A DNA stretch of 64,000 nucleotides from Gammaproteobacteria bacterium (GCA_009843635.1 VYDB01000015.1:6983-70982), one strand, 5' to 3'; positions 1-64,000 are shown, counted from the first letter of the stretch. Translations and numbers: made by a program. Notes: generated by a model not told the origin, from the letters alone.

Positions 1-107
1 GGGGGGGGCGGGGGGGGCCCCCCCCCCCCGCCCCCCCCCCCCCCCAAACCCCCCCCCCCCCCCCCCCCCCCCGGGGGGGGCGGCCCCCCCCCCCCCCCCC
101 CCCCCCC
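1..107. other. Homopolymer G/C tract at the window edge
   Basis: Almost only G and C in long single-base runs, with one AAA interruption near 46-48, and no coding or hairpin logic. This does not resemble any biological repeat in the rest of the window and sits exactly at the end. It is most likely a sequencing or assembly artefact at a contig end. Normal sequence begins at about 108. Confidence 0.8.
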
Positions 108-182
108 ACTTGGCTCCCCGCGTTCGAGCCGGTTCCCTCGGTCCGAGCGCGTCCCGCGCTATCCTTGACCACAGCGCCCAAC

Positions 183-188
183 TATAAT
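183..188 (+). promoter_or_regulatory. Possible -10 element (TATAAT) directly before pyrF
   Basis: A perfect TATAAT lies 7 bases before the GTG start of pyrF. A TTGACC at 165-170 is only 12 bases upstream, too close for a standard 17-base spacer. If the -10 is used, transcription would begin at or next to the start codon and the mRNA would be leaderless. No Shine-Dalgarno sequence fits between the box and the start. Confidence 0.4.
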
Positions 189-195
189 TGGCGGT

Positions 196-1059
196 GTGAG
201 CGTCGCCTCCACATTCCATGATCGCCTCCAGGAGGCTTGGTCGCACAGCGGTTCGCTCATCTGCGTGGGCTTGGACCCGGTTCGCAGCCGCCTGCCAGCC
301 GCCTTCCGTGAATCTCCCTCCGGTCTGCGTGACTTTTGCTGCGCCATTGCCGAAGCCACCGCCGATCTAGTTTGTGCCTTCAAGCCCCAAGTGGCCCACT
401 TCGCCGCCGAGGGGGCGGAGGATCAACTGGCCAGCGTCATCGCCTTCATTCAGCAGCGCTGGCCGGAAGTGCCGGTCATTCTCGACGCCAAGCGCAGCGA
501 CATCGGCACCACGGCCGAGTTGTACGCCAAGGAGGTTTTCGAGCGCTACAACGCGGATGCGGTGACGATCAACCCCTATCTTGGCGAGGAGAGCATTCGC
601 CCGTTCCTGGGCTACCCGGGGCGCGGCGTGGCCCTGCTGTGCCGCACCAGCAACGCGGGCAGCGGCTGGCTGCAGACGCATCCCCCGGAGGCGCCGCTGT
701 ACCTGCGCGTCGCGGCGGCGGCCAAGGCGTGGAATCGCGAAGGCAACCTGATGCTGGTGGCCGGCGCCACCTATCCCGAAGAGCTGGCCCGGATTCGTGA
801 AGCGGTCGGCCCCATGCCGCTGCTGGTTCCGGGGGTCGGTGCCCAAGGAGGCGATCTGGCGCAGGCGCTCGAGGCCGGCCTCGATGCCGACCGCCAAGGG
901 CTCATCATCAACGCCTCGCGCTCGGTGCTCTACGCAGGCACTGACGACGACGGCGCGCCGTTTGCGGACGCATCCCGCAACGCGGCGCTGGCACTCTGGC
1001 AAGCGGTTAACGCCATCCGCGATAATTTGGGTTCTCCGGCAATAGCCCGGAGCCTGTGA
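196..1059 (+). CDS. pyrF: Orotidine 5'-phosphate decarboxylase (type 2)
   Basis: Converts OMP to UMP, the last step of de novo pyrimidine synthesis, in the cytosol. The 287-residue protein has the catalytic DAKRSDIG motif near residue 96, an early GLDP motif and the late phosphate-binding segment (PGVGAQGGD), and fits the longer type 2 (PyrF-II) subfamily rather than the ~240-residue E. coli type. The start is GTG; no other in-frame start lies close by, and a TATAAT box ends 7 bases upstream, so translation may be leaderless. It is a single-gene unit closed by an intrinsic terminator at 1072-1110. Confidence 0.95.
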   Translation: MSVASTFHDRLQEAWSHSGSLICVGLDPVRSRLPAAFRESPSGLRDFCCAIAEATADLVCAFKPQVAHFAAEGAEDQLASVIAFIQQRWPEVPVILDAKRSDIGTTAELYAKEVFERYNADAVTINPYLGEESIRPFLGYPGRGVALLCRTSNAGSGWLQTHPPEAPLYLRVAAAAKAWNREGNLMLVAGATYPEELARIREAVGPMPLLVPGVGAQGGDLAQALEAGLDADRQGLIINASRSVLYAGTDDDGAPFADASRNAALALWQAVNAIRDNLGSPAIARSL

Positions 1060-1071
1060 TTGAATCGACAG

Positions 1072-1110
1072 GGCGGTGCCGTTCTTCTCCATGGCGCCGC
1101 CGCTTTTTTT
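1072..1110 (+). terminator. Intrinsic terminator after pyrF
   Basis: Arms 1072-1080 and 1093-1101 pair over 9 bases with one G-U wobble around a 12-base loop, followed after two bases by seven T (1104-1110). It starts 12 bases after the pyrF stop and separates pyrF from the molybdoenzyme pair. Confidence 0.85.
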
Positions 1111-1129
1111 CCATGATTGAGTGAATCGA

Positions 1130-1606
1130 ATGGCCAAATTCAAGTTGCGCGTCAACGGCAGCGAGCAGGAAGTGGATGTCCGACCGGACATGCCGCTTTT
1201 GTGGGTTCTGCGTGACAAACTGAAACTCACCGGAACCAAGTACGGCTGCGGCATCGCCCAGTGCGGCGCCTGCACCGTGCACGTTGACGGCACGCCGATG
1301 CGGTCCTGCGTGATGCCGGTGCAGGCGGTCACGGGCGCGGTGACGACCATCGAAGGGCTGGCTGCGGAGGGCGATCTGCATCCCCTGCAGGCGGCTTGGA
1401 TCGAACATGACGTGCCGCAGTGCGGGTACTGCCAATCGGGGCAGATCATGAGCGCCGCGGCCTTGCTCGAAAGCAAACCTCGGCCAAGCGATGCGGACAT
1501 CGACCAGGCGCTTGCCGGCAACTATTGCCGCTGCGGCACCTACCTTCGCATTCGCAAGGCGGTGCACAGTGCCGCCGCGACCTACAAAACAACCGGGGGA
1601 GCTTGA
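1130..1606 (+). CDS. [2Fe-2S] subunit of a molybdenum hydroxylase (isoquinoline 1-oxidoreductase alpha type)
   Basis: Small electron-transfer subunit of a xanthine-oxidase-family enzyme, 158 residues. The plant-type [2Fe-2S] cysteines are C40, C45, C48 and C60; the second cluster uses C98, C101, C133 and C135 (CGYC and CRC). This two-cluster layout is that of IorA/CoxS proteins. ATG 1130 is preferred over an upstream GTG at 1121 because homologues start with a short basic stretch before the beta-grasp fold. Its stop is followed by the catalytic subunit gene after 2 bases. No FAD (CoxM-like) subunit is nearby, which fits the two-subunit IorAB group that passes electrons to a cytochrome. Confidence 0.92.
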
Positions 1607-1608
1607 GG

Positions 1609-3852
1609 ATGTCGGCCAAATCCGGGCTCACCCGGCGCGAATTGTTGAAGGTCTCCGCGGCCGCGGGCGGTGGCGTGCTGCTGCAGATGACCCTGCCGAT
1701 GGCCGCCGCATCGCCACCCGACGACGCGCTGGTCGGCTCGAAGGAACTCAACGTTTACGTGCAGATAGACCGTGACGGTCAGATCACGATCTATTCAAGC
1801 ATTCCGGAGATGGGGCAGGGGATCAAGACAACCCTGCCGATGATCATCGCCGAGGAGATGGGTGCGCGTTGGGAGGACGTGACGGTCATGGACGCGCCCC
1901 TTGATCGGGGCAAGTTCGGCGTTCAAGGCGCGGGGGGCTCCAGATCGGTGCCCGCGAACATTGGCACGATGCGGCGCATGGGCGCATCGGCGCGCGAGAT
2001 GCTCATCGGCGCCGCGGCGCTGTTGATGGAGGTGGACCGGGAGGACCTGGAAGCACAGGACAGCCAGGTCGTGCATACCTCCGGCCGGCACCGTTCCTTC
2101 GGCCAGCTCGCCAGTTTGGCGGCGGAGCAACCCGTGCCGGATCCGGACACGCTGACCTACAAGGATCCGAGCGACTACCGGATCATCGGCACGTCGGTCA
2201 GTGGCGTGGATAACTTTGTCATTGCCACGGGCCTGTCCGAATTCGCCATAGACGTCGATGTGCCGGGCATGAAGTACGCTACCTATGTGCGTTGTCCGCG
2301 CGTCGGGGGCACCGCGGTCCGTTTCAACCAAAGTGAAATCAAGGACCTGCCCGGCGTCACGGATGCCTTCATCCTGGCGCCCAATGAAGCGGCGGGCGCG
2401 TCCGAGATGTGGTTCCTGGACGGCAGGGCCGCCTTGCGTGGTGGCGTGGCGATCGTTGGCGACGACACCTGGTCGGTGTTCGACGCCCGCCGCAAGCTCA
2501 ATGTGGAGTGGGACGAATCATCGGCATCCACTGACGATTGGCCCGAGATGATTGCTTGGGCGGAGCGCACGGCCGAAGCAGGTGGCGGCAATGTCATTGC
2601 CGATAGCGGGGGTGTCGATGCGGCGTTTGCCGATGCGGGCAACCAGACGATCGAGGCCTTCTACCAGTTTCCTTATGCGGCCCACGTGTGCATGGAGCCG
2701 ATGAACTGCACCGCCGACTACCGCAAGGGCCGCAACGGCGAGCCGGATGCCCTGGAAGTCTGGCTCGGCAGTCAGTTTCCCGGCCAAGTCATCGAAATCG
2801 CCGGCCGCCTGTTCGGCATGAAACCTGAACAGGTGCAGGTGCATCCGTTGCGCATGGGCGGGGGCTTCGGCCGGCGGGCAATCCATGACTTCGCGACGGA
2901 AGCCATGGCCATCTCGCACCGGGCGGGCGTTCCCGTGAAGCTGACCTGGACGCGCACGGATGACATCCACAACGACCACTTCCGCGCCGGTGGATTCGAG
3001 AACATGAAGGGCGCGGTGGGTCCGGACGGCAAGCTCGCGGCTTGGGAGCAGCACTACATCGGGTTCGGCCAGAACGGCCGTCCGGTGATGGGGTCCGGCC
3101 TGCGCGGCAACGAGTTGCCGGGTGTGGCCTTCCCCAATGCCCGCATCAAGCTCAGCTTGAAGGAGATCGCCACCCCCTGCGGTGCCTGGCGGGCACCCGG
3201 GTCGAACACCAACGCCTTCGTGGAGCAGAGCTTCATTCATGAGCTCGCGGTGCTGGCAGGCAGGGATCACCTGGAGTTCCTGCTGGAGCTCATGGGCGAG
3301 CCGCGCTGGATCAAGGAAGGCGACATCAGGGCATTGAACACCGGCCGCGCCATCGACGTGATCAAGCTGGCAGCGAAGAAGGCGCAGTGGGGCAGGCCCA
3401 TGCCGGATGGCAGCGGGCTGGGCTTGTCCTTCTACTTCTGCCACGCCGCGCACGTGGCGGAGGTCGCCGAGGTGCGCGTCACGGCAGACCGGAAGATCAG
3501 CGTCGAAAAGGTATGGGTGGCGGTCGATGTGGGCCCCATCATCAACCTGAGCGGCGCGTTGAGCCAAGTGCAGGGTTCAGTGGTTGATGGCCTGAGCACC
3601 ATGGCGCTGCAGCAGATCACCATGCGGCAGGGCGTCATACAACAGGACAACTTTGATGAGTATCAAGTGATGCGCATCGCCCCCACGCCCGAGATTGACG
3701 TGCACTTCATCGAAAGCGACAACCCATCAACCGGGCTCGGCGAACCGGCCCTGCCGCCGCTGGCGCCGGCCGTTGCCAATGCCATTTTTGCGGCGACCGG
3801 CGAGCGTGTGCGGTCCATGCCCTTGAGCGAGTTGGGTTACACGCTGGTCTAG
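1609..3852 (+). CDS. Molybdopterin-binding subunit of a molybdenum hydroxylase (IorB type), Tat-exported
   Basis: Large catalytic subunit, 747 residues, of an aldehyde oxidase/isoquinoline 1-oxidoreductase-type enzyme. The N terminus carries a Tat signal (twin Arg R9-R10 followed by a hydrophobic segment ending in AAA near residue 33), so the complex probably works in the periplasm, with the small subunit exported by hitch-hiking. Typical molybdenum-cofactor segments are visible (GGGFGRR, QGSVVDG) and a GLGEPALPP motif near the C terminus supplies the conserved catalytic Glu. The start ATG 1609 has the upstream GCTTGAGG. The substrate cannot be told from sequence; aromatic heterocycles or aldehydes are both possible. 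Confidence 0.9.
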   Translation: MSAKSGLTRRELLKVSAAAGGGVLLQMTLPMAAASPPDDALVGSKELNVYVQIDRDGQITIYSSIPEMGQGIKTTLPMIIAEEMGARWEDVTVMDAPLDRGKFGVQGAGGSRSVPANIGTMRRMGASAREMLIGAAALLMEVDREDLEAQDSQVVHTSGRHRSFGQLASLAAEQPVPDPDTLTYKDPSDYRIIGTSVSGVDNFVIATGLSEFAIDVDVPGMKYATYVRCPRVGGTAVRFNQSEIKDLPGVTDAFILAPNEAAGASEMWFLDGRAALRGGVAIVGDDTWSVFDARRKLNVEWDESSASTDDWPEMIAWAERTAEAGGGNVIADSGGVDAAFADAGNQTIEAFYQFPYAAHVCMEPMNCTADYRKGRNGEPDALEVWLGSQFPGQVIEIAGRLFGMKPEQVQVHPLRMGGGFGRRAIHDFATEAMAISHRAGVPVKLTWTRTDDIHNDHFRAGGFENMKGAVGPDGKLAAWEQHYIGFGQNGRPVMGSGLRGNELPGVAFPNARIKLSLKEIATPCGAWRAPGSNTNAFVEQSFIHELAVLAGRDHLEFLLELMGEPRWIKEGDIRALNTGRAIDVIKLAAKKAQWGRPMPDGSGLGLSFYFCHAAHVAEVAEVRVTADRKISVEKVWVAVDVGPIINLSGALSQVQGSVVDGLSTMALQQITMRQGVIQQDNFDEYQVMRIAPTPEIDVHFIESDNPSTGLGEPALPPLAPAVANAIFAATGERVRSMPLSELGYTLV

Positions 3853-3857
3853 CGTGC

Positions 3858-3921
3858 CGGGTTGCGAAGCAACCCGAACGCTTGGCCTTCAGGCGCAGAT
3901 GAGGCGCCTGAAGGCCAAGCG
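3858..3921. terminator. Two tandem hairpins between convergent genes
   Basis: First hairpin: arms 3858-3865 and 3869-3876 (8 perfect pairs, GAA loop). Second: arms 3879-3896 and 3904-3921 (18 perfect pairs, 7-base loop). The second ends 3 bases before the stop of the minus-strand nucleotidyltransferase and 69 bases after the molybdoenzyme stop. No long T tract follows either arm, so a bidirectional terminator or mRNA-stabilising role is an inference from position and strength. Confidence 0.65.
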
Positions 3922-3923
3922 CC

Positions 3924-4697
3924 TCAGCGAATGGCGCCGGCCAACCTTTCCTCGGCTGAAAGGCGCCGTCTAAACCACAGGGGCACGGTGGTGCGTGCGT
4001 GCTCCAAGTCCTTGCGGTCGTCGATCTCGCACCAATCATGGCTGCCGGTGGTGACCACGCCGACATAGCCTTGGGCGGCCAGGGCGTCGATGGCGGACAG
4101 ATACCAGCGGCCCAGGGTGGACTCGACGGCCATCATGGACTCCAGCCGCTCCCGGAAAAGCCGGGGGCCGTCGCCTTGGAAGCGGATCATGCCGATGGAC
4201 TCGCCGTGCACTTCACTGGCGGGCAGCTTCTTGTCCACCTGCTTGAGTTCATTGCCGGAGACGATGACCTTCATGTCGTCATCGTCGTAGCTGTCCTTGA
4301 CGTTGGTGACCAAGGTGATGGGATGTTCGTCCGGGCTGTTGATGAGCCGCGCAAAGATCTCCGGTTCGAACAGGGTGTCGCCATTGACGATGACGAAGGG
4401 GTCGGTCATCTCATGGCGCACCACCCAGCAGGTGCCGAGATTGTCGCAATGGGCGTAGAAGGGATTGTGCGCCGTGCGCACGTCGAGCTTGGCGTAGCCG
4501 TCGATGAGCTGGCCGATGAGCCCGGCGCGAAAGCCCGTGGCCACCACCACTTCGGTGGCGCCGGCGGCGGCAAAGGCTTCCAACTGCCAGCCAAGCACGG
4601 TCCGTTCGCCGAGCATCAGGGCACACTTGGGCCGGTCCTCGGTTAACGGCAGCAGCCGCTTGCCTTGACCGGCCGATAGAACGATCACTTTCATCAC
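3924..4697 (-). CDS. Sugar/alcohol-phosphate nucleotidyltransferase (LicC-like)
   Basis: A 257-residue NTP transferase. The nucleotide-binding signature is intact (G10, G12, R14, PLT at 17-19, PK at 23-24), and an NGD metal/substrate motif sits at 105-107 (N-G-D). Closest recognisable type is the phosphocholine cytidylyltransferase/LicC or glucose-1-phosphate thymidylyltransferase group; it would make an activated CDP- or dTDP-alcohol or sugar. It is the last gene of a six-gene minus-strand operon and starts 1 base after the GMC oxidoreductase stop. The companion CDP-alcohol or glycosyl transferase that would use its product is not in the operon. Confidence 0.8.
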   Translation of the reverse strand: MMKVIVLSAGQGKRLLPLTEDRPKCALMLGERTVLGWQLEAFAAAGATEVVVATGFRAGLIGQLIDGYAKLDVRTAHNPFYAHCDNLGTCWVVRHEMTDPFVIVNGDTLFEPEIFARLINSPDEHPITLVTNVKDSYDDDDMKVIVSGNELKQVDKKLPASEVHGESIGMIRFQGDGPRLFRERLESMMAVESTLGRWYLSAIDALAAQGYVGVVTTGSHDWCEIDDRKDLEHARTTVPLWFRRRLSAEERLAGAIR

Positions 4698-4698
4698 G

Positions 4699-6321
4699 CT
4701 ATTTTACTTGATGATGGTCCGCAGTGCGCTGCGAAAGCAGGTGTGCCTTCAAGCGGTGCGCCAGGGCCAGGATGGTCAGGGTTGGGTTGGCCCAGCCGGC
4801 GGTGGGAAACACGGAACTGCCGAGGATGTAGAGGTCGGGATAGCCGTGCACTGCGCAATTGCGGTCCACCACCCCATTGGTCGGGCTGGCGCTCATGCGG
4901 GTGGTGCCTGCGTGGTGATAGCCGCCGATGGGATGGTTGCCCACGGTGCCGTCAACCGGCCAATCGAGGCCGGGTTCATCTAGCCAAGGCGACGGCTCCA
5001 ACGCGCCTAGGTCGAGGCGGAGCAGTTCGTCGTTCAGGGCTCCGGCCAATTCGCGCAGCGTGTGCTTGTCCTGTTCACCAAGCCGCCAATCGAGGTTCGC
5101 CTTGGGGCAGCCGAGTTCATCCTTCGCCGTGGACAGCACCACGCGGCTGGCCGGGTTGGGTGCCTGCTCGGCGCGGATCATGACGCTGAGTTGGAAGTCC
5201 TGCAGCTGCATCAGGCCTCGGGTGAGAAGGGGCCGCAGGGAACGGGCATAGGCGAACCGCAGCCCCCGGTAGGCGTGCCAAAGCTGACGGTTGCCGCGTC
5301 CGGGCGCGAGCTGGTGCTTCAGCGCTTGGTAGACCTGCCGGGCGCGGGGCACGCCCGCCGCTGGGTTGCGTTGCCACTTGAAGGTCAGGGCGGTGTTGAG
5401 AATGTCCCGTTCCCGCTGCAGGGCGGGTGTCGGCAACAGGACGGGTGCCACGGGAACGCTGCCCTGCGGGAAGCGCATGCGGAATGCGTTCCAGAGGCGA
5501 TAGGGTTTGCGGGTTCGGATGCGGCCCAGGCGTCCGTGGGGGTGTTCCATGAAGAAACGCCCCACTTGGTCGTGGCCGTTGCCGATGCCCAGCGGTTCAA
5601 CATCGTTCGAAGCCAGCAGCAGGCGGGCGTTTTCGATGCCGCCGCAGGCCAACACATAGGTGTTGGCCTTGATCTTGGCGGCCTGTCCGCCGGCATGGCC
5701 CACCAGCACATGGTCGAGGCCCGACCGATCGGGATGGGCTTGGATGCCCACCGCCGTGGCGTTGATGAGCGTCTCGATGTCCGGCGCCTTGAGGACGTCC
5801 TGGGTTCGCTTGGCATGAAAGCGCTCCCGCTGGGTGTCAAAGCGCCAGCAGCGGCTCATGAAACGATCAGCGTCCATGGACAGCGCGGCGGCGCCCCATT
5901 GGCCTTCCTCCTTGGCACCGCTGTCCGGTGCGTCGACCCCCAAGTCCCGATGGGCCGCGCTATAGCCTTCGGCCAGTTCGCCCCCGTCGATGGGCCAGCC
6001 GCTGTGCGCCACCCAGCCCCGCGCTTGAAAGTCGATGTCGTCCAAGGGGGCGCAGCGGCCGCCCCAGATGTTGGTGGTGCCGCCGAAAAACCGCAGGCGG
6101 CTGTCCTCGAGCGGATAGTAGGCAGCGCCGATGTTCTCGCCGACGCCGAGGGCGGCGCTTTCGGGCCCGTAGTCCAAGCCGCCGCTTTCCAGCAGCAGGA
6201 TGCGCAGGCCTTGGCCGCTCAGGCCCCTAGCGAGCGTGATTCCGGCGGCGCCGGCACCGATGATGCAGACATCGGCTTGCGCGGTGCGCGGTGCCCTGGC
6301 TTGGGCAAAGTCAGTCAGCAC
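4699..6321 (-). CDS. GMC-family FAD-dependent oxidoreductase
   Basis: A 540-residue flavoprotein of the glucose-methanol-choline family that would oxidise an alcohol group. The Rossmann FAD motif GAGAAG is at residues 22-27, followed by the ADP-binding acidic residue in LLLESGG; the second family motif (GGTTNIWGG) lies near residue 80. The C-terminal part has HHAGTTRMS and a final NPTLTILALA segment, which hold the catalytic His and Asn region. No signal peptide is seen, so it is cytosolic or membrane-peripheral. Its start overlaps the previous gene by 11 bases, so it is translationally coupled to the beta-hydroxylase-like gene. Confidence 0.88.
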   Translation of the reverse strand: MLTDFAQARAPRTAQADVCIIGAGAAGITLARGLSGQGLRILLLESGGLDYGPESAALGVGENIGAAYYPLEDSRLRFFGGTTNIWGGRCAPLDDIDFQARGWVAHSGWPIDGGELAEGYSAAHRDLGVDAPDSGAKEEGQWGAAALSMDADRFMSRCWRFDTQRERFHAKRTQDVLKAPDIETLINATAVGIQAHPDRSGLDHVLVGHAGGQAAKIKANTYVLACGGIENARLLLASNDVEPLGIGNGHDQVGRFFMEHPHGRLGRIRTRKPYRLWNAFRMRFPQGSVPVAPVLLPTPALQRERDILNTALTFKWQRNPAAGVPRARQVYQALKHQLAPGRGNRQLWHAYRGLRFAYARSLRPLLTRGLMQLQDFQLSVMIRAEQAPNPASRVVLSTAKDELGCPKANLDWRLGEQDKHTLRELAGALNDELLRLDLGALEPSPWLDEPGLDWPVDGTVGNHPIGGYHHAGTTRMSASPTNGVVDRNCAVHGYPDLYILGSSVFPTAGWANPTLTILALAHRLKAHLLSQRTADHHQVK

Positions 6322-7054
6322 CTTCCCGCAATCCTTGGTTCCAGCGCTTGATGTTGGCCAGCGGGCGCTTGACGTAGGCGGTGGCTCGAAACAGGCCCAG
6401 CACTAGGTTGCGGCAGTACTCCCCGGCGCGATCCAGGGGGCGTTCCAGGTCCAGGAACAGCACCACCCGGGATTCGGCGGTGTCGTTGCGCACTTCGTGC
6501 TCAAAGGTGTCGTCGAACAGCAGGCAGCGGCCGTCCTCCCAGTGACGGACTTGGTCGCCCACCCGAATCCAGCAGTCCGCCGCCTTGGCGGGAATCCGCA
6601 AGCCGAGGTGGCAGCGCACCAAGGCCTTGGTCGGTCCTCGATGGGGAGGAATGTGGTAGCCGGGGGCCAAGATCGAGAACCAGGCGTTCTGCACGCCTGG
6701 CAGGGCGTCGATGAGCGCGGCGGTGTTCGGGCAAGCGGCGCAGTTGTCGTCGATTTGGTGGCCGAACACGCGCATCACGAACGTTTTCCAATTGTCCCCC
6801 TTGGAGATGCGGACTTGGTCGGGCGACATCTCATGGAAGGTGGGTATGTCTTGGGGTTGGCGCATGATGGCGTCGAGTTCGGCGCGGATGGCGGCGGCTT
6901 CGGCCTCCAGTGTGGGCACCCAGGCAAAGGCGCTGCGGTCGATGAAGGGCGTGGTGGCGATGCGCGAATGGCGGGCGAGAAAGGCGTCCAAGGTGCGCAT
7001 GACCACCTTGCCCAAGCGGATGGCGAACCGTGGCTTGGGCGTGCCGTCTTTCAT
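6311..7054 (-). CDS. Aspartyl/asparaginyl beta-hydroxylase-domain protein (LpxO-like)
   Basis: Fe(II)/2-oxoglutarate dioxygenase, 247 residues from ATG 7054; an earlier in-frame start at 7087 would overlap the kinase gene. The AspH-type metal site is visible as H138 in HIPPHRG and H186 in FEHEV, with the conserved CHLGL between them. The family includes protein Asp hydroxylases and LpxO, which hydroxylates acyl chains of lipid A. In an operon with a lipid kinase and an acyltransferase, hydroxylation of a lipid acyl chain is the more likely job, but that is inference. Confidence 0.85.
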   Translation of the reverse strand: MKDGTPKPRFAIRLGKVVMRTLDAFLARHSRIATTPFIDRSAFAWVPTLEAEAAAIRAELDAIMRQPQDIPTFHEMSPDQVRISKGDNWKTFVMRVFGHQIDDNCAACPNTAALIDALPGVQNAWFSILAPGYHIPPHRGPTKALVRCHLGLRIPAKAADCWIRVGDQVRHWEDGRCLLFDDTFEHEVRNDTAESRVVLFLDLERPLDRAGEYCRNLVLGLFRATAYVKRPLANIKRWNQGLREGAD

Positions 7055-7071
7055 GCCGGCGCCTCGGTCGG

Positions 7072-7917
7072 TCACAGCGCCAGCCATCGCAAGGGTTCGC
7101 TCAGGGAAAGGCGCAAGGGGCCGCGGTTGTCGAACAGCTCGCCGTCGATGGTGTACGGGCCGTCGAGTTCGAATTCGAGGTTGGTGCGGTTGCCGCTGGA
7201 GTAGCCCGGCAGTCGCTCCAAGGACGCATCGCCCCTAAGCAGTCGCAAGCTGCGCCGCACCCGGCCTCGGGCCTCGGCAAACACCCAGGTGTTGTGCATT
7301 CCCTCGCCGTCCCCCCAGTAGGGACGGCAGCCGAAGAGCAGCCGGTCGAGTGACGTGGCGAGCATGGCGAACACCTGCCGGGTTTCACCGTTCCAGCGAA
7401 CTTCTTGAGGCTCGCTCGGGGCTAGGAGCCCTTTCGCCGAGTACCAAGCGGTGCGTATGGTCGTGCCCAACTGGCTGCCGGAGCGGGTACCGCTCCAGCG
7501 GGCGATCCCGGCGCTCACTGCGCCCAGCCCGAAGAACCAGCCGTATTTGTGGCCGTCCACCTGGTCCACTCGAATGAGCGGCCGAGCCGTGGCCGGAGGC
7601 AGGGTGCCGTCAACCATCGCTTCAAGCGCCTTGGCGCATTGCGTGAAGCGCCGATGGTGATTGAGGTCCGCTGCCGACATGTTGGTGCGCCCGGCGGGCA
7701 GCACAGCGATGGGCGGCAGGGTGCTGGCCGGCGATTGCTCAAGGGCCTCGGTCAGGGTGCGCTGCAGGGTGCCGTCGCCACCGGCAAGGACCAGCAGGCT
7801 GAAGCGGGACAGGTCTGGCAGCGGCCCCGAACCGAGCACGAACCGCTCCCCGCGAAAGGCGAGCTGGCGTTTGCCGAGGCCCGCCCGCGGGTTGGTTAAG
7901 AGGAGCGGGACTGGCAC
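7072..7917 (-). CDS. Diacylglycerol kinase-family lipid kinase
   Basis: A 281-residue DAGK-catalytic-domain protein with the diagnostic GGDGT at residues 46-50 and the later LPAGRTN segment near 73-79. It would phosphorylate a lipid hydroxyl such as that of diacylglycerol, ceramide or sphingosine. It overlaps the upstream nucleotidyltransferase gene by 22 bases. The usual N-terminal NPxxG is present as NPRAG (9-13). Family members include YegS and the Caulobacter ceramide kinase; sequence alone does not separate these. Confidence 0.87.
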   Translation of the reverse strand: MPVPLLLTNPRAGLGKRQLAFRGERFVLGSGPLPDLSRFSLLVLAGGDGTLQRTLTEALEQSPASTLPPIAVLPAGRTNMSAADLNHHRRFTQCAKALEAMVDGTLPPATARPLIRVDQVDGHKYGWFFGLGAVSAGIARWSGTRSGSQLGTTIRTAWYSAKGLLAPSEPQEVRWNGETRQVFAMLATSLDRLLFGCRPYWGDGEGMHNTWVFAEARGRVRRSLRLLRGDASLERLPGYSSGNRTNLEFELDGPYTIDGELFDNRGPLRLSLSEPLRWLAL

Positions 7918-8681
7918 TGCAGTGTCCGTTCTGCAACGGCGAGGTCGGCAGGGGAATCCACGTCGATGGCCGCCAAGGGGTCTTTAACCTCAACCCAGCC
8001 CAGGGTGCAGTCCATCAGCCGGGACAGCGCCGCCAAGGCGCGGTCGATGCTCAAGCGGCCGCAGGCGTAGGTGGCCAAGGTGCGCCAGCCCAAGTGCCGC
8101 ACGATTCGCCAAGGCCGCTTGCGGTTGGCCTGCACGCTGGCCCAGAAGGCGATGGCGTGAGCCGCCTTGGGGCCGTGGAGGTAGAAGAGATTGGTGCCGC
8201 AGTAGGCGCCACCAGCGAAGCGCAGCCGGGTGCGATTGAGGCCCGGAAAGCGTTCGGCGACCAAGCTATGGGGCGCAAGGCCCACCGTCAAATCGGCGCC
8301 TTGGGCGGCCGCCGCAGCGCAGAAGTCGTCAATGGTTGGTGCCGTCAGCAAGGCGTGGTCGCCGGTGGTCAACACAATGGGCCAGGTGTCGAGTTGCTGA
8401 ACGGCCTTAAGCGCGCTTTCGGCTGGCCCCGCCGCTGGCGCGGTCCACTCAAAGTCTCCGGCGGCAAGCAGCTCGGCGACGATGCCGTCGTGTTGGCCGT
8501 GCCGCTGTTCCGGGCCAGCCAGCAAGCCGCCGTCGATGGCCTCGGTGCTGCGGAGCGCACCCAATACCCGAACGAGCGCGGGAATCCCCGCCACCGGCGT
8601 CATGGGCGTGGGGCCCATTTCACCGTCTCGTTCACCGGACGGTTCCGTGGTGCGGGTTCCTGACAGTACGATTGCCTTCAT
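7896..8681 (-). CDS. Divergent MobA-like NTP transferase
   Basis: A 261-residue GT-A-fold nucleotidyltransferase. The N terminus (MKAIVLSG) and a TTGDHALLT segment (the metal-binding Asp) plus the C-terminal AIDVDSPADL fit the MobA/NTP_transf_3 family. However, the usual glycine-rich GxGxR loop after the first strand is replaced by GTRTTEP..., and the Lys of the xPKxL motif is missing, so nucleotide use may differ from classic MobA. The start ATG 8681 overlaps the stop of the GNAT gene by 4 bases (ATGA). It may activate a small head group for the lipid made by this operon; the substrate is unknown. Confidence 0.7.
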   Translation of the reverse strand: MKAIVLSGTRTTEPSGERDGEMGPTPMTPVAGIPALVRVLGALRSTEAIDGGLLAGPEQRHGQHDGIVAELLAAGDFEWTAPAAGPAESALKAVQQLDTWPIVLTTGDHALLTAPTIDDFCAAAAAQGADLTVGLAPHSLVAERFPGLNRTRLRFAGGAYCGTNLFYLHGPKAAHAIAFWASVQANRKRPWRIVRHLGWRTLATYACGRLSIDRALAALSRLMDCTLGWVEVKDPLAAIDVDSPADLAVAERTLQCQSRSS

Positions 8682-9811
8682 CGCTGCCCCAGGGATTTTT
8701 CGTAAACGGTGTAGCGCTTGCTGACCGCGCCGCCGATGCGCTCCATGATTGCCCGCATGCCGCTGTTGTCCTCCAGAATCCAGGAGGTTTCGCTGGTAAG
8801 AATGCCATGCCGAAGCCCCGCCTTGCCGGTTTTGTGGATGAGGCTCATCGCGACACCAGCGCCCAAGGGGCCCTCGTGCAGATGGCGGCGTACGCCCATC
8901 AACGGCACTCGCCCACTCGCGGGCAGCTTGACCTTCAGGCGCCACAGCAGCTTCAGCCAGCCCCAAGGCAGCAGACGACCGTTGAGGTCGGCAGTGGCTT
9001 CGTTGATGTTGGGCAGCATGACGATGAAGCCCACCGCTTCACTGTCGATTTCCGCCAGCCAGATTAGGTCGTTGGGCACCACCATCAGCAGCAGCCTGCC
9101 CAAGGCTTTGAATTCCCGTTCAGTGAACGGCACGAATCCCCAATTGCCCGACCAGGCGTCGTTGAATATGCTGCGCAGCCGCTCCAAATCCGCGGACTTT
9201 TGGGAGCGGTCAAAAGGGCGCAACCTGATGCGCCGTGCCAGTCGCTTGCGTTGCAGGGCTATTGCCCGCGGTTCGGGGTAGTCCGTGGCCGCCTCGTAGG
9301 CGAGCATGCGCTGGCAGGGCTGGTAGCCGAGGGCTTCGATGCGTTGGCAGTAATAGGGGCGGGCGTGGCCCATCATGATGTAGGGCGGGGTGTCGTAGCC
9401 TTCGGTGAGCAGCCCGATTTCCTGGTTGATGTTCAGGTTGATCGGGCCAATGATCCGCTGCATCCCCCGGTGGCGCAGCCAATCCTCGGCGGTCTCGAAC
9501 AGGGCATCGAAGAGGTCTTGGTCATCCTCGCCCTCGATCAGCCCAAAAAAGCCGGTCCCCTCGCCGTGTTGCGCCTGGTGCAAGGCATCGACCTGGGCGG
9601 TGATCCGGCCGACGGGCCGGCCGTTGCGCCGGGCGATCCAAGCCTGCCAATCCAGGTGGTCGAACACCGGCGATTTTGGGGAGAAGGCCATCAGGCGCTC
9701 CACCACCAAGGGCGGCCGCCAAGCGCCATCGTCCTTGTAGATGGGCCAAGGCACCTTGATGAACGCCTTGAGCAGGCGCTTGTTGGTCACCGGGACGATT
9801 TCTAGGGTCAA
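8678..9811 (-). CDS. GNAT-fold acyltransferase resembling bacterial ceramide synthase (bCerS/YghO family)
   Basis: A 377-residue protein made of a GNAT-like fold with long extensions. It has the segment GPINLNINQEIGLL followed by a DTPPYIMMGH block and a YY pair near residues 122-155, which is the hallmark, as I recall it, of the YghO-type family that contains Caulobacter bCerS (CCNA_01212), the enzyme that N-acylates the sphingoid base. It is often misnamed N-acetyltransferase or dATP pyrophosphohydrolase. TTG start at 9811 with GGAAG upstream. It is the first gene of the minus-strand lipid operon. No serine palmitoyltransferase gene is in this window, so its amine substrate is open. Confidence 0.72.
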   Translation of the reverse strand: MTLEIVPVTNKRLLKAFIKVPWPIYKDDGAWRPPLVVERLMAFSPKSPVFDHLDWQAWIARRNGRPVGRITAQVDALHQAQHGEGTGFFGLIEGEDDQDLFDALFETAEDWLRHRGMQRIIGPINLNINQEIGLLTEGYDTPPYIMMGHARPYYCQRIEALGYQPCQRMLAYEAATDYPEPRAIALQRKRLARRIRLRPFDRSQKSADLERLRSIFNDAWSGNWGFVPFTEREFKALGRLLLMVVPNDLIWLAEIDSEAVGFIVMLPNINEATADLNGRLLPWGWLKLLWRLKVKLPASGRVPLMGVRRHLHEGPLGAGVAMSLIHKTGKAGLRHGILTSETSWILEDNSGMRAIMERIGGAVSKRYTVYEKSLGQR

Positions 9812-9922
9812 GGTTCTTCCGTAACATCGCAGGCGCAGCGCATTCTACTCGGCTTGTGGGGCCTGCTCCCACTATCTGGGTTAAGCTAGGGGCTTCCTGG
9901 AAAGGGTTTGGGAGCGTGCCGG

Positions 9923-10813
9923 ATGACCCAGGCAGGGCATGCAAACATGGAGGTCACTCGGCTGGCCGGTGCCCTCGGCGCACAAGTGCGCGGCGTTGAT
10001 CTCGCCATGGCGGGCCCGGAACAGGCGGAGGCGATTCGCTCCCTGCTGCTTGAACACCTCGTGCTCTTCCTGCCTGGCCAGCGCATCACCGTCGATGAGC
10101 ACATCGCCTTCGGCCGTCACTTCGGCACCCTGGAGTCGCATCCCAACCTGAAGAACCCGTTCACGGATCGGGACGAACTCTTTGAACTCGCCGCCAGCCA
10201 CGGCGGCATCGCCGACGAGTGGCATACCGACCTGACCTTCCAGGAAAGGCCCGCGGTGATGTCGATACTGCACATGGTGAAGTGCCCGGAGACCGGCGGC
10301 GACACCCTATGGACCAGCCTTTACGCGGCTTTCGAGGAGCTGTCGCCTCCGATGCAGGATCTGTGCCTCGGCTTGACCGCCCTGCATGACGCAGCGCCCC
10401 ACAACCGACCGGACAGCATGATGGTGCATCCGGTGGTGCGGGAACACCCCGAAACCGGGCGCAAGGCGCTCTACGTCAACGAACACTTCACCCGGCGCAT
10501 CGTCGAGATGAGTGCCGGCGAAAGCGATGCGCTGCTGCGCTATCTCACCAATTGGGTGAAAAACCCGCGCTTCACCGTGCGCTACCGCTGGTCGGAGGGC
10601 ACCGTCGCGATCTGGGACAACCGCTGCACCCAGCACTTCGTGCTCAACGACTTCGACAGCGAGCGCATCATCCAACGGGTGACGGTGATAGGCGACCAGC
10701 CCCAAGGCGAGCCGCCGCGCTGGCCGCCTTGGCCGCGCCCGGAGCGGCTCTCCGCCGCCAGCCGCCACGACCGGCAGTTGTTCAGCTACCTGCGCCGGAA
10801 GGAGTCTGCGTAA
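9923..10813 (+). CDS. TauD/TfdA-family 2-oxoglutarate-dependent dioxygenase
   Basis: A 296-residue Fe(II)/2OG oxygenase. The metal triad is H101, D103 (WHTD) and H238 (TQH), and R252 is placed to bind 2-oxoglutarate. The N terminus (LAGALGAQVRGVDL) is typical for taurine/2,4-D dioxygenases and for alkylsulfatases such as AtsK. ATG 9923 or ATG 9947 could be the start. It is transcribed away from the lipid operon, and its 3' end overlaps the convergent glycosyltransferase gene by 32 bases. Substrate not predictable; a sulfonate, phenoxyacid or alkyl sulfate is typical. Confidence 0.88.
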   Translation: MTQAGHANMEVTRLAGALGAQVRGVDLAMAGPEQAEAIRSLLLEHLVLFLPGQRITVDEHIAFGRHFGTLESHPNLKNPFTDRDELFELAASHGGIADEWHTDLTFQERPAVMSILHMVKCPETGGDTLWTSLYAAFEELSPPMQDLCLGLTALHDAAPHNRPDSMMVHPVVREHPETGRKALYVNEHFTRRIVEMSAGESDALLRYLTNWVKNPRFTVRYRWSEGTVAIWDNRCTQHFVLNDFDSERIIQRVTVIGDQPQGEPPRWPPWPRPERLSAASRHDRQLFSYLRRKESA

Positions 10814-11924
10814 GGCTGGATGCCGTTTGCCGGCGATAGACGTAGAGGGATGACATCAGGAAATTGACTCCGCCGCCGAGGAAGAAGCCGCAGGTCAGCG
10901 CCAACAAGCGGTAGCGGTCGAAAAAGTCGGTCCAGCCGGTCAGGGCGAGGTAGGTGCCTAGGTTCACGCTGAGACCGGCTAGGCTGACGGCGACGAATTC
11001 GGCCCACTGCCGGGTCGGTGGGCGGTGCGGGTGTTCCCTGAAGGTGATGCGGCGATGCAGCGCCCAATTCCAGCTAGCGGCGGGCCAGAAGGATAGCGCC
11101 CGGGCCACTTGGTGATTGACGCCGGCCCACTGCAGGCCCAAGTAGAAAAGCACATCAACGAAGAAGCCACTGGCGCCGACGGCCGCAAACCAGAGCGCCC
11201 GCGCCCAGCCGCCGAAACGGTGCCGGTACAGGCGGTGCAGGTGCCGAGCGGTGTTGATCCACTGCCGGGCGTTCATCTTGCTGGTGCCCGTGGCGCGTTC
11301 CGAGAAGCCAATCGGCACTTCCTTGACCTGCAAGTCGCCACGCACCACGAGTTCCAAGGCGATCTTGTAGCCGATGGGCCGCAGTTGCTCTAAGTCGGGC
11401 AGGCGTCGGCGATCGGTGGCGAAGAAGCCGCTCATGGGGTCGGCGCAATGCGTGAGCGGCTGGGCCAGCAGGGTTGCCAAGCGGGAGGTCAGGAAGCGCC
11501 AAGGGCTCCAGGCGCGGTCCAGGGTGCCACCGGTGGCGTAGCGGCTGCCAAGCGCTAGATCGCAACCGTCTTCTTCCAACGCACGCAGCAGGTCGATGAT
11601 GCGTTCTGGAGGATGGGAGAGGTCGGCATCCATCACCACCAGGTGGTCGAACCGAGCGAGCCCGATGCCTTGCAGCACCGACAGTGAGAGGTCCCGGCTG
11701 GCCTCCCGGCGCACGGCCATGCGCACCGGCAGCCGCTTGGCCAGTTGCTGGGCGATGGCCTCGCTGCCGTCGTTGGAGTCGTCATCGACCAGCAGCAACT
11801 CCCAATTGATGCCGCTCTCCCCAAGCGCCTCGTTCAGGCGTTCAGCCAAGGCCGGAAGGTTCGCCGCCTCGCGAAACGTCGGCACCACGACGGACAGGGT
11901 GCGATGGGGGTGGGGGGTGCCCAC
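10782..11924 (-). CDS. GT2 glycosyltransferase fused to a GtrA-like membrane domain
   Basis: A 380-residue fusion. Residues ~8-235 are a dolichyl-phosphate-mannose synthase-like GT2 domain (VVVPTFREAANL, the LLVDDDSND nucleotide site, and MDADLSHPP with the DxD-like motif). Residues ~245-370 hold four hydrophobic helices of the GtrA type. Such fusions make a polyprenyl-phosphate sugar and probably help move it across the inner membrane for cell-surface glycosylation. The GTG start follows directly on the TAG of the aldo/keto reductase. No acceptor-specific transferase is adjacent. Confidence 0.87.
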   Translation of the reverse strand: MGTPHPHRTLSVVVPTFREAANLPALAERLNEALGESGINWELLLVDDDSNDGSEAIAQQLAKRLPVRMAVRREASRDLSLSVLQGIGLARFDHLVVMDADLSHPPERIIDLLRALEEDGCDLALGSRYATGGTLDRAWSPWRFLTSRLATLLAQPLTHCADPMSGFFATDRRRLPDLEQLRPIGYKIALELVVRGDLQVKEVPIGFSERATGTSKMNARQWINTARHLHRLYRHRFGGWARALWFAAVGASGFFVDVLFYLGLQWAGVNHQVARALSFWPAASWNWALHRRITFREHPHRPPTRQWAEFVAVSLAGLSVNLGTYLALTGWTDFFDRYRLLALTCGFFLGGGVNFLMSSLYVYRRQTASSLTQTPSGAGS

Positions 11925-12824
11925 CTATCCTGCTGGCGCCAGGATCACCTCATCGGATTCGCCGCGGACGAACAGGGGTGCCATGCCGTGCTCCGCCACG
12001 TCCTGGTCCATCGCCTCCGCCGTGGGCGGTTCGATCGGCTCGCTGGCGGCCTCGAGAATCGGGCGCAACAGGGTGGCGTCGCTGGAACTGTTGAGAAACA
12101 GCCCCGGCTCGGCGAGTACGAAATGCACGGCGCGGCGCAGGGCGGCAGGCTCCCTGAGCGGCATGTACCAAGAGAAATGGGGGTCCGAGTCGGCGTCCTG
12201 CCAACGCCGCCGCGCCACCGACTTGATGGTCTGCATGGCCACGTTGCGGCCCCGGCAAAGCGCCTGCAGGCGCCTGAAGTCCGCAGCATAGACGGGTTGG
12301 CTCATCATGGTGTGGTTATAGGGCAGCAGCACCGAGTCAAAGGGAAAGCGCCCAAGGCTCTGCAAGTGCCGCTCCGCCACCCAGGTGCCGTGGCCGGTGA
12401 CGCCGATGAAGCGCACTAGGCCTTCCGCCTTCGCCTGCGTTAGGGCTTCGAGCGCGCCGCCCGGGCCGAGGGCGGTCTGCCATTCCTCCTGATCCACTAG
12501 GTTGTGCATCTGCACCAGGTCGATTTGCGCAACGCCCAGCCGCTCCAGGGATTGGTGCAGTTGCGTCCGCGCGTCAGCGGCGCTGCGTTGATGGGTCTTG
12601 GTGGCGAGAAAGAATTCGGAACGATGCTGGCGCAGAAAGGGGGCAAGCCGCAGTTCGGAATCGCCGTAGCTGGCCGCGGTGTCGATGTGGTTGACGCCGA
12701 ATTCAAGCAGGATGTCCAAGGTCTTGTCGGCCCGCTCCTGGCGCATCGCGCCGAGCGCCGCCGCGCCGAAGATGATGCGGCTGCTCGCATGGCCGGTGCC
12801 GCCGAAGGGTATGCGTTCAATCAT
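11925..12824 (-). CDS. Aldo/keto reductase
   Basis: A 299-residue NADPH-type aldo/keto reductase of the (beta/alpha)8 class. The catalytic tetrad is visible as D48 and Y53 (HIDTAASYGD), K76 (ATKTH) and H107 (QMHN). It lacks a signal peptide and Fe-S cysteines, unlike the second aldo/keto reductase of this block at 14437-15654. It lies 13 bases downstream of larE and abuts the glycosyltransferase gene, so it may belong to the larB-larE operon. The substrate is unknown. Confidence 0.86.
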   Translation of the reverse strand: MIERIPFGGTGHASSRIIFGAAALGAMRQERADKTLDILLEFGVNHIDTAASYGDSELRLAPFLRQHRSEFFLATKTHQRSAADARTQLHQSLERLGVAQIDLVQMHNLVDQEEWQTALGPGGALEALTQAKAEGLVRFIGVTGHGTWVAERHLQSLGRFPFDSVLLPYNHTMMSQPVYAADFRRLQALCRGRNVAMQTIKSVARRRWQDADSDPHFSWYMPLREPAALRRAVHFVLAEPGLFLNSSSDATLLRPILEAASEPIEPPTAEAMDQDVAEHGMAPLFVRGESDEVILAPAG

Positions 12825-12837
12825 GAGTGTGTTTTGC

Positions 12838-13677
12838 CTACTTGATGTTGATCGCCTTGATGATGCCTTCGTTCATTGATCCGGAGCGGAAGGCGCCGAG
12901 GTCCAAGGCAACGAAGCGGTAACCGCAAGCCTGGACCTCGGCTTGCAGCGTATCGCGCAGTTCCAGCGCGCGCCCAAGCTCGTCGGCGCCAATCTCCAGG
13001 CGGGCCACGTCCTCGTGGTGGCGAACCCTGAATTCAACGAAGCCGAGCCGGGCCAGGCACTCCTCGGCCCGCTCCACTTGGGCAAGCCGTTCGGCGTTGA
13101 TCGACGCGCCGTAGGGGAAGCGGCTCGACAGGCAGGCGGACTGGGGTTTCGCGGCATTGTCGAGGCCAAGATGGGCGGCCAGGGCACGAACCCCGGCCTT
13201 GTCCACGCGGGCCTCCACCAAGGGCGAGCGGACGGCGAAGTCCTCGGCGGCGATGAGGCCCGGCCGATGGTCGCCAAGGTCGTCGGTGTTGGTGCCGTTG
13301 AGAATTTCGGCGAAGCCCTCTTGCCGGGCGATGTCCGCCAGCGCCGTGTACAGGGAGGTCTTGCAGTGGAAGCAGCGATTGACCGGGTTGGCGCGGTAAT
13401 CGGGTTTGCTGAGCTCGTCGGTGACGATCACCCGATGGCGCATGCCCCATTCCTCGGCCAGCCGTTTGGCTAGGCTCAAGTCGGAGCGCTTGAGGCTGGC
13501 GCTGCCGGACGTGACCGCCAAGGCCTTGGCGCCAAGCACCTCGGCGGCAAGAAAAGCGACCAAGGAACTGTCCACGCCGCCGGAGTAGGCGACCAAGGCG
13601 CTGTCCATCGCCCCCAGGCTGGCCCTAAGGGCATCGAGCTTGGCGGTGAGTTCGCCGGAAAGCGGTTGCGGTGCCAC
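12838..13677 (-). CDS. larE: LarE: ATP-dependent sulfur transferase of nickel-pincer cofactor synthesis
   Basis: A 279-residue PP-loop ATPase (SGGVDSS, residues 32-38) that adenylates and thiolates the pyridinium dicarboxylate mononucleotide intermediate of the nickel-pincer nucleotide. The conserved cysteine of ACLSSRFPYG is C182, and there is an extra CxxC pair, C102 and C105 (NRCFHC). Three cysteines in these positions fit the [4Fe-4S]-dependent LarE type described for Thermotoga, in contrast to the single sacrificial cysteine of Lactiplantibacillus LarE. The start is GTG 13677, 2 bases after the larB stop; a longer open frame upstream is a shadow of larB. Confidence 0.92.
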   Translation of the reverse strand: MAPQPLSGELTAKLDALRASLGAMDSALVAYSGGVDSSLVAFLAAEVLGAKALAVTSGSASLKRSDLSLAKRLAEEWGMRHRVIVTDELSKPDYRANPVNRCFHCKTSLYTALADIARQEGFAEILNGTNTDDLGDHRPGLIAAEDFAVRSPLVEARVDKAGVRALAAHLGLDNAAKPQSACLSSRFPYGASINAERLAQVERAEECLARLGFVEFRVRHHEDVARLEIGADELGRALELRDTLQAEVQACGYRFVALDLGAFRSGSMNEGIIKAINIK

Positions 13678-13679
13678 GA

Positions 13680-14432
13680 TCAAAGCCGATTGATCTTGTG
13701 GGCCAGGTAGCCGGCGCCGAAGCCGTTGTCGATGTTGACCACGGCGAGGCCCGCCGCGCAGCTCGACAGCATGCCCAGCAGGGCGGTGACGCCGCCGAAG
13801 GCAGCCCCGTAGCCCACGCTGGTGGGTACGCTGATGACCGGTGCCTCCACCAAGCCGCCGACCACGCTGGGCAAGGCGCCCTCCATGCCGGCCACGACGA
13901 TCACCACCCGCGCTTGGCGAATCTCGTCGAGCCGGGCCAGCAATCGGTGCAGGCCGGAGACTCCCACGTCGCGAATGCGCAGCACCGGGTTGCCGTAGAA
14001 GGCGGCGGTGACCGCCGCTTCCTCCGCCACCGGCGCATCCGATGTGCCGGCGGTGATGACCGCGATCAAGGTATCGGCACCGGCAGGCTCCTGAACGGTG
14101 GCGGTGATGGCCGATGCCGCTTCGTGATAGCGGGCGCATGCCGTGCGTTCAAGCACCTGCTCATAAGCCTCCGGGGTGGTTCGGGTGACCAGGGCGTTTT
14201 GTCCTGCCCCCACCAAGGCTTCGACCAAATCGGCGACCTCCGCCGCGCTCTTGCCCGCCCCGTAGATCACCTCCGAGGCGCCGGTGCGCGCCAAGCGGTC
14301 GCTATCGAGGGTCGAATGGCCGCCACTCGGTTGGCCAACATTCTGGTAGAAGGACGCACGAATCCGGTGGCTCGCCTCGTCAGCCTCGATCGCGCCGTCC
14401 TTGAAAGCGGCCAGAATGTCGTCCAGCGCCAT
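13680..14432 (-). CDS. larB: LarB: pyridinium-3,5-dicarboxylate mononucleotide synthase
   Basis: A 250-residue LarB protein that carboxylates and hydrolyses nicotinic acid adenine dinucleotide, the first step of nickel-pincer nucleotide synthesis. The PurE-like C-terminal half is clear (TAGTSDAPVAEEA, VAGMEGALPSVV, PTSVGYGA, NIDNGFGAGY). ATG 14432 lies 4 bases after the stop of the Fe-S aldo/keto reductase, so the two are co-transcribed. Neither the nickel insertase LarC nor the racemase LarA is in the window, although all three maturation proteins are needed in known pathways. Confidence 0.94.
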   Translation of the reverse strand: MALDDILAAFKDGAIEADEASHRIRASFYQNVGQPSGGHSTLDSDRLARTGASEVIYGAGKSAAEVADLVEALVGAGQNALVTRTTPEAYEQVLERTACARYHEAASAITATVQEPAGADTLIAVITAGTSDAPVAEEAAVTAAFYGNPVLRIRDVGVSGLHRLLARLDEIRQARVVIVVAGMEGALPSVVGGLVEAPVISVPTSVGYGAAFGGVTALLGMLSSCAAGLAVVNIDNGFGAGYLAHKINRL

Positions 14433-14436
14433 GCCT

Positions 14437-15654
14437 TCAGGCCAGCATCCGATGCGTGGGCGCGCAGAGTTCGGCGATGGGCAGCCCGTGGCTGCAGGCG
14501 TCTTGGCAGGGCGCCCCGCTGCAGCCGAGGCAAGGGCTGGCGTTGACCTCGAGTTGGGCGTACTCGCGGCGGGCGAAGTCCAAGTCCTGGTAGTCCGTGG
14601 CGTACATGCGGGTGCGCAGCACGTCGGAGATGGGCACGTCGAACGGGCAAGCGCCGGCACAGTCGTTGCAGCCCTGCTGGCAGTAGCTCGCGCCGTTCAG
14701 GGCGGCGTAGCGGCGCAACAGCGCCGTATCGCCGGCAGCCAAGGTCTGCCAGGCCGACGCGCCGAGGAATTCGTCGATCTTGGCCGTTGAGGTCATGGAG
14801 ATGACCAAGGCGTCAACATTGGGCTGGGAGAGCGTCCAGCGGAATGCCGCCTGGGCGAATGAGGCGCCGTCCCGCTCGTAGGGCCGCATGTCGTTCAGGC
14901 GTGCGCCCATCAGGCACTTCATGGCGATGACGCCGACGTCGAGTTGCTTGGCGCGGCGCAAGGCCCGCGGCAGTTGCGGGTGCCGGGCGACGAGATCGAA
15001 GCCCCGCGTGAAGCGCTCGTGGAACTCGGGATCCTGGCCAAAGTTGAGGGAGACCAGCACCACGTCCACCATGTCTTTGTCGAAGGCGTGGTCGAGGCAT
15101 TCCACCAAGCGCCCCGCATGCCCGGACATTCCGGTGAAGCGGATCTTGCCCTGCTGCTTGGCTCGCTCGCAAAACTCGAACCACTCGGGATTGTCGAGCC
15201 GGGCGGGGTCGTTGACGGCGTGGTTGAAGTAGATGTCCACATGGTCGGTTTGCAGGCGCCTTAGGCTGCCCTCCAGTTCGCCCATGATCCGTTCCTTGGA
15301 CGCGCCTGCCGAGGCGACGGTCTTGGAGGCGATGATGGCGCGCTCCCGCTGGCCCTTGAGCACGTTGCCAATCACCCGTTCCGATTCGCCGCCGGTGTAG
15401 CCTTCGGCGGTGTCGAAGTAGTTGACGCCCTTGTCAAGGGCATGGCGGACCAAGTCTTCCCCGCCTAGGCGCAACCGGCTGGAGCCGAAGGAAACATCGG
15501 AGATTTTGAGCCCAGTGCGGCCCAGCGTCACGTAGCGCCGCACTCGGTTGGCGGCATCCGCCTCCCGAACCGCCGCCTGGGGCAGCACCGGCGTCATGGC
15601 CGCGGCGCCGGTGCCGACGACGCCCGCCTTCAGGAATTGCCTGCGCGACTTCAC
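14437..15654 (-). CDS. Tat-exported aldo/keto reductase with C-terminal 2[4Fe-4S] ferredoxin-like domain
   Basis: A 405-residue protein. Residues 1-29 are a Tat signal (SRRQFLKAG). Residues ~40-315 form an aldo/keto reductase barrel with D81, Y86, K111 and H145 as the tetrad. The C-terminal part carries eight cysteines in two groups, C325/C329/C332/C336 and C375/C378/C383/C387, fitting two [4Fe-4S] clusters. GTG 15654 is chosen because GGGAGG precedes it at a good distance. It heads the operon with larB, larE and a second aldo/keto reductase. Export plus Fe-S clusters suggests electron exchange with a quinone or cytochrome chain, not NADPH alone. Confidence 0.87.
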   Translation of the reverse strand: MKSRRQFLKAGVVGTGAAAMTPVLPQAAVREADAANRVRRYVTLGRTGLKISDVSFGSSRLRLGGEDLVRHALDKGVNYFDTAEGYTGGESERVIGNVLKGQRERAIIASKTVASAGASKERIMGELEGSLRRLQTDHVDIYFNHAVNDPARLDNPEWFEFCERAKQQGKIRFTGMSGHAGRLVECLDHAFDKDMVDVVLVSLNFGQDPEFHERFTRGFDLVARHPQLPRALRRAKQLDVGVIAMKCLMGARLNDMRPYERDGASFAQAAFRWTLSQPNVDALVISMTSTAKIDEFLGASAWQTLAAGDTALLRRYAALNGASYCQQGCNDCAGACPFDVPISDVLRTRMYATDYQDLDFARREYAQLEVNASPCLGCSGAPCQDACSHGLPIAELCAPTHRMLA

Positions 15655-15731
15655 GTTGCATCCTCCCGCCAATGGCCTATTGGTCCATCATACCCTCTAA
15701 CGCGCCTAGTCGGCATTGCGCTGTGAAATCT

Positions 15732-15751
15732 GCAAAAATGCCGGTTTTTGC
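15732..15751. promoter_or_regulatory. Inverted repeat in the divergent promoter region
   Basis: GCAAAAA (15732-15738) and TTTTTGC (15745-15751) form a perfect 7+7 inverted repeat around 6 bases, ending just before the GGAGGAG Shine-Dalgarno of the rhodanese gene. It lies between the divergent Fe-S aldo/keto reductase and rhodanese genes, a position that suits an operator, but a short hairpin over the ribosome site is equally possible. Confidence 0.4.
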
Positions 15752-15765
15752 GGAGGAGCCGAGTT

Positions 15766-16194
15766 GTGGGCATCAAGTCCATTTTTGCCACTGTTGGGGA
15801 GATCAAGCAAGGCATTGAAAACCTCTCCATCGAGGCGTTGAAGCAGGAGCTGGCGGAGCGGGACGATCTGCTGCTGGTTGACGTGCGGGAGATCCAGGAA
15901 TACGTGGACCTAGGCGCGATTCCCGGCGCCCGCCACGCGCCCCGGGGGATGCTGGAATTCTGGGCCGACCCGGAAAGCCCCTACTTTCGGGACTACTTCA
16001 CCCCGGAGGCCCGCATCGTCGTCTATTGCGCCGCCGGCGGGCGCTCCGCCTTGGCGGCCAAGGCGCTGCTCGACATGGGCTATCCGGACGTCGCCCACTT
16101 GGAGCCCGGCTTCAACGGCTGGGCCAAGGCTGGCGAAGCAGTGCAGGAAACCGCCTCAGCCAGCCGCTGGATGCGCAAGCCCAAGGCGGAGTAG
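15766..16194 (+). CDS. Single-domain rhodanese-like sulfurtransferase
   Basis: A 142-residue cytosolic rhodanese domain. The active-site loop is CAAGGRS with C88 as the persulfide-carrying cysteine. The GTG start is set by a strong GGAGGAG eight bases upstream; the open frame extends further only through a TTG. It is the first gene of a plus-strand run that includes the SelD fusion. Rhodaneses deliver sulfur (or selenium) for thiolation, but nothing in the sequence gives the acceptor. Confidence 0.9.
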   Translation: MGIKSIFATVGEIKQGIENLSIEALKQELAERDDLLLVDVREIQEYVDLGAIPGARHAPRGMLEFWADPESPYFRDYFTPEARIVVYCAAGGRSALAAKALLDMGYPDVAHLEPGFNGWAKAGEAVQETASASRWMRKPKAE

Positions 16195-16250
16195 TCAGCT
16201 CCTCAAGCGGGTTACAATCTTTTTTTTGCCGCCGAACAGGAAGATTGCGC

Positions 16251-16820
16251 ATGTCCGACGACTTGGAAAACTACGAACTGGTCTCCATCTATCGCCTCAA
16301 TCCCAACGACCAGGAACGGCTGCTGCTCACCCAGCGGGAGTGCGTGTTCAACTGGTGCACCAAGGACGAATGGCCGGTGGGGGTCATCATGTCCTACATC
16401 TGGCGCAAGGGGCGCGTCTGGCTCACGGCCGGCGCCCACCGACACCGCATTTCGGCGGTGCGGCGCAACCCCAAGGTATCCGTGGTCATCACCAGCACGG
16501 GCACCGAACTTGGCCCCTCGAAGACCATTACCATCAAGGGGCGTTGCGTGGTGCACGAGGATCGCGAGACCAAGGATTGGTTCTACCCCGACTTCGCCCG
16601 CGCCCTGCGGCCGGAGGAGGACGCCGCCAAGGCCTTTGAGCAGATGCTCGATTCGCCGCTGCGCATCGTGCTGGAAGTGATTCCCGAAAAGTACATCACC
16701 TACGACGGGGTGAAGATGTGGGCGCACACCGAAGGCAGCCTGGACCCGTCGGAGCTCGCTGAACCCCTGGAGTCCGACACGGTGCGCCTGCGGCGGGAGA
16801 TCCAACGGCGCAACCTGTGA
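16251..16820 (+). CDS. Pyridoxamine 5'-phosphate oxidase-family (FMN/F420-like) protein
   Basis: A 189-residue split-beta-barrel protein of the PPOX-like superfamily (QRECVFNWC near residue 27-36, then TAGAHRHRISAVRRNPKVSVVI). These bind FMN, F420 or heme and act as small flavin oxidoreductases. It is preceded by a T-rich stretch and TACAAT (16213-16218) that may provide a promoter. Its stop codon is overlapped by the GTG of the MauD-like gene. The physiological substrate is unknown. Confidence 0.8.
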   Translation: MSDDLENYELVSIYRLNPNDQERLLLTQRECVFNWCTKDEWPVGVIMSYIWRKGRVWLTAGAHRHRISAVRRNPKVSVVITSTGTELGPSKTITIKGRCVVHEDRETKDWFYPDFARALRPEEDAAKAFEQMLDSPLRIVLEVIPEKYITYDGVKMWAHTEGSLDPSELAEPLESDTVRLRREIQRRNL

Positions 16821-17383
16821 TCCCCGTCATTGCCTCCCAAGTTGGCCTGCTGCTGGGCCTGTTGGCCCTCGGCCTCGTGGCGCTCTCCTTGGCCCGCCAG
16901 ATCGGTGTGCTCCATGAGCGCACCGCGCCGGTGGGTGGGTTGCTTCAGAAGGCACGGCAAGAAGCCGCCAAGGTGGATCGAATCGATCTTGATGCGGTGC
17001 GGGTGGCCACGGCGGCGGGCTTCGCCGGCCCCTTGCGGCAGCTTTGCAAGGGCCGAGCCATCGCCCTGTTGTTTGTCAGCGAGGAATGCGCGGTCTGCAA
17101 GTCCCTGCTGCTAAGCTACGAGGCGGCACTGGGTCGCTACGAAGCCTTGCCGCTGGTCTTGGTGGGCGGTGCTGCCAGTAGCGACCTGGGCAGCTTCGCA
17201 GAGCTTCATGGCTTGCGCCCCGATAGGGTTTTGGCCAGTTCCGAGCTCGCCGTCGCCCTGCAGGTGATGCAAACGCCGACCCTAGTGCTGCTTGATCCGG
17301 ACGGGCGTCTGCTCGAACGGGTGCGCCTACGGGGGCCCACTCATCTGACCAGAGCCGCGACGCGCTTGGCGGAGGCGGCATGA
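16817..17383 (+). CDS. Membrane-anchored thioredoxin-like protein (MauD-like)
   Basis: A 188-residue redoxin. Residues ~5-28 are a membrane anchor, followed by the ARQIGVLHER segment typical of MauD-type proteins, and a thioredoxin fold with C91 and C94 (CAVC). MauD helps disulfide formation in methylamine dehydrogenase; here no mau structural genes exist, so a general periplasmic disulfide role is more likely. It starts at GTG overlapping the previous stop (GTGA) and overlaps the next start (ATGA), so it is tightly coupled in the operon. Confidence 0.82.
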   Translation: MIPVIASQVGLLLGLLALGLVALSLARQIGVLHERTAPVGGLLQKARQEAAKVDRIDLDAVRVATAAGFAGPLRQLCKGRAIALLFVSEECAVCKSLLLSYEAALGRYEALPLVLVGGAASSDLGSFAELHGLRPDRVLASSELAVALQVMQTPTLVLLDPDGRLLERVRLRGPTHLTRAATRLAEAA

Positions 17384-18576
17384 CGATCTTTCGCGGGCTC
17401 AAGGTGCTCGATGTGGGCACTTGGATCGCCGCTCCGGTGGCCGCCACCATGCTGGCCGACTACGGCGCTGACGTCATCAAGGTGGAAAGACCGGGGCGCG
17501 GCGACGATTACCGGCGCTTCGCCTCCTTCGCCATCAGCCCGAACGCGGAGGCCAACTACACGTGGCTGCTGGACGCGCACAACAAGCGCTCGCTCAGCTT
17601 GAACCTGAAGTCGGAGGAGGGGCGGCGCATCCTCCTGGAGCTGGCGGCGCAGGCCGATGTTTACATCACCAACCAGCCGCCGGCCCTGCGCCGCGAACTG
17701 AACCTGACCTACGACGACTTGAAGGCGCTCAATCCGCGGCTGATCTACGCCTCGCTCACCGGCTACGGCGAATCCGGGCCGGAACGGGACCGCGAGGCCT
17801 TCGACCTGGTCGCCTATTGGGCGCGCAGCGGCCTGATGGACCTAGTGCGCGCGCCCGGCGCGGACCCGGCCCAGTGCTTGCCGGGCATGGGCGACCACCC
17901 CACCGCCATGGCGCTCTACGCCGGCATCGTCACCGCGCTGCTGGATCGGGAGCGAACGGGGGAGGGCCGCATGGTGCACACCTCGCTGATGGCCAACGGC
18001 GTTTGGGCCGCTTCCTGCATCGCCCAGGCGCGCTTTTGCGGCGCTGCGACCGCGGGTTACCAAGACGTCCATCGGCATTTCTGGAACCGCCCCCTGTACC
18101 GGGCGGCGGACGGCCGTTGGCTGCAGTTCACCATGGTGCGCACCGACGCTGAGTTCAAGCGGGTTTTGCGAGGGCTGGAAGTCGGGGATTGGAGCGACGA
18201 TGCGCGCTTCGCGACCAGCGAATCCCGCATCACTCATGGCGAGGCGCTGATCGAACGGCTGCGCGCCCGCATCGAGGCTGAGCCGAGCGACCACTGGATG
18301 GCGCGATTTGCCGAGACCGGCGCACCAGTGGCCTTGGTTGGGCAGATCGATGGCCTGGCCGACGATCCCCAGGTCGCGGCCAGCGGCTTGCTTTCTCCGC
18401 CCAGCGACGCCGCCGAAGGGGCGCAGTTCATTCGTCCGCCGATCAACGTTGAAGGGCTGGATCCGGCGCCGATTGAGAAGGCTCCGGAACTGGGTGAACA
18501 CAGTGCCGAAGTGCTCGCCGAACTGGGCTATGGTGAAGCGGACATCGCCCGCTTCGCGGCGCAAGGCGTGATCTGA
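17380..18576 (+). CDS. CaiB/BaiF family CoA-transferase
   Basis: A 398-residue class III CoA-transferase. The catalytic Asp aligns with D172 in GMGDHPTAM and the family's RTGEG motif follows. It would move CoA from one organic acid to another. It is the first of three such genes in the window (others at 40598 and 45798), and all three are in different contexts. It sits between MauD-like and YdjM-like genes, with a 4-base overlap upstream. Substrate unknown. Confidence 0.9.
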   Translation: MTIFRGLKVLDVGTWIAAPVAATMLADYGADVIKVERPGRGDDYRRFASFAISPNAEANYTWLLDAHNKRSLSLNLKSEEGRRILLELAAQADVYITNQPPALRRELNLTYDDLKALNPRLIYASLTGYGESGPERDREAFDLVAYWARSGLMDLVRAPGADPAQCLPGMGDHPTAMALYAGIVTALLDRERTGEGRMVHTSLMANGVWAASCIAQARFCGAATAGYQDVHRHFWNRPLYRAADGRWLQFTMVRTDAEFKRVLRGLEVGDWSDDARFATSESRITHGEALIERLRARIEAEPSDHWMARFAETGAPVALVGQIDGLADDPQVAASGLLSPPSDAAEGAQFIRPPINVEGLDPAPIEKAPELGEHSAEVLAELGYGEADIARFAAQGVI

Positions 18577-19638
18577 TTGGATCCGGTCTCCCAAGCGGCT
18601 CTTGGCGCGATTACCGCCCGCAGCGTAGCACCCGCGGACATGGCCAAGGGGGTGCTCATCGCCGGTGCTGCCCTGGGGGCCGCTCCGGACCTCGACGTGG
18701 TCTTCTCGATTGGCGGCGATTTCTTTGACACCCTAAAGCACCATAGGGGTGTCACCCACTCGCTCATCGTGCTGTTGGCGCTGGGCCCGCTGGCTGGCCA
18801 CTGGCTGTGGCGGCGCTTTGGCGATGGTCTGCGTTGGCGCCGACAACATCTCTGGTGGCTGGCGGTGGCCACGCTGGCGCTGCTGTCGCACCCGCTGTTG
18901 GACGGTTTGACGACCTATGGCACCCAGTGGCTGGCGCCGTTTTCCGATCGGCGCTTCGCGGTCAACGCCATGCCCATCATCGACCCGGTGTTCACCCTGA
19001 TTCTGCTCGGCGGATTGGCGGCGGGGATTTGGCTCAAGTCGCCGCGCCGCCGCAAGGCTTCGGCACTTGCCGCCTTGGCGCTGAGCTGCGCCTACCTCGC
19101 GTACGGATGGGCGCAAAACCGGGAAGCGGCGCAGTTTGCCGCCGCCCAACTGGAAACCGAGGGGGTGGTGGACTACGAACTAAGCGCCTTCCCCACGATT
19201 CTGCAGGTGCATTACCGGCGCATCGTGGTGCGCACGCCCAGCGAGGTGCGGGTCGGCTACTACTCCACTTGGTTGCCGTGCGCCATCCAATGGGGGCGGG
19301 CATCTCGGGCGGGCCCGGCGGCGGCTTCGGCGTTGGCGGCCACGGACGAAGGCCGCACCTTTGATTGGTTCACCATGGGCTGGAGCTTTCCCGTGGTGCA
19401 GCCATTGGCCAACGGCTTCCAGGTCACCTTGAACGATCTGCGATACGGCGCCACCTTGGACCCCGGGGAGAGCTTCTTCTCCATCGGCGCCCGCTTCGAT
19501 GCGGCTTGGCGGCTGCTTGCGCCGCCCACTGGGCGCGGCTTCAGCCCAGACCAGGACCGTCTTGACTTCAAGACCTTGTTCGACGCGGCCTATTTTTCGG
19601 AGTGCCCATCCGCTGCCGCGGAGTTCACTCCCACCTAG
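18577..19638 (+). CDS. YdjM-family membrane-bound metal-dependent hydrolase (DUF457)
   Basis: A 353-residue inner-membrane protein. The start is TTG, giving MDPVSQAALGA, which matches the common N terminus of this family; it follows the previous stop directly. A conserved HHRGVTHS near residue 49-56 and LSHPLLDGLTTYG near 105-117 hold the likely metal-binding His and Asp residues. About five hydrophobic segments occupy the N-terminal 180 residues, and the rest is soluble. E. coli YdjM is LexA-regulated; no SOS box is seen here. Confidence 0.82.
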   Translation: MDPVSQAALGAITARSVAPADMAKGVLIAGAALGAAPDLDVVFSIGGDFFDTLKHHRGVTHSLIVLLALGPLAGHWLWRRFGDGLRWRRQHLWWLAVATLALLSHPLLDGLTTYGTQWLAPFSDRRFAVNAMPIIDPVFTLILLGGLAAGIWLKSPRRRKASALAALALSCAYLAYGWAQNREAAQFAAAQLETEGVVDYELSAFPTILQVHYRRIVVRTPSEVRVGYYSTWLPCAIQWGRASRAGPAAASALAATDEGRTFDWFTMGWSFPVVQPLANGFQVTLNDLRYGATLDPGESFFSIGARFDAAWRLLAPPTGRGFSPDQDRLDFKTLFDAAYFSECPSAAAEFTPT

Positions 19639-19646
19639 CGGGATTG

Positions 19647-21830
19647 GTGGAATCCGTGAAAACGCCGTCCAAACCACCGCGTCGAGACCTCGTGTTGATC
19701 GGGGGTGGGCACAGCCACGTCCAGGCGCTCAAGTCGTTCGGCATGGCGCCCCTGGACGGGGTTCGAGTGACCGTGGTTGCCCGAGAGGTCCACACGCCCT
19801 ATTCGGGCATGCTGCCTGGATACGTCGCGGGGTTTTATGGCTGGGACGACATTCACATCGATCTCGGTCCCCTGTGCCGCTTTGGGGGCGCCCGTCTCAT
19901 CGATGATGAGGTGACGGCGCTCGATCTGGATGCTGGCCTAGTCCATTGCCTTCAGCGACCGCCCATTCGCTTTGACCTGCTGTCCATCAACTGCGGTGCG
20001 GCGCCGGAGGCACCGGTCGAGCTGGGCCATTGCGTCAAGCCCATTGGCCGCTTTCTGCCCGAGTGGGACAGCCTGCGCAACCGCATCCGCCCCAACGCCA
20101 AGCTGGTGCTGGTCGGTGGCGGTGCCGGCGGCCTCGAGTTGGCCTTGGCCGCCCGCCGAACCTTGCCGGAATCCATCGACATCAAGGTGGTTGCCGATGA
20201 GGTCCTGCCCGACCATGGCCGCATGCCAAGGAGGCTGCTCCTCGGCGAGTTGGCAAAGGCGAACATCGCCTTGGTTCGCGGCTTGGTCACGTCTGGGTCG
20301 CCGGACGCGCTGCGCCTGCAGGACGGCGTGGAGCTGGCGTTCGATCACCTGTTTTGGGTGACGGGCGTCCAAGCACCGCCTTGGATTCGCGACAGCGGGC
20401 TGGCCACTGACGGCAAGGGCTTCATCCGCGTGAATGCCAACCTGCGTTCCGTTTCCCATGAACGGGTTTACGCCGCCGGGGACATTGCCCACTTCGAAAG
20501 CGGGGCTCGCCCCAAGTCAGGTGTTTACGCGGTGCGCGCCGGTCCTGCGCTGGCGGGTAATTTGCGCCGTGTCCTGGAGGGCCGTTCGGCGCGGCCCTAT
20601 CGGCCCCAGCGCCGCGCCTTGAGCCTGATCGGCACCGGCGATGGCCGAGCGGTGGCTTCGAGAGGCGCCTTGGCCGTTTCCGGGCGCTGGGCTTGGCATT
20701 GGAAGCAGTGGATTGATCGGCGCTTCATGCAGCGCTACCAGGAATTGCCGGCCATGGATGAGGCGGCGCCGGAGGATGGTGATGAACTGGACGCCATGCG
20801 CTGCGGCGGCTGCGGCGCCAAGATCGGGGCCGGCGTGCTCAACCGGGCGCTGTCGCGGCTGCCGGCTCAATCGGGCACCCATCTGCTGCAGGGCATCGGC
20901 GATGACGCGGCCCTGCTGGCGCCCAATCCGGCCCCCTTGGCGTTGACCATCGACGGTTTTCGCAGCCTAGTGGACGATCCTTACCGGTTCGGGCGCCTAA
21001 CCGCCCATCACTGCCTGAACGACATCTACGCCATGGGTGCGGTGCCGACCAGCGCCATGGCCTTGGCCACGGTGCCGCTGATGTCGGAGGCGTTGATGGA
21101 GGATGAGCTGCACCAAATGCTGCTCGGCGCGGTTGAGGTGTTGAACGCCGACGCCGTGCCGCTGGTGGGCGGCCATTCCGCCGAAGGCGCTGAGTTGTCG
21201 TTGGGCTTGGCGATCAGCGGCGCCGCGGTCGATCCGCCACTGACCAAGGGGGGTGCGCAGCCCGGCGATCGGCTGATCCTCACCAAGCCTTTGGGAAGCG
21301 GTGTGCTGCTTGCCGCGCACATGCGTGGCCTCGCGCCCACCGCCCTGGTCCAGGACGCATTGCGCCGCCTCGACCGCTCGAATGCCGAATCGCTTGCCGT
21401 GCTGCGCCGGCACGGCGTTCGCGCCGCCACCGACGTCACCGGCTTCGGCCTGATCGGGCACTTGGCGGAAATGCTGGACGCCAGCGGGTTGGGCGCAACG
21501 CTTTGGTTGGACGGTCTGCCCGCCTTGGAGGGGTCAATGGGTGCTTTCGAGCGTGGCGCCGCCAGCGTGCTGCAGCCCGACAACGAGCGCGCTCTGTCCC
21601 AGTTTGAACTGCGCGGCTGCCTGCCGGCGGATCCGGCCGTGCAGCTATTGGCCGACCCGCAAACCGCCGGTGGCCTGCTGGCCTGCGTCCCTGAAGCGGA
21701 GGCACCGGCTTGCTTGGAAGCCCTGGGCAACGCCGGATACGCCGACAGCGCCTGCATCGGTGTCATGACCGAGGGCGGACGCCAAATCACTCAAGCTGCG
21801 CCCCAATTCGAAGTCGCTGGCGATCCGTGA
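19647..21830 (+). CDS. selD: Pyridine nucleotide-disulfide oxidoreductase fused to selenide, water dikinase (SelD)
   Basis: About 727 residues. The N-terminal ~350 residues form an NDH-2-like FAD oxidoreductase (GGGHSH near the start, the second GGGAGG near residue 155, and AAGDIAHF). The C-terminal ~350 residues are SelD, which makes selenophosphate from selenide and ATP; C389 in GGCGAKI corresponds to the catalytic Cys17, the Lys after it is kept, but the second Cys is Ala. GDD (ATP site) and TDVTGFG follow. The start may be TTG 19644, GTG 19647 or GTG 19656. The usual partner selU/mnmH, or selA/selB/selC, is not in the window. Confidence 0.92.
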   Translation: MESVKTPSKPPRRDLVLIGGGHSHVQALKSFGMAPLDGVRVTVVAREVHTPYSGMLPGYVAGFYGWDDIHIDLGPLCRFGGARLIDDEVTALDLDAGLVHCLQRPPIRFDLLSINCGAAPEAPVELGHCVKPIGRFLPEWDSLRNRIRPNAKLVLVGGGAGGLELALAARRTLPESIDIKVVADEVLPDHGRMPRRLLLGELAKANIALVRGLVTSGSPDALRLQDGVELAFDHLFWVTGVQAPPWIRDSGLATDGKGFIRVNANLRSVSHERVYAAGDIAHFESGARPKSGVYAVRAGPALAGNLRRVLEGRSARPYRPQRRALSLIGTGDGRAVASRGALAVSGRWAWHWKQWIDRRFMQRYQELPAMDEAAPEDGDELDAMRCGGCGAKIGAGVLNRALSRLPAQSGTHLLQGIGDDAALLAPNPAPLALTIDGFRSLVDDPYRFGRLTAHHCLNDIYAMGAVPTSAMALATVPLMSEALMEDELHQMLLGAVEVLNADAVPLVGGHSAEGAELSLGLAISGAAVDPPLTKGGAQPGDRLILTKPLGSGVLLAAHMRGLAPTALVQDALRRLDRSNAESLAVLRRHGVRAATDVTGFGLIGHLAEMLDASGLGATLWLDGLPALEGSMGAFERGAASVLQPDNERALSQFELRGCLPADPAVQLLADPQTAGGLLACVPEAEAPACLEALGNAGYADSACIGVMTEGGRQITQAAPQFEVAGDP

Positions 21831-22462
21831 AGAGCGGGACATCGATCGAGGCCGACGGCGCGAAAATTCTGATCGTCACCGATCCGATGTGCTCTTGGTG
21901 TTGGGGCATGACGCCGGAGGTGGATCGGGCGCGGGCGGTGCTGCCGGAGGCGTTCGACCTCTTGCTGGGGGGCATCAACGTGCACGGCACCCAGCCGATC
22001 GGCGAGTTCGGGCGCAGCCACCTGATGGGCATCTGGCGCGAGGTTCAAGCCACCACCGGCCAGGCCTTTGGCTTCAAGCTGCCAACGCCGCTGATTTACA
22101 ACAGCACCTTGCCTTGCATCGCCGTGCAGGCCGTTCGAAAGGTGCTTGGCGTGCCGCCCTTCGACTATCTGCATCGCTTGCAGGAGCGCTTCTTCGTCGA
22201 GGGGGTGGACATCAACGATCTTGAGACCCTGGCCGCAACCGCGCAGGAATGCGGCGTGGATCGCGAGGCGTTTCTGCAAGCTGCCGGGTCGGAGAAAGTG
22301 CGCGCCGCAGTGCGCTTTCAGATGAACACATCCCGGGATTTCGGCACCAACGCGCTACCGTCGGTTTTGGCGGAATGGGGCGGTGAACGCCGGCTCTTGG
22401 CCGGCGGCTACCTCAACGCGGAGGCGTTGCTGGAGTTTGCCAAGCAAGCCGCCGGGGATTGA
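21827..22462 (+). CDS. DsbA-family thioredoxin-fold protein
   Basis: A 211-residue protein with a CxxC motif, C22 and C25 (CSWC), in a DsbA-like fold of the FrnE/2-hydroxychromene isomerase group. It has no signal peptide, so it is cytosolic. The start is GTG overlapping the SelD stop by 4 bases (GTGA). Closely following SelD, it may handle selenide or a related redox partner, or a glutathione-dependent step; that is inference. Confidence 0.85.
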   Translation: MKSGTSIEADGAKILIVTDPMCSWCWGMTPEVDRARAVLPEAFDLLLGGINVHGTQPIGEFGRSHLMGIWREVQATTGQAFGFKLPTPLIYNSTLPCIAVQAVRKVLGVPPFDYLHRLQERFFVEGVDINDLETLAATAQECGVDREAFLQAAGSEKVRAAVRFQMNTSRDFGTNALPSVLAEWGGERRLLAGGYLNAEALLEFAKQAAGD

Positions 22463-22477
22463 AGTTGGCTTGCTGGT

Positions 22478-24508
22478 TCAGGCCACTTCAACATCCACTT
22501 CCGTGTCGTTGTAGCAGGCGCCGTCGGCCAAGTCCGCTCGGTGGCCAGGCACCAGCGCATTGATGCTCGCGCCATGCAAGTAGCTGCGCAGCCAACCGCC
22601 CTTGGGCACGTACAGGATTCCCGGGCGGGGCTTCGGACTAAGCCGCACTGGCAATGTGACCTCGGCTTGGTCATTGCACAGCCGAACCGATTGGCCGTCG
22701 TGTACGTTGACTGCAGCTGCGTCAGCCGGGTTCATCTCCACCGCCAAGTCTTCGTCGTGGCCTGGCGCGCCGCCGAAGGTGGAGTTGGTTCGATGCTCGG
22801 AACTCGGGCTTAGGAGCAGGAAGCGCCTCTGCCGCTTGAGTGGCCGGTAGCTGGGCAGACCTTGGCCGCTGGACTTCTCCAAGGCTTCGCAATAGAGCTC
22901 AATGCGGCCGCTGGGCGTGTTGGGCGCAGCACCCCGCAGCAGGAGTGGTGCGCCAAGGGATGCGTCCACGCAAGATTCGGTTGGCACCTCCCATGCCGAA
23001 CGTCCGCTGAGCGCCGGGTGGGAGCGATCCAGGGACTGCTCGATCAACTGCTGATCTGAATCGGCGAAGGCGTCTTCCTCGAATCCGAAGCACCTCGCCA
23101 GCCGCCGGAAAATCTCCGTGTTCGGCAGCGCCTCCCCAACCGGCGTGATGGCCGGTTCGGCGCGCTGCAGGTACTGATGCCCATAGGCCTTGTAGATGTC
23201 GCGGGCCTCGATGTGCGAAGTGGCGGGCAGCACGATGTCGGCCATGGCCATCGAGTCCGTCATCGTGACATCGCAGCCGACGACGAACAAATCCGCCTTT
23301 GCCAGCGCTTTGCGCATCATGGCCTGCTGGGGATGGACGGCGACCGGATTGTGGTTGTAGATGAATAGCGCCTTGACGGGCACGCTAAGCGAGTCATCGA
23401 GGATGTGGCTTGGCACGTCGAGGATATTGAACTCCCTAGCTGGAGCCTGCCGCAGGTCCGGTCGCTCCAGCGCCTCCTCGTTCACCGGAAAGAGTGCGGA
23501 TACATCGCAGATGCCCGCACCCTTTGGTCCGATGTTGCCGGTCAGTGCGACGAGGGCGTAGATGGCGCGCAGCCCGGAGCCGCCGTTTTGGTTTCGCTCA
23601 GGAGCCACGCCCACTGAGACGCCCACCGGCGCGAGGGTTGCCCAATAGTCCACGAAGGCGCGAATGTCGTCGAGTTCCAAGCCGCAGATTCGGGCGGCGG
23701 ACTCCAAGGAGTGCTTCTCCGCTTCGGCGAGGTAGCGATCGGCGCCTGTGACGTGCTCGGCAATGAAGGCTGGGTCGATGGCGTTGCGCCGCTTGAGCTC
23801 CGCTGCCACCGCATAGCCGAGCACCACATCGGTGCCAGGCAGGATGGGCAGGTGCAGGTCCGCGTCGTCAGCGATGCGGATGCGCTTGGGGTCCACCACC
23901 ACCACCTTAGCGCCCCGGCGGCGCGCCTCCCGGATCGGCTTGGTCAGATGCAGGTGGCCAGCGGTGATGTTGTTGCCCCAGATGATGATCAGGCGGGATT
24001 CGCTAAGTTCGGTGTAGGGAATGCCGCCCGCATCCCCGAACGTGCTGGCATAGGCTGCCGCCGATATGCCAGCGCAGAGCGGCTCGGATCGGACCCGCGT
24101 TGCGCCCAAGCGGTTGAAGAAGCGCTTGTCCATGGAGCCGCCGGCCAAAAGCCCCATGGGGCCGCCATAGGCCAAGGGCACGATGGCTTCGGCTCCATGG
24201 CGCTCGATGATCTCGGAGAACCGATGATGGATGGTATCGAGGGCTTCCTGCCAATGGAGGGGCTGAAACCCGGACGGCGTTCGGATCAAGGGCTTGGCCA
24301 ATCGATCATCGCCGTACACTTGATCGGCCAGTCCGTTTGCCACCTTGGCGCAGATGCGGCCCCGGGTGAGTGGATTGCCGGTGCCGCCCCTCACCTTGGT
24401 CATCCGGCCGTTGGTGACTTCAATGTTGAGGCTGCAGGTGTCAGCACAATCCAAGGGGCACACCGCGGCGTGCGTCGAGCGGCTTGGCGCTTCCAAATCA
24501 AGGTTCAC
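22478..24508 (-). CDS. Molybdopterin-dependent oxidoreductase, single-subunit CPLDC type
   Basis: A 676-residue DMSO-reductase-family enzyme. The N-terminal [4Fe-4S] site is C17, C21, C25 and C53 (CPLDCADTC ... RICAK). A Cys at residue 145 (SEPLC) is in the region expected to give the Mo ligand; there is no selenocysteine codon. The C-terminal part has the molybdopterin-dinucleotide domain. No Tat signal is visible, so it is probably cytosolic. It stands alone without electron-transfer subunits; a formate dehydrogenase-like or N-oxide/aromatic-substrate role is possible. Start GTG 24508. Confidence 0.85.
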   Translation of the reverse strand: MNLDLEAPSRSTHAAVCPLDCADTCSLNIEVTNGRMTKVRGGTGNPLTRGRICAKVANGLADQVYGDDRLAKPLIRTPSGFQPLHWQEALDTIHHRFSEIIERHGAEAIVPLAYGGPMGLLAGGSMDKRFFNRLGATRVRSEPLCAGISAAAYASTFGDAGGIPYTELSESRLIIIWGNNITAGHLHLTKPIREARRRGAKVVVVDPKRIRIADDADLHLPILPGTDVVLGYAVAAELKRRNAIDPAFIAEHVTGADRYLAEAEKHSLESAARICGLELDDIRAFVDYWATLAPVGVSVGVAPERNQNGGSGLRAIYALVALTGNIGPKGAGICDVSALFPVNEEALERPDLRQAPAREFNILDVPSHILDDSLSVPVKALFIYNHNPVAVHPQQAMMRKALAKADLFVVGCDVTMTDSMAMADIVLPATSHIEARDIYKAYGHQYLQRAEPAITPVGEALPNTEIFRRLARCFGFEEDAFADSDQQLIEQSLDRSHPALSGRSAWEVPTESCVDASLGAPLLLRGAAPNTPSGRIELYCEALEKSSGQGLPSYRPLKRQRRFLLLSPSSEHRTNSTFGGAPGHDEDLAVEMNPADAAAVNVHDGQSVRLCNDQAEVTLPVRLSPKPRPGILYVPKGGWLRSYLHGASINALVPGHRADLADGACYNDTEVDVEVA

Positions 24509-24600
24509 GGGGCAACTCCCAAGTGATTGGGCTCAGGCTAGCCGCTTAGGTCCATCTAGTCCAGCACAGGAACCATCTAGGAAACCACTCCGATTCAAGA

Positions 24601-24697
24601 CGAGGGCGGGACGCCCTCGGTCCGGAGGACGACGCTCGGACCAGGCGTGGTGCTTTGGATCGAGGGCATCTTGCCCTCGGACGGGGCGCGAAGCGCC
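24601..24697. repeat. Palindromic repeat cluster, partly shared with 31350-31387
   Basis: Four hairpins in 97 bases: CGAGGGCG/CGCCCTCG around GGA (24601-24619), GGTCCG/CGGACC (24619-24642), CGAGGGCA/TGCCCTCG around TCT (24661-24679) and GGCGC/GCGCC around GAA (24685-24697). The stretch from the second CCCTCGGACGGG through GCGAAGCGCC recurs at 31362-31387 with a one-base indel. It sits in a 485-base gap (24509-24993) that has no other recognisable feature. The pattern is that of REP/BIME-type intergenic repeats. Confidence 0.7.
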
Positions 24698-24993
24698 GTT
24701 GCTTAAGCAGATGAATGCCTTGGGGAAAAGACCCTTGTTCCCTGCCAGCCAACCCCTGGTGGATCCGGGAGGGATTGTCCACGGAGAAAAAACGCACAGG
24801 CTCCCGATGGAAAGCGCAATCCAATGGTCCAATCGCCAACGTGCTCAAGGCGCTGAGGCAGTGCCATTGTTGCTTGGGCCCTGTAAGCTACTGAAACAGG
24901 CGTTTGCACTTCATCTGGAGGCTGTCCGTTCACCTCCACGCTGCGATCACGAAGTCCATACTGCTCAATTGCTCCACTAGTGAAGTCAATTCG

Positions 24994-25548
24994 ATGAAGG
25001 GATATAGGAAAGAAAAAGTAGCTTTTTTGATGGTCAGTACGTCATACGTCGGCGCAACCGCCATATTGATGTATCTTCAATTTGTCCATGGGAATTGGTT
25101 CTTGTCGATCGGACTAGCTGTATCGTGGTGGTTGGCGGTGCAGTTTGTTACTGTGAAGATTTGGCAGTATCTTAAGATGGATCCGCGATCCTGGAATAAC
25201 CTCGCGAATCGATATCCAGCACAAACAAAGGTGACTGAAGACAACGCCCTAACAAACGCATCAATCGGAGCCTTCAATGAGTGTCAAGTTGTGTTTTGGT
25301 TGACTGGAAATAGCGACTATCTAACGATAGAGACACGCGGTTTGTGGTTTTATCGCCGTAAGGGAATATCCGTACCGTGGCGGGACATCCAACTACATCG
25401 TACTTGGGTTGACGATGAAAAGGTGCTGTTCGCCTCGCTGTCGTTCCGTGGAACCGTAGATTGTGAATTGACAGTTCCATGGCGGAAGCACTTTCGAGAC
25501 TTTCTCGACTATCCCGAAGTTACCGCACCTTCACTACATGTGGTGTAA
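24994..25548 (+). CDS. Hypothetical membrane protein, AT-richer than neighbours
   Basis: A 184-residue protein not assigned to a family by eye. Two hydrophobic segments at about 8-26 and 33-55 are followed by a soluble part (residues ~90-175) with beta-rich character; a bacterial PH-like fold behind a two-helix anchor would fit, with low certainty. Base composition is plainly more AT-rich than the flanks and codon use includes A/T-ending codons rarely used by neighbours, which suggests recent transfer. ATG 24994 is chosen because upstream codons look non-coding. Confidence 0.65.
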   Translation: MKGYRKEKVAFLMVSTSYVGATAILMYLQFVHGNWFLSIGLAVSWWLAVQFVTVKIWQYLKMDPRSWNNLANRYPAQTKVTEDNALTNASIGAFNECQVVFWLTGNSDYLTIETRGLWFYRRKGISVPWRDIQLHRTWVDDEKVLFASLSFRGTVDCELTVPWRKHFRDFLDYPEVTAPSLHVV

Positions 25549-25751
25549 AGGCAGTCCCCAACGCGGGAGCTTGTTGTACGCGCCGGTCACCCTGCGGTCG
25601 CCGAACAGCAGGCCGATGTGGGCACCTGCGGCCAGTGTGCCGCTGAATGCAGTCAAGCGGAAGCGGCGGGCCCTACGAACCCTCGTACGACCAAGGGTTG
25701 TGAGACAGCCAGTGGCACGTCAAACTGAGCTAGGCTGAAGGCTCGCAAGAC
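25549..25751. other. Intergenic stretch with a possible decayed coding remnant
   Basis: About 200 bases between the foreign-looking gene and metX. Read on the minus strand, a frame from about 25720 down to a TAG at 25534-25536 is open for ~60 codons and gives a protein-like C terminus (LLFGDRRVTGAYNKLPRWG), but has no credible start. It may be the tail of a gene cut by the insertion of the AT-rich gene. Not recognised. Confidence 0.25.
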
Positions 25752-26834
25752 TCAGAAAAAACCCGCGATGGCGGGTCGGAAGCGGTCCATATCGACCAGG
25801 AAGGAGTCGTGTCCTTGAATGGAGCTTAGGCGCTTGAAATCAACGTCCTTCACGTGTGGCGCCAAGGCGGTGGCTAGGTCGGCCTGTTGATGGGCGGGGA
25901 AGAGGAAGTCCGACTCCACGCCGATGACCAGCGCTTGCTCCAGCTCGACCTGGCTGAGAGCCCGCTCCAAGGTGCCGCCGTGGTCGGCGGCGTCGAACAG
26001 GTCCATGGCTCGTGACAGATAGAGGTAGCAGTTGGCGTCGAACGCGCCGATGAATCGGTTGGCGTGGGCCTCAAGATAGGATTCGACCTCGAAATCGATG
26101 CCGAACGGATGCTCATGGGGCGGTTCCGCCGTGGCCCGCTCGCGCCCGAACCGCTCCGCCCACTCCGCCGCCGAGCGGTAGGTGATCATGCCGAGCTTGC
26201 GCGCCAGCCGCATTCCGGTGATCGGCCCCTTCTCAAAGTCGTAGCGTCCTTGGTGCCATTCGGGGTCGCGGCGAATGATCTCCCGCTGCAGGGAGCGCAG
26301 CGCAATGGCGAAGGGCAGGCTGCGGGCGGCGGCGGAGATCGACACCAGCCTCCGGCTGCGGCCGGGGTGGAGCAGGGTGAAGGCCAGCGCCGTCATGCCG
26401 CCCATCGAGGCGCCGACCACGGTGTGGGCCCGGTCGATGCGCAGATGGTCGAGCACCTGGGCGCCCGCGGCGGCAATGTCCTCCAGGCACAGCACTGGAA
26501 AGTCGAGCCGGTAGTGGGTGTTGGTGGCCGGGTTGATCGAAGCGGGCCCGGTGGAGCCGAAGCAACTGCCCAGTGAATTGACGCAGACCACGAAAAAGCG
26601 CGTCGTGTCGATGGGCTTGTCCGGGCCGACCATGTCCTCCCACCAACCCGCCGAGGGATCGTCGGGCGAGGAGGCGATGTGCGCGGATGGCGAGAGGCCG
26701 GTGAAGACCAGCACCGCGTTGTCTGCCTGCGGACTGAGTGCGCCCAGGGTCTCGAAGGCGATGGTGGGGCTGTCCAAGACGCCCCGGCGCATGTGGAACG
26801 GCCCGTCAACAACGAGTTTGCGGAGTGCGCTCAT
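25752..26834 (-). CDS. metX: Homoserine (or serine) O-acyltransferase, MetX family
   Basis: A 360-residue alpha/beta-hydrolase-fold acyltransferase. The nucleophile Ser is S143 in GASMGGM; the C-terminal GHDSFL holds the catalytic His. It acylates homoserine (acetyl- or succinyl-CoA) to start methionine synthesis; some MetX proteins act on L-serine for cysteine synthesis, and sequence reading cannot separate them. It is the last gene of a CoA-chemistry operon and carries its own intrinsic terminator inside the final codons. Confidence 0.87.
   Translation of the reverse strand: MSALRKLVVDGPFHMRRGVLDSPTIAFETLGALSPQADNAVLVFTGLSPSAHIASSPDDPSAGWWEDMVGPDKPIDTTRFFVVCVNSLGSCFGSTGPASINPATNTHYRLDFPVLCLEDIAAAGAQVLDHLRIDRAHTVVGASMGGMTALAFTLLHPGRSRRLVSISAAARSLPFAIALRSLQREIIRRDPEWHQGRYDFEKGPITGMRLARKLGMITYRSAAEWAERFGRERATAEPPHEHPFGIDFEVESYLEAHANRFIGAFDANCYLYLSRAMDLFDAADHGGTLERALSQVELEQALVIGVESDFLFPAHQQADLATALAPHVKDVDFKRLSSIQGHDSFLVDMDRFRPAIAGFF
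25756..25776 (-). terminator. Intrinsic terminator inside the end of metX
   Basis: On the minus strand, ACCCGC (25776-25771) and GCGGGT (25766-25761) form a 6-base stem with a 4-base loop, followed by a run of T ending in the TTC and TGA of metX. The stem and T tract encode the last residues (PAIAGFF), and the stop comes only one codon after the tract. Confidence 0.8.
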
Positions 26835-26852
26835 GACTTCCTGATTTTGCGG

Positions 26853-28031
26853 CTAAGCCAGATTACGACTCGACGGCCTGCCCAGCAGCCGGTCGGAAAT
26901 GATGCGCAGTTGAATCTCGCTGGTGCCCTCGAAGATCTTGGTCAGGCGGGCATCGCGCCAGTAGCGTTCCACGGCGTGCAGCTTGGTGTAGCCGGCGCCG
27001 CCAAGAACCTGCAGGGCGTCGGAGGTGACCCGTTCGGCCATCTCGCTGGCGTACCACTTCACCATGGCGGCTTCGCGGTCGGCTTTTTCGCCGTTGTCCA
27101 TGAGCGTGGCGACGTGGTACATGAGTTGCCGGGCGGCCTCCACCTCGCTGGCCATGCGGGCGATCTTGAAGCGGGTTTCCTGGAAGTCGGCGATGGGGAC
27201 GCCGAACTGAACCCGCTCGTGGGCGTAGTCCATGGCGTCCTCCAGCGCTCCCCGCGCCAAGCCGATGGAGCGCGCCGCCGTATGTGCCCGGGCCACGTTC
27301 AGCCAGTTGACGGTGTTCTTGAAGCCGTCGCCGGTGCCGCCGGTGATGACGTTCTCCTTGGGAATGCGGCAGCCGTCGAAGGCCAGTTCAAAGGTGTTCC
27401 AGCCGAAGTAGCCGATTTTGGGGATGGGTGATCCGGAGCAGCCTTCCGGCAGGCTGCCGCGCTCCTTCTCGATGATGAAATTCTTCAGGCCCTTGAGCGC
27501 TGGATCGTCGCTGCCCTCGGCACGGGCCAGCAGTTGAATGTAGTCGGCGCCGTCGGCGAAGGTGCACCAATACTTGTTGCCGGTGATCACCCACTCGTCC
27601 CCGTCCAGCACCGCCCGGCAACTGACCGAGGCGAGGTCGGAGCCGACGTTGGGCTCGGAAAGGGATACGGCGGCCAAGTACTTCCCCTGGGCGGCCTTGG
27701 CAGTCAGTTCGCGGCGCTTGTCCTCCGGCCAGCCGCCGACGCTCATCAGGGAGGCCGCCCGGGCGATGATGCTGGCCACGCTCATCCAGCCCCGGGCCAA
27801 TTCCTCGGCCACCAAGCAGTATTCGAAGACGCCCAGGCCCATGCCGCCATGCTCCTCGGACATCTGGATGCCGAAGTAGCCCATTTCGCCCATCTTGTCG
27901 CGCAGCGCCATGGGGATTTCGCCCTGTACGGGGTCGAGCGCGTTGGCCGCTGGCAGCACTTCGTTCTTGGTGAACTCCCGCGCCACGTCCTGAATCATGC
28001 GGCGCTCTTCGGTGAGGTAGTGCTCGGTCAT
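26853..28031 (-). CDS. Acyl-CoA dehydrogenase
   Basis: A 392-residue FAD acyl-CoA dehydrogenase of the usual length, oxidising an acyl-CoA to the 2-enoyl-CoA and passing electrons to ETF. It has the family signatures in the middle (LSEPNVGSDLASV and YWCTFAD) and near the C terminus (GGAGYTK and RDARLTKIFEGTSEIQ, with the catalytic Glu in the loop of this last block or nearby). It starts 12 bases after the stop of the CitE-like gene, within the operon. Its position with a CitE-like lyase and MaoC proteins suggests a branched or dicarboxylic acyl-CoA as substrate. Confidence 0.9.
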   Translation of the reverse strand: MTEHYLTEERRMIQDVAREFTKNEVLPAANALDPVQGEIPMALRDKMGEMGYFGIQMSEEHGGMGLGVFEYCLVAEELARGWMSVASIIARAASLMSVGGWPEDKRRELTAKAAQGKYLAAVSLSEPNVGSDLASVSCRAVLDGDEWVITGNKYWCTFADGADYIQLLARAEGSDDPALKGLKNFIIEKERGSLPEGCSGSPIPKIGYFGWNTFELAFDGCRIPKENVITGGTGDGFKNTVNWLNVARAHTAARSIGLARGALEDAMDYAHERVQFGVPIADFQETRFKIARMASEVEAARQLMYHVATLMDNGEKADREAAMVKWYASEMAERVTSDALQVLGGAGYTKLHAVERYWRDARLTKIFEGTSEIQLRIISDRLLGRPSSRNLA

Positions 28032-28043
28032 TGGTATTCGGAG

Positions 28044-28955
28044 TCAGATGCCGATGAGGTCGGCCCGGTCGATGGTGTTCTGCACGATGCGGATGCTCGC
28101 GGCATCGACCATGACGCCATCGACGTTGATCGAGCCGACGCCTTGGGCCAGCGCCTCGTCGTAGGCCGCCTTCTGGGCCCGTGCCGAGGCGACGTCCGCC
28201 GCGGAGGGCGTGAAGACTTCGTTGGCCAGCTCGACCTGGCTCGGATGGATCGCCCACTTGCCGGCCATGCCCAGCGCATGGGCGCGTTCGGCTTCCTTGC
28301 GGTATGCCTCGGGGTTGCGGAAGTTGGCGTAAGGGCCGTCCACCGGATCGATGCCATTGGCTCGGCAGGCGATGGTCATTTGGTAGCGGGGGTAGTGCCA
28401 GAGGTCGGGCGGATAGCTGCCCGAGCCGCCCACGGTGGCGATCTGCATCTGCTGGCTGGCCGAGTAGTCACCCATGCCGAACACCAGGCACTCCAGGCGG
28501 TCGGAGCAGGCGGCGATCTCATCGACGTTCATCATGCCTTCGACCTCCTCGATCAGGCATTCGATGCCGATGCGCCGGGTGAGGCCGAGCTTCTGTTCAA
28601 GTTGGTCGAGCATGAGGTGCACGAAGATCACGTCCGCCGCCCGCTTGGCCTTGGTGAGCATGAGGGTGTCGAGCTTGGCGCCGGCGCCGGTTACCACTTC
28701 GATGATGTCGTCGTGGCACCACTCGGTCTCCACGTCGTTGATGCGCACGCAGACGGTGCGCGGCTGCCATTCCAAGCCGTTGATGGCCTCGACGACCTGC
28801 CCCCGGGCATCGGCCTTGGCATTGGGGGCCACGGCATCCTCCAAGTCAAGGAACACATGGTCAAGGTCCAGGCCAGCGGCCTTGGCCATCATTTTCTCGG
28901 AACTGCCGGGCACGGAGAGTTGGCAGCGGCGGGGGCGGCGGGGTTGGGGACTCAT
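28044..28955 (-). CDS. HpcH/HpaI (CitE-like) CoA-ester lyase
   Basis: A 303-residue TIM-barrel aldolase of the CitE/malyl-CoA lyase family. The N-terminal SVPGSSEKMMAKA and LDLEDAV segments, and later EVEGMMN, hold the CoA- and metal-binding residues. It splits or forms hydroxyacyl-CoA esters such as malyl-, beta-methylmalyl- or citramalyl-CoA. It overlaps the preceding MaoC gene by 4 bases. Together with the MaoC proteins this looks like citramalyl- or methylmalyl-CoA cleavage, which is inference. Confidence 0.88.
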   Translation of the reverse strand: MSPQPRRPRRCQLSVPGSSEKMMAKAAGLDLDHVFLDLEDAVAPNAKADARGQVVEAINGLEWQPRTVCVRINDVETEWCHDDIIEVVTGAGAKLDTLMLTKAKRAADVIFVHLMLDQLEQKLGLTRRIGIECLIEEVEGMMNVDEIAACSDRLECLVFGMGDYSASQQMQIATVGGSGSYPPDLWHYPRYQMTIACRANGIDPVDGPYANFRNPEAYRKEAERAHALGMAGKWAIHPSQVELANEVFTPSAADVASARAQKAAYDEALAQGVGSINVDGVMVDAASIRIVQNTIDRADLIGI

Positions 28956-29440
28956 GGGCTCCTCGTTTCAGTTGGCTTTTTCTTCACTAGCAGGGTACGT
29001 TCACCCTCGAACACGACTTGGTCCTTCTGGTTGACGCCGTAGTGCTTGAACACAACGATCCCGGCGTCTGGCTGGTCGCCTTGGCGCTTTTCCAGCACCT
29101 CGCTGTAGGCGTAGAGCGTATCGCCGTGGAACACCGGCGCCCTGAGGCGAATCTTGTCGAGGCCGATCTCCGCGATGGCGTTCTCGCCGGTGTCCTGCAT
29201 GGCCAAGCCAATCACCATCGCGATGGTGACGCCGCCGAACTGCAGCCGGGCGTTCCAGCCCTCGCGGCCCATGGCGTTCTTTTGCATGAGGTCTTCGTTG
29301 AAGTGCCCTTCGGCGGTGTTCAGCACCTGCAGGGTGATGCCCACGTTGTCCTGTTCGCACATGGTCTTGCCCCGGGCATGGCGCATGACCGCACCGGGCT
29401 CGAAGTCCTCGAAGTAGTTGCTGTCGCCGGTCAGCGCCAT
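28952..29440 (-). CDS. MaoC-family enoyl-CoA hydratase/dehydratase (first copy)
   Basis: A 162-residue single hot-dog-fold protein of the MaoC type. It overlaps the preceding, paralogous MaoC gene by 1 base and the lyase gene by 4, so it is probably made as a pair with it. Single hot-dog copies of this size act as homodimers or as a heterodimer of two unequal subunits. The hydration of mesaconyl- or 2-methylfumaryl-type CoA esters is a typical role in this setting. Confidence 0.85.
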   Translation of the reverse strand: MALTGDSNYFEDFEPGAVMRHARGKTMCEQDNVGITLQVLNTAEGHFNEDLMQKNAMGREGWNARLQFGGVTIAMVIGLAMQDTGENAIAEIGLDKIRLRAPVFHGDTLYAYSEVLEKRQGDQPDAGIVVFKHYGVNQKDQVVFEGERTLLVKKKPTETRSP

Positions 29441-29928
29441 CAGCCGGCCCGCCTGCGAACGAGGTTAGTGCGGCGAAACGCGATCACCGCCTCGCCGCGC
29501 TGGTTGAAGCCTTCCGTGTGCCAAGTCACGATGCCGAACTTCGGCTGGCTGTTGGAGGCCTTGGCGTTTTCCACTTGGCTGCGGGCCGTTAGGGTATCGC
29601 CGGGATAGACGGGCTGGATGAATTGGCAATCGTCGACGCCGAGAAACGGACCGCCGCCTTCGCTCAAGTCCTCCACGCTCAGCCCGAACACCGTGTTGAA
29701 CACCAGCAGGGGATTGACCTGCACCCCGGGATGGCCCATGGACTGGGCATAGGGTGCGTTGAAGTAGAGCGGGCAGAACGACAGCGTCTGGGTGGTGAAG
29801 GCGGCGTTGTCGCCTTCGGTCAGGGTTCGGCCCCAGTGGTGTTCGAACACCCGGCCCGGCGTCATGTCCTCGAAACGGTTGCCCTTGGGCATGGGCACCG
29901 CCCGGCTGCGGAAGTCGGCGTCACCCAT
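29440..29928 (-). CDS. MaoC-family enoyl-CoA hydratase/dehydratase (second copy)
   Basis: A 162-residue MaoC hot-dog protein, diverged from its neighbour at 28952-29440 but of the same length. The conserved MaoC core appears as RTLTEGDN near residue 34-41, with the hydratase substrate-pocket helix following. It overlaps the MmgE/PrpD gene by 8 bases. The two together may form a heterodimeric hydratase. Substrate not predictable from sequence. Confidence 0.85.
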   Translation of the reverse strand: MGDADFRSRAVPMPKGNRFEDMTPGRVFEHHWGRTLTEGDNAAFTTQTLSFCPLYFNAPYAQSMGHPGVQVNPLLVFNTVFGLSVEDLSEGGGPFLGVDDCQFIQPVYPGDTLTARSQVENAKASNSQPKFGIVTWHTEGFNQRGEAVIAFRRTNLVRRRAG

Positions 29929-31264
29929 CGGCGCTTCTCAGCAAGTGCATCAGCCCCGCGACGCTGTCCGCCTGCTCAAGTTCGTGGCAGGCTTCGATGA
30001 TGGCGTTGGCCGCGGTGTCGCCTAAGCGCGGGGCAACCAGGGCGCGGAACTTGGTTTCAAGCTTGCGCCATTGAGCGTCGAGATCGGTCATTGGAATGGC
30101 AACGTTGCAGGCTTCGGAGAAGGTGTGGTCATCGACCGTGCGGATGTTGACGATGCTGTTGGGGTTGCGCTCGGCGTGGGCGGCAACGCTCACCCGATCT
30201 CGCAACGCGGCCAGTTCCTCGCTTTGGGCGGCTTCATCGGTGAACACGTCGATGCTGGCGGTGTTCACGCCCGCCATCGCCATGGCGGCGGTGAGGCGCA
30301 GGCTGAACTTGGCTTCCAGCCCGGTTTGGGGCTCGGGAATGTTGCAGACCTTGAGGTGGCCCTGATCCACGCGAATGTCCATGTCGGCGATGTCCTTGGG
30401 CGCGAGGCCGTGGCGCTCGCTTAAGGTACGCACCGCCTCGATGGAGGAATGGGTCAGGTAGCAGGCGGCGTGGTACTTGAAGCAGATGTCCTGGGTGTAG
30501 GCGGGTTCGGCCAGCGCCTTCTCCCACTGCTCGGCGCTGCCGCACTCGCTCTGCGTCGCGAGGAAGCCTTGATCGGCTTCCAAGATATCCAAGCGGCTGC
30601 TGAAGCCCCGGGCGGCGAGATTGGCCGCATCAACGCCGGTGGCAGCGGCGTGGCCGGCATGCAGGGGCTTGCACATGGTGCCGAATTGCGACTTGAGGCC
30701 GGCGGCCTGGGTGCCGGCGATGCCAAGCGTCGCGGCGGTTTCCGCCACATCGAGATGGCGCATGCGGGCAGCGGCGGCTGCCGCGCCGAAAGCGCCCAAC
30801 GTGCCGGTGGCGTGCCAGCCCCGCGCGTAATGGTTGGGGCCGGCGAAGCGGCCGAGAATGCACTCGGCATCCACCCCGGCGCAAAAGGCGGCGATGACGT
30901 CGGCGCCGCTGCGGCCAAGATGCTCGGCCAGGGCGAGAACCGCCGGCGCCACGGGAACCGTGGGATGGCCGGTCATGGCGTTGTGAACGTCGTCGTAATC
31001 GTGGGCATGGCCGGCAGAGCCGTTGAACAGCGCCGCCTGACGCACGGAGGCACGGCCCGGACGGCCCATGAGCTGGGCCTGCGGGTGGCCGCCCTCGGCG
31101 TCGATTTCCGCTGCCAAGATGTCAGCCAGCGGCTCCCGCGCACCCGCGATCGCAACGCCGATGAAGTCCATCAACGCTTGGCGCGCGACCACCCGCGCCG
31201 CATCCGGAATGCACTCGGTGCGCGTGTCAACGATGCGCTCGGCCAACTGCCGCGTGATTTCCAT
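29921..31264 (-). CDS. MmgE/PrpD-family protein
   Basis: A 447-residue member of the 2-methylcitrate dehydratase/cis-aconitate decarboxylase family, which acts on 2-methylcitrate, citrate-like acids or cis-aconitate. ATG 31264 is chosen; further upstream the frame runs through the repeat region and non-coding DNA. It heads the operon MmgE-MaoC-MaoC-CitE-ACAD-metX with 8-, 1- and 4-base overlaps between neighbours. A true prpBC (methylcitrate lyase/synthase) pair is missing, so the methylcitrate cycle is unlikely to be its context. Confidence 0.88.
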   Translation of the reverse strand: MEITRQLAERIVDTRTECIPDAARVVARQALMDFIGVAIAGAREPLADILAAEIDAEGGHPQAQLMGRPGRASVRQAALFNGSAGHAHDYDDVHNAMTGHPTVPVAPAVLALAEHLGRSGADVIAAFCAGVDAECILGRFAGPNHYARGWHATGTLGAFGAAAAAARMRHLDVAETAATLGIAGTQAAGLKSQFGTMCKPLHAGHAAATGVDAANLAARGFSSRLDILEADQGFLATQSECGSAEQWEKALAEPAYTQDICFKYHAACYLTHSSIEAVRTLSERHGLAPKDIADMDIRVDQGHLKVCNIPEPQTGLEAKFSLRLTAAMAMAGVNTASIDVFTDEAAQSEELAALRDRVSVAAHAERNPNSIVNIRTVDDHTFSEACNVAIPMTDLDAQWRKLETKFRALVAPRLGDTAANAIIEACHELEQADSVAGLMHLLRSADG

Positions 31265-31349
31265 TAAGGTCGCCCCTCGTTTGAAGCGGCTAACGCTAGC
31301 CGAGCAACGCGACCGGTGCAAGGTTAACGAGCAGTTTGATTTCCCTAGA

Positions 31350-31387
31350 GGGATGGCGTCCCGCCCTCGGACGGGCGCGAAGCGCCG
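31350..31387. repeat. Second copy of the palindromic repeat
   Basis: GCCCTCGGACGGG-CGCGAAGCGCCG here matches 24673-24698 except for one missing G. The GGCGC/GCGCC hairpin around GAA (31374-31386) and a GGGA/TCCC palindrome just before it are preserved. It lies in the 194-base gap between the divergent MmgE and ferredoxin-like genes, which holds nothing else I can recognise. Confidence 0.65.
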
Positions 31388-31458
31388 GCCCCCTTGCGCG
31401 TCGGAAGGGCCGATGAGCCGTCCGCTGCCCTTGATTTGGGTCGATGGCCTAGGATGAA

Positions 31459-32328
31459 ATGCCGTCGATGAGCGAGCGAATCTACTGTAGCGAAGCGAGC
31501 GCCGATCAGCCCATGCTGGGCACCGCCGCCGTGGTGGACGTTTGGCTGCTGCTCGAATACCGCCCCGCTTGGCGGCCAAAGGCGATCACCGACAACGCCT
31601 TGGGTGAGGGTGTCCGGAGTTGGTTGGCGCAAGGGCTCGAAGGGCTAGAGAGCCAAGGCCACAAAGTGCGTGCGCAGTTCATCCGCCAACCGGAAATCGA
31701 CCGGCCGGACACCCGCTTGCTGGTTCATCATGACGGCGTGCTGCGCGCCTTCGAGTCCGGTGGTCCGGGCTACGACGGCCTGATCCGCACACCAATCGAG
31801 GCGCTGTTCCATGGCCATTCAGGTGAGCGCCTTGAAGTGCCCCGCTACTTCGTCTGCACCAACGGTCAGCGCGACCTGTGCTGCGCCCGCTTTGGATTGC
31901 CCCTATACAATCGGCTGCGCGAACGCCTTGGAGAGCGTGTTTGGCAAGTGACCCACCTGGGCGGCCACCGCTTCGCGCCCAACGTGCTGGTGCTGCCGCA
32001 GGGGGTGCTGTACGGGCGCGTGGGCGCTGAGGATGAGTCAATCGAGCGCTTTGTCGCCGAGGTGGAAGCGGGGAGGGTGCCGCGGCGCCATCTTCGCGGC
32101 CGATCCTGCTATCCCAAGCCCGTGCAGGCAGCGGAGGGATTTGCCGGTCTTGAGGGCTTGGAGTGGGTCGCGTCTGAGGTTCGCGATAGCCACACTAGGG
32201 TGACCTTCGACCACCAAGGAGAATCGCTGCTGGTCAACGTGGCAATGGCGGATGAGGCGGTGCCGGTGCTGGCGAGTTGCGGTGATCAGCAACTGCAATC
32301 CGAACGGCCTTATCGCTTGGTTGACTGA
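31459..32328 (+). CDS. Sucrase/ferredoxin-like family protein
   Basis: A 289-residue protein of the Suc-Fer family, which has a thioredoxin-like ferredoxin domain. The motif CTNGQRDLCCARFG near residues 130-145 and HLGGHRFAPNVLVLP near 165 are the family marks and carry the [2Fe-2S] ligands. The start could also be ATG 31468. It converges with the acyltransferase gene with a 19-base overlap at the 3' ends. Function in cells is not well defined. Confidence 0.82.
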   Translation: MPSMSERIYCSEASADQPMLGTAAVVDVWLLLEYRPAWRPKAITDNALGEGVRSWLAQGLEGLESQGHKVRAQFIRQPEIDRPDTRLLVHHDGVLRAFESGGPGYDGLIRTPIEALFHGHSGERLEVPRYFVCTNGQRDLCCARFGLPLYNRLRERLGERVWQVTHLGGHRFAPNVLVLPQGVLYGRVGAEDESIERFVAEVEAGRVPRRHLRGRSCYPKPVQAAEGFAGLEGLEWVASEVRDSHTRVTFDHQGESLLVNVAMADEAVPVLASCGDQQLQSERPYRLVD

Positions 32329-33143
32329 AAGCGGGCTGGTCCCCGTGCCAGCGGCCCGGTGACGAACGCCTGCATCTCGGCGGTGAGCTGAGCCGGGTCT
32401 GAACTGCCACCGGCGTCAATTTCAGGGGCGAAACGAATTCGATACTTCCAGCGCTGCTTGTTGATCAGCTCCCGGAACAGGGTCATGTCCTTGAGTTCGG
32501 TGTTGATCGCGTACAGCAGGTAGTACAGCCATGAATTGCGGGCCTTGATGTGGGCGGGCACGATGGGGCAACCGTACTTGCGGGCAAGGCTGACCGCCGT
32601 GGTGGTCCACTCCCGCTCGATCAATCCCCCAATACTCGGCCGGGCCAAGCGCCCTGACGGGAAAATCACCACTAATCGGTCCTCGCGAAAGGCCCGCACC
32701 ATGTGGCGCACGGTCTCCTTGTTGCGGGCGTGGCCCCGGCGCTCCTCCACCCATTCCACCGGAATCACGGAATCGACCAAGTTGGGCGCCGCCCGCACCG
32801 CATCCCGGTTGGCGAAGAACACCACATCCCGGCGCACCTGCTTGATGGCGTCATAAAGGGCGATCCCGTCGGCGATGCCGGCCGGATGGTTGGGCGTAAC
32901 CAGAGCCCGTCCGGTTGCGGGCAGCCACGCCAAGCCGTGCGTCTCCACCCGCAAGCGCAGCATGTCGCTCAAGTGATCGAAGATTTCCTGCCCGGACATG
33001 GGTTGCACCCGGTCGATCAACGCCACCGCCCGCGGATAGGCGATCAACGGGTAAAGAAAGGTGCGCACTAAGCGCCAAACGAAGGGCCGTTGCCGAAGCT
33101 TTTCGGCCCGCTCTTCGATCAGCACATCTACGATATGGGGCAT
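32310..33143 (-). CDS. Lysophospholipid/1-acylglycerol-3-phosphate-type acyltransferase (PlsC family)
   Basis: A 277-residue acyltransferase. The HX4D-like box is NHPAGIADG, and a later FPSGRLARPS resembles the PEGTRS block. It would acylate a lysophospholipid, glycerol phosphate or sphingoid-type acceptor on the cytoplasmic membrane face. Its start overlaps the alpha/beta hydrolase gene by 16 bases, so the two form a small operon. The missing strict HX4D acid spacing makes substrate assignment unsafe. Confidence 0.8.
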   Translation of the reverse strand: MPHIVDVLIEERAEKLRQRPFVWRLVRTFLYPLIAYPRAVALIDRVQPMSGQEIFDHLSDMLRLRVETHGLAWLPATGRALVTPNHPAGIADGIALYDAIKQVRRDVVFFANRDAVRAAPNLVDSVIPVEWVEERRGHARNKETVRHMVRAFREDRLVVIFPSGRLARPSIGGLIEREWTTTAVSLARKYGCPIVPAHIKARNSWLYYLLYAINTELKDMTLFRELINKQRWKYRIRFAPEIDAGGSSDPAQLTAEMQAFVTGPLARGPARFQSTKR

Positions 33144-33916
33144 TGTTCGACGAACTCCGCCAGCGCTCGGTTGAAAGCATCGGCGGCTTCCAGGTTGACG
33201 GCGTGACCGGCATCGAGATCGACGATCCGCACTTGCCGCATGTGGTCGGCAACGAATTGCCGGTGGGGCTGAAAGCGCGTCTCCCGAGCGCCGTTCAGAA
33301 GCAGAGCAGGGCGTGGGTTGCCGCCGAGTTCGCTGCGCACCGAGGCTTCCGGTGTCGTGCAGCGGATCGCGTTGGCGACCCCTTGCGGCTTAAGCCGGGC
33401 CGCATCGGCCAGAACCAAGGCCCGGCTGGCTGGGTCGATCCGCTTTGCGAAGCGCGGATGCACGGGTATGCGTTCAATGGCCCGGCTTCCCCCGGCCAGG
33501 ATGCGGGCCGCGGACGCCTCGGCCTCGTCTCGCCAGAGCGCCACCTGCTCCGCATCGGCCAAGGCCGATGTGGAATTGGTGAAGGCATGGCCGATAACTC
33601 GCTCGGGGTGCGTCAGGGCGTAACGCACGGTCAAGCCGGCACCTAAGGAATAGCCGCACAGGAACCAACGCTCCGCGCCCAAAGCTTGGCGGATGGCCTC
33701 GAAGGCCTTGACGTAGGCGCTGGGCCGGTAGCATTCCACGTCCACTGGCGCGGGGGAGTCGCCGTGGCCCAGCAGATCGACCACCACGGGCTGGCAGACC
33801 GCGCCCAAGGCCGCGAGGTTCGGGTGCCACTGGTTTGGCCCCATCAGAAACCCATGTACCAACAACAGGTAGGGACCGGTACCCGGATGAACCTGCCAAT
33901 GAAGCCTCATGGCCAT
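33128..33916 (-). CDS. Alpha/beta-fold hydrolase
   Basis: A 262-residue serine hydrolase. A GYSLGAG nucleophile elbow is present near residue 90-96, the oxyanion HGFLMG near 21-26, and a C-terminal GHAVNLEAADAFN supplies the His. It resembles MenH-like or bromoperoxidase-like hydrolases; no menaquinone genes accompany it. It is upstream of and coupled to the PlsC gene, so an esterase role on lipid or acyl intermediates is plausible but unproved. Confidence 0.85.
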   Translation of the reverse strand: MAMRLHWQVHPGTGPYLLLVHGFLMGPNQWHPNLAALGAVCQPVVVDLLGHGDSPAPVDVECYRPSAYVKAFEAIRQALGAERWFLCGYSLGAGLTVRYALTHPERVIGHAFTNSTSALADAEQVALWRDEAEASAARILAGGSRAIERIPVHPRFAKRIDPASRALVLADAARLKPQGVANAIRCTTPEASVRSELGGNPRPALLLNGARETRFQPHRQFVADHMRQVRIVDLDAGHAVNLEAADAFNRALAEFVEQCPIS

Positions 33917-34127
33917 CGGGTTGTCTCAATTTGTTTCATGGAAACGACAAGAATTGTGCCCTCGCCTTTGCGCGGTGAACGGTTAGGCTACCTGATTGGG
34001 GCGCACGCAAGGAAGGCATGACCATGGACCGATACGGCGCTTTGCCCGAACCCAGTAAACTCGGCTGACGGGGCGGAGGATCAGACAGGTAAGATAGGGG
34101 GCTCCAATCGGCAGAACTGAGGGACGC

Positions 34128-35819
34128 ATGGCCTACGATTTGCTCATCAAGAACGGCGTGGTGGTGGACGGCTCCGGCGGCGCCCGCTACCGGGCGGACG
34201 TCGGCGTGCGCGATGGCCGCATCGCTGCGATTGGTCGCATCAATGAACGCGCCAAGCGAACCCTGGATGCCGAGGGACAGGTGGTCACGCCGGGCTTCGT
34301 TGATGGGCACACGCACATGGACGCCCAGGTGTTCTGGGATCCGATCGGCGCATCCTCCTGCTATCACGGCGTCACCAGCGTGGTGATGGGCAACTGCGGC
34401 TTCACCTTGGCGCCGTGCAAGCAGGCGGAGGCCGACTTCGTGTTCCGCAACCTCGAGCGGGCCGAGGACATCTCCCGCGACGCCATGCTGGCGGGCATCG
34501 ACTGGCGTTGGGAGTCCTTTCCGGAGTTCCTTGACGCGGTGGAGGCGCTGCCCAAGGGCATCAACTACGCGGGCTACATCGGCCACTCCGCCTTGCGCAC
34601 CTACGTCATGGGTGAACGGGCCTTTTCGGAACCCGCGAGCGAAGCCGACCAGCAGGCCATGGAGCGGCTGGTTCAAGAAGCCGTCCAAGCCGGCGCGATC
34701 GGCTTTTCCACCTCCCGCACGTTCAACCACACCACCGCCGATGACCGCCCCGTGGCCAGCCGCCTAGCCCAGTGGGACGAGGTGCGCGGCATCGTCAACG
34801 CCATGGGCGCCGCCGGCAAGGGCCTGTTCGAGATCGCCGGGGAGGCGCCCGGGAGAGACCCCGAACGATGCCGGGAGTACCACGAGCGGCTGCGCGACTT
34901 GGCGGTGGAGTCCGGCGTCACCCAAACCTGGGGCATGTTCAGCGTGCGCGTGGCCCCGGAACTTTGGCGCCCGTACTTCGACTTGCTCGATGAAACTGCA
35001 GCCGCAGGCGGGCGCATGTTCGCCCAGGTCCACAGCCGTGCGCTCAACGTGCTGCTTTCCTTCAAGACCTACACCCCCTTCGACAAGTGGGATGTCTGGA
35101 AGGACTTGCGCAGCCTGCCCCTTGATGAGCAGAAGGCGAGGCTCAAGGATCCGGCACTGAAGGCGCAGTTGATCGCCTCGGCCAGCGCCGAATACAAAGG
35201 CCCGCGGGTGGTGGGTGCGGAGGCGCGGCCACCGAAGTGGGATTGGGTGTATCCCATGGCGGACATGGCCCAGGATCACCCCAGCATGGCCGAGTTGGCA
35301 GCTCGCAAGGGCGTGCATCCGGTGGAGCTGATGATCGACCTCTCCCTGGAGCACGACTTCGACGTCTTCTTCCGCCAGCCCATTGCCAACGAAGATCAGG
35401 AGCACGTGCTGGAGATGATGAAGCATCCCCGTTCCGCCATCACCTTCTCCGACTCCGGCGCCCACGTGGCCCAAATCATGGACAGCTCCCTGCAGACGCA
35501 CCTGCTGAGCCATTGGGTGCGCGACCGCGAAGCCTTCACCCTGGAGGAGGCGGTGCGCCAGATCACCTACAACACGGCCACCCTCTGGGGCCTGCACGAC
35601 CGAGGCTTGATCCGCACCGGCATGGCCGCCGACCTAGTGGTGTTCGACCCAAACACCATCGGCCCGCGGCTGCCGGAAGTGGCGCACGATCTGCCCGCCG
35701 GCGCCAAACGGCTCAAGCAGACCGCCGACGGCATCAAGCACACGGTGGTCAACGGCGAAGTGCTGCTGACGGACAACGAACACACCGGCGCGACGCCGGG
35801 GCGGCTGCTGCGGGCTTAG
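34128..35819 (+). CDS. N-acyl-D-amino-acid deacylase-type amidohydrolase
   Basis: A 563-residue member of the D-aminoacylase group. The metal motif HTH is at H61-H63 (GFVDGHTHMD), and C90 in MGNCGF matches the zinc-bridging Cys of D-aminoacylases. It hydrolyses N-acyl-D-amino acids or similar amides. It converges with hspQ, 15 bases apart. A 211-base gap upstream (33917-34127) shows no clear motif beyond a purine-rich GAGGGACGC near the start codon. Confidence 0.88.
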   Translation: MAYDLLIKNGVVVDGSGGARYRADVGVRDGRIAAIGRINERAKRTLDAEGQVVTPGFVDGHTHMDAQVFWDPIGASSCYHGVTSVVMGNCGFTLAPCKQAEADFVFRNLERAEDISRDAMLAGIDWRWESFPEFLDAVEALPKGINYAGYIGHSALRTYVMGERAFSEPASEADQQAMERLVQEAVQAGAIGFSTSRTFNHTTADDRPVASRLAQWDEVRGIVNAMGAAGKGLFEIAGEAPGRDPERCREYHERLRDLAVESGVTQTWGMFSVRVAPELWRPYFDLLDETAAAGGRMFAQVHSRALNVLLSFKTYTPFDKWDVWKDLRSLPLDEQKARLKDPALKAQLIASASAEYKGPRVVGAEARPPKWDWVYPMADMAQDHPSMAELAARKGVHPVELMIDLSLEHDFDVFFRQPIANEDQEHVLEMMKHPRSAITFSDSGAHVAQIMDSSLQTHLLSHWVRDREAFTLEEAVRQITYNTATLWGLHDRGLIRTGMAADLVVFDPNTIGPRLPEVAHDLPAGAKRLKQTADGIKHTVVNGEVLLTDNEHTGATPGRLLRA

Positions 35820-35834
35820 CTGCGGGACAGGACA

Positions 35835-36137
35835 CTAGTGGACGGTGTGCGGCAGGTAGCTGCGGCCGTTGTAGCTTTCAAAGTAGTGGCCGAGCATGGG
35901 ATGCTCGATCTGCGAACGGTCGCCGCTTCGTGCCAGGTGCCGCTCCGCGACATAGGTGCTGTGGGAGCCTCCATCAACCAGCACGTGATACCAGGGCGCA
36001 TCCTTGGGCGGGCGGCTGCGGGCGACTGCCTCGTACCACTCCTCGCTCAGTTCAAACTCGGTGTCGGCTTGGAATATGACGCCCCGGTAGCCGAATTTGC
36101 GGTGCTTGACGATCTCGCCGGGCGCGAATTGGGTCAT
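35835..36137 (-). CDS. hspQ: Heat-shock protein HspQ
   Basis: A 100-residue YccV-like protein that in E. coli promotes degradation of some proteins (mutant DnaA, and Lon-linked substrates) and is heat-induced. The family-typical core KFGYRGVIF, LSEEWYEAVARSRPPKD, PWYHVLVDGG and TYVAERHL is complete. ATG 36137 is preferred to GTG 36155. No sigma-32-like box was found upstream. It converges with the amidohydrolase gene. Confidence 0.92.
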   Translation of the reverse strand: MTQFAPGEIVKHRKFGYRGVIFQADTEFELSEEWYEAVARSRPPKDAPWYHVLVDGGSHSTYVAERHLARSGDRSQIEHPMLGHYFESYNGRSYLPHTVH

Positions 36138-36254
36138 CCTAGTCTCGTGGGACACAATCTGGGTTGGACTTTAAAGGAAATGGAAGCTGGCGCAAGAAAG
36201 TGGCCGTGATAGCATCAATCTTCACTACCAACCCGGTGCCTGAACTTTCCCAGG

Positions 36255-37601
36255 ATGGCTGAACTCACGAGACGCTTGGGACGCCTGCGGCCGGCCCCGG
36301 AGAACTTTCTAAGCGAAGCGGACTTAAAGGCCGCGCGTGAAGGACGGCGCCGTTTCCTGCGCACCAGCTTGCTGGCAGCAGGCGCGGCGGCGGGTGCGCC
36401 GCTCGGGGCGCAAGCGGGCGAGGCCGACCCGGCCATCGTCAATCTACCGCCTTGGACCACCAGCCCGGGCAGCCCGGTTGCCGCTCGTCCCTATGGCTCG
36501 CCGTCCCGGCATCGCAGCGCCCTGCAGCGACGCGAGCTGCCAGGCCTTTCCCCGGTGGGTGCCAACTCGGCTTCGTACTGCCCTCTTCAAGGACTGTTCG
36601 GCATCATCACGCCCTCGGGCCTGCACTACGAGCGCCATCACCACGGCTGGCATGACATCGATCCGAGCCGACACCGGCTGATGATCAACGCATCCCGCCC
36701 AGGGCTGATCGCCGAACCCCGGATTTACACGGTGGAGGACCTGATGCGCCTGCCGCCGGTGTCCCGCATTCACTTCATCGAGTGCAGTGGCAACACCGGC
36801 ACCGAGCGGGCTCACGCGACGATGCCCACGGTGCAGTACACCCACGGCCTGCTCTCCTGCTCCGAGTTCACGGGCGTTCCGCTGCGTTTGTTGCTGGAGG
36901 AGTGCGGCGTGGATTTCCGGCGCGCGCGCTTCGCCTTGGCCGAAGGCGCCGATGGCGCCTCGCTGACCCGCACCATTCCCATGGCGTTGATCGAATCCGG
37001 CGAGGTGCTCGTGGCCTACGGCCAGAACGGCGAGTCGCTGCGCCCGGAGAACGGCTTCCCGCTGCGGCTGGTGGTGCCTGGGGTGCAGGGCGTCTCCTGG
37101 GTGAAGTGGCTGCGCCGCATCGAGGTGGGGGACGCGCCGTACGCCACCCGCGAGGAGTCGTTGCACTACATCGATCTCATGCCCGATGGCCAACATCGTC
37201 AATACACTTCTATCCAGGAGTGCAAGTCGGTCATCACCACCCCCTCGGGCGGTCAGACGCTGCTGAGCCGCGGGTTCCACAACATTTCCGGGCTGGCTTG
37301 GTCGGGCCGGGGCCGGGTGACAGGCGTGGACGTTTCGGTGGACGGCGGCCGCAACTGGCGCAGTGCTCGCCTCGAAGCGCCGGTGCTTGCCAAGGCACTC
37401 ACCCGATTCAACTTCGACTGGGTTTGGGATGGCCAAGCGGCGGTGCTGCAATCTCGCGCGATCGACGAAACGGGCTACGTTCAACCCACCCCTGCTGAGT
37501 TGCGGGCGGTGCGGGGCACCGGGTCGATCTACCACAACCATGCCATCCAGTCTTGGCAGGTTCGCCCCAGCGGCGAGGTCGTCAATGTTCAAGTGGTTTA
37601 A
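36255..37601 (+). CDS. soxC: Sulfite dehydrogenase molybdenum subunit SoxC
   Basis: A 448-residue sulfite-oxidase-family protein with a Tat signal (RRRFLRTSLLAAG) and C177 (HFIECSGNTG) as the molybdenum ligand. A C-terminal dimerisation domain follows. Together with the next gene it forms a SoxCD-type sulfur dehydrogenase that works in the periplasm on sulfite or thiosulfate-bound sulfane. It is not next to soxXYZAB, so it may oxidise sulfite on its own. The cytochrome gene overlaps its end by 17 bases. Confidence 0.92.
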   Translation: MAELTRRLGRLRPAPENFLSEADLKAAREGRRRFLRTSLLAAGAAAGAPLGAQAGEADPAIVNLPPWTTSPGSPVAARPYGSPSRHRSALQRRELPGLSPVGANSASYCPLQGLFGIITPSGLHYERHHHGWHDIDPSRHRLMINASRPGLIAEPRIYTVEDLMRLPPVSRIHFIECSGNTGTERAHATMPTVQYTHGLLSCSEFTGVPLRLLLEECGVDFRRARFALAEGADGASLTRTIPMALIESGEVLVAYGQNGESLRPENGFPLRLVVPGVQGVSWVKWLRRIEVGDAPYATREESLHYIDLMPDGQHRQYTSIQECKSVITTPSGGQTLLSRGFHNISGLAWSGRGRVTGVDVSVDGGRNWRSARLEAPVLAKALTRFNFDWVWDGQAAVLQSRAIDETGYVQPTPAELRAVRGTGSIYHNHAIQSWQVRPSGEVVNVQVV

Positions 37602-38253
37602 GTGGGCCGCCTTGGCGCTAGTCTGCGCCGCGGCGCCGGCATGGGCCGCGGAGCGCTATCCTGGCGTCGGGCGAGCGGCGACCGCTGCGGAAGTGCACGC
37701 TTGGGACATCGACGTGCGCGCCGATTTCCAAGGCTTGCCAGAAGGGGAGGGCAGCGTCGCCCGGGGACAAGAACTCTACGGGGCGCAATGTGTGGCTTGC
37801 CACGGCGCCACGGGGGAGTCCGACGCCTTCTTCACCCCGCTGGTCGGGGGCACAACCCAGGACGACATTCGCACCGGCCATGCGCAGGCGCTGGCCGATT
37901 CGACGACTGCGCAGCGCACGACCTTCATGCGGCTTGCCACGCTGTCCACCCTGTTCGACTACATCCAGCGCGCCATGCCTTGGGAGGCGCCGAAGTCCCT
38001 GCCGCCGGATGATGTGTACGCGCTGACCGCCTATCTTCTCCACCTGGCCGGGATCGTGCCGGAGACCTTTAGCCTCTCGCACAGCAACGTGGCGGAGGTG
38101 CAGAGCCGGCTGCCCAATCGATACGGCATGACGACGGATCACGGGCTTTGGCCCGGCCCGCCCGATGCGGAGGGCGGCATGGGCAACGGCGGCATTCCCG
38201 ACATTCGGGCGGCGCGGTGCATGAGCGACTGCCGGCCCGGCGATGGCCACTGA
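37585..38253 (+). CDS. Periplasmic c-type cytochrome, SoxD-like
   Basis: A 222-residue protein with a Sec signal (ending AWA near residue 21) and a single heme-c motif C69/C72/H73 (CVACH). An AMPW Met is the likely axial ligand. Its C-terminal part is longer than a bare cytochrome c domain, and the overlap with soxC marks it as the electron acceptor subunit of the sulfite dehydrogenase. The ATG is set by overlap with the soxC end. Confidence 0.85.
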   Translation: MFKWFKWAALALVCAAAPAWAAERYPGVGRAATAAEVHAWDIDVRADFQGLPEGEGSVARGQELYGAQCVACHGATGESDAFFTPLVGGTTQDDIRTGHAQALADSTTAQRTTFMRLATLSTLFDYIQRAMPWEAPKSLPPDDVYALTAYLLHLAGIVPETFSLSHSNVAEVQSRLPNRYGMTTDHGLWPGPPDAEGGMGNGGIPDIRAARCMSDCRPGDGH

Positions 38254-39577
38254 ACCGGCGAAGGCGATCGGACCTCTGCCCCTTTCGGATCAGCCAGCTC
38301 CAGCAACGACGGTCACCCGGTACTATGTGCTGGCGCTGCTCGTCCTGATCAACGTGCTGAGCTACGTTGACCGACACATGCTCCCGGCCTTTGCCGCCCA
38401 AATCACCGTTGAACTCGGCCTCTCGCGCCAGCAGTTCGGGCTGTTGACCGGATTCGCCTTTGTCGCGGTCTATGCCCTGAGCGGCCCGGTCATGGGCGTG
38501 CTGGCCGACCGCTTCAACCCATCCCGCGTCATCGCTTGGGGCATCGCGCTTTGGAGCGCCATGACTTGGCTCACCGGGCTGTCCAGGAACTTCCTGCAGA
38601 TTCTGCTGCCACGCATGGCGGTCGGCATCGGCGAAGCGACGCTGCATCCGGCCGCCGCCGGGATTCTTGGCCGGTTGTTTGAGCCCACCCAACGGGCGAC
38701 GGTGTTTGGCCTGTTCTTCATGGGCAGTCACATCGGATTGGGGCTCGCCTACTGGCTCGCTGGCACCTTGGGGGAAGCGATCGGTTGGCGCATGATGTTC
38801 ATGACCCTCGGCGCTGCCGGCCTCCTATTGGCCCTGGTGCTCGTGGCCTCCGCCCGCTTCAAGCCCAGGTCGTTTGCGCCGCCGGTCGATCCTGCGGGCG
38901 AAGGCGACAGCGCTGCGGCGTCCGCGGGCACGGTCTTGCGAGCGCTCATTGCCTCGGTTCGTGGCAACGCCGCGTTCCGTCAGGCGGTTCTAGGCATCTC
39001 ATTGCTGCACGCGATCTACGCCAGCGGCCAGTTCATGCAACTCTGGCTCGTCACCGAAAAAGGCCTTCCGGAATCGACGGCTTCATCCCTGTACGGATCG
39101 GTGTACCTACTGTGCGCCATTCCAGCCGCCATGCTCGGCGGCCTGGCCGCGGACTGGTTCGCCCGTCGATTCCACACGACCCATGCGCTGTTTGTCGCGC
39201 TGGTGGGCGCAGCCACCTGGCCGCTGGTGATCCTCTTCCGGGTGGCGGCGCCGGAAAGCACCGGATTCTACGTGGGCATGGGCGCCACGGTGTTCCTGCT
39301 CGCGTTCCCCTACGGCGCCATGATCTCGTTGGTCCTCAACGAAGCGCCGCGCAGCATCCAATCAACCGCGATCGCCTTCACCATGTTCGCCGCCAACGTG
39401 TTGGTGATCGGCACCGGCACCTACGCCATCGGCCTGTTCAGCGACCTGCTCGAAGCGCAACAGGTCGCTGCCCCGCTGACCAAGGCACTCTTAGGTGCTG
39501 ACATGGTGGTGCTGATCGCGATCATCCTGTACTTCCGCCTGCATCGGAAGATTCTGGCCCACTTGAGGAGTGCTTGA
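38243..39577 (+). CDS. MFS transporter
   Basis: A 444-residue twelve-helix major facilitator. The RHMLPAF region after the first helix and the GVLADRF loop between helices 2 and 3 are typical of the family. It overlaps the cytochrome gene by 11 bases and may export or import an organic anion linked to sulfite dehydrogenase or the next SDR; nothing indicates the substrate. Confidence 0.85.
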   Translation: MATEPAKAIGPLPLSDQPAPATTVTRYYVLALLVLINVLSYVDRHMLPAFAAQITVELGLSRQQFGLLTGFAFVAVYALSGPVMGVLADRFNPSRVIAWGIALWSAMTWLTGLSRNFLQILLPRMAVGIGEATLHPAAAGILGRLFEPTQRATVFGLFFMGSHIGLGLAYWLAGTLGEAIGWRMMFMTLGAAGLLLALVLVASARFKPRSFAPPVDPAGEGDSAAASAGTVLRALIASVRGNAAFRQAVLGISLLHAIYASGQFMQLWLVTEKGLPESTASSLYGSVYLLCAIPAAMLGGLAADWFARRFHTTHALFVALVGAATWPLVILFRVAAPESTGFYVGMGATVFLLAFPYGAMISLVLNEAPRSIQSTAIAFTMFAANVLVIGTGTYAIGLFSDLLEAQQVAAPLTKALLGADMVVLIAIILYFRLHRKILAHLRSA

Positions 39578-39630
39578 ACCGCTTCATTGCCCGATAATCG
39601 ACGCGAAGCAACCGCAATGGACCCAATCCC

Positions 39631-40425
39631 ATGCCTAGAACCATCCTGATCACCGGCGGTGCCCGCGGCATTGGCCGGGGCATTGCACGTGCGTTTCTCG
39701 CCAATGGCGACCAAGTCATGATTGCCGACCTGCCCGATGGCGGGAAGTGGAACTACGAACTGGCCAGCGCCAGTGATCGGCAAGAGGCTCTGGCCGAAGC
39801 TGAATCCCTTGGCGAGGTTGCCGCCACTGATCTCGACGTCACCGACAAGGCAAGCTGCGAGGCGGCCGTGCAGGCGACGGTGTCCCGTTTCGGCGGGCTT
39901 GACGTGCTGGTGAACAACGCCGGCGTCCTGCAGTCGGGGCCGATCGAGGAATTCTCGGAGCAGGATTGGGAGCGGGTGTTCGCAGTCAACGTCAAGGGCG
40001 TTTTCCTGATGACGCAAGCTGCGCTGCCCGCGCTCAAGGCATCGTCCGACGCCGCCATCGTCAACACGGCGTCCATCGCCGGCAAGCGGGGGTTTCGCAA
40101 CCTGGCGGCCTACTGCGGTTCCAAGTTCGCCGTGGTGGGCATCACCCAAGCCTTGGCGGCGGAACTTGCGCCCACGGGTATTCGGGTGAACGCCCTGTGT
40201 CCGGGCATGGTGGGCACGGCCATGTGGCTGGAGCACCTGATGCCCGCCAACACCGCTGATGCGGCGGATCAACAGCAGCAGTTCGAAGAGGCGATGGCTT
40301 CGATGATTCCCCTCGGCCGGCCGCAGACCGTTGAGGACATGGGGCAGGCCGCCGTCTATCTGGCCAGTGCCGCAAACGTCACCGGCGTGTCGCTGAGCGT
40401 GGCGGGCGGATACGAGATGAATTGA
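39631..40425 (+). CDS. Short-chain dehydrogenase/reductase
   Basis: A 264-residue classical SDR. The nucleotide motif is GGARGIGRG (residues 9-17), the NNAG block is at about residue 92, and the catalytic YxxxK is Y-C-G-S-K (AAYCGSKFA) at about residue 154. It probably oxidises or reduces a small alcohol or hydroxy-acid. It is transcribed with the MFS gene but is separated by 53 bases. Confidence 0.9.
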   Translation: MPRTILITGGARGIGRGIARAFLANGDQVMIADLPDGGKWNYELASASDRQEALAEAESLGEVAATDLDVTDKASCEAAVQATVSRFGGLDVLVNNAGVLQSGPIEEFSEQDWERVFAVNVKGVFLMTQAALPALKASSDAAIVNTASIAGKRGFRNLAAYCGSKFAVVGITQALAAELAPTGIRVNALCPGMVGTAMWLEHLMPANTADAADQQQQFEEAMASMIPLGRPQTVEDMGQAAVYLASAANVTGVSLSVAGGYEMN

Positions 40426-40490
40426 GGCGCCATCCATCTTGAATCCATCCCGGCACTGCGGCACTATGCCAACCCTTCCGAGGCTTCTCC

Positions 40491-40567
40491 GCGCTCGTAG
40501 CTCAGCTGGATAGAGCACTGGGCTTCGAACCCAGGTGTCGGGGGTTCGAATCCTCCCGGGCGCGCCA
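40491..40567 (+). tRNA. tRNA-Arg(TCG)
   Basis: A 77-base tRNA with a 7-base acceptor stem (one G-U pair), D-arm, an anticodon loop CTTCGAA giving anticodon TCG, a T-arm with TTCGAAT loop, and encoded CCA. It reads CGA codons. It stands as a monocistronic gene just before the CoA-transferase. Confidence 0.95.
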
Positions 40568-40597
40568 GTTTCAATGCATCCAACAAGAGGTCAGGCC

Positions 40598-41785
40598 ATG
40601 GAGCAACCGCTTGCCGGAGTGACGGCGCTCGACTTCGGGCAAATCTACAACGGCCCCTACTGCGGATTCCTGCTTGCGCAAGCGGGGGCGCGGGTCATCA
40701 AGGTGGAGTCGCCTCTCGGCGAGCCCTTGCGGGCTCGGGGCGAGCCGTCGGCGGCCAGCTATCCCTTTGCCTTGCTCAATGCGGGCAAGGAGAGCATCAC
40801 GCTCAACATCAAGTCCGCAGCGGGGCAGGCGGCCTTGAAGCGCATGGTGCGGGAAGTGGATGTGGTGCTGGAGAACTTCGCCCCCGGCACCATGGACCGG
40901 TACGGCATCGGGGCATCGGCGCTGCGCCAGGAAAACCCGCGGCTGATCTATGCCGCCGGTACGGGTTACGGCGCCACGGGACCGCATCGGGACTACCTGG
41001 GCATGGACATCACCATCCAGGCCATGTCCGGCATCATGAGCATCACCGGGCAGGAGGATACGCCGCCGCTCAAGTCCGGGGCGGCGCTGTGCGATTTCTT
41101 CGGCGGGGTGCATCTCTACGGCGCCATCGTCAGCGCCCTCTACCAGCGCCAGCGAACCGGCGAGGGCGCCGTCATCGACGTCGCCATGCAGGATGCGGTC
41201 TTCCCGGCGCTGGCATCGGCCTTGGGCGGGTACTACCTCAGCGGCAAGGAGGTGCCGCGCCGGGGCAACCGGCACTTGGGCCTGAGCCTGGCGCCCTACA
41301 ACGTCTATCGGGCGAAGGATGGCCACGTGGCCATGATCTGCATTCGCGAAGGGCACTGGCGCCGGCTCATCAAGGCCATCGGCCAACCCGAGTTGGGGGA
41401 ACGGCCGGAATTCGCTGACATGCCCAGCCGGGCCGTACACATTGACGAGGTGGACGCGGTGGTGGAGGCTTGGACCGAAACCCGCACCCGCGATGAGATC
41501 TTCCGCATCATGCAGGCGCATCGCGTCATTTGCGCTTCCGTGCAAACCTTGGAGGAGGTGGTTAACGACCCGCATCTGCACGAGCGCGGCACCTTGGAAT
41601 GGCGGGAGCATCCCGGCTTGGGCCGGATCGCCCTGTGCCGCACGCCGTTGCGTTACGAAGGGGTGACGCCCCCGGAACTCACCGACGTGCCCGCCCTTAG
41701 CGCGGATACCCAGCGCGTGCTGCAGGAATTGGGCGGCTACGGCGAAGACGAACTCGAAGCCTTGCAGCAAGCGGAGGCGTTCTGA
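40598..41785 (+). CDS. CaiB/BaiF family CoA-transferase (second copy)
   Basis: A 395-residue class III CoA-transferase with the catalytic Asp at D166 (ALCDFFGG) and RTGEG later. ATG 40598 with AAGAGG upstream is chosen; the open frame reaches into the tRNA only by chance. It ends 16 bases from the convergent substrate-binding protein gene. Substrate unknown. Confidence 0.9.
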   Translation: MEQPLAGVTALDFGQIYNGPYCGFLLAQAGARVIKVESPLGEPLRARGEPSAASYPFALLNAGKESITLNIKSAAGQAALKRMVREVDVVLENFAPGTMDRYGIGASALRQENPRLIYAAGTGYGATGPHRDYLGMDITIQAMSGIMSITGQEDTPPLKSGAALCDFFGGVHLYGAIVSALYQRQRTGEGAVIDVAMQDAVFPALASALGGYYLSGKEVPRRGNRHLGLSLAPYNVYRAKDGHVAMICIREGHWRRLIKAIGQPELGERPEFADMPSRAVHIDEVDAVVEAWTETRTRDEIFRIMQAHRVICASVQTLEEVVNDPHLHERGTLEWREHPGLGRIALCRTPLRYEGVTPPELTDVPALSADTQRVLQELGGYGEDELEALQQAEAF

Positions 41786-41801
41786 TTGGCCCGGTTGGAC
41801 C

Positions 41802-43055
41802 TCAGCCGAATTTGGTTTGCCAATCGTCCAGGGCCACGAAGCGGCCATCCTCCACGACCGTGTAGTACACCCGCTGCAGTCCTTGGCGGCGCTCGGGGCT
41901 GAATGAGACCGGCTCGCCGATGCCGAGGTCGAAGTCGCGCACGGTGAACACGGCGCGCTCCAGGTCGGCGCGGCTGGGCTGGCCGTCGAGGCGGCGCAGC
42001 ACTTCAACCAGCAACTTGGCATTCAGGAAGCCTTCCAAGCTGGTGAAGCTCTGGGGGAAGGGCGTGTAGGCCTCCTTGACCAATTCCGCAGGCGGTTCGG
42101 GGGCATGGCGCTGCATGAGTTCGCGGTATTCGCCCACCGCGGGCATGGAGACATCCTCGTAGCTCGGCACCACCTGGGAATTGACCAGCAACTCGGTGTA
42201 CCGGGAGGTGTCGCCTTCAAGCCCGGTCAGCAGCTTGAGCATGTTCTCGCTGCCGACGAACGACAGATTGGCGATCGGCACCCGAAGGCCCAGGTCCACG
42301 GCGTCGCGCACGAAGGCGGCGCAGGCGGCGTAGGCGCCGATGCAGATGACCGCGTCGGGATTCGAGGCCTTGAGTATCTCCACTTGCGCCCGCAGGCCGC
42401 CGGTGAACATTTCCCCGCGGCGATAGGTGGCTTCGCCGACAATCCGATGGCCATGTTGCGCCATGGCGCCGCGAACGCCGGCCCAGCCGCTGCGCCCGTA
42501 GGCGTCCGCTTGGTAGAACACGCCAATTCGCTGCCGGCCGACCCGTACGAAATTGTCCACCAAGCCACCGGTCTCCTGTCGATAGGAGGCTCGCAGATTG
42601 AAGGCGAAATCGCCGTAGGGCGGCTCGCGCTGGGGCTGGGCGCCAGTGAAGGGGAAGAATAGGTAGATGTCGCGCTCCTGGAACTTCTTCAGCATTGGCA
42701 GCACCCGGGTCACGGTCGGGGTGCCGACGTAGCCAAACAACAGGAACACGTCATCCTCCAGCATGAGGGTCATGGTGTTCTTGACCGATGGGTCCGGCTG
42801 GTAGCCGTCGTCGTAGGTCTTTATCTGGATTTCCCGGCCACCCACGCCGCCTTGGGCGTTGACGTGGGTGAAATAGGCATTGGCGCCTCGGTAGAGTTCG
42901 ATGCCAAGGCCCCGCGACGGGCCGGAAAAGGCGGCGGACATGCCCAGGATGAAGGCCGCATCGGTCACGCCCCCGGCGCCTCGGGAGGCCGCCGCCGGCA
43001 GCAGCAGCCCGGCGCCTACCGCACCCTGAACCAGCGCCCTTCGTGAAAATGCCAT
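41802..43055 (-). CDS. ABC transporter periplasmic substrate-binding protein (Leu/Ile/Val-binding type)
   Basis: A 417-residue type I periplasmic binding protein. The N terminus (FSRRALVQGAVG) is Tat- or Sec-like and ends in an AAA/AS region near residue 27. Such proteins serve branched-chain amino-acid/amide or aromatic-acid ABC importers. No permease or ATPase genes (livHMGF) are adjacent, so it is an orphan or works as a sensor partner. The OFA transporter lies 9 bases upstream. Confidence 0.85.
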   Translation of the reverse strand: MAFSRRALVQGAVGAGLLLPAAASRGAGGVTDAAFILGMSAAFSGPSRGLGIELYRGANAYFTHVNAQGGVGGREIQIKTYDDGYQPDPSVKNTMTLMLEDDVFLLFGYVGTPTVTRVLPMLKKFQERDIYLFFPFTGAQPQREPPYGDFAFNLRASYRQETGGLVDNFVRVGRQRIGVFYQADAYGRSGWAGVRGAMAQHGHRIVGEATYRRGEMFTGGLRAQVEILKASNPDAVICIGAYAACAAFVRDAVDLGLRVPIANLSFVGSENMLKLLTGLEGDTSRYTELLVNSQVVPSYEDVSMPAVGEYRELMQRHAPEPPAELVKEAYTPFPQSFTSLEGFLNAKLLVEVLRRLDGQPSRADLERAVFTVRDFDLGIGEPVSFSPERRQGLQRVYYTVVEDGRFVALDDWQTKFG

Positions 43056-43064
43056 GCTAGGCCT

Positions 43065-44366
43065 TCAAACCTTTGAAATGCCGAGTTCGCGCAAGGTGCT
43101 GGCCAGCGTCGGGCGCTTCAACCGCACCGGGTCGTCGTTCAGCAAGTAGGTGAACACCCAGCCGAGCCCCAGCATCAGGATGCCGATCAGGAAGCAGTAC
43201 ATCACCGCCCGGTCGGGATAGACGTCCTTCAGGTAGCCCACGTAGAGCGGGCCGATGAGGCCGGCCGCCGCCCAGGCGGTGAGTATGGCGCCATACACGG
43301 AGGACATGCGCTTGGTGCCGAACACGTCCGCGATGAACGAGGGCATCACCGCGAAGCCGCCGCCGAAGCACAGCAAGACGTAGCAGACCAGGGCGGAGAA
43401 GACGATGGGGTCGCGTTCGGTCATCAGCACGCCGAAGACCACCATCTGGCTCGCCAGCAGTATGCGGAACACTCGCGCGCGGCCGATGCGGTCCGCCACC
43501 ATGCCCCACAACAGCCTGCCGCCGCCGTTGAACATCGAGCTGACGGCGATGAGCATGGCGCCGTAGGCAGCCAGCGTCTCCGGCTCCACGGTCGGATCGG
43601 CGAAGCTCCAAACGTCCTGCAGCAGCGATGACTGGAAGCTGATGACCGAAATGCCCGCGGCGATGTTGAAGAAGAAGACGATCCAAGTGACGATGAAGGC
43701 GGGGGACTTGAGGCAGGCCAGGACGGATTCGCCCTCGTCCACCGCCAAGGGCGCATCGGCCATGCGGGGCGCTGCGGGGCTGGCCGGCGGATCGCTCAGC
43801 CCCAAACCAGCGGGGATCACCATGCAGCCGAACACGATGCCCAGCCAGAGGAAGGTCGTGGTCAGGTCGCCACCCGTAAGCGCCAGCAGGGTAGGGGCCA
43901 AGCCCTTGCTGAGCAGCAGCGCGCCGACGCCGAAGCCCATCACGACAATGCCGGTCGCCAAGCCCTTGTGATGCGGAAACCACTTCGCCACGGTAGCCAC
44001 CGGAGTGACGTAGCCGAGACCGATCCCGGCGCCGCCAATGACGCCGTAGCCGAGGTAGAACAGCGCCAACGAATCCAGGTGCAAGGCGAGGCTGGCGACC
44101 AAGTAGCCGCTGGCGAACATCACCCCGCCGATCACCGCCAACCGGCGGGGACCGTAGCGCGGCAGCATGGCGCCCGCCCAGGCCGCCGACACGCCCAAGG
44201 AAAAGATCGCCACGCTGAAGGCCCAAGCGGAATCGGTGTAGGACCAGCCGAGTTGACGCACCAGCAGCGACTGGAAAAAGCTCCAGGCGTACACGGTGCC
44301 GAAGCAGATGTGCAGCACTAGGCACAGCGCGACCATCACGAGCGGGCGGCGTTGGGCGTTCCCCAT
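43065..44366 (-). CDS. OFA-type MFS transporter (oxalate/formate antiporter family)
   Basis: A 433-residue twelve-helix transporter from ATG 44366. It shows the OFA traits FGTVYAWSFF near residue 25 and YLGYGVIGGAGIGLGY in helix 4, plus a charged loop PRYGPRRL. Family members exchange oxalate, formate, oxalyl-like or monocarboxylate anions. It is co-transcribed with the substrate-binding protein gene. Confidence 0.85.
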   Translation of the reverse strand: MGNAQRRPLVMVALCLVLHICFGTVYAWSFFQSLLVRQLGWSYTDSAWAFSVAIFSLGVSAAWAGAMLPRYGPRRLAVIGGVMFASGYLVASLALHLDSLALFYLGYGVIGGAGIGLGYVTPVATVAKWFPHHKGLATGIVVMGFGVGALLLSKGLAPTLLALTGGDLTTTFLWLGIVFGCMVIPAGLGLSDPPASPAAPRMADAPLAVDEGESVLACLKSPAFIVTWIVFFFNIAAGISVISFQSSLLQDVWSFADPTVEPETLAAYGAMLIAVSSMFNGGGRLLWGMVADRIGRARVFRILLASQMVVFGVLMTERDPIVFSALVCYVLLCFGGGFAVMPSFIADVFGTKRMSSVYGAILTAWAAAGLIGPLYVGYLKDVYPDRAVMYCFLIGILMLGLGWVFTYLLNDDPVRLKRPTLASTLRELGISKV

Positions 44367-44438
44367 CGTCAACTTTCCAATCCGCGGCTTAAGCGGGGTA
44401 TTCTAAGGGCCAAGGCGCGAGCAAGAGACATATACCGC

Positions 44439-45212
44439 ATGAAAGTCCAAAAGCTCTTCCAAAAAACCCTGTTTGGCATCTTCCTTCTATTTGGCGCGAT
44501 TGGCCTGTCCACCTCGATCCTGTGCATTGTCACCGTGGACACGCACCTGTCGGAGGAGTACCAGACCAACGGCCAGAACATCGCCCAGACCATCGCCGAC
44601 TCCAGCGTGGATATTCTTCTGAACCGCGATCTGTCCGCGCTGCAGTCGTTGATCGATCAATTCGTTCTCATCCAAGCCATCAAGTACGTTTACATCACGG
44701 ATGAAACCGGCGAGTTCATCGCCCATACCTTCGTGCCCGGCATCCCCGACGAGATTCGCAACGGCGACCCGCTCAGCACTGAAACCATCGAGCGCAGCCT
44801 GCCCGGCATGGGCGACTTCGTGGAAGTCGGCAGCCCAATACTCGCGGGGGTGGCCGGCACCGTCCACGTCGGCATGGACACCGGCTTGATCGCCTTGAAG
44901 ATACAGCGCGCCATCGGCCAGCAAGTTTACCTGATATCGATCATCTTCATCGTCGGCGTGTTCGCCGCCATCTGGCTGATCAACCTAGCGGCCAAGCCCA
45001 TGGGACAGCTACTGGCTTACTCGGTGGACCTGGCCCAGCAGGCCGCTCAAGAGGAGGCGGTGGCCGAGGCTGGAAAACTGCCCGCTGAAGACCGGGAGCA
45101 ACTGCTTAGCCGAGGCGATGAAGTGGGCCAGCTCGCCCGCCTGTACCAGTACTTCGGCGAATTCACGGACGGTGGCGGCCCCCGTCGCGCCCCACCCGTT
45201 GCGGGGCAGTAG
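44439..45212 (+). CDS. Membrane sensor protein with a HAMP-like segment but no output domain
   Basis: A 257-residue protein. TM1 is at about 8-32, a periplasmic part of ~130 residues follows (about 33-165), then TM2 (about 166-187) and a HAMP-like cytoplasmic part to the end. There is no kinase, cyclase, GGDEF or methyl-accepting module behind the HAMP. The ATG 44439 lies 72 bases from the divergent OFA transporter start. It might sense the ligand of the transporter or binding protein; the family is not recognised with certainty. Confidence 0.7.
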   Translation: MKVQKLFQKTLFGIFLLFGAIGLSTSILCIVTVDTHLSEEYQTNGQNIAQTIADSSVDILLNRDLSALQSLIDQFVLIQAIKYVYITDETGEFIAHTFVPGIPDEIRNGDPLSTETIERSLPGMGDFVEVGSPILAGVAGTVHVGMDTGLIALKIQRAIGQQVYLISIIFIVGVFAAIWLINLAAKPMGQLLAYSVDLAQQAAQEEAVAEAGKLPAEDREQLLSRGDEVGQLARLYQYFGEFTDGGGPRRAPPVAGQ

Positions 45213-45259
45213 GAACTATATCCAATAAAGTCTTGTATAAACAAAAGGTTGAAATATAA

Positions 45260-45781
45260 ATGTCGAAAACATCAAAGAAAGTTGGGCCGCAGAGATACCG
45301 GGAGACCTTCGGGCGCTACTTTGAGGATTTCGAAGTCGGCGACGTCTATGAGCACCGCCCGGGCAAGACCGTTACGCAGTATGACAACCACCTGTTCACG
45401 CTGCTGACGCTGAACACCCATCCGCTGCACTTCGACGTGGAGTACGGCAAGGGCACCGAGTTTGGCCGCAACCTCGTGGTCAGCCCGTACACCCTGGCGC
45501 TGCTGATCGGCATGAGCGTGACCGATGTGAGCCAAAAGGCGATCGCCAATCTCGGCATGGACGAGGTGAAGTTCAGCGCCCCCGTTTTTGAAGGCGACAC
45601 CCTTTACGGCGAATCGGAAGTGATCGCCAAGCGGGAGTCCAAGTCGCGGCCCGGACAGGGCATTGTCACCGTGCGGACCATCGGCCGGAACCAAGACGGG
45701 GTGGAAGTGTGCAGCTTTCTGCGCAACGTGCTGGTGCCGGGCGAGGGGAACGCCGTCGAGGACCGGGTCGGACACTACTAG
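45260..45781 (+). CDS. MaoC-family dehydratase (third copy)
   Basis: A 173-residue hot-dog-fold hydratase, related to the two MaoC proteins at 28952-29928 but in a different locus. The family core appears as KTVTQYDNHLF near residue 36. The gap before it (45213-45259) is AT-rich and contains TATAAA-like sequence and a weak AAGG, so it probably has its own promoter. The next gene is a CoA-transferase 16 bases later, together a plausible acyl-CoA activation and hydration pair. Confidence 0.85.
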   Translation: MSKTSKKVGPQRYRETFGRYFEDFEVGDVYEHRPGKTVTQYDNHLFTLLTLNTHPLHFDVEYGKGTEFGRNLVVSPYTLALLIGMSVTDVSQKAIANLGMDEVKFSAPVFEGDTLYGESEVIAKRESKSRPGQGIVTVRTIGRNQDGVEVCSFLRNVLVPGEGNAVEDRVGHY

Positions 45782-45797
45782 CTGATATGCGGTGGCG

Positions 45798-46931
45798 ATG
45801 TCTCCCTTAAGCGGTGTGCGGGTGCTGAGCGTCGAGCACTACGGCGCAGGCCCCTATGGCACACAGTTGCTCGCCGACCTAGGCGCCGAAGTGGTCAAGG
45901 TGGAGAACGGGGCTGCTGGCGGCGACTACTCGCGTTCCGTCGGGCCGTACCTGTTGGGGGAGGGCGACAGCCAGTTCCACCAGACCTTCAGCCGCGGCAA
46001 GAAGAGCGTCAACCTCGATTTGAAATCCGCCGCAGGCCGCGCCCGCTTTGAACGCCTGCTCACCGAGGCCGACGCCGTGGCCAACAACCTGCGCGGCGAC
46101 CAGCCGGAAAAGCTCAGGATCCGCTACGCCGACTTGGCAGCCATCAAGCCGGCGATCGTTTGCGCGCATCTGTCCGCCTATGGGCGCGGCAACGCTCGCG
46201 CCGCATGGCCGGGGTACGACTACCTGATGCAAGCGGAATGCGGCTTCTTGAGCCTCACCGGAGAGCCCGACGGCCCGCCGGCACGGTTTGGCCTGTCCAT
46301 GGTGGACTTCATGACCGGCTCGCTGATGGCGCTGTCCCTCGTTTCGGCGGTGCTGCGCGCCCGCCAGACCGGACAAGGCTGCGATGTGGATCTATCGCTC
46401 TACGACACGGCGCTGCACCAATTGTCCTATCCGGCGGTTTGGTATCTCAACGAGGGCCTGCGCACCGAACGCCTGCCGCGGTCTTCCCATCCGAGCATCG
46501 TGCCCAGCCAGCTGTTCCGCACCCAGGACGGCTGGCTGTTCGTCATGTGCCAGACGCCGAAGTTCTGGAACTTGTTCTGCGAAGCGGTGCAGCGCCCTGA
46601 CCTGCCGGCGGACGAGCGCTTCATTGACCCGCCTTCCCGCCTGGCCCATCGGGACGCGCTGCAGGCGGAGATTGAGCAAACGCTGGAGACCGCGCCGAGC
46701 GCCCACTGGATGGCGCTGCTGGCGGGCTTGGTGCCCGTGGCGCCGGTGAACGGCATCGCCGCGGCGCTGGACAACCCGTTCGCCGAGGAGGTGGGGATGC
46801 TCAACCGTGTCGACCACCCCCAACGCGAAGGCGGCTTGCGCATGCTGTCGAGCCCCTTTCGAGTTGACGGACAACGGCCGCCAAACCGGCGCGCGCCGCT
46901 GATCGGCGAGCACGATGATGAGTTCCCGTAG
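45798..46931 (+). CDS. CaiB/BaiF family CoA-transferase (third copy)
   Basis: A 377-residue class III CoA-transferase; D170 (SMVDFMTG) is the catalytic Asp and RQTGQG follows. ATG 45798 is preferred over GTG 45792 because GGTGG precedes it. It is coupled to the MaoC gene, so a CoA-ester with a double bond may be the operon's product. Substrate unknown. Confidence 0.88.
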   Translation: MSPLSGVRVLSVEHYGAGPYGTQLLADLGAEVVKVENGAAGGDYSRSVGPYLLGEGDSQFHQTFSRGKKSVNLDLKSAAGRARFERLLTEADAVANNLRGDQPEKLRIRYADLAAIKPAIVCAHLSAYGRGNARAAWPGYDYLMQAECGFLSLTGEPDGPPARFGLSMVDFMTGSLMALSLVSAVLRARQTGQGCDVDLSLYDTALHQLSYPAVWYLNEGLRTERLPRSSHPSIVPSQLFRTQDGWLFVMCQTPKFWNLFCEAVQRPDLPADERFIDPPSRLAHRDALQAEIEQTLETAPSAHWMALLAGLVPVAPVNGIAAALDNPFAEEVGMLNRVDHPQREGGLRMLSSPFRVDGQRPPNRRAPLIGEHDDEFP

Positions 46932-46974
46932 CTTGCAGTGACCGGGCAATCAATGCACCATACGGGTGCGACTG

Positions 46975-47060
46975 GGCGGTGGAGAGTACCGCCGTTCGCC
47001 TCGAATCCAGATTTGATAACCACGCTCTGTGAACTTGGGCCGGTGACGGCACACAAGTTC
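46975..47060 (+). promoter_or_regulatory. Structured leader candidate of the TonB-dependent receptor gene
   Basis: Two hairpins in the 157-base gap: GGCGGT/ACCGCC with a 7-base loop (46975-46993), and a composite stem GAACTTG (47031-47037)/CAAGTTC (47054-47060) with an inner GCCG/CGGC stem (47039-47042/47047-47050) capped by a GTGA tetraloop. The second ends 28 bases before the start codon. An attenuator or ligand-responsive leader fits, but no known riboswitch is recognised. Confidence 0.4.
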
Positions 47061-47088
47061 GTGGGCTGTAACTGAAAAGGGGAAAAAC

Positions 47089-49410
47089 ATGAAGATCATA
47101 ATGCGAACGCTAGCCGCGTTGCCGGGGCTGGCGCTGTTCCTGTTTAGCCAGCAAACGCTGGCCGCCACCGGCGACGATGCGGCGGTCGAAGCCCGCGGCA
47201 CTCTGGAGGAAGTGGTGGTCATCGCCCGCAAGCGGGAGGAGCCGCTGCAGGAGACGCCGGTGGCGGTGTCGGTGATCACGTCGGACCAGATTGACCTGAC
47301 GTTCTCGCCGAACCTGGCCGCGATGCCCTTTCCGGCCCCGAACGTGAACATCAACAACGGCCTCCTGAGCAACGTGCTGTATCTCTCCGTGCGCGGCTAT
47401 GCCCTGACGGACGTTGACTCCACGCTCGACCCGCCGGTGGCCGTCATGGTGGACGGCATCTACTACACCCGTCCGGTGATGAACAACCTCGACATGTTCG
47501 ACGTGGAGCAGCTCGAGGTGCTGCGCGGGCCCCAGGGCACCCTGTTCGGCAGGAACACCACCGCGGGCGCCATCCAGCTCAGAACGAAGCGCCCGACCGA
47601 CGAGTTCGAGACCTCCGGCAAGGTGACCATCGGCAACTACGGCCGCACTGACGTGCGCGCGGCCATCAACGTGCCGCTGGTGGAAGGCAAGGTCAACGCG
47701 CGCTTGGCGGGCTTTTCGCTGAACACCGACGGCTTCTACAACAGCGCCATCACCGCCAACAGCTCCTCGCGCGACATCGGCAAGGACGACAAGCTGACGC
47801 TGCGGCCGTCGATTCAGTTCATCCTGAGCGACACCATGGACCTGACCTTCATCGGCGAATGGCATCAGGACAAGTCCCAAATACGCCCGCAGAAGAACTA
47901 CTCCGGCCCAAACCGCTCGCTGTGCAGCAATCACGGCTACTGCGGCGTACCCTTCGGCGATGCCCCCAAGCGGGACGACTATGACGCCGACGTCATCGAG
48001 CCCGGCTTCGTGGACATCGACATCTACTCCATCACCAAGGAATTCAACTGGGAGCTGGACAAGGGCACCATCACTTGGCTGAGCAACTTCCGCGATACGG
48101 ACGAAACCTGGGTCTATGATGCGGACGGCGTGGGGGCCTACGACATGTTCCTGGTGGACCGGCGCCAGCCGCACCAGCAGTACTCCACCGAACTGCGCTT
48201 CGCCTCCACCGGTTTTGACCGGTTCGACTTCATCGGCGGCGTTTTCTACCTGAACCAGGAGTACGACCTTGAACGGCGCACCGGCATCGGCTCCGACCGG
48301 CTCTCGCCCCCCAATCCCAATGCCTTCGTGATTCCGCTGTACAGCATCACCGGCCAGGAGCACGAAACTTGGTCGGTGTTCGGCGAACTGAACTACGACC
48401 TCACCGAGCAGTTGACGGTGACCGTCGGCGGGCGTTACACCGACGAGAAGAAGGATTTCTACCAGCAGACCTTCGCCGTCTATCCCAACACCGGGCCTAG
48501 GCAGGACTATTCCCGTTCCTGGGACGACGCCGGACCCAAATTCGGGCTGCGCTACCAGATCACGCCGGATGTCATGACCTATGCCACCTACCAGCGGGGC
48601 TTCAAGAGCGGGGGCTTCAACGGCCGCTGCGGCCAGCAAGCCACCTGCAACCGCTCATTCGACCCGGAAAAGGTGGACGGCTTCGAGCTGGGCCTGAAGG
48701 CCGACCTCGCGGACAACCGGGTGCGCACCAACCTGGCGCTGTTCCTGTCCGAGATCAAGGGGCTGCAGCGCACGCGCTTGGTGCCCTTGCCGCCGGGCGC
48801 CACCAACCCCCAGGAGACGGTGACGGACAATGCCGCCAGGGCGGAGATGCAGGGCATCGAGCTGGAGGTTTCCGCTTGGGTGACGCCGGAGTTCCGGCTC
48901 GACTTGATGGCGGGCATTCTGGACACCAAGTACAAGGAATTCTGCGCCGACATCAACGGGGCGCAGCTCTACGATGCGCCGCCCACTTCCGATTGCGGTG
49001 GCGAGGTGGTGCTCGCCATCGAGTATCCGGACGGCCCCGATGCCTACATCGTCGACGAGGACAACTCCGGCTTCGATCTACAGCTTGCGCCGAAGTTCAA
49101 CGCATCGATCGGCGGCACCTACACCCACAGCCTTGCCAACGGTGGGACGGTGGTCTTCAACGCCACCTACACCTACGTGGACGATCTCTTCATTGATCAT
49201 CTGGAACTCAGCCATCGCAATTCCGTGGAATTGCTGAACGCCAGCATCAATTACGAGTCCCCGGGCGACCGCTATCGCGTCAGCCTCTTCGGCATCAACC
49301 TGACCGACGAGATTTACGTGGTTTCGCGCACCATCGTGCCGCCGCTGTTCGACTACCGCAACGTCAGCCCGCCGCGCATGTGGGGCGTGGAACTGGCTTG
49401 GGAACTGTAG
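47089..49410 (+). CDS. TonB-dependent outer-membrane receptor
   Basis: A 773-residue receptor. Residues 1-25 are a signal peptide, EEVVVIA near residue 44 is a TonB box, and a plug domain follows with DTPLAV-like and FGRNTTAGAIQL blocks. The C-terminal ~600 residues form a 22-strand barrel that ends in EL, close to the usual aromatic end. RBS AAGGGG is upstream. It may take up a siderophore, vitamin or complex organic substrate; no neighbouring siderophore gene exists. Confidence 0.92.
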   Translation: MKIIMRTLAALPGLALFLFSQQTLAATGDDAAVEARGTLEEVVVIARKREEPLQETPVAVSVITSDQIDLTFSPNLAAMPFPAPNVNINNGLLSNVLYLSVRGYALTDVDSTLDPPVAVMVDGIYYTRPVMNNLDMFDVEQLEVLRGPQGTLFGRNTTAGAIQLRTKRPTDEFETSGKVTIGNYGRTDVRAAINVPLVEGKVNARLAGFSLNTDGFYNSAITANSSSRDIGKDDKLTLRPSIQFILSDTMDLTFIGEWHQDKSQIRPQKNYSGPNRSLCSNHGYCGVPFGDAPKRDDYDADVIEPGFVDIDIYSITKEFNWELDKGTITWLSNFRDTDETWVYDADGVGAYDMFLVDRRQPHQQYSTELRFASTGFDRFDFIGGVFYLNQEYDLERRTGIGSDRLSPPNPNAFVIPLYSITGQEHETWSVFGELNYDLTEQLTVTVGGRYTDEKKDFYQQTFAVYPNTGPRQDYSRSWDDAGPKFGLRYQITPDVMTYATYQRGFKSGGFNGRCGQQATCNRSFDPEKVDGFELGLKADLADNRVRTNLALFLSEIKGLQRTRLVPLPPGATNPQETVTDNAARAEMQGIELEVSAWVTPEFRLDLMAGILDTKYKEFCADINGAQLYDAPPTSDCGGEVVLAIEYPDGPDAYIVDEDNSGFDLQLAPKFNASIGGTYTHSLANGGTVVFNATYTYVDDLFIDHLELSHRNSVELLNASINYESPGDRYRVSLFGINLTDEIYVVSRTIVPPLFDYRNVSPPRMWGVELAWEL

Positions 49411-49415
49411 CGGAC

Positions 49416-50441
49416 ATGGGAGCGGGCGCCATCAACCGCAAATGGGTGGTCGCGTCCCGTCCGGAAGCCGAAACAACGGCGGGCAACTTCGAGCTTCAGG
49501 AGGCGCCCGTCCCCGAGCTTCCAGACGGCGCGATGTTGCTCAAGACGCGCTACTTGACGGTCAGTCCGCCGGCACGGATGGCGCTGGTGTCCGGCGGCAT
49601 CGCCCGTCGGCCCATTCCCATCGGCGCCACCATGCGCGGCACCGGGCTGGCGGAAGTCGTCGAATCGAAGCATGCGGAATTCGCTTCCGGCGATCTGGTC
49701 CTCGGCGATCTCGGCTGGCAGGAATTCGCGATCTCCGATGGGGTTCGCCGCCGCCCGGTGCGTAAGGTTCAAGCTCCTCCCGGCCATCCGGAGAGCACGT
49801 TGCTGCACGTGTTGGGCGGTGGTGGGGCCACCGCCTATTTCGGGATGACGGAGTATTGCAAGCCGCGTCCGGGGGATACCCTGGTGGTCTCCACGGCGGC
49901 GGGCAGCGTCGGTGCCATCCTCTGCCAGCTCGGGCGCCTGCAGGGTTGCCGGGTGGTGGGCATCGCCGGTGGCCCGGCGAAGTGCGACTGGCTGGTCAAG
50001 GAGCTCGGCTGTGCCGCCGCCATCGACTACAAAGGGGAGAACTTGAGCGAGCGCTTGGACGAGACCTGTCCGGACGGCATCGACATCTACTTCGACAACG
50101 TGGGCGGGGAGACCCTGGATGCGGCCTTGGCGCGGATCACCCAGGGTGCCCGCGTGGTGCTGTGCGGCGGCACTTCCCAGTACAACCATGATCTCGACTG
50201 GTACGGCCCGAAAAACTACTTCAACTTGGTTTACAAGCAAGCTGAAATGGCCGGCTTTTACGTGTTCAACTTCGCGGACCGCTTCGCCGAAGCGCACGCC
50301 CGGCTGGCGGCGTTGATCGATGCCGGCGACTTGATCTACCGCGAGGACGTGCTCGAAGGCCTGGAAAACGCCCCGGAAGCCCTGATGCGGCTGTTCCGTG
50401 GTGACAATTTCGGCGTCCAACTCGTCCGAGTGGCCGACTAA
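49416..50441 (+). CDS. Zinc-free MDR-family NADP-dependent oxidoreductase
   Basis: A 341-residue medium-chain reductase of the PTGR/CurA-like group. The NADPH motif AAGSVG is near residue 160, and no zinc-binding cysteines are seen. It would reduce an enone, 2-alkenal or quinone. ATG 49416 is chosen; an earlier frame runs through the receptor end. It is 5 bases after the TonB-receptor stop, so it may be co-transcribed. Confidence 0.87.
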   Translation: MGAGAINRKWVVASRPEAETTAGNFELQEAPVPELPDGAMLLKTRYLTVSPPARMALVSGGIARRPIPIGATMRGTGLAEVVESKHAEFASGDLVLGDLGWQEFAISDGVRRRPVRKVQAPPGHPESTLLHVLGGGGATAYFGMTEYCKPRPGDTLVVSTAAGSVGAILCQLGRLQGCRVVGIAGGPAKCDWLVKELGCAAAIDYKGENLSERLDETCPDGIDIYFDNVGGETLDAALARITQGARVVLCGGTSQYNHDLDWYGPKNYFNLVYKQAEMAGFYVFNFADRFAEAHARLAALIDAGDLIYREDVLEGLENAPEALMRLFRGDNFGVQLVRVAD

Positions 50442-50578
50442 CCCCTTGCGCGCAGGCCAGTCCGCCATTATCGTTCGCGCCTGATCGACGCCTCGCTTCG
50501 CCGCACCGTCCGTTCGCCTCGATTGGCGGTCCGGCGGCATGCCGCAAGTGCGGCCTCAAGAACATCAATGAGGACAGC

Positions 50579-51049
50579 ATGGGCCCGGAAGCCGACATCG
50601 CCAGCGCTGCCGTTCAAAGCCAGAATTTGTGGCCGGTGGTCCTCTACGCCCTGGGGGTTGGGGTGGTCGTCGTCGCGTCCATCGGCGGCTCCTGGCTGCT
50701 TGGCGCCCGCACCCGCAAGCGCAAGGCCACCGACATGCCTTTTGAATCCGGCATCGTGCCGGTGGGCGCCGCCGAGCAGACGCGGCTGTCCATCGAGTTC
50801 TACCTGATCGCCATGTTCTTCGTCATCTTCGACCTGGAGACCATCTTCATCTTTGGCTGGGCGGTGGCGTTCTTCGAACTCGGTTGGCGCGGCTACTTGG
50901 GCGCGTCAGTGTTCATCGTCATTCTCCTGGTTGCCTTGGTTTATGAATGGCGCACCGGGGCGCTGGACTGGGGCCTCAAGCACCGGCAAAAGCGTGGCCG
51001 CTACGCGGTTGAAGCGCCTGCGGGCGCGGCGCAAGGGGAGGCTGCCTGA
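50579..51049 (+). CDS. nuoA: NADH-quinone oxidoreductase subunit A
   Basis: A 156-residue membrane subunit with three hydrophobic helices and the conserved [11 protein letters not shown] segment near the middle and the [12 protein letters not shown] motif. It belongs to complex I and anchors the peripheral arm to the membrane. It is the first gene of the nuo operon. The 137-base gap upstream has no clear promoter motif. Confidence 0.95.
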
Positions 51050-51050
51050 G

Positions 51051-51776
51051 ATGGAGTGGCGCTTGGTCAAGGCGGAGGTCGATGAGCCGATGGAATCGGC
51101 GGAAGCGGTGTACCAGGAGCAGGTGGCCAAAGGCTTCCTTACCGCCAAGCTGGACGACTTGGTCGCCTGGGGACGGGCTCATTCGCTGTGGCCGTTCAAC
51201 TTCGGCCTTTCCTGCTGCTACGTGGAAATGGCCACCGCGCTCACCTCCCGCCATGACATGGCCCGCTTTGGCGCGGAAGTGATTCGGGCGACGCCGCGCC
51301 AAGCGGACTTGATCGTCATCGCCGGCACCGTGTTCCGCAAGATGGCCCCCGTGGTGCAGCACCTCTACGATCAACTGCTGGAGCCGAAGTGGGTCATTTC
51401 CATGGGCTCCTGCGCCAATTCCGGGGGCATGTTCGACATCTACAGCGTGGTGCAGGGGGTGGACAAGTTCCTGCCGGTGGACGTTTACGTGCCCGGCTGC
51501 CCGCCGCGCCCGGAGGCCTTGATGCAGGGGCTGACGCTATTGCAGGAAGCGGTCAAGGCGCGGCCCCGCCCCTATAGCTGGATCGTGGGCGAGGACGGCG
51601 AGGTCAGCAAGTACCAGCCAAGCCAGCGCGATGCCCGAACGCCGGATCGGATGCGCGTCACCGAACTTGAGGAACCCGCCCACGTGGGCGACGCACCTCT
51701 CTCGAAAGAACTGTTGCGGGCCAAGGTTCCGTCGCCCGCCACTCCGGGCCGTCCGGGCACCGGCAAGCGCCACTGA
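51051..51776 (+). CDS. nuoB: NADH-quinone oxidoreductase subunit B
   Basis: A 241-residue subunit that carries the N2 [4Fe-4S] cluster nearest to quinone: the paired cysteines in [16 protein letters not shown] and [10 protein letters not shown] are present. It starts 1 base after the nuoA stop. A Pro/Arg-rich tail of ~50 residues beyond the usual end is unusual but not unique. Confidence 0.95.
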
Positions 51777-53548
51777 TGGCGGAAGTTGCTGAACAGCCGG
51801 CGCCCGATACCGCCGCCGATGAGCCTTTAGGTGAACTGGAGGCGCTGCGGCAGCGCTTGGGCGACGACATTCGGCTCCAAGAGACCGCGGACGGCATCCC
51901 CAACCTGTGGGTGCCCCGCAATCGCCTGCTGGAGGTCATGCGGGGGCTGAAGGACGACTACCCCCTGCTGTTTGACCTTTCCGCCGTGGACGAACGCGTC
52001 CGCAGCAATCGGGATGGCTTGCCGGACGCCGACTTCACGGTGTTCTACCACCTGATTTCCTTGGCGAAGAATTCGGATCTGCGCATCAAGGTGGCGCTGC
52101 CGGAGGGTGACAGCAACCTGCCGAGCCTCACCCCCGTTTGGCCGGCTGCCAATTGGTACGAGCGCGAGGCCTACGACATGTTCGGGGTCAACTTCGAAGG
52201 CCATCCGAACCTTTACCGCATTCTCACGCCGGCCCTGTGGGAAGGGCATCCGCTGCGCAAGGAGCATCCGGCCCGCGCCACGGAGATGGACCCCTTCCGC
52301 ATGACCGACGAGTTGCTTGACGCCCAGCAGGAGAGCCTGCGCTTCAAGCCCGAGGAGTGGGGCATGTCCCGCGGCGCCAAGCACACGGACTTCATGTTCT
52401 TGAACTTGGGCCCCAACCACCCCAGCGTTCACGGCGTGTTCCGCATTGCCTTGCAGCTTGACGGCGAGGTCGTGGTCGATGCGGTGCCGGACATCGGCTA
52501 CCACCACCGGGGCGCCGAGAAGATGGGCGAGCGGCAGTCCTGGCACACCTACATCCCCTACACTGACCGGGTGGACTACCTCGGCGGGGTGATGAACAAC
52601 CTGCCCTACGTGATGGCGGTCGAGAAGATGGCCGGCATCGAGGTGCCGGATCGGGCCAAGGTGATCCGCATCATGATGTCGGAATTCTTCCGCATCGCCA
52701 GCCACCTGCTGTTTTTTGGCACCTTCGCCCAGGATGTCGGCCAAATGTCGCCGGTGTTCTACATGTTCGCCGACCGGGAACGGTTGTTCAGCATCGTCGA
52801 GGCCATCACTGGCGGGCGCATGCATCCGTCCTGGTTCCGCATTGGCGGCGTCGGCCAGGACCTGCCGGAAGGCTGGGACACGATGGTGCGCGACTTCGTG
52901 GACTACATGCCTGCCCGCGTGGACCACTACGACAAGATGGCAACGAAGAACGGCATCCTCAAGCGGCGCACCATCGGCATCGGCCAGTACAACAGCGCGG
53001 AGGCCGTCGAGTGGGGCATCACCGGCCCCGGCATGCGCGCCACTGGCCTCGACTGGGACCTGCGCAAGCAGCGCCCCTACGGCGGCTACGACCAATTCGA
53101 CTTTGAAGTGCCCTTGGCCGCCAACGGCGATTGCTACGACCGCTGCGTGGTGCGGGTGGAGGAAATCCGCCAGAGCCTGCACATCATCCGCCAATGCCTG
53201 GACAACATGCCCGCCGGCCCCTACAAGGCCGACCATCCGCAGACCACGCCGCCGCCCAAAGAGCGGACCATGCAGGACATCGAAACCCTGATCCAGCACT
53301 TCCTGAACGTGAGTTGGGGGCCGGTGATCCCGCCATCGGAGTGCAGTGCCATGATCGAAGCCACCAAGGGCTGGAATTCCTACTACTTGACCTCGGACGG
53401 CGGCACCATGTCCTACCGCACCCGAATCCGCACCCCCTCGTTTCCGCACCTGCAGATGATTCCGCTCATTTCGCGCGGCTTCATGATCGCCGACCTGATC
53501 GCCATCATCGCCAGCATCGACTTCGTCATGGCGGACGTGGACCGATGA
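51776..53548 (+). CDS. nuoCD: NADH-quinone oxidoreductase fused subunits C and D
   Basis: A 590-residue fusion of NuoC (about residues 1-200, with [12 protein letters not shown] near 123) and NuoD (about 205-590, with the quinone-site residues in [10 protein letters not shown] and [10 protein letters not shown]). The fused form is typical of gammaproteobacteria. It overlaps the nuoB stop by 1 base and the nuoE start by 4. Confidence 0.95.
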
Positions 53549-54033
53549 GCGAGCCGGCCCTGATCCCCGTCCTTTCCGACGAGGAGGTGCGCGAGATCGA
53601 AGCCGAGTGCGCCCATCTGCCGGATCGAAAGTCCGCGGCCATCGACGCCATGATGATCGTCCAGCGCCATCGGGGCTGGGTATCCGACGAAAGCTTAAGC
53701 GCCATCGCCCATCTGCTCGGCATGTCGGTGGAGAATCTCGACAGCATCGCCACCTTCTACAACCTGATCTTCCGCAAGCCGGTAGGACGGCACGTGGTGA
53801 TGGTGTGCGACAGCGTCTCCTGCTACGTCATGGGTGCCGATTCCCTGCTCAAGCGCATAGAAGCGCATCTCGGCATCGGCCTGGGCCAAACCACGGCGGA
53901 CGGCCGTTTCACGTTGCTGCCCATCGTCTGCTTGGGCGCCTGCGACAAGGCGCCAACGATGATGATCGGCGATGAACTCATCGAGAACGTGGATGCCGAG
54001 CAACTCGATGGCATTTTTGGGAGGTTCGAGTAG
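53545..54033 (+). CDS. nuoE: NADH-quinone oxidoreductase subunit E
   Basis: A 162-residue peripheral subunit with the N1a [2Fe-2S] cluster: two cysteines in CDSVSC and two in CLGAC. It passes or stores an electron from FMN in the NADH dehydrogenase module. It overlaps nuoCD by 4 bases and nuoF by 1. Confidence 0.95.
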
Positions 54034-55325
54034 TGGCCAGCGGTGAGCGCCCCCTGATTGGCATCGTTGAGGAAGTAGGCGGATTGGTGGACCTAGGCGC
54101 TTACGAAGCCCACGAGGGCTATGCGGGCGCCCGCCAGGCGCTGACCGGCATGACGCCTGCGGAGGTCATAGCGTTGGTCAAGGACGCCAATCTCCGGGGG
54201 CGAGGCGGGGCTGGGTTCCCGACGGGGCTCAAGTGGAGCTTCGTACCCCAGGGCGAGGCATCGGACGGTGGCCTGAAGTACCTCGTCTGCAACGGCGACG
54301 AGATGGAGCCGGGCACCTTCAAGGACCGCTACCTCCTGGAGTACAACCCGCACCTGCTGGTGGAAGGCATGATCATCGGCGCCTACGCCATCGGCGCGGC
54401 CCAAGGCTACGTCTTTCTGCGCGGCGAGTACCATGAGCCCTACCGCCAACTGCAAAAGGCGATCGACGATGCCAAGGCCCGGGGCTACCTCGGCCAAAAC
54501 ATCCTCGGCAGCGGCTTCGATTTCGACCTGCGCATCCACCGCAGCGCCGGCCGCTACATCTGCGGCGAGGAGACCGCCCTGCTGAACGCCTTGGAGGGCA
54601 AGCGGGCGCAGCCGCGCACCAAGCCGCCGTTTCCACCCGCCAGCGGCGCTTGGGGGCGGCCCACCATCGTCAACAACGTCGAAACCTTCTGCAACGTGCC
54701 CAGCATCCTGCGCAACGGCGTCGAGTGGTACCAGGATCTTGGGCTCGGCGACGATGCCGGCACCAAGCTCTACGGCGTATCCGGCCGCGTCAACAAGCCC
54801 GGCCTATGGGAACTGCCCATCGGCACTCCCATCCGCGAGATCATCGACGTCCACGCCGGCGGCATGCAGGACGGCTACAAGCTGCGCGGCCTGCTGCCCG
54901 GCGGCGCATCCACCGATTTCCTGGTCGAACAGCACTTCGACCTCGCCATGGACTACGGCACCATCCAAGCAGCCGGCAGCCGCATGGGCACCGGTACCAT
55001 GATCCTGATGGACGATTCCATCTGCCCGGTGGACATGTGCCGCAACCTTGAGCACTTCTTCGCCCAAGAGTCCTGCGGCTTCTGCACCCCCTGCCGGGAA
55101 GGCCTGCCTTGGGTGGAGCAGTTGCTGACCGACATCGAGGAAGGCCGCGGCCAACCCGGAGACTTGGAACTGCTGGACCGCAACGCCCAATTCATCGGCG
55201 GCGTCACCAACACCTTCTGCCTGCACGCGCCAGGCGCCATCGAGCCGCTGGCCAGCGCGCTGAAGCACTTCCGGGAGGATTTTGAGGAGCACATCCGAAC
55301 CGGTGAGTGCCCCTATCGACGGTAG
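54033..55325 (+). CDS. nuoF: NADH-quinone oxidoreductase subunit F
   Basis: A 430-residue NADH- and FMN-binding subunit. The glycine-rich NADH/FMN loop GRGGAGFPTG is near residue 54 and the N3 [4Fe-4S] cysteines are in ESCGFCTPCREG near residue 345, with a last Cys further on. The start is GTG and overlaps the nuoE stop by 1 base. The next nuo gene, nuoG, is separated by an acyl-CoA synthetase gene. Confidence 0.95.
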   Translation: MASGERPLIGIVEEVGGLVDLGAYEAHEGYAGARQALTGMTPAEVIALVKDANLRGRGGAGFPTGLKWSFVPQGEASDGGLKYLVCNGDEMEPGTFKDRYLLEYNPHLLVEGMIIGAYAIGAAQGYVFLRGEYHEPYRQLQKAIDDAKARGYLGQNILGSGFDFDLRIHRSAGRYICGEETALLNALEGKRAQPRTKPPFPPASGAWGRPTIVNNVETFCNVPSILRNGVEWYQDLGLGDDAGTKLYGVSGRVNKPGLWELPIGTPIREIIDVHAGGMQDGYKLRGLLPGGASTDFLVEQHFDLAMDYGTIQAAGSRMGTGTMILMDDSICPVDMCRNLEHFFAQESCGFCTPCREGLPWVEQLLTDIEEGRGQPGDLELLDRNAQFIGGVTNTFCLHAPGAIEPLASALKHFREDFEEHIRTGECPYRR

Positions 55326-55393
55326 GGGTAGGGAATAGTCAACACATCGGATAAGGCGCGCCGCCTTTGGCAAGCCGTTGGGGGAACGACACC

Positions 55394-56947
55394 ATGCCGG
55401 ACATGCTGACCGAGTTGGCCGCCCAGTTGGGCGACAAGCCCGCGCTCATCGATGACCGGCCGGACGGCACAGTTCTTCAGTGGAGTTTTGCCGAGTTGGA
55501 GGCCAACGCCAACCGGCTGGCGCGCGTGTTCATGGCGCACGGCGTCGAACCGGGGGACAAGGTGCTCTGGTGCGGCCAGAATTCGATGTGGCCGGTGGCC
55601 TGCGGGCATGCGGCGCGCAAGGCGGGAGCCATCTCGGTGCCGCTGAACTACCGGCTCACCGCCGAGGAGGCGGCCTACGTCACCCATAATTCCGATGCCA
55701 AGATCGTCTTGGCCGATTCACCTTATGCGGCGTTGTTCGAACGCATTCGCCCGCAAACGCCGCAGGTCGCGGCAGTCATGATCTTCGACGGCGTGGCGGG
55801 CGAGGGTCAGCTTGAGCTGGCTGGGCTGCTGGACGGCGTGGATGCCGGGCCGGTGGACGTGGAGGCGAACCCAGCCGAGACCGGCACCATGATCTACACC
55901 TCGGGAACCACTGGCAATCCGAAGGGCGCGGTGCGCACCGGTGCCGGGGACCCGGAGCAGGGCGCCCAGATGGTTGCGCTCTACGGCTGGCGTTCGGACG
56001 ATGTTTACCTCGCCACCGGTCCCATATACCACTCCGGCCCCGGCGGTTTTTTGGCGCTGGCGCTGTCATTGGGCAATACGTCCGTGCTGCAGCGGGCCTT
56101 CGACGCCGAGGATTGGCTGCGCCTGCTGGACAAGTACGCCGTCACCGCCACCTTTGCCGCGCCGACGCCGGTGCGGCGCATCTGCCAACTGCCTGACGAG
56201 GTGCTGGCGAAGTACGACCGCAGCCGCCTGCGCATCACCATCGCCAACGCTGCGCCCTGGTCCTACGCCTTGAAGCTGGACTACTTGGAGCGTTTCCCGG
56301 AACGGTCCCTGTTCGAAGTGTACGGCTCAACGGAACTGGGCGTGAACACCATACTTACCCCGGAGTTCCAGCGCAGCAAGCCCGGTTCCTGCGGAAAGCC
56401 CGCGCCGGGCGTGGACATCCGCCTGTACGCGGAGGACGGCAGCGTGGTGTCGGAGCCGCGCCAGCCCGGCGAGCTGTTCATCCGCTCCGCCGCCATGTTC
56501 AGCACCTACTACAAGGCCCGCGACAAGTTTCTCGCCGACCGGCGCGATGGCTGGCAGACAGTGGGCGACATCGCCTACTTTGACGAGGACGGCTTCTACT
56601 TCATCTGCGACCGCAAGAAGGACATGATCATCTCCGGCGGCGTCAACATCTATCCCGCTGAGATCGAACATGCCCTAGAACTGCACGGCGACGTGCAGGA
56701 GGCCGCGGTGTTCGGCATCCCCAGCGAGGAGTGGGGCGAAAGCGTCCACGCGGTGGTGGTGGCCCGGCCCGGATCGGGGCTCGACACCGACGGAGTAACC
56801 GCCTACGCCAGGGAGCACCTGGCGGGCTACAAGGTTCCGCGTTCGGTGTCCTTCGTCGATGAAATCCCGAAAACGGGATCCGGCAAAATCCTCAAGCGCG
56901 AATTGCGGGTGCCGTACTGGAAGGATCACGAGTCGAGCGTGCTCTGA
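55394..56947 (+). CDS. AMP-dependent acyl-CoA synthetase within the nuo operon
   Basis: A 517-residue ANL-family ligase. The AMP/ATP loop YTSGTTGNPKG, the YGSTELG motif, GDIAYFDEDGF and the C-terminal GKILKREL with the catalytic Lys are complete, so the enzyme should be active. It activates a carboxylic acid as its CoA thioester. It sits between nuoF and nuoG with 68 bases upstream and 160 bases downstream, unlike the overlapping nuo genes. ATG 55394 is chosen over an upstream in-frame start at 55367. Confidence 0.9.
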   Translation: MPDMLTELAAQLGDKPALIDDRPDGTVLQWSFAELEANANRLARVFMAHGVEPGDKVLWCGQNSMWPVACGHAARKAGAISVPLNYRLTAEEAAYVTHNSDAKIVLADSPYAALFERIRPQTPQVAAVMIFDGVAGEGQLELAGLLDGVDAGPVDVEANPAETGTMIYTSGTTGNPKGAVRTGAGDPEQGAQMVALYGWRSDDVYLATGPIYHSGPGGFLALALSLGNTSVLQRAFDAEDWLRLLDKYAVTATFAAPTPVRRICQLPDEVLAKYDRSRLRITIANAAPWSYALKLDYLERFPERSLFEVYGSTELGVNTILTPEFQRSKPGSCGKPAPGVDIRLYAEDGSVVSEPRQPGELFIRSAAMFSTYYKARDKFLADRRDGWQTVGDIAYFDEDGFYFICDRKKDMIISGGVNIYPAEIEHALELHGDVQEAAVFGIPSEEWGESVHAVVVARPGSGLDTDGVTAYAREHLAGYKVPRSVSFVDEIPKTGSGKILKRELRVPYWKDHESSVL

Positions 56948-57107
56948 ACCCCAAACTATTGCTCCAAGGCGCGATGGCCTGTATGGTGGCGGCGTTTTTT
57001 GACACCTCCCGCCACACTTCCATGGAACCGATGGAAACTGCCTCCTTTAGGGGCCGTTGGGCTGTGTTGCTGGATCGAAGAAATGAGTGCTGAGGACTAA
57101 CGCCGAT

Positions 57108-59843
57108 ATGGCCCGCGTCAACATAGACGGCAAGGACTACGAGCTAACCGCTGGCCAAAATCTGCTGCAGGCGGTGCTGTCCGAACACTTGGACCTCCCT
57201 TACTTCTGCTGGCACCCGGCCATGGGCTCGGTCGGCTCCTGCCGGCTGTGCGCCGTCATTCAGTTTGCCGATGCGGACGATGAGCGCGGCCGCCTGCAGA
57301 TGGCCTGCATGGTGAACGTGCAGGACGGCATGCGGATCTCCATCGACGCGGACTTTGCCGCTGATTTCCGCAAGCAGGTGATCGAGTGGCTGATGGAGAA
57401 CCATCCCCACGACTGTCCGGTGTGCGAAGAGGGCGGCGAGTGCCATCTTCAAGACATGACGGTGATGACCGGGCACACCAGCCGCCGCTATGGGGGCCCC
57501 AAGCGCACCTTCCGCAACCAGTACCTCGGCCCCTTCATCGGCCATGAGATGAACCGCTGCATCACCTGCTACCGCTGCGTTCGCTACTACCAGGACTACG
57601 CGGGCGGACGCGACTTGCAGGCCTTCGGCTCCCGTTCGCGCATGTTCTTTGGCCGCGAATCGGACGGCGTGCTGGAAAACGAGTTTGCCGGCAACTTGGT
57701 CGAAGTCTGCCCGACCGGCGTCTTCACCGACAAGCCTTTCAGCGAAACCTACACCCGCAAGTGGGATCTGCAGTCGGCGCCCTCGGTCTGCCCCGGCTGC
57801 GCGGTCGGCTGCAACACGCTGCCCGGCGAGCGCTACGGGTCGCTGAAGCGGGTGCACAACCGCTACCACCCCGATGTCAACGGCTACTTCCTCTGCGACC
57901 GGGGCCGCTTCGGCGGCCACTTCGTCAACAGCCCAGCCCGCTTGCGCCAAGCCGGCGCCAAGGCCGGGGATGGCGTGTTTGAGGGTTTGGACGCGGCGGC
58001 GGCCACCGAACGAGTGGCGGCGGTTCTGGGCCGCGGCCGGGTGTTGGGCATTGGCTCGCCCCGCGCCTCGCTGGAAAGCAACTTTGCCCTCAAGGCGCTG
58101 GTGGGGGATGAGAATTTCAGCACCGGCGTCGCCGCCGGCGAGGCGGCGCTCGATCAGCTCATGCTGTCCATCTACCAAGCCGGCGGCGCGCGCATCGCCA
58201 CGACCGTCGAAGCGGAGTCCGCAGACGCCGTGCTGGTGCTCGGCGAGGACGTGGCCAACACCGCGCCGCGCATGGCCCTGGCTTTGCGCCAGAGCGTAAA
58301 CAACAAGCCCTTGGACATGGCTGCCGACGCCGGCATCCCGCTGTGGCAGGACGCCGGCGTGCGCGGCCATGCGCAGCATGCGAAAAGCCCGTTTTTCATC
58401 GCCACGCCCGCCCCCACCCGCATCGACGACTTGGCGGCGGGAACGTTGCGGGCAGCGCCCCAGGATGTCGCTGCTGCCGGCTTCGCCATCGCCCACGGCA
58501 TTGACGGCCGCTTTGCCCAAGCCGAGGGCGCGGATGCCGGCTTCGTGGCGCAAGCAGTCGCGGCGCTCAGCGAGGCTGAGCGTCCGCTGATCGTCTCCGG
58601 CACCGCCTGTGGGTCGGCGGCAGTGCTGCAAGCCGCGGCCAACGTGGCCTGGGCACTGCAGGGGCAGGGCAAGGACGCTGGCCTGTTGTTGGCGGGACGG
58701 GAGGCCAACAGTCTCGGTGCCGCAATGCTCGGCGGCGAATTGACCCTCGAGGACGCTCTTAAGCGCCTGGCTGAAGGCGCAGCCGACAGCGTCGTTATCT
58801 TGGAAAACGATCTGCACCGGCGGTTGGACGGAGAGGCCGCCGATCGAGCCTTGGCCAATGCCGCCGACGTGGTGGTGCTCGACGTGCTCGAAACCGCCAC
58901 CGCGGAGACCGCGACCTTGGCGTTGCCCGCCGCCAGCTATGCGGAAAGCACCGGCACCTTCGTCAATCACGAAGGACGCGCCCAGCGCTTCTACCAAGTC
59001 TTTGAACCGCAACAGGATGTGGCCCCAGCTTGGCGATGGCTGGCCAACGCCGCCATAACGGCCGGCCGCAACGACTTGCGCTGGCAGCACGTTGATGACG
59101 TGGCGCGGGCTTGCGCGGATGGCAACCCGCATCTGGAAGGCGTCGTGCGTACCGCGCCGGATGCCGCCCATCGCAACGGCGCGGGCCAACGCATCCCGCG
59201 CATGACCCATCGCGCCAGTGGACGGACCGCCATGGACGCCCACATCAGCGTCCATGAGCCGAAGCCCACCGTGGACGAGCAGACGCCCTTCTCCTATTCC
59301 ATGGAAGGCCAGAATGGCGGCGAGGTGGCCGCTCTGATTCCCTATGTGTGGTCGCCCGGATGGAATTCCAACCAGTCCGTGTTCAAGTTCCAGCAGGAGG
59401 TGGCGGGGCCGCTGCAAGGCGGCGACGTGGGCGTGCGGCTGATCGAGCCCGAGCCCAGCCCGGCAGAGGCTTTGGCCACCAAGTACCGCGAGCCGCCCAC
59501 CTTCGACTCCGCCGGATTGCAGTGGGTGCCGCTGCACCATGTGTTCGGCTCCGACGAACTGTCCGCCCATTCACCGCCCATCGTCGAGCGCAGTACGGGC
59601 GCAGAGGTGGTTTTGCACCCTGATGATGCCGATGCGCTGGGCTTGGTGGATGGCCAGGGCGCGCGAATCGCCGGGGCGGGGTCAATGGCCGTGCGCTTGG
59701 AACCTGATATGGCGAAAGGCTGCGCCGGGATCGTGCTCGGCATGCTCGATGGCGCCCAAGTGCTGCCCGCGGGCGGTGCGGAACTGTCGCCCGACCCGGA
59801 CTTCAAGCCGCGCCGGGCACCGGAAGTCATCGCCAGGGGCTAG
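57108..59843 (+). CDS. nuoG: NADH-quinone oxidoreductase subunit G
   Basis: A 911-residue subunit. The N1b [2Fe-2S] group ([15 protein letters not shown]), the N5 group with His ligand ([12 protein letters not shown]), the N4 group (CITCYRC) and the N7 group (CPGCAVGC plus a later Cys in FLCDRG) are all present, as in E. coli. The C-terminal half is molybdopterin-family-like but without a cofactor. ATG 57108 is used; a GTG 21 bases earlier is possible. The 160-base gap before it holds an inverted repeat GTGGCGG/CCGCCAC around T-rich DNA (56986-57015), perhaps a promoter area. Confidence 0.94.
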
Positions 59844-59853
59844 GGCGGACACC

Positions 59854-60834
59854 GTGGAACCCAACACTTTCCTAGGCATTGAATACGGCTTCATCATGAT
59901 CGTGCCGGTGCTCGGCGGGGCGCTTGCCGCTGCCGGGCTGCTGGTCTGGTGGGAACGGCGGCTGCTGGGTTTCTGGCAAGACCGGCTGGGGCCCAACCGA
60001 CTGGGACCCTTCGGCATACTGCAAATCGTCGCCGACGTCATCAAGCTGTTCACCAAGGACGACTGGGTGCCGCCGTTCGCCGACCGGGTGGTGTTCACCC
60101 TAGCGCCGGCCGCCATCGCCGCAGGCATGTTGATGGGCTTCGTGGTGGTGCCCTTCGGCCCGGGGCTGGCGGTGGTCGACCTGAACATCGGTGTGCTGTT
60201 CTTCCTGGCCATGACCGCAGTGACCGTCTATGGGGTGCTACTCGGCGGGCTGGCCAGCAACAACAAGTACTCCCTGCTCGGCGGCCTGCGCACCGGGGCG
60301 CAGATGGTCACCTACGAAGTGTTCATGGGGCTGTCAATCATGGGCGTCGTGCTGCTGAGCGGCTCCTTCAGCTTGAGCGAAATCGTGAAAGCCCAGGAGG
60401 AGGGGATGTGGTTCGTCTTTCCCCAGGTGCTCGGCTTCATCGTCTTCTTCATCGCCGGGTTGGCGGAGACCCATCGCCTGCCGTTCGACCTGCCGGAGGC
60501 GGAGCATGAACTCGCCGCCGGGTTCCATACCGAGTACTCGTCGATGAAGTTCGGCCTCATCATGGTGGGGGAGTACATCGGCGTGATTCTCTCCTCCGCC
60601 ATGATCGTGACGCTGTTCTTCGGCGGCTGGCTGGGGCCGGCCTTCCTGCCTCCCATCGTCTGGTTCACGCTCAAGACGGCCTTCTTCGTCTGCAGCTTCA
60701 TCCTGCTGCGGGCGGCCATTCCGCGGCCGCGCTACGACCAACTCATGTCCCTGGGCTGGAAGGTGCTGCTGCCCATCACCTTGGTCAACCTGCTGGCCAC
60801 CGGCGCCATCGCGCTGCTGCAACAGGGGGCGTAA
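59854..60834 (+). CDS. nuoH: NADH-quinone oxidoreductase subunit H
   Basis: A 326-residue membrane subunit with eight or nine helices, forming part of the quinone cavity. Typical segments [28 protein letters not shown] and [23 protein letters not shown] are seen (split here only for description). The start is GTG 59854. The [10 protein letters not shown] helix is the known quinone-site loop. Confidence 0.94.
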
Positions 60835-60840
60835 CGCGCT

Positions 60841-61356
60841 ATGTGGAGCCATCTGAGAACCCTGTGGACGGTGCTTCAGCACACCTTTTCACGTAACGAG
60901 ACCGTGCAGTACCCGGAGGAGATGCCCTACTTGGCGCCACGCTACCGAGGGCGCATCGTGCTCACCCGGGACCCGGACGGGGAGGAGCGCTGCGTGGCCT
61001 GCAACCTGTGCGCCGTGGCCTGCCCGGTGGACTGCATCGCGCTGCAGAAGACCCAAGGCGAGGATGGCCGCTGGTATCCCGATTTCTTCCGCATCAACTT
61101 CTCGCGCTGCATCATGTGCGGCATGTGCGAGGAGGCCTGCCCGACCTACGCCATCCAGCTCACGCCGGACTTCGAGCTGGCCGAGTACAGCCGCGACAAC
61201 ATGGTCTATGAAAAGGAGCACCTGCTGATCGACGGCGTCGGCAAGTACCCGGACTACTCCTTCTGGCAGGTGGCCGGCAAGACCATACACGGCAAGGACA
61301 AGGGCGAGGCGCAAAAGGAATTGCCGCCGCTGGACGTGCGCGAGCTGCTGCCGTGA
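60841..61356 (+). CDS. nuoI: NADH-quinone oxidoreductase subunit I
   Basis: A 171-residue ferredoxin-like subunit with two [4Fe-4S] clusters (N6a and N6b): [12 protein letters not shown] and [12 protein letters not shown]. It bridges the N2-containing arm to the rest of the peripheral domain. It is 6 bases after the nuoH stop and overlaps nuoJ by 4. Confidence 0.95.
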
Positions 61357-61874
61357 GCCTTGAACTCGCCTTGTTCTACTTGGCGGCGCTGGTGTCGCTG
61401 TCGGCCACGGTACTGACCGTGACCCGCACCAACGCCTCCCATGCGCTGATCTACCTCATCATCTCGCTGCTGGCCGTGGCGCTGATCTTCTTCCTGCTCG
61501 GCGCGCCCTTTGCGGCCGCCCTGGAAATCGTCATCTACGCGGGCGCCATCATGGTGCTGTTCCTGTTCGTGGTGATGATGCTGAACTTGGGCCGGGAAAC
61601 CGTTGCGCAGGAGCGGCGCTGGCTGGCGCCGAAAATGTGGATCGGGCCGGGCATTTTCGCCGCGGTGCTGTTGCTGGAACTGCTCTACTTGATCGTCGGC
61701 ACGGAAGTCGTGACGTCGGGCAAAGGCGTATCGCCCAAGGAAGTCGGCATCGAGCTGTTCGGACCCTATTTGCTCGCCGTGGAACTGGCGTCCATTCTGC
61801 TGCTCGCCGCGTTGGTGGGGGCCTTCCACCTTGGCCGGCGCTACATGCGGGCACGGCGGGAGGAAATCGAATGA
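61353..61874 (+). CDS. nuoJ: NADH-quinone oxidoreductase subunit J
   Basis: A 173-residue membrane subunit with five helices; the [21 protein letters not shown] segment (21 residues, described rather than quoted further) is the hallmark of helix 3. The start is GTG within the nuoI stop. It overlaps nuoK by 4 bases. Confidence 0.94.
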
Positions 61875-62185
61875 CCGCGGTCAGCGTGCCCATCGAGCAC
61901 GTGTTGGTGCTCGCGGCGGCGCTGTTCACCATTGGCTTGGTGGGCGTGCTCGTTCGGCGCAACGTCATCTTCCTGCTCATGTCGCTGGAAATCATGATGA
62001 ACGCCTGTGGGCTGGCCTTCATCGCCGCCGGCGCCCGCTGGGCGGAAGCCGACGGGCAGATCATGTACATGCTGATACTGGCCTTGGCCGCCGCCGAAGT
62101 GGCGGTGGGGCTCGGCCTCGTGCTGCAACTGCAGCGCCGCTTCGACAACCTGGACATCGACGCCGCCAGCGAGTTGGCAGGGTAG
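61871..62185 (+). CDS. nuoK: NADH-quinone oxidoreductase subunit K
   Basis: A 104-residue membrane subunit with three helices. The conserved acidic residues of the proton channel are visible in the LMSLEIMMN and [12 protein letters not shown] segments. It is coupled to nuoJ by a 4-base overlap and is followed by nuoL after 4 bases. Confidence 0.94.
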
Positions 62186-62189
62186 GGCG

Positions 62190-64000
62190 ATGGACGGTCT
62201 GTGGTTGATCCCAGCGCTGCCCCTAGTGGGGTTTCTGATCCTATTCATCACCGAGGGACGGCTGCCGAACCGAGCGGTGGCCTTCATCGGCGCCGGCTCT
62301 GTGGGGCTTTCCGCCTTGGTGGCGCTGTTTGCCGGCCTCGACTTCATGGAGCAGGGCGGCGTACCCCAAGCTGAGCATCTCTGGACCTGGATGGCGGCGG
62401 GGCCTTTCGAGGTGGCCATCGGCCTGTACCTGGATGGCCTGTCGCTGGTCATGGTTGGCGTCATCACCGGCGTCGGCTTCCTAATCCACCTGTACGCCAC
62501 CGGCTACATGGCGGACGAGGAGGGCTACAGCCGCTTCTTCGCCTACATGAACCTGTTCGTGTTCGCCATGCTGATGCTGGTGCTGGGCGACAACCTACTG
62601 ACGCTGTTCCTCGGTTGGGAGGGAGTGGGGCTGTGCAGCTACTTGCTGATCGGCTTCTTCCACCAAGACTCGGCCAACGGCTATGCGGCCCGCAAGGCAT
62701 TCGTGGTGACCCGGGTGGGCGACACCTTCATGGCCGTGGGCCTGTTCCTGCTGTTCCGGGAGCTGGGCACCTTGGACATTCAGGCGGCCATGGGCGCCGC
62801 AACCCTAGCCTGGCCGGACGGCTCCACGCTCTGCACAGTTATCGCGCTGCTGCTGCTCGGCGGCGCGGTGGGCAAATCCGCCCAGGTGCCGCTGCAAACC
62901 TGGCTGCCGGACGCCATGGCCGGCCCCACCCCGGTCAGCGCCTTGATCCACGCCGCCACCATGGTCACCGCCGGCGTATACCTGATCGCCCGCACCCATG
63001 ATCTCTTCCTGCTCTCCTCGGACGCCCAGTTCGCCGTCGCCCTGGTCGGCTTGGTCACCCTGTTCATTGCCTCCTTCACCGCGCTGACCCAGCGCGACAT
63101 CAAGCGCATTCTGGCCTATTCGACCATGAGCCAGATCGGCTACATGTTTCTCGCCCTGGGCGTTGGTGCCTGGTCGGCGGCGATCTTTCACCTGATGACC
63201 CACGCGTTTTTCAAGGCCCTGCTGTTCCTCTCCGCCGGCTCGGTCATTCTGGCCCTGCACCACGAACAGGACATCTTCAAGATGGGCGGCCTGTGGCGGC
63301 GTCTGCCGGTGCCCTTCTGGAGCATGGTGATCGGCTCGGCGGCCTTGGCGGCGCTGCCGCTCACCTCCGGCTTCTACAGCAAGGACATCATCCTGCTGAC
63401 CAGCTTCGACTATGGGTATGGCGGCGCTTGGTTCTGGGGCTTGGCGGCGTTGGCGGCGTTCATGACCTCGCTCTACACCGCCCGGATGATCTTCATCACC
63501 TTCTTTGGCGAAATGCGCACCGAACCCCATGACCATTCCGGCGTCAACATGTGGCTGCCGCTGGTGATCCTGGCGGCTCTGGCCATCGGCGGCGGCTGGT
63601 TTGGGCTGGCGCCCGTGGCCGCCGTGCTGCCCGACGGCGGCGTTGATGCGGCCCATCACGAGGGTGCCATCGTCTGGGTGACGGCGCTCATTCCCATTCT
63701 CGGGGTTCTGGTGGGCTACCTGGTTTTCGGCGGCAAGCAGCTTTCCGTTCGAGCGCTGGTGGAGTCCAAGGCAGGCCAAGGCGTTGCCCGTTTCTGGGAT
63801 GGGGGCTGGGGATTCGACACCCTCTATGATCGCCTGATCGTGCGCCCGTTCCTGTTCTTGGCGCGGATCAACAAGGCCGATGCGGTGGACTTCATCTACA
63901 CCTTCATCGCCGCCTTTGCCCGGCGCCTCAATGCCGTTACGGTGCGCTCCCAGACCGGCCAGTTGCGTTGGTACGCCGCCAACATGGCGCTCGGCTTGGT
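62190..64000 (+). CDS. nuoL: NADH-quinone oxidoreductase subunit L (partial, cut by window end)
   Basis: The first 603 residues of a proton-pumping antiporter-like subunit. The conserved Glu helix ([12 protein letters not shown]), the Lys/His helix region ([30 protein letters not shown]) and the [12 protein letters not shown] block are present. The C-terminal amphipathic lateral helix and last transmembrane helix start just before the window ends. nuoM and nuoN should follow. Confidence 0.94.

Follow-up and report, generated by a model that had tools for sequence, protein, structure and literature searches.

An operon for ceramide synthesis and head-group assembly in a gammaproteobacterium probably belongs to a ceramide-phosphoglycerate pathway and includes a GMC oxidoreductase

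Introduction

What lipid would be made by an operon that begins with a gene for a ceramide-synthase-like acyltransferase and continues with a lipid kinase, two nucleotidyltransferases, a hydroxylase and an alcohol oxidase? The question is raised by a stretch of 64,000 nucleotides (the window) from a Gammaproteobacteria bacterium (GCA_009843635.1, VYDB01000015.1:6983-70982), which lies on contig C129 of a 4.49 Mb genome in 152 contigs. The best reference is Caulobacter, where ceramide (di)phosphoglycerate supports viability in the absence of LPS and is needed for polymyxin sensitivity. In the published cluster of that organism cerS is CC_1154 and is followed by CC_1153 and CC_1152; how the pathway proceeds beyond ceramide-1-phosphate is not yet settled in the literature (PMC11324152, PMC12275187). 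Below we identify the products of the six genes, locate the remainder of the pathway in the genome, and weigh what the oxidase and the hydroxylase may contribute.

Results

All six open reading frames are present on the minus strand of the window, with transcription running from 9811 down to 3924 (Table 1). The first two frames overlap by 4 bases (ATGA), the MobA-like and kinase frames by 22, the kinase and hydroxylase frames by 16 and the hydroxylase and GMC frames by 11, and a gap of 1 base separates the GMC gene from cpgD. Such tight junctions imply a single transcript and coupled translation. For the MobA-like gene a longer listed frame was rejected, the true start being the ATG at 8681. 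The earlier note had described six genes packed with junctions of 1-22 bases and had given each product a family; the packing was confirmed and all six assignments were upheld by Pfam. By sequence, MAGs of Gammaproteobacteria are the nearest relatives, Candidatus Azophilus lithoversatilis among them.

Table 1. The six genes of the operon in order of transcription, with predicted products (positions counted from the first base of the window)
Gene and predicted product	Position	Strand	Remarks
cerS, bacterial ceramide synthase, GNAT-fold N-acyltransferase	8678..9811	-	TTG start; CC_1154/YghO orthologue
CC_1153 orthologue, MobA/CofC-like nucleotidyltransferase	7896..8681	-	NTP_transf_3; directly after cerS in relatives
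cpgB-like ceramide (lipid) kinase	7072..7917	-	DAGK_cat; GGDG motif
AspH/LpxO/OlsC-type Fe(II)/2-oxoglutarate hydroxylase	6311..7087	-	Asp_Arg_Hydrox
GMC-family FAD oxidoreductase	4699..6321	-	GMC_oxred_C
cpgD, CTP:phosphoglycerate cytidylyltransferase (CDP-glycerate), LicC fold	3924..4697	-	similarity to Caulobacter sp. RHG1 CpgD

The first product (P0001) matches the Pfam GNAT family PF00583 weakly (23.1 bits against a cut-off of 20.7). It is 45% identical over 375 aa to the CerS of Caulobacter sp. RHG1 and 49% identical to E. coli YghO, which PMC9386255 lists as the ceramide acyltransferase of the sphingolipid cluster ECD_02850-ECD_02854. In a tree of 95 sequences, P0001, Caulobacter CerS (L202) and YghO all fell within the CerS clade, and remote matches of 22-27% identity (L014-L019) fell far outside it. 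The idea that YghO might serve as a contrast family to bCerS was consequently dropped, as YghO nests within the CerS clade. FemAB_like (PF04339) was also rejected as the family of this protein, the single match in the genome being a different locus, and a PDB search for relatives of CerS found none. Since the 377-residue protein lies inside the bCerS clade, the lipid reading of the earlier note survives, and with it the view that a protein of the ceramide-synthase family heads a phospholipid-type operon. Judged from its sequence, the protein is a bacterial ceramide synthase, predicted to acylate a sphingoid base.

The kinase (P0003) carries a DAGK_cat domain (38.1 bits, Pfam) with GGDG at residues 46-49. 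It is 30% identical over 260 aa (E 1e-15) to the CpgB orthologue of Caulobacter sp. RHG1, and 33% identical over 234 aa to the kinase that adjoins cpgC in a genome with the same gene order. CpgB (CC_1160) is a ceramide kinase that also phosphorylates diacylglycerol in vitro (PMC10331486). The window enzyme is thus predicted to be a CpgB-like ceramide kinase, and diacylglycerol could be a substrate as well.

The operon also encodes two nucleotidyltransferases. The MobA-like protein (NTP_transf_3, 29.2 bits, Pfam) is 35% identical over 249 aa to the product of the gene that adjoins cerS in Caulobacter sp. RHG1; its structural model (pLDDT 86) most resembles 2dpw among PDB folds, followed by GlmU and IspD. 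The last product (P0006; NTP_transf_3, E 1.6e-12, Pfam) is 48% identical over 246 aa to the CpgD of Caulobacter sp. RHG1. In Caulobacter, CC_1153 is a CofC-like nucleotidyltransferase required for CPG2, and CC_1152 is CpgD, which makes CDP-glycerate (PMC11324152, PMC12275187). Crystal structures of CpgD (PMC13228409) supplied the residues in contact with CTP and glycerate, and these were located in P0006 by way of the RHG1 orthologue, the PDB search having returned no copy of CpgD. In this alignment R14, K24, N86, T89 and N105 of P0006 correspond to R16, K26, N90, T93 and N110 of CpgD, and D107, M142, K156, S167 and W198 correspond to D112, M147, K161, S170 and W201. CpgD T88 is replaced by C84, at a contact that runs via the backbone. 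Between residues 112 and 147 the RHG1 protein apparently has one residue more than the CpgD of C. crescentus, as four residue identities come into register when shifted by one.

An alternative is that the last gene encodes a LicC-type phosphocholine cytidylyltransferase, or another cytidylyltransferase, and that the head group is something other than glycerate. Among PDB sequences, P0006 does match LicC best (1jyk, E 8.6e-11), over residues 2-111 only, but the 48% identity to the Caulobacter CpgD orthologue and the retention of the residues in contact with CTP and glycerate make this alternative very unlikely. We thus retain CpgD as the identity of P0006; for the CC_1153 orthologue, a phosphoglycerate-type activation is predicted. 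The RHG1 locus carries its orthologues in the published CC_1152-CC_1161 order. Since the window proteins match this locus and keep the contact residues of CpgD, the main contrast that the earlier note had drawn with Caulobacter falls: the two nucleotidyltransferases said to have no counterpart there are orthologues of CC_1153 and CC_1152/CpgD beside cerS. These orthologues are needed for ceramide diphosphoglycerate in Caulobacter, and the lipid is therefore most likely of the known ceramide-phosphoglycerate class, not a wholly new one; the earlier note had considered a new phospho-lipid possible.

The early genes of the pathway, whose absence the earlier note had reported, are indeed missing from the operon, but all of them are present elsewhere in the genome. 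The NCBIfam SPT model gave exactly one match in the genome, on contig C109, with 565.9 bits against a curated cut-off of 500. On one strand of this contig lie, in order, AasR (fatty-acyl-AMP ligase-like), CerR (an epimerase-type reductase), AcpR (an acyl-carrier-like protein of 78 residues) and SPT. The reading frame of CerR continues uninterrupted through the Rossmann motif TGLTGFVG, with a short run of N just upstream. A second contig, C93, encodes LptF2 and LptG2 (called by synteny and similarity as a second LptF/LptG set, for export), an LptA-like protein, a CC_1158-like metallophosphoesterase and a Wzx-like flippase, and also a CpgA-like CDP-alcohol phosphotransferase and a CpgC-like, Tam41-like nucleotidyltransferase. 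In a genome of the same family (G134), the window cassette without the hydroxylase gene and genes of the C109 and C93 types form one contiguous cluster; C93 CpgA and CpgC are 50% and 44% identical, respectively, to the genes of this cluster, and CpgA is 42% identical to the Caulobacter orthologue.

The suggestion that the amine acceptor is made elsewhere is supported by the spt-acpR-cerR-aasR genes on C109 of the same genome, and a lipid independent of serine palmitoyltransferase was rejected, SPT, AcpR, AasR and CerR all having been found. The lack of spt, acpR and cerR in the operon itself might suggest that a different phospholipid is built on a non-sphingoid amine. This is highly improbable, since the same genome encodes all three, relatives keep them in one cluster with the cassette genes, and Caulobacter cerS likewise lies in an operon apart from aasR-cerR-acpR-spt (PMC11324152).

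Eleven loci from other genomes (L105-L110, L113, L116, L118, L126 and L135) have the six genes in exactly this order on one strand, and the identity of their CerS to the window protein falls to about 51%. This recurrence places the arrangement beyond chance. A five-gene form without the hydroxylase was found in G281, G134 and L111. Lysobacterales and their relatives retain CerS, MobA, CpgD, Lpt and CpgA/C, with the GMC gene flipped and placed between CpgD and MobA-CerS; the hydroxylase gene is absent from the Lysobacterales loci, as it is from the G134 and G281 cassettes. Gene order, which the earlier note had singled out as bearing on the lipid reading, is thus modular and does not vary freely: exact, five-gene and flipped-GMC forms were seen.

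The hydroxylase (P0004) matches Asp_Arg_Hydrox (E 4.9e-52, Pfam), and both iron-ligand histidine motifs, PPHRG and FEHE, are intact. The family includes OlsC and LpxO, both of them hydroxylases of lipid acyl chains. OlsC was its best NCBIfam match, which supports the earlier comparison with acyl hydroxylases; the score against that equivalog (206.8 bits) is under the cut-off of 450, and against the LpxO equivalog (121.9 bits) under the cut-off of 500. In Caulobacter, CPG and CPG2 occur both with and without an acyl hydroxyl, and the hydroxyl on the amide-linked acyl chain has been assigned to the DesA-type CC_0202 (CCNA_00202) (PMC11324152). The simplest reading of an AspH-type enzyme encoded among ceramide genes is that a different protein family does the job of CC_0202 here. 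The OlsC-like enzyme probably stands in for the unrelated Caulobacter ceramide hydroxylase, and we think it somewhat more likely than not that it 2-hydroxylates the N-acyl chain of the ceramide.

The remaining gene encodes a GMC oxidoreductase (GMC_oxred_C, 74.5 bits against a cut-off of 24.6, E 1.6e-20, Pfam) whose catalytic His469 and Asn512 are invariant among 26 homologues. No signal peptide was evident on inspection by eye, and scores against the models for pyranose oxidase, MftG, choline dehydrogenase and cholesterol oxidase were all far under the cut-offs. By profile and by fold (model with a mean pLDDT of 84.8), the closest solved relatives are FAD-dependent fructose and glucose dehydrogenases, followed by pyranose oxidases; the resemblance to the dehydrogenases, at about 19% identity and a TM-score of about 0.6, is one of general fold only.

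A clade of 83 sequences (99% support) comprises the homologues at 42% identity or more, with paralogues at 33-39% identity set apart. CerS was present in 30 of 33 tested genomes of this clade (12/12 and 18/21), against 41 of 399 genomes in a sample of the phylum, a difference for which the Fisher p of about 2e-23 is too strong because the genomes are related to one another. Genomes that lack CerS do carry GMC relatives, at 33-39% identity. In the opposite direction, a close GMC was found in 3 of 12 genomes with a close CerS (order sample) and, at E<=1e-60, in 4 of 41 CerS genomes of the phylum sample; the absences are soft, as these searches scored the top few candidates per genome. With most CerS genomes lacking a close GMC, the enzyme appears to be accessory and not a core step. 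Forty loci of the close GMC have pathway genes nearby (39 distinct, L022 and L114 being the same), and in 38 of the 40 CpgD lies within the flank, mostly directly adjacent, in four relative arrangements. No conserved GMC neighbourhood was seen in Caulobacter, Phenylobacterium, Solimonas or Magnetospirillum; within Caulobacter, the GMC gene was seen in Caulobacter sp. RHG1 and one other Caulobacter MAG only. Within the literature library searched, no paper linked "GMC oxidoreductase" to "bacterial sphingolipid", and neither "GMC" nor "oxidoreductase" occurs in PMC11324152. The earlier remark that the alcohol oxidase has no Caulobacter counterpart was thus borne out for the published 17-gene cluster, and the GMC oxidoreductase is a genuinely new component, in no published sphingolipid cluster that we found.

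The steady adjacency to CpgD and the sugar-type relatives favour a head-group alcohol as the substrate of the GMC enzyme, which we propose tentatively. A more specific and somewhat doubtful version is that the enzyme carries out an unrecognised phosphosphingolipid step, either from ceramide phosphoglycerol to ceramide phosphoglycerate or towards a further-oxidised, extra-acidic or aldehyde-bearing head group of CPG/CPG2. The enzyme might instead have the ceramide or the sphingoid base as its substrate and oxidise, for instance, the C-3 hydroxyl or the hydroxyl made by the AspH-type enzyme. GMC enzymes with lipid substrates exist, cholesterol oxidase among them, and the GMC gene directly follows the hydroxylase gene in the window and in the 11 matching loci. 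We regard this as unlikely, since the GMC gene keeps its place beside CpgD where the hydroxylase gene is lacking, a link to CDP-glycerate chemistry, since sugars are the substrates of its closest solved relatives, and since the CerR reductase of the genome runs in the opposite direction at C-3. Alternatively, the enzyme could supply CpgD with a soluble precursor, a glycerate or glyceraldehyde derivative, and so act as a dedicated source of phosphoglycerate. Its position next to CpgD in different arrangements fits such a role, and the authors of the CpgD study suggest that a dedicated source may exist (PMC12275187). Phosphoglycerate is nevertheless a glycolytic intermediate for which a special source is unnecessary, and no glycerate kinase was found among the cassette genes, so that we hold a precursor role to be distinctly unlikely. 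Of these readings, oxidation of a head-group alcohol is the one that we prefer.

Discussion

It is likely that the operon is the CerS and head-group section of a pathway of the CPG/CPG2 (ceramide-phosphoglycerate) type. The sequences themselves show the identity of the proteins, the gene order, the co-occurrence and the active-site residues; steps 1 to 5 of the reconstruction are deduced by homology. In step 1, encoded elsewhere in the genome, AasR would load AcpR with a fatty acid, SPT would condense it with serine and CerR would reduce the ketone; in step 2 the window CerS would N-acylate the base. CerS may instead act ahead of CerR, an order that has been proposed for Caulobacter. The CpgB-like kinase would then give ceramide-1-phosphate (step 3). 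CpgC (Tam41-like, encoded elsewhere) and the CC_1153-type nucleotidyltransferase would activate the intermediates that lead to the first phosphoglycerate (step 4), and CpgD would make CDP-glycerate, which CpgA, the CDP-alcohol phosphotransferase encoded elsewhere, would use to add the second (step 5). Two decorations may be added: a hydroxyl placed on the N-acyl chain by the OlsC/LpxO-type hydroxylase, and an oxidation by the GMC flavoprotein at a head-group primary alcohol, either turning glycerol into glycerate or acting on the free CH2OH that glycerate carries.

The GMC gene, whose place beside CpgD has survived several rearrangements among Gamma- and Alphaproteobacteria, is a candidate for a new head-group reaction. 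If its proposed step is true, it bears on a question that the literature has left open, the origin of the first phosphoglycerate of CPG. The AspH-type enzyme, for its part, would be a second, apparently non-homologous route to the hydroxylation of the ceramide acyl chain.

The GMC protein has the catalytic His/Asn pair in common with FAD glucose and fructose dehydrogenases, and its operon holds no genes for a cytochrome or small subunit. The hydroxylase shares the Asp_Arg_Hydrox family and intact iron-ligand motifs with OlsC and LpxO but, unlike them, is encoded in a ceramide operon and scores below both cut-offs; CC_0202 of Caulobacter, with the same proposed job, belongs to the DesA desaturase/hydroxylase family and not to AspH. 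In the E. coli yghO cluster the acyltransferase is of the same clade as the window CerS, and in the stretch of E. coli K-12 that was read only yghO and its yghQ-yghS neighbours were seen, with no kinase, GMC oxidoreductase or hydroxylase annotated. The closest counterpart is the CC_1152-CC_1168 cluster of Caulobacter crescentus (PMC11324152, PMC12275187, PMC10331486). Unlike that cluster, the genes described here lie on at least three contigs, the HIT protein (CC_1157) does not adjoin cpgD, and the cassette includes the GMC oxidoreductase and the AspH-type hydroxylase. In common with it, the operon carries orthologues of cerS, CC_1153, cpgD and the cpgB-like kinase, and the genome carries elsewhere the counterparts of spt, acpR, cerR, aasR, cpgA, cpgC, the CC_1158-like gene, lptF2/G2 and the flippase.

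Gene annotations and neighbors of the sphingolipid loci

The CerS (bacterial ceramide synthase) encoded in the window is 49% identical to E. coli YghO, and in our tree YghO lies inside the CerS clade. Because of this identity and nesting, the RefSeq annotation of YghO as a regulator looks wrong. Upstream of the operon, the TauD-type and GT2/GtrA genes both lie near the operon in the close relatives L107 and L108, and the TauD gene does so in L105, also a close relative; among the loci compared, neither type of gene is kept near the operon in its more distant relatives. The LarE-type ORF as listed carries about 166 additional N-terminal residues without a match and probably starts at the wrong site. 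Read by eye, the 742-residue protein combines an NADH-dehydrogenase-like flavoprotein part with a SelD-like part, a putative fusion.

Features of the window and of other loci
Feature	Location	Remark
E. coli K-12 yghO	L260:7044-8216	RefSeq: putative DNA-binding transcriptional regulator
Divergent TauD-type dioxygenase and GT2/GtrA glycosyltransferase	window 9908-11924	upstream of operon
LarE-type sulfur transferase	window 12838-14139	296.6 bits (cut-off 150)
742-residue protein	window 19602-21830	reading by eye
882-residue protein, PPDK_N and PEP-utilizer domains	L065:5398-8046 (contig C109)	phosphotransferase-like
HIT-domain protein	L211:15428-15910 (Caulobacter sp. RHG1)	CC_1157 equivalent by position
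HIT-domain protein	L069:765-1196	

On C109, the contig of the window genome that carries spt, the end of this gene overlaps by 4 bases the gene of the PPDK_N protein, a partial homologue of which adjoins the cpgB-cpgC pair in L094. Across the loci compared, in both Gamma- and Alphaproteobacteria, a HIT-domain protein is kept beside CpgD or within sphingolipid clusters. This protein may belong to the sphingolipid pathway, where it might act, for example, on CDP-linked intermediates; its Caulobacter equivalent CC_1157 was judged probably unrelated (PMC11324152).
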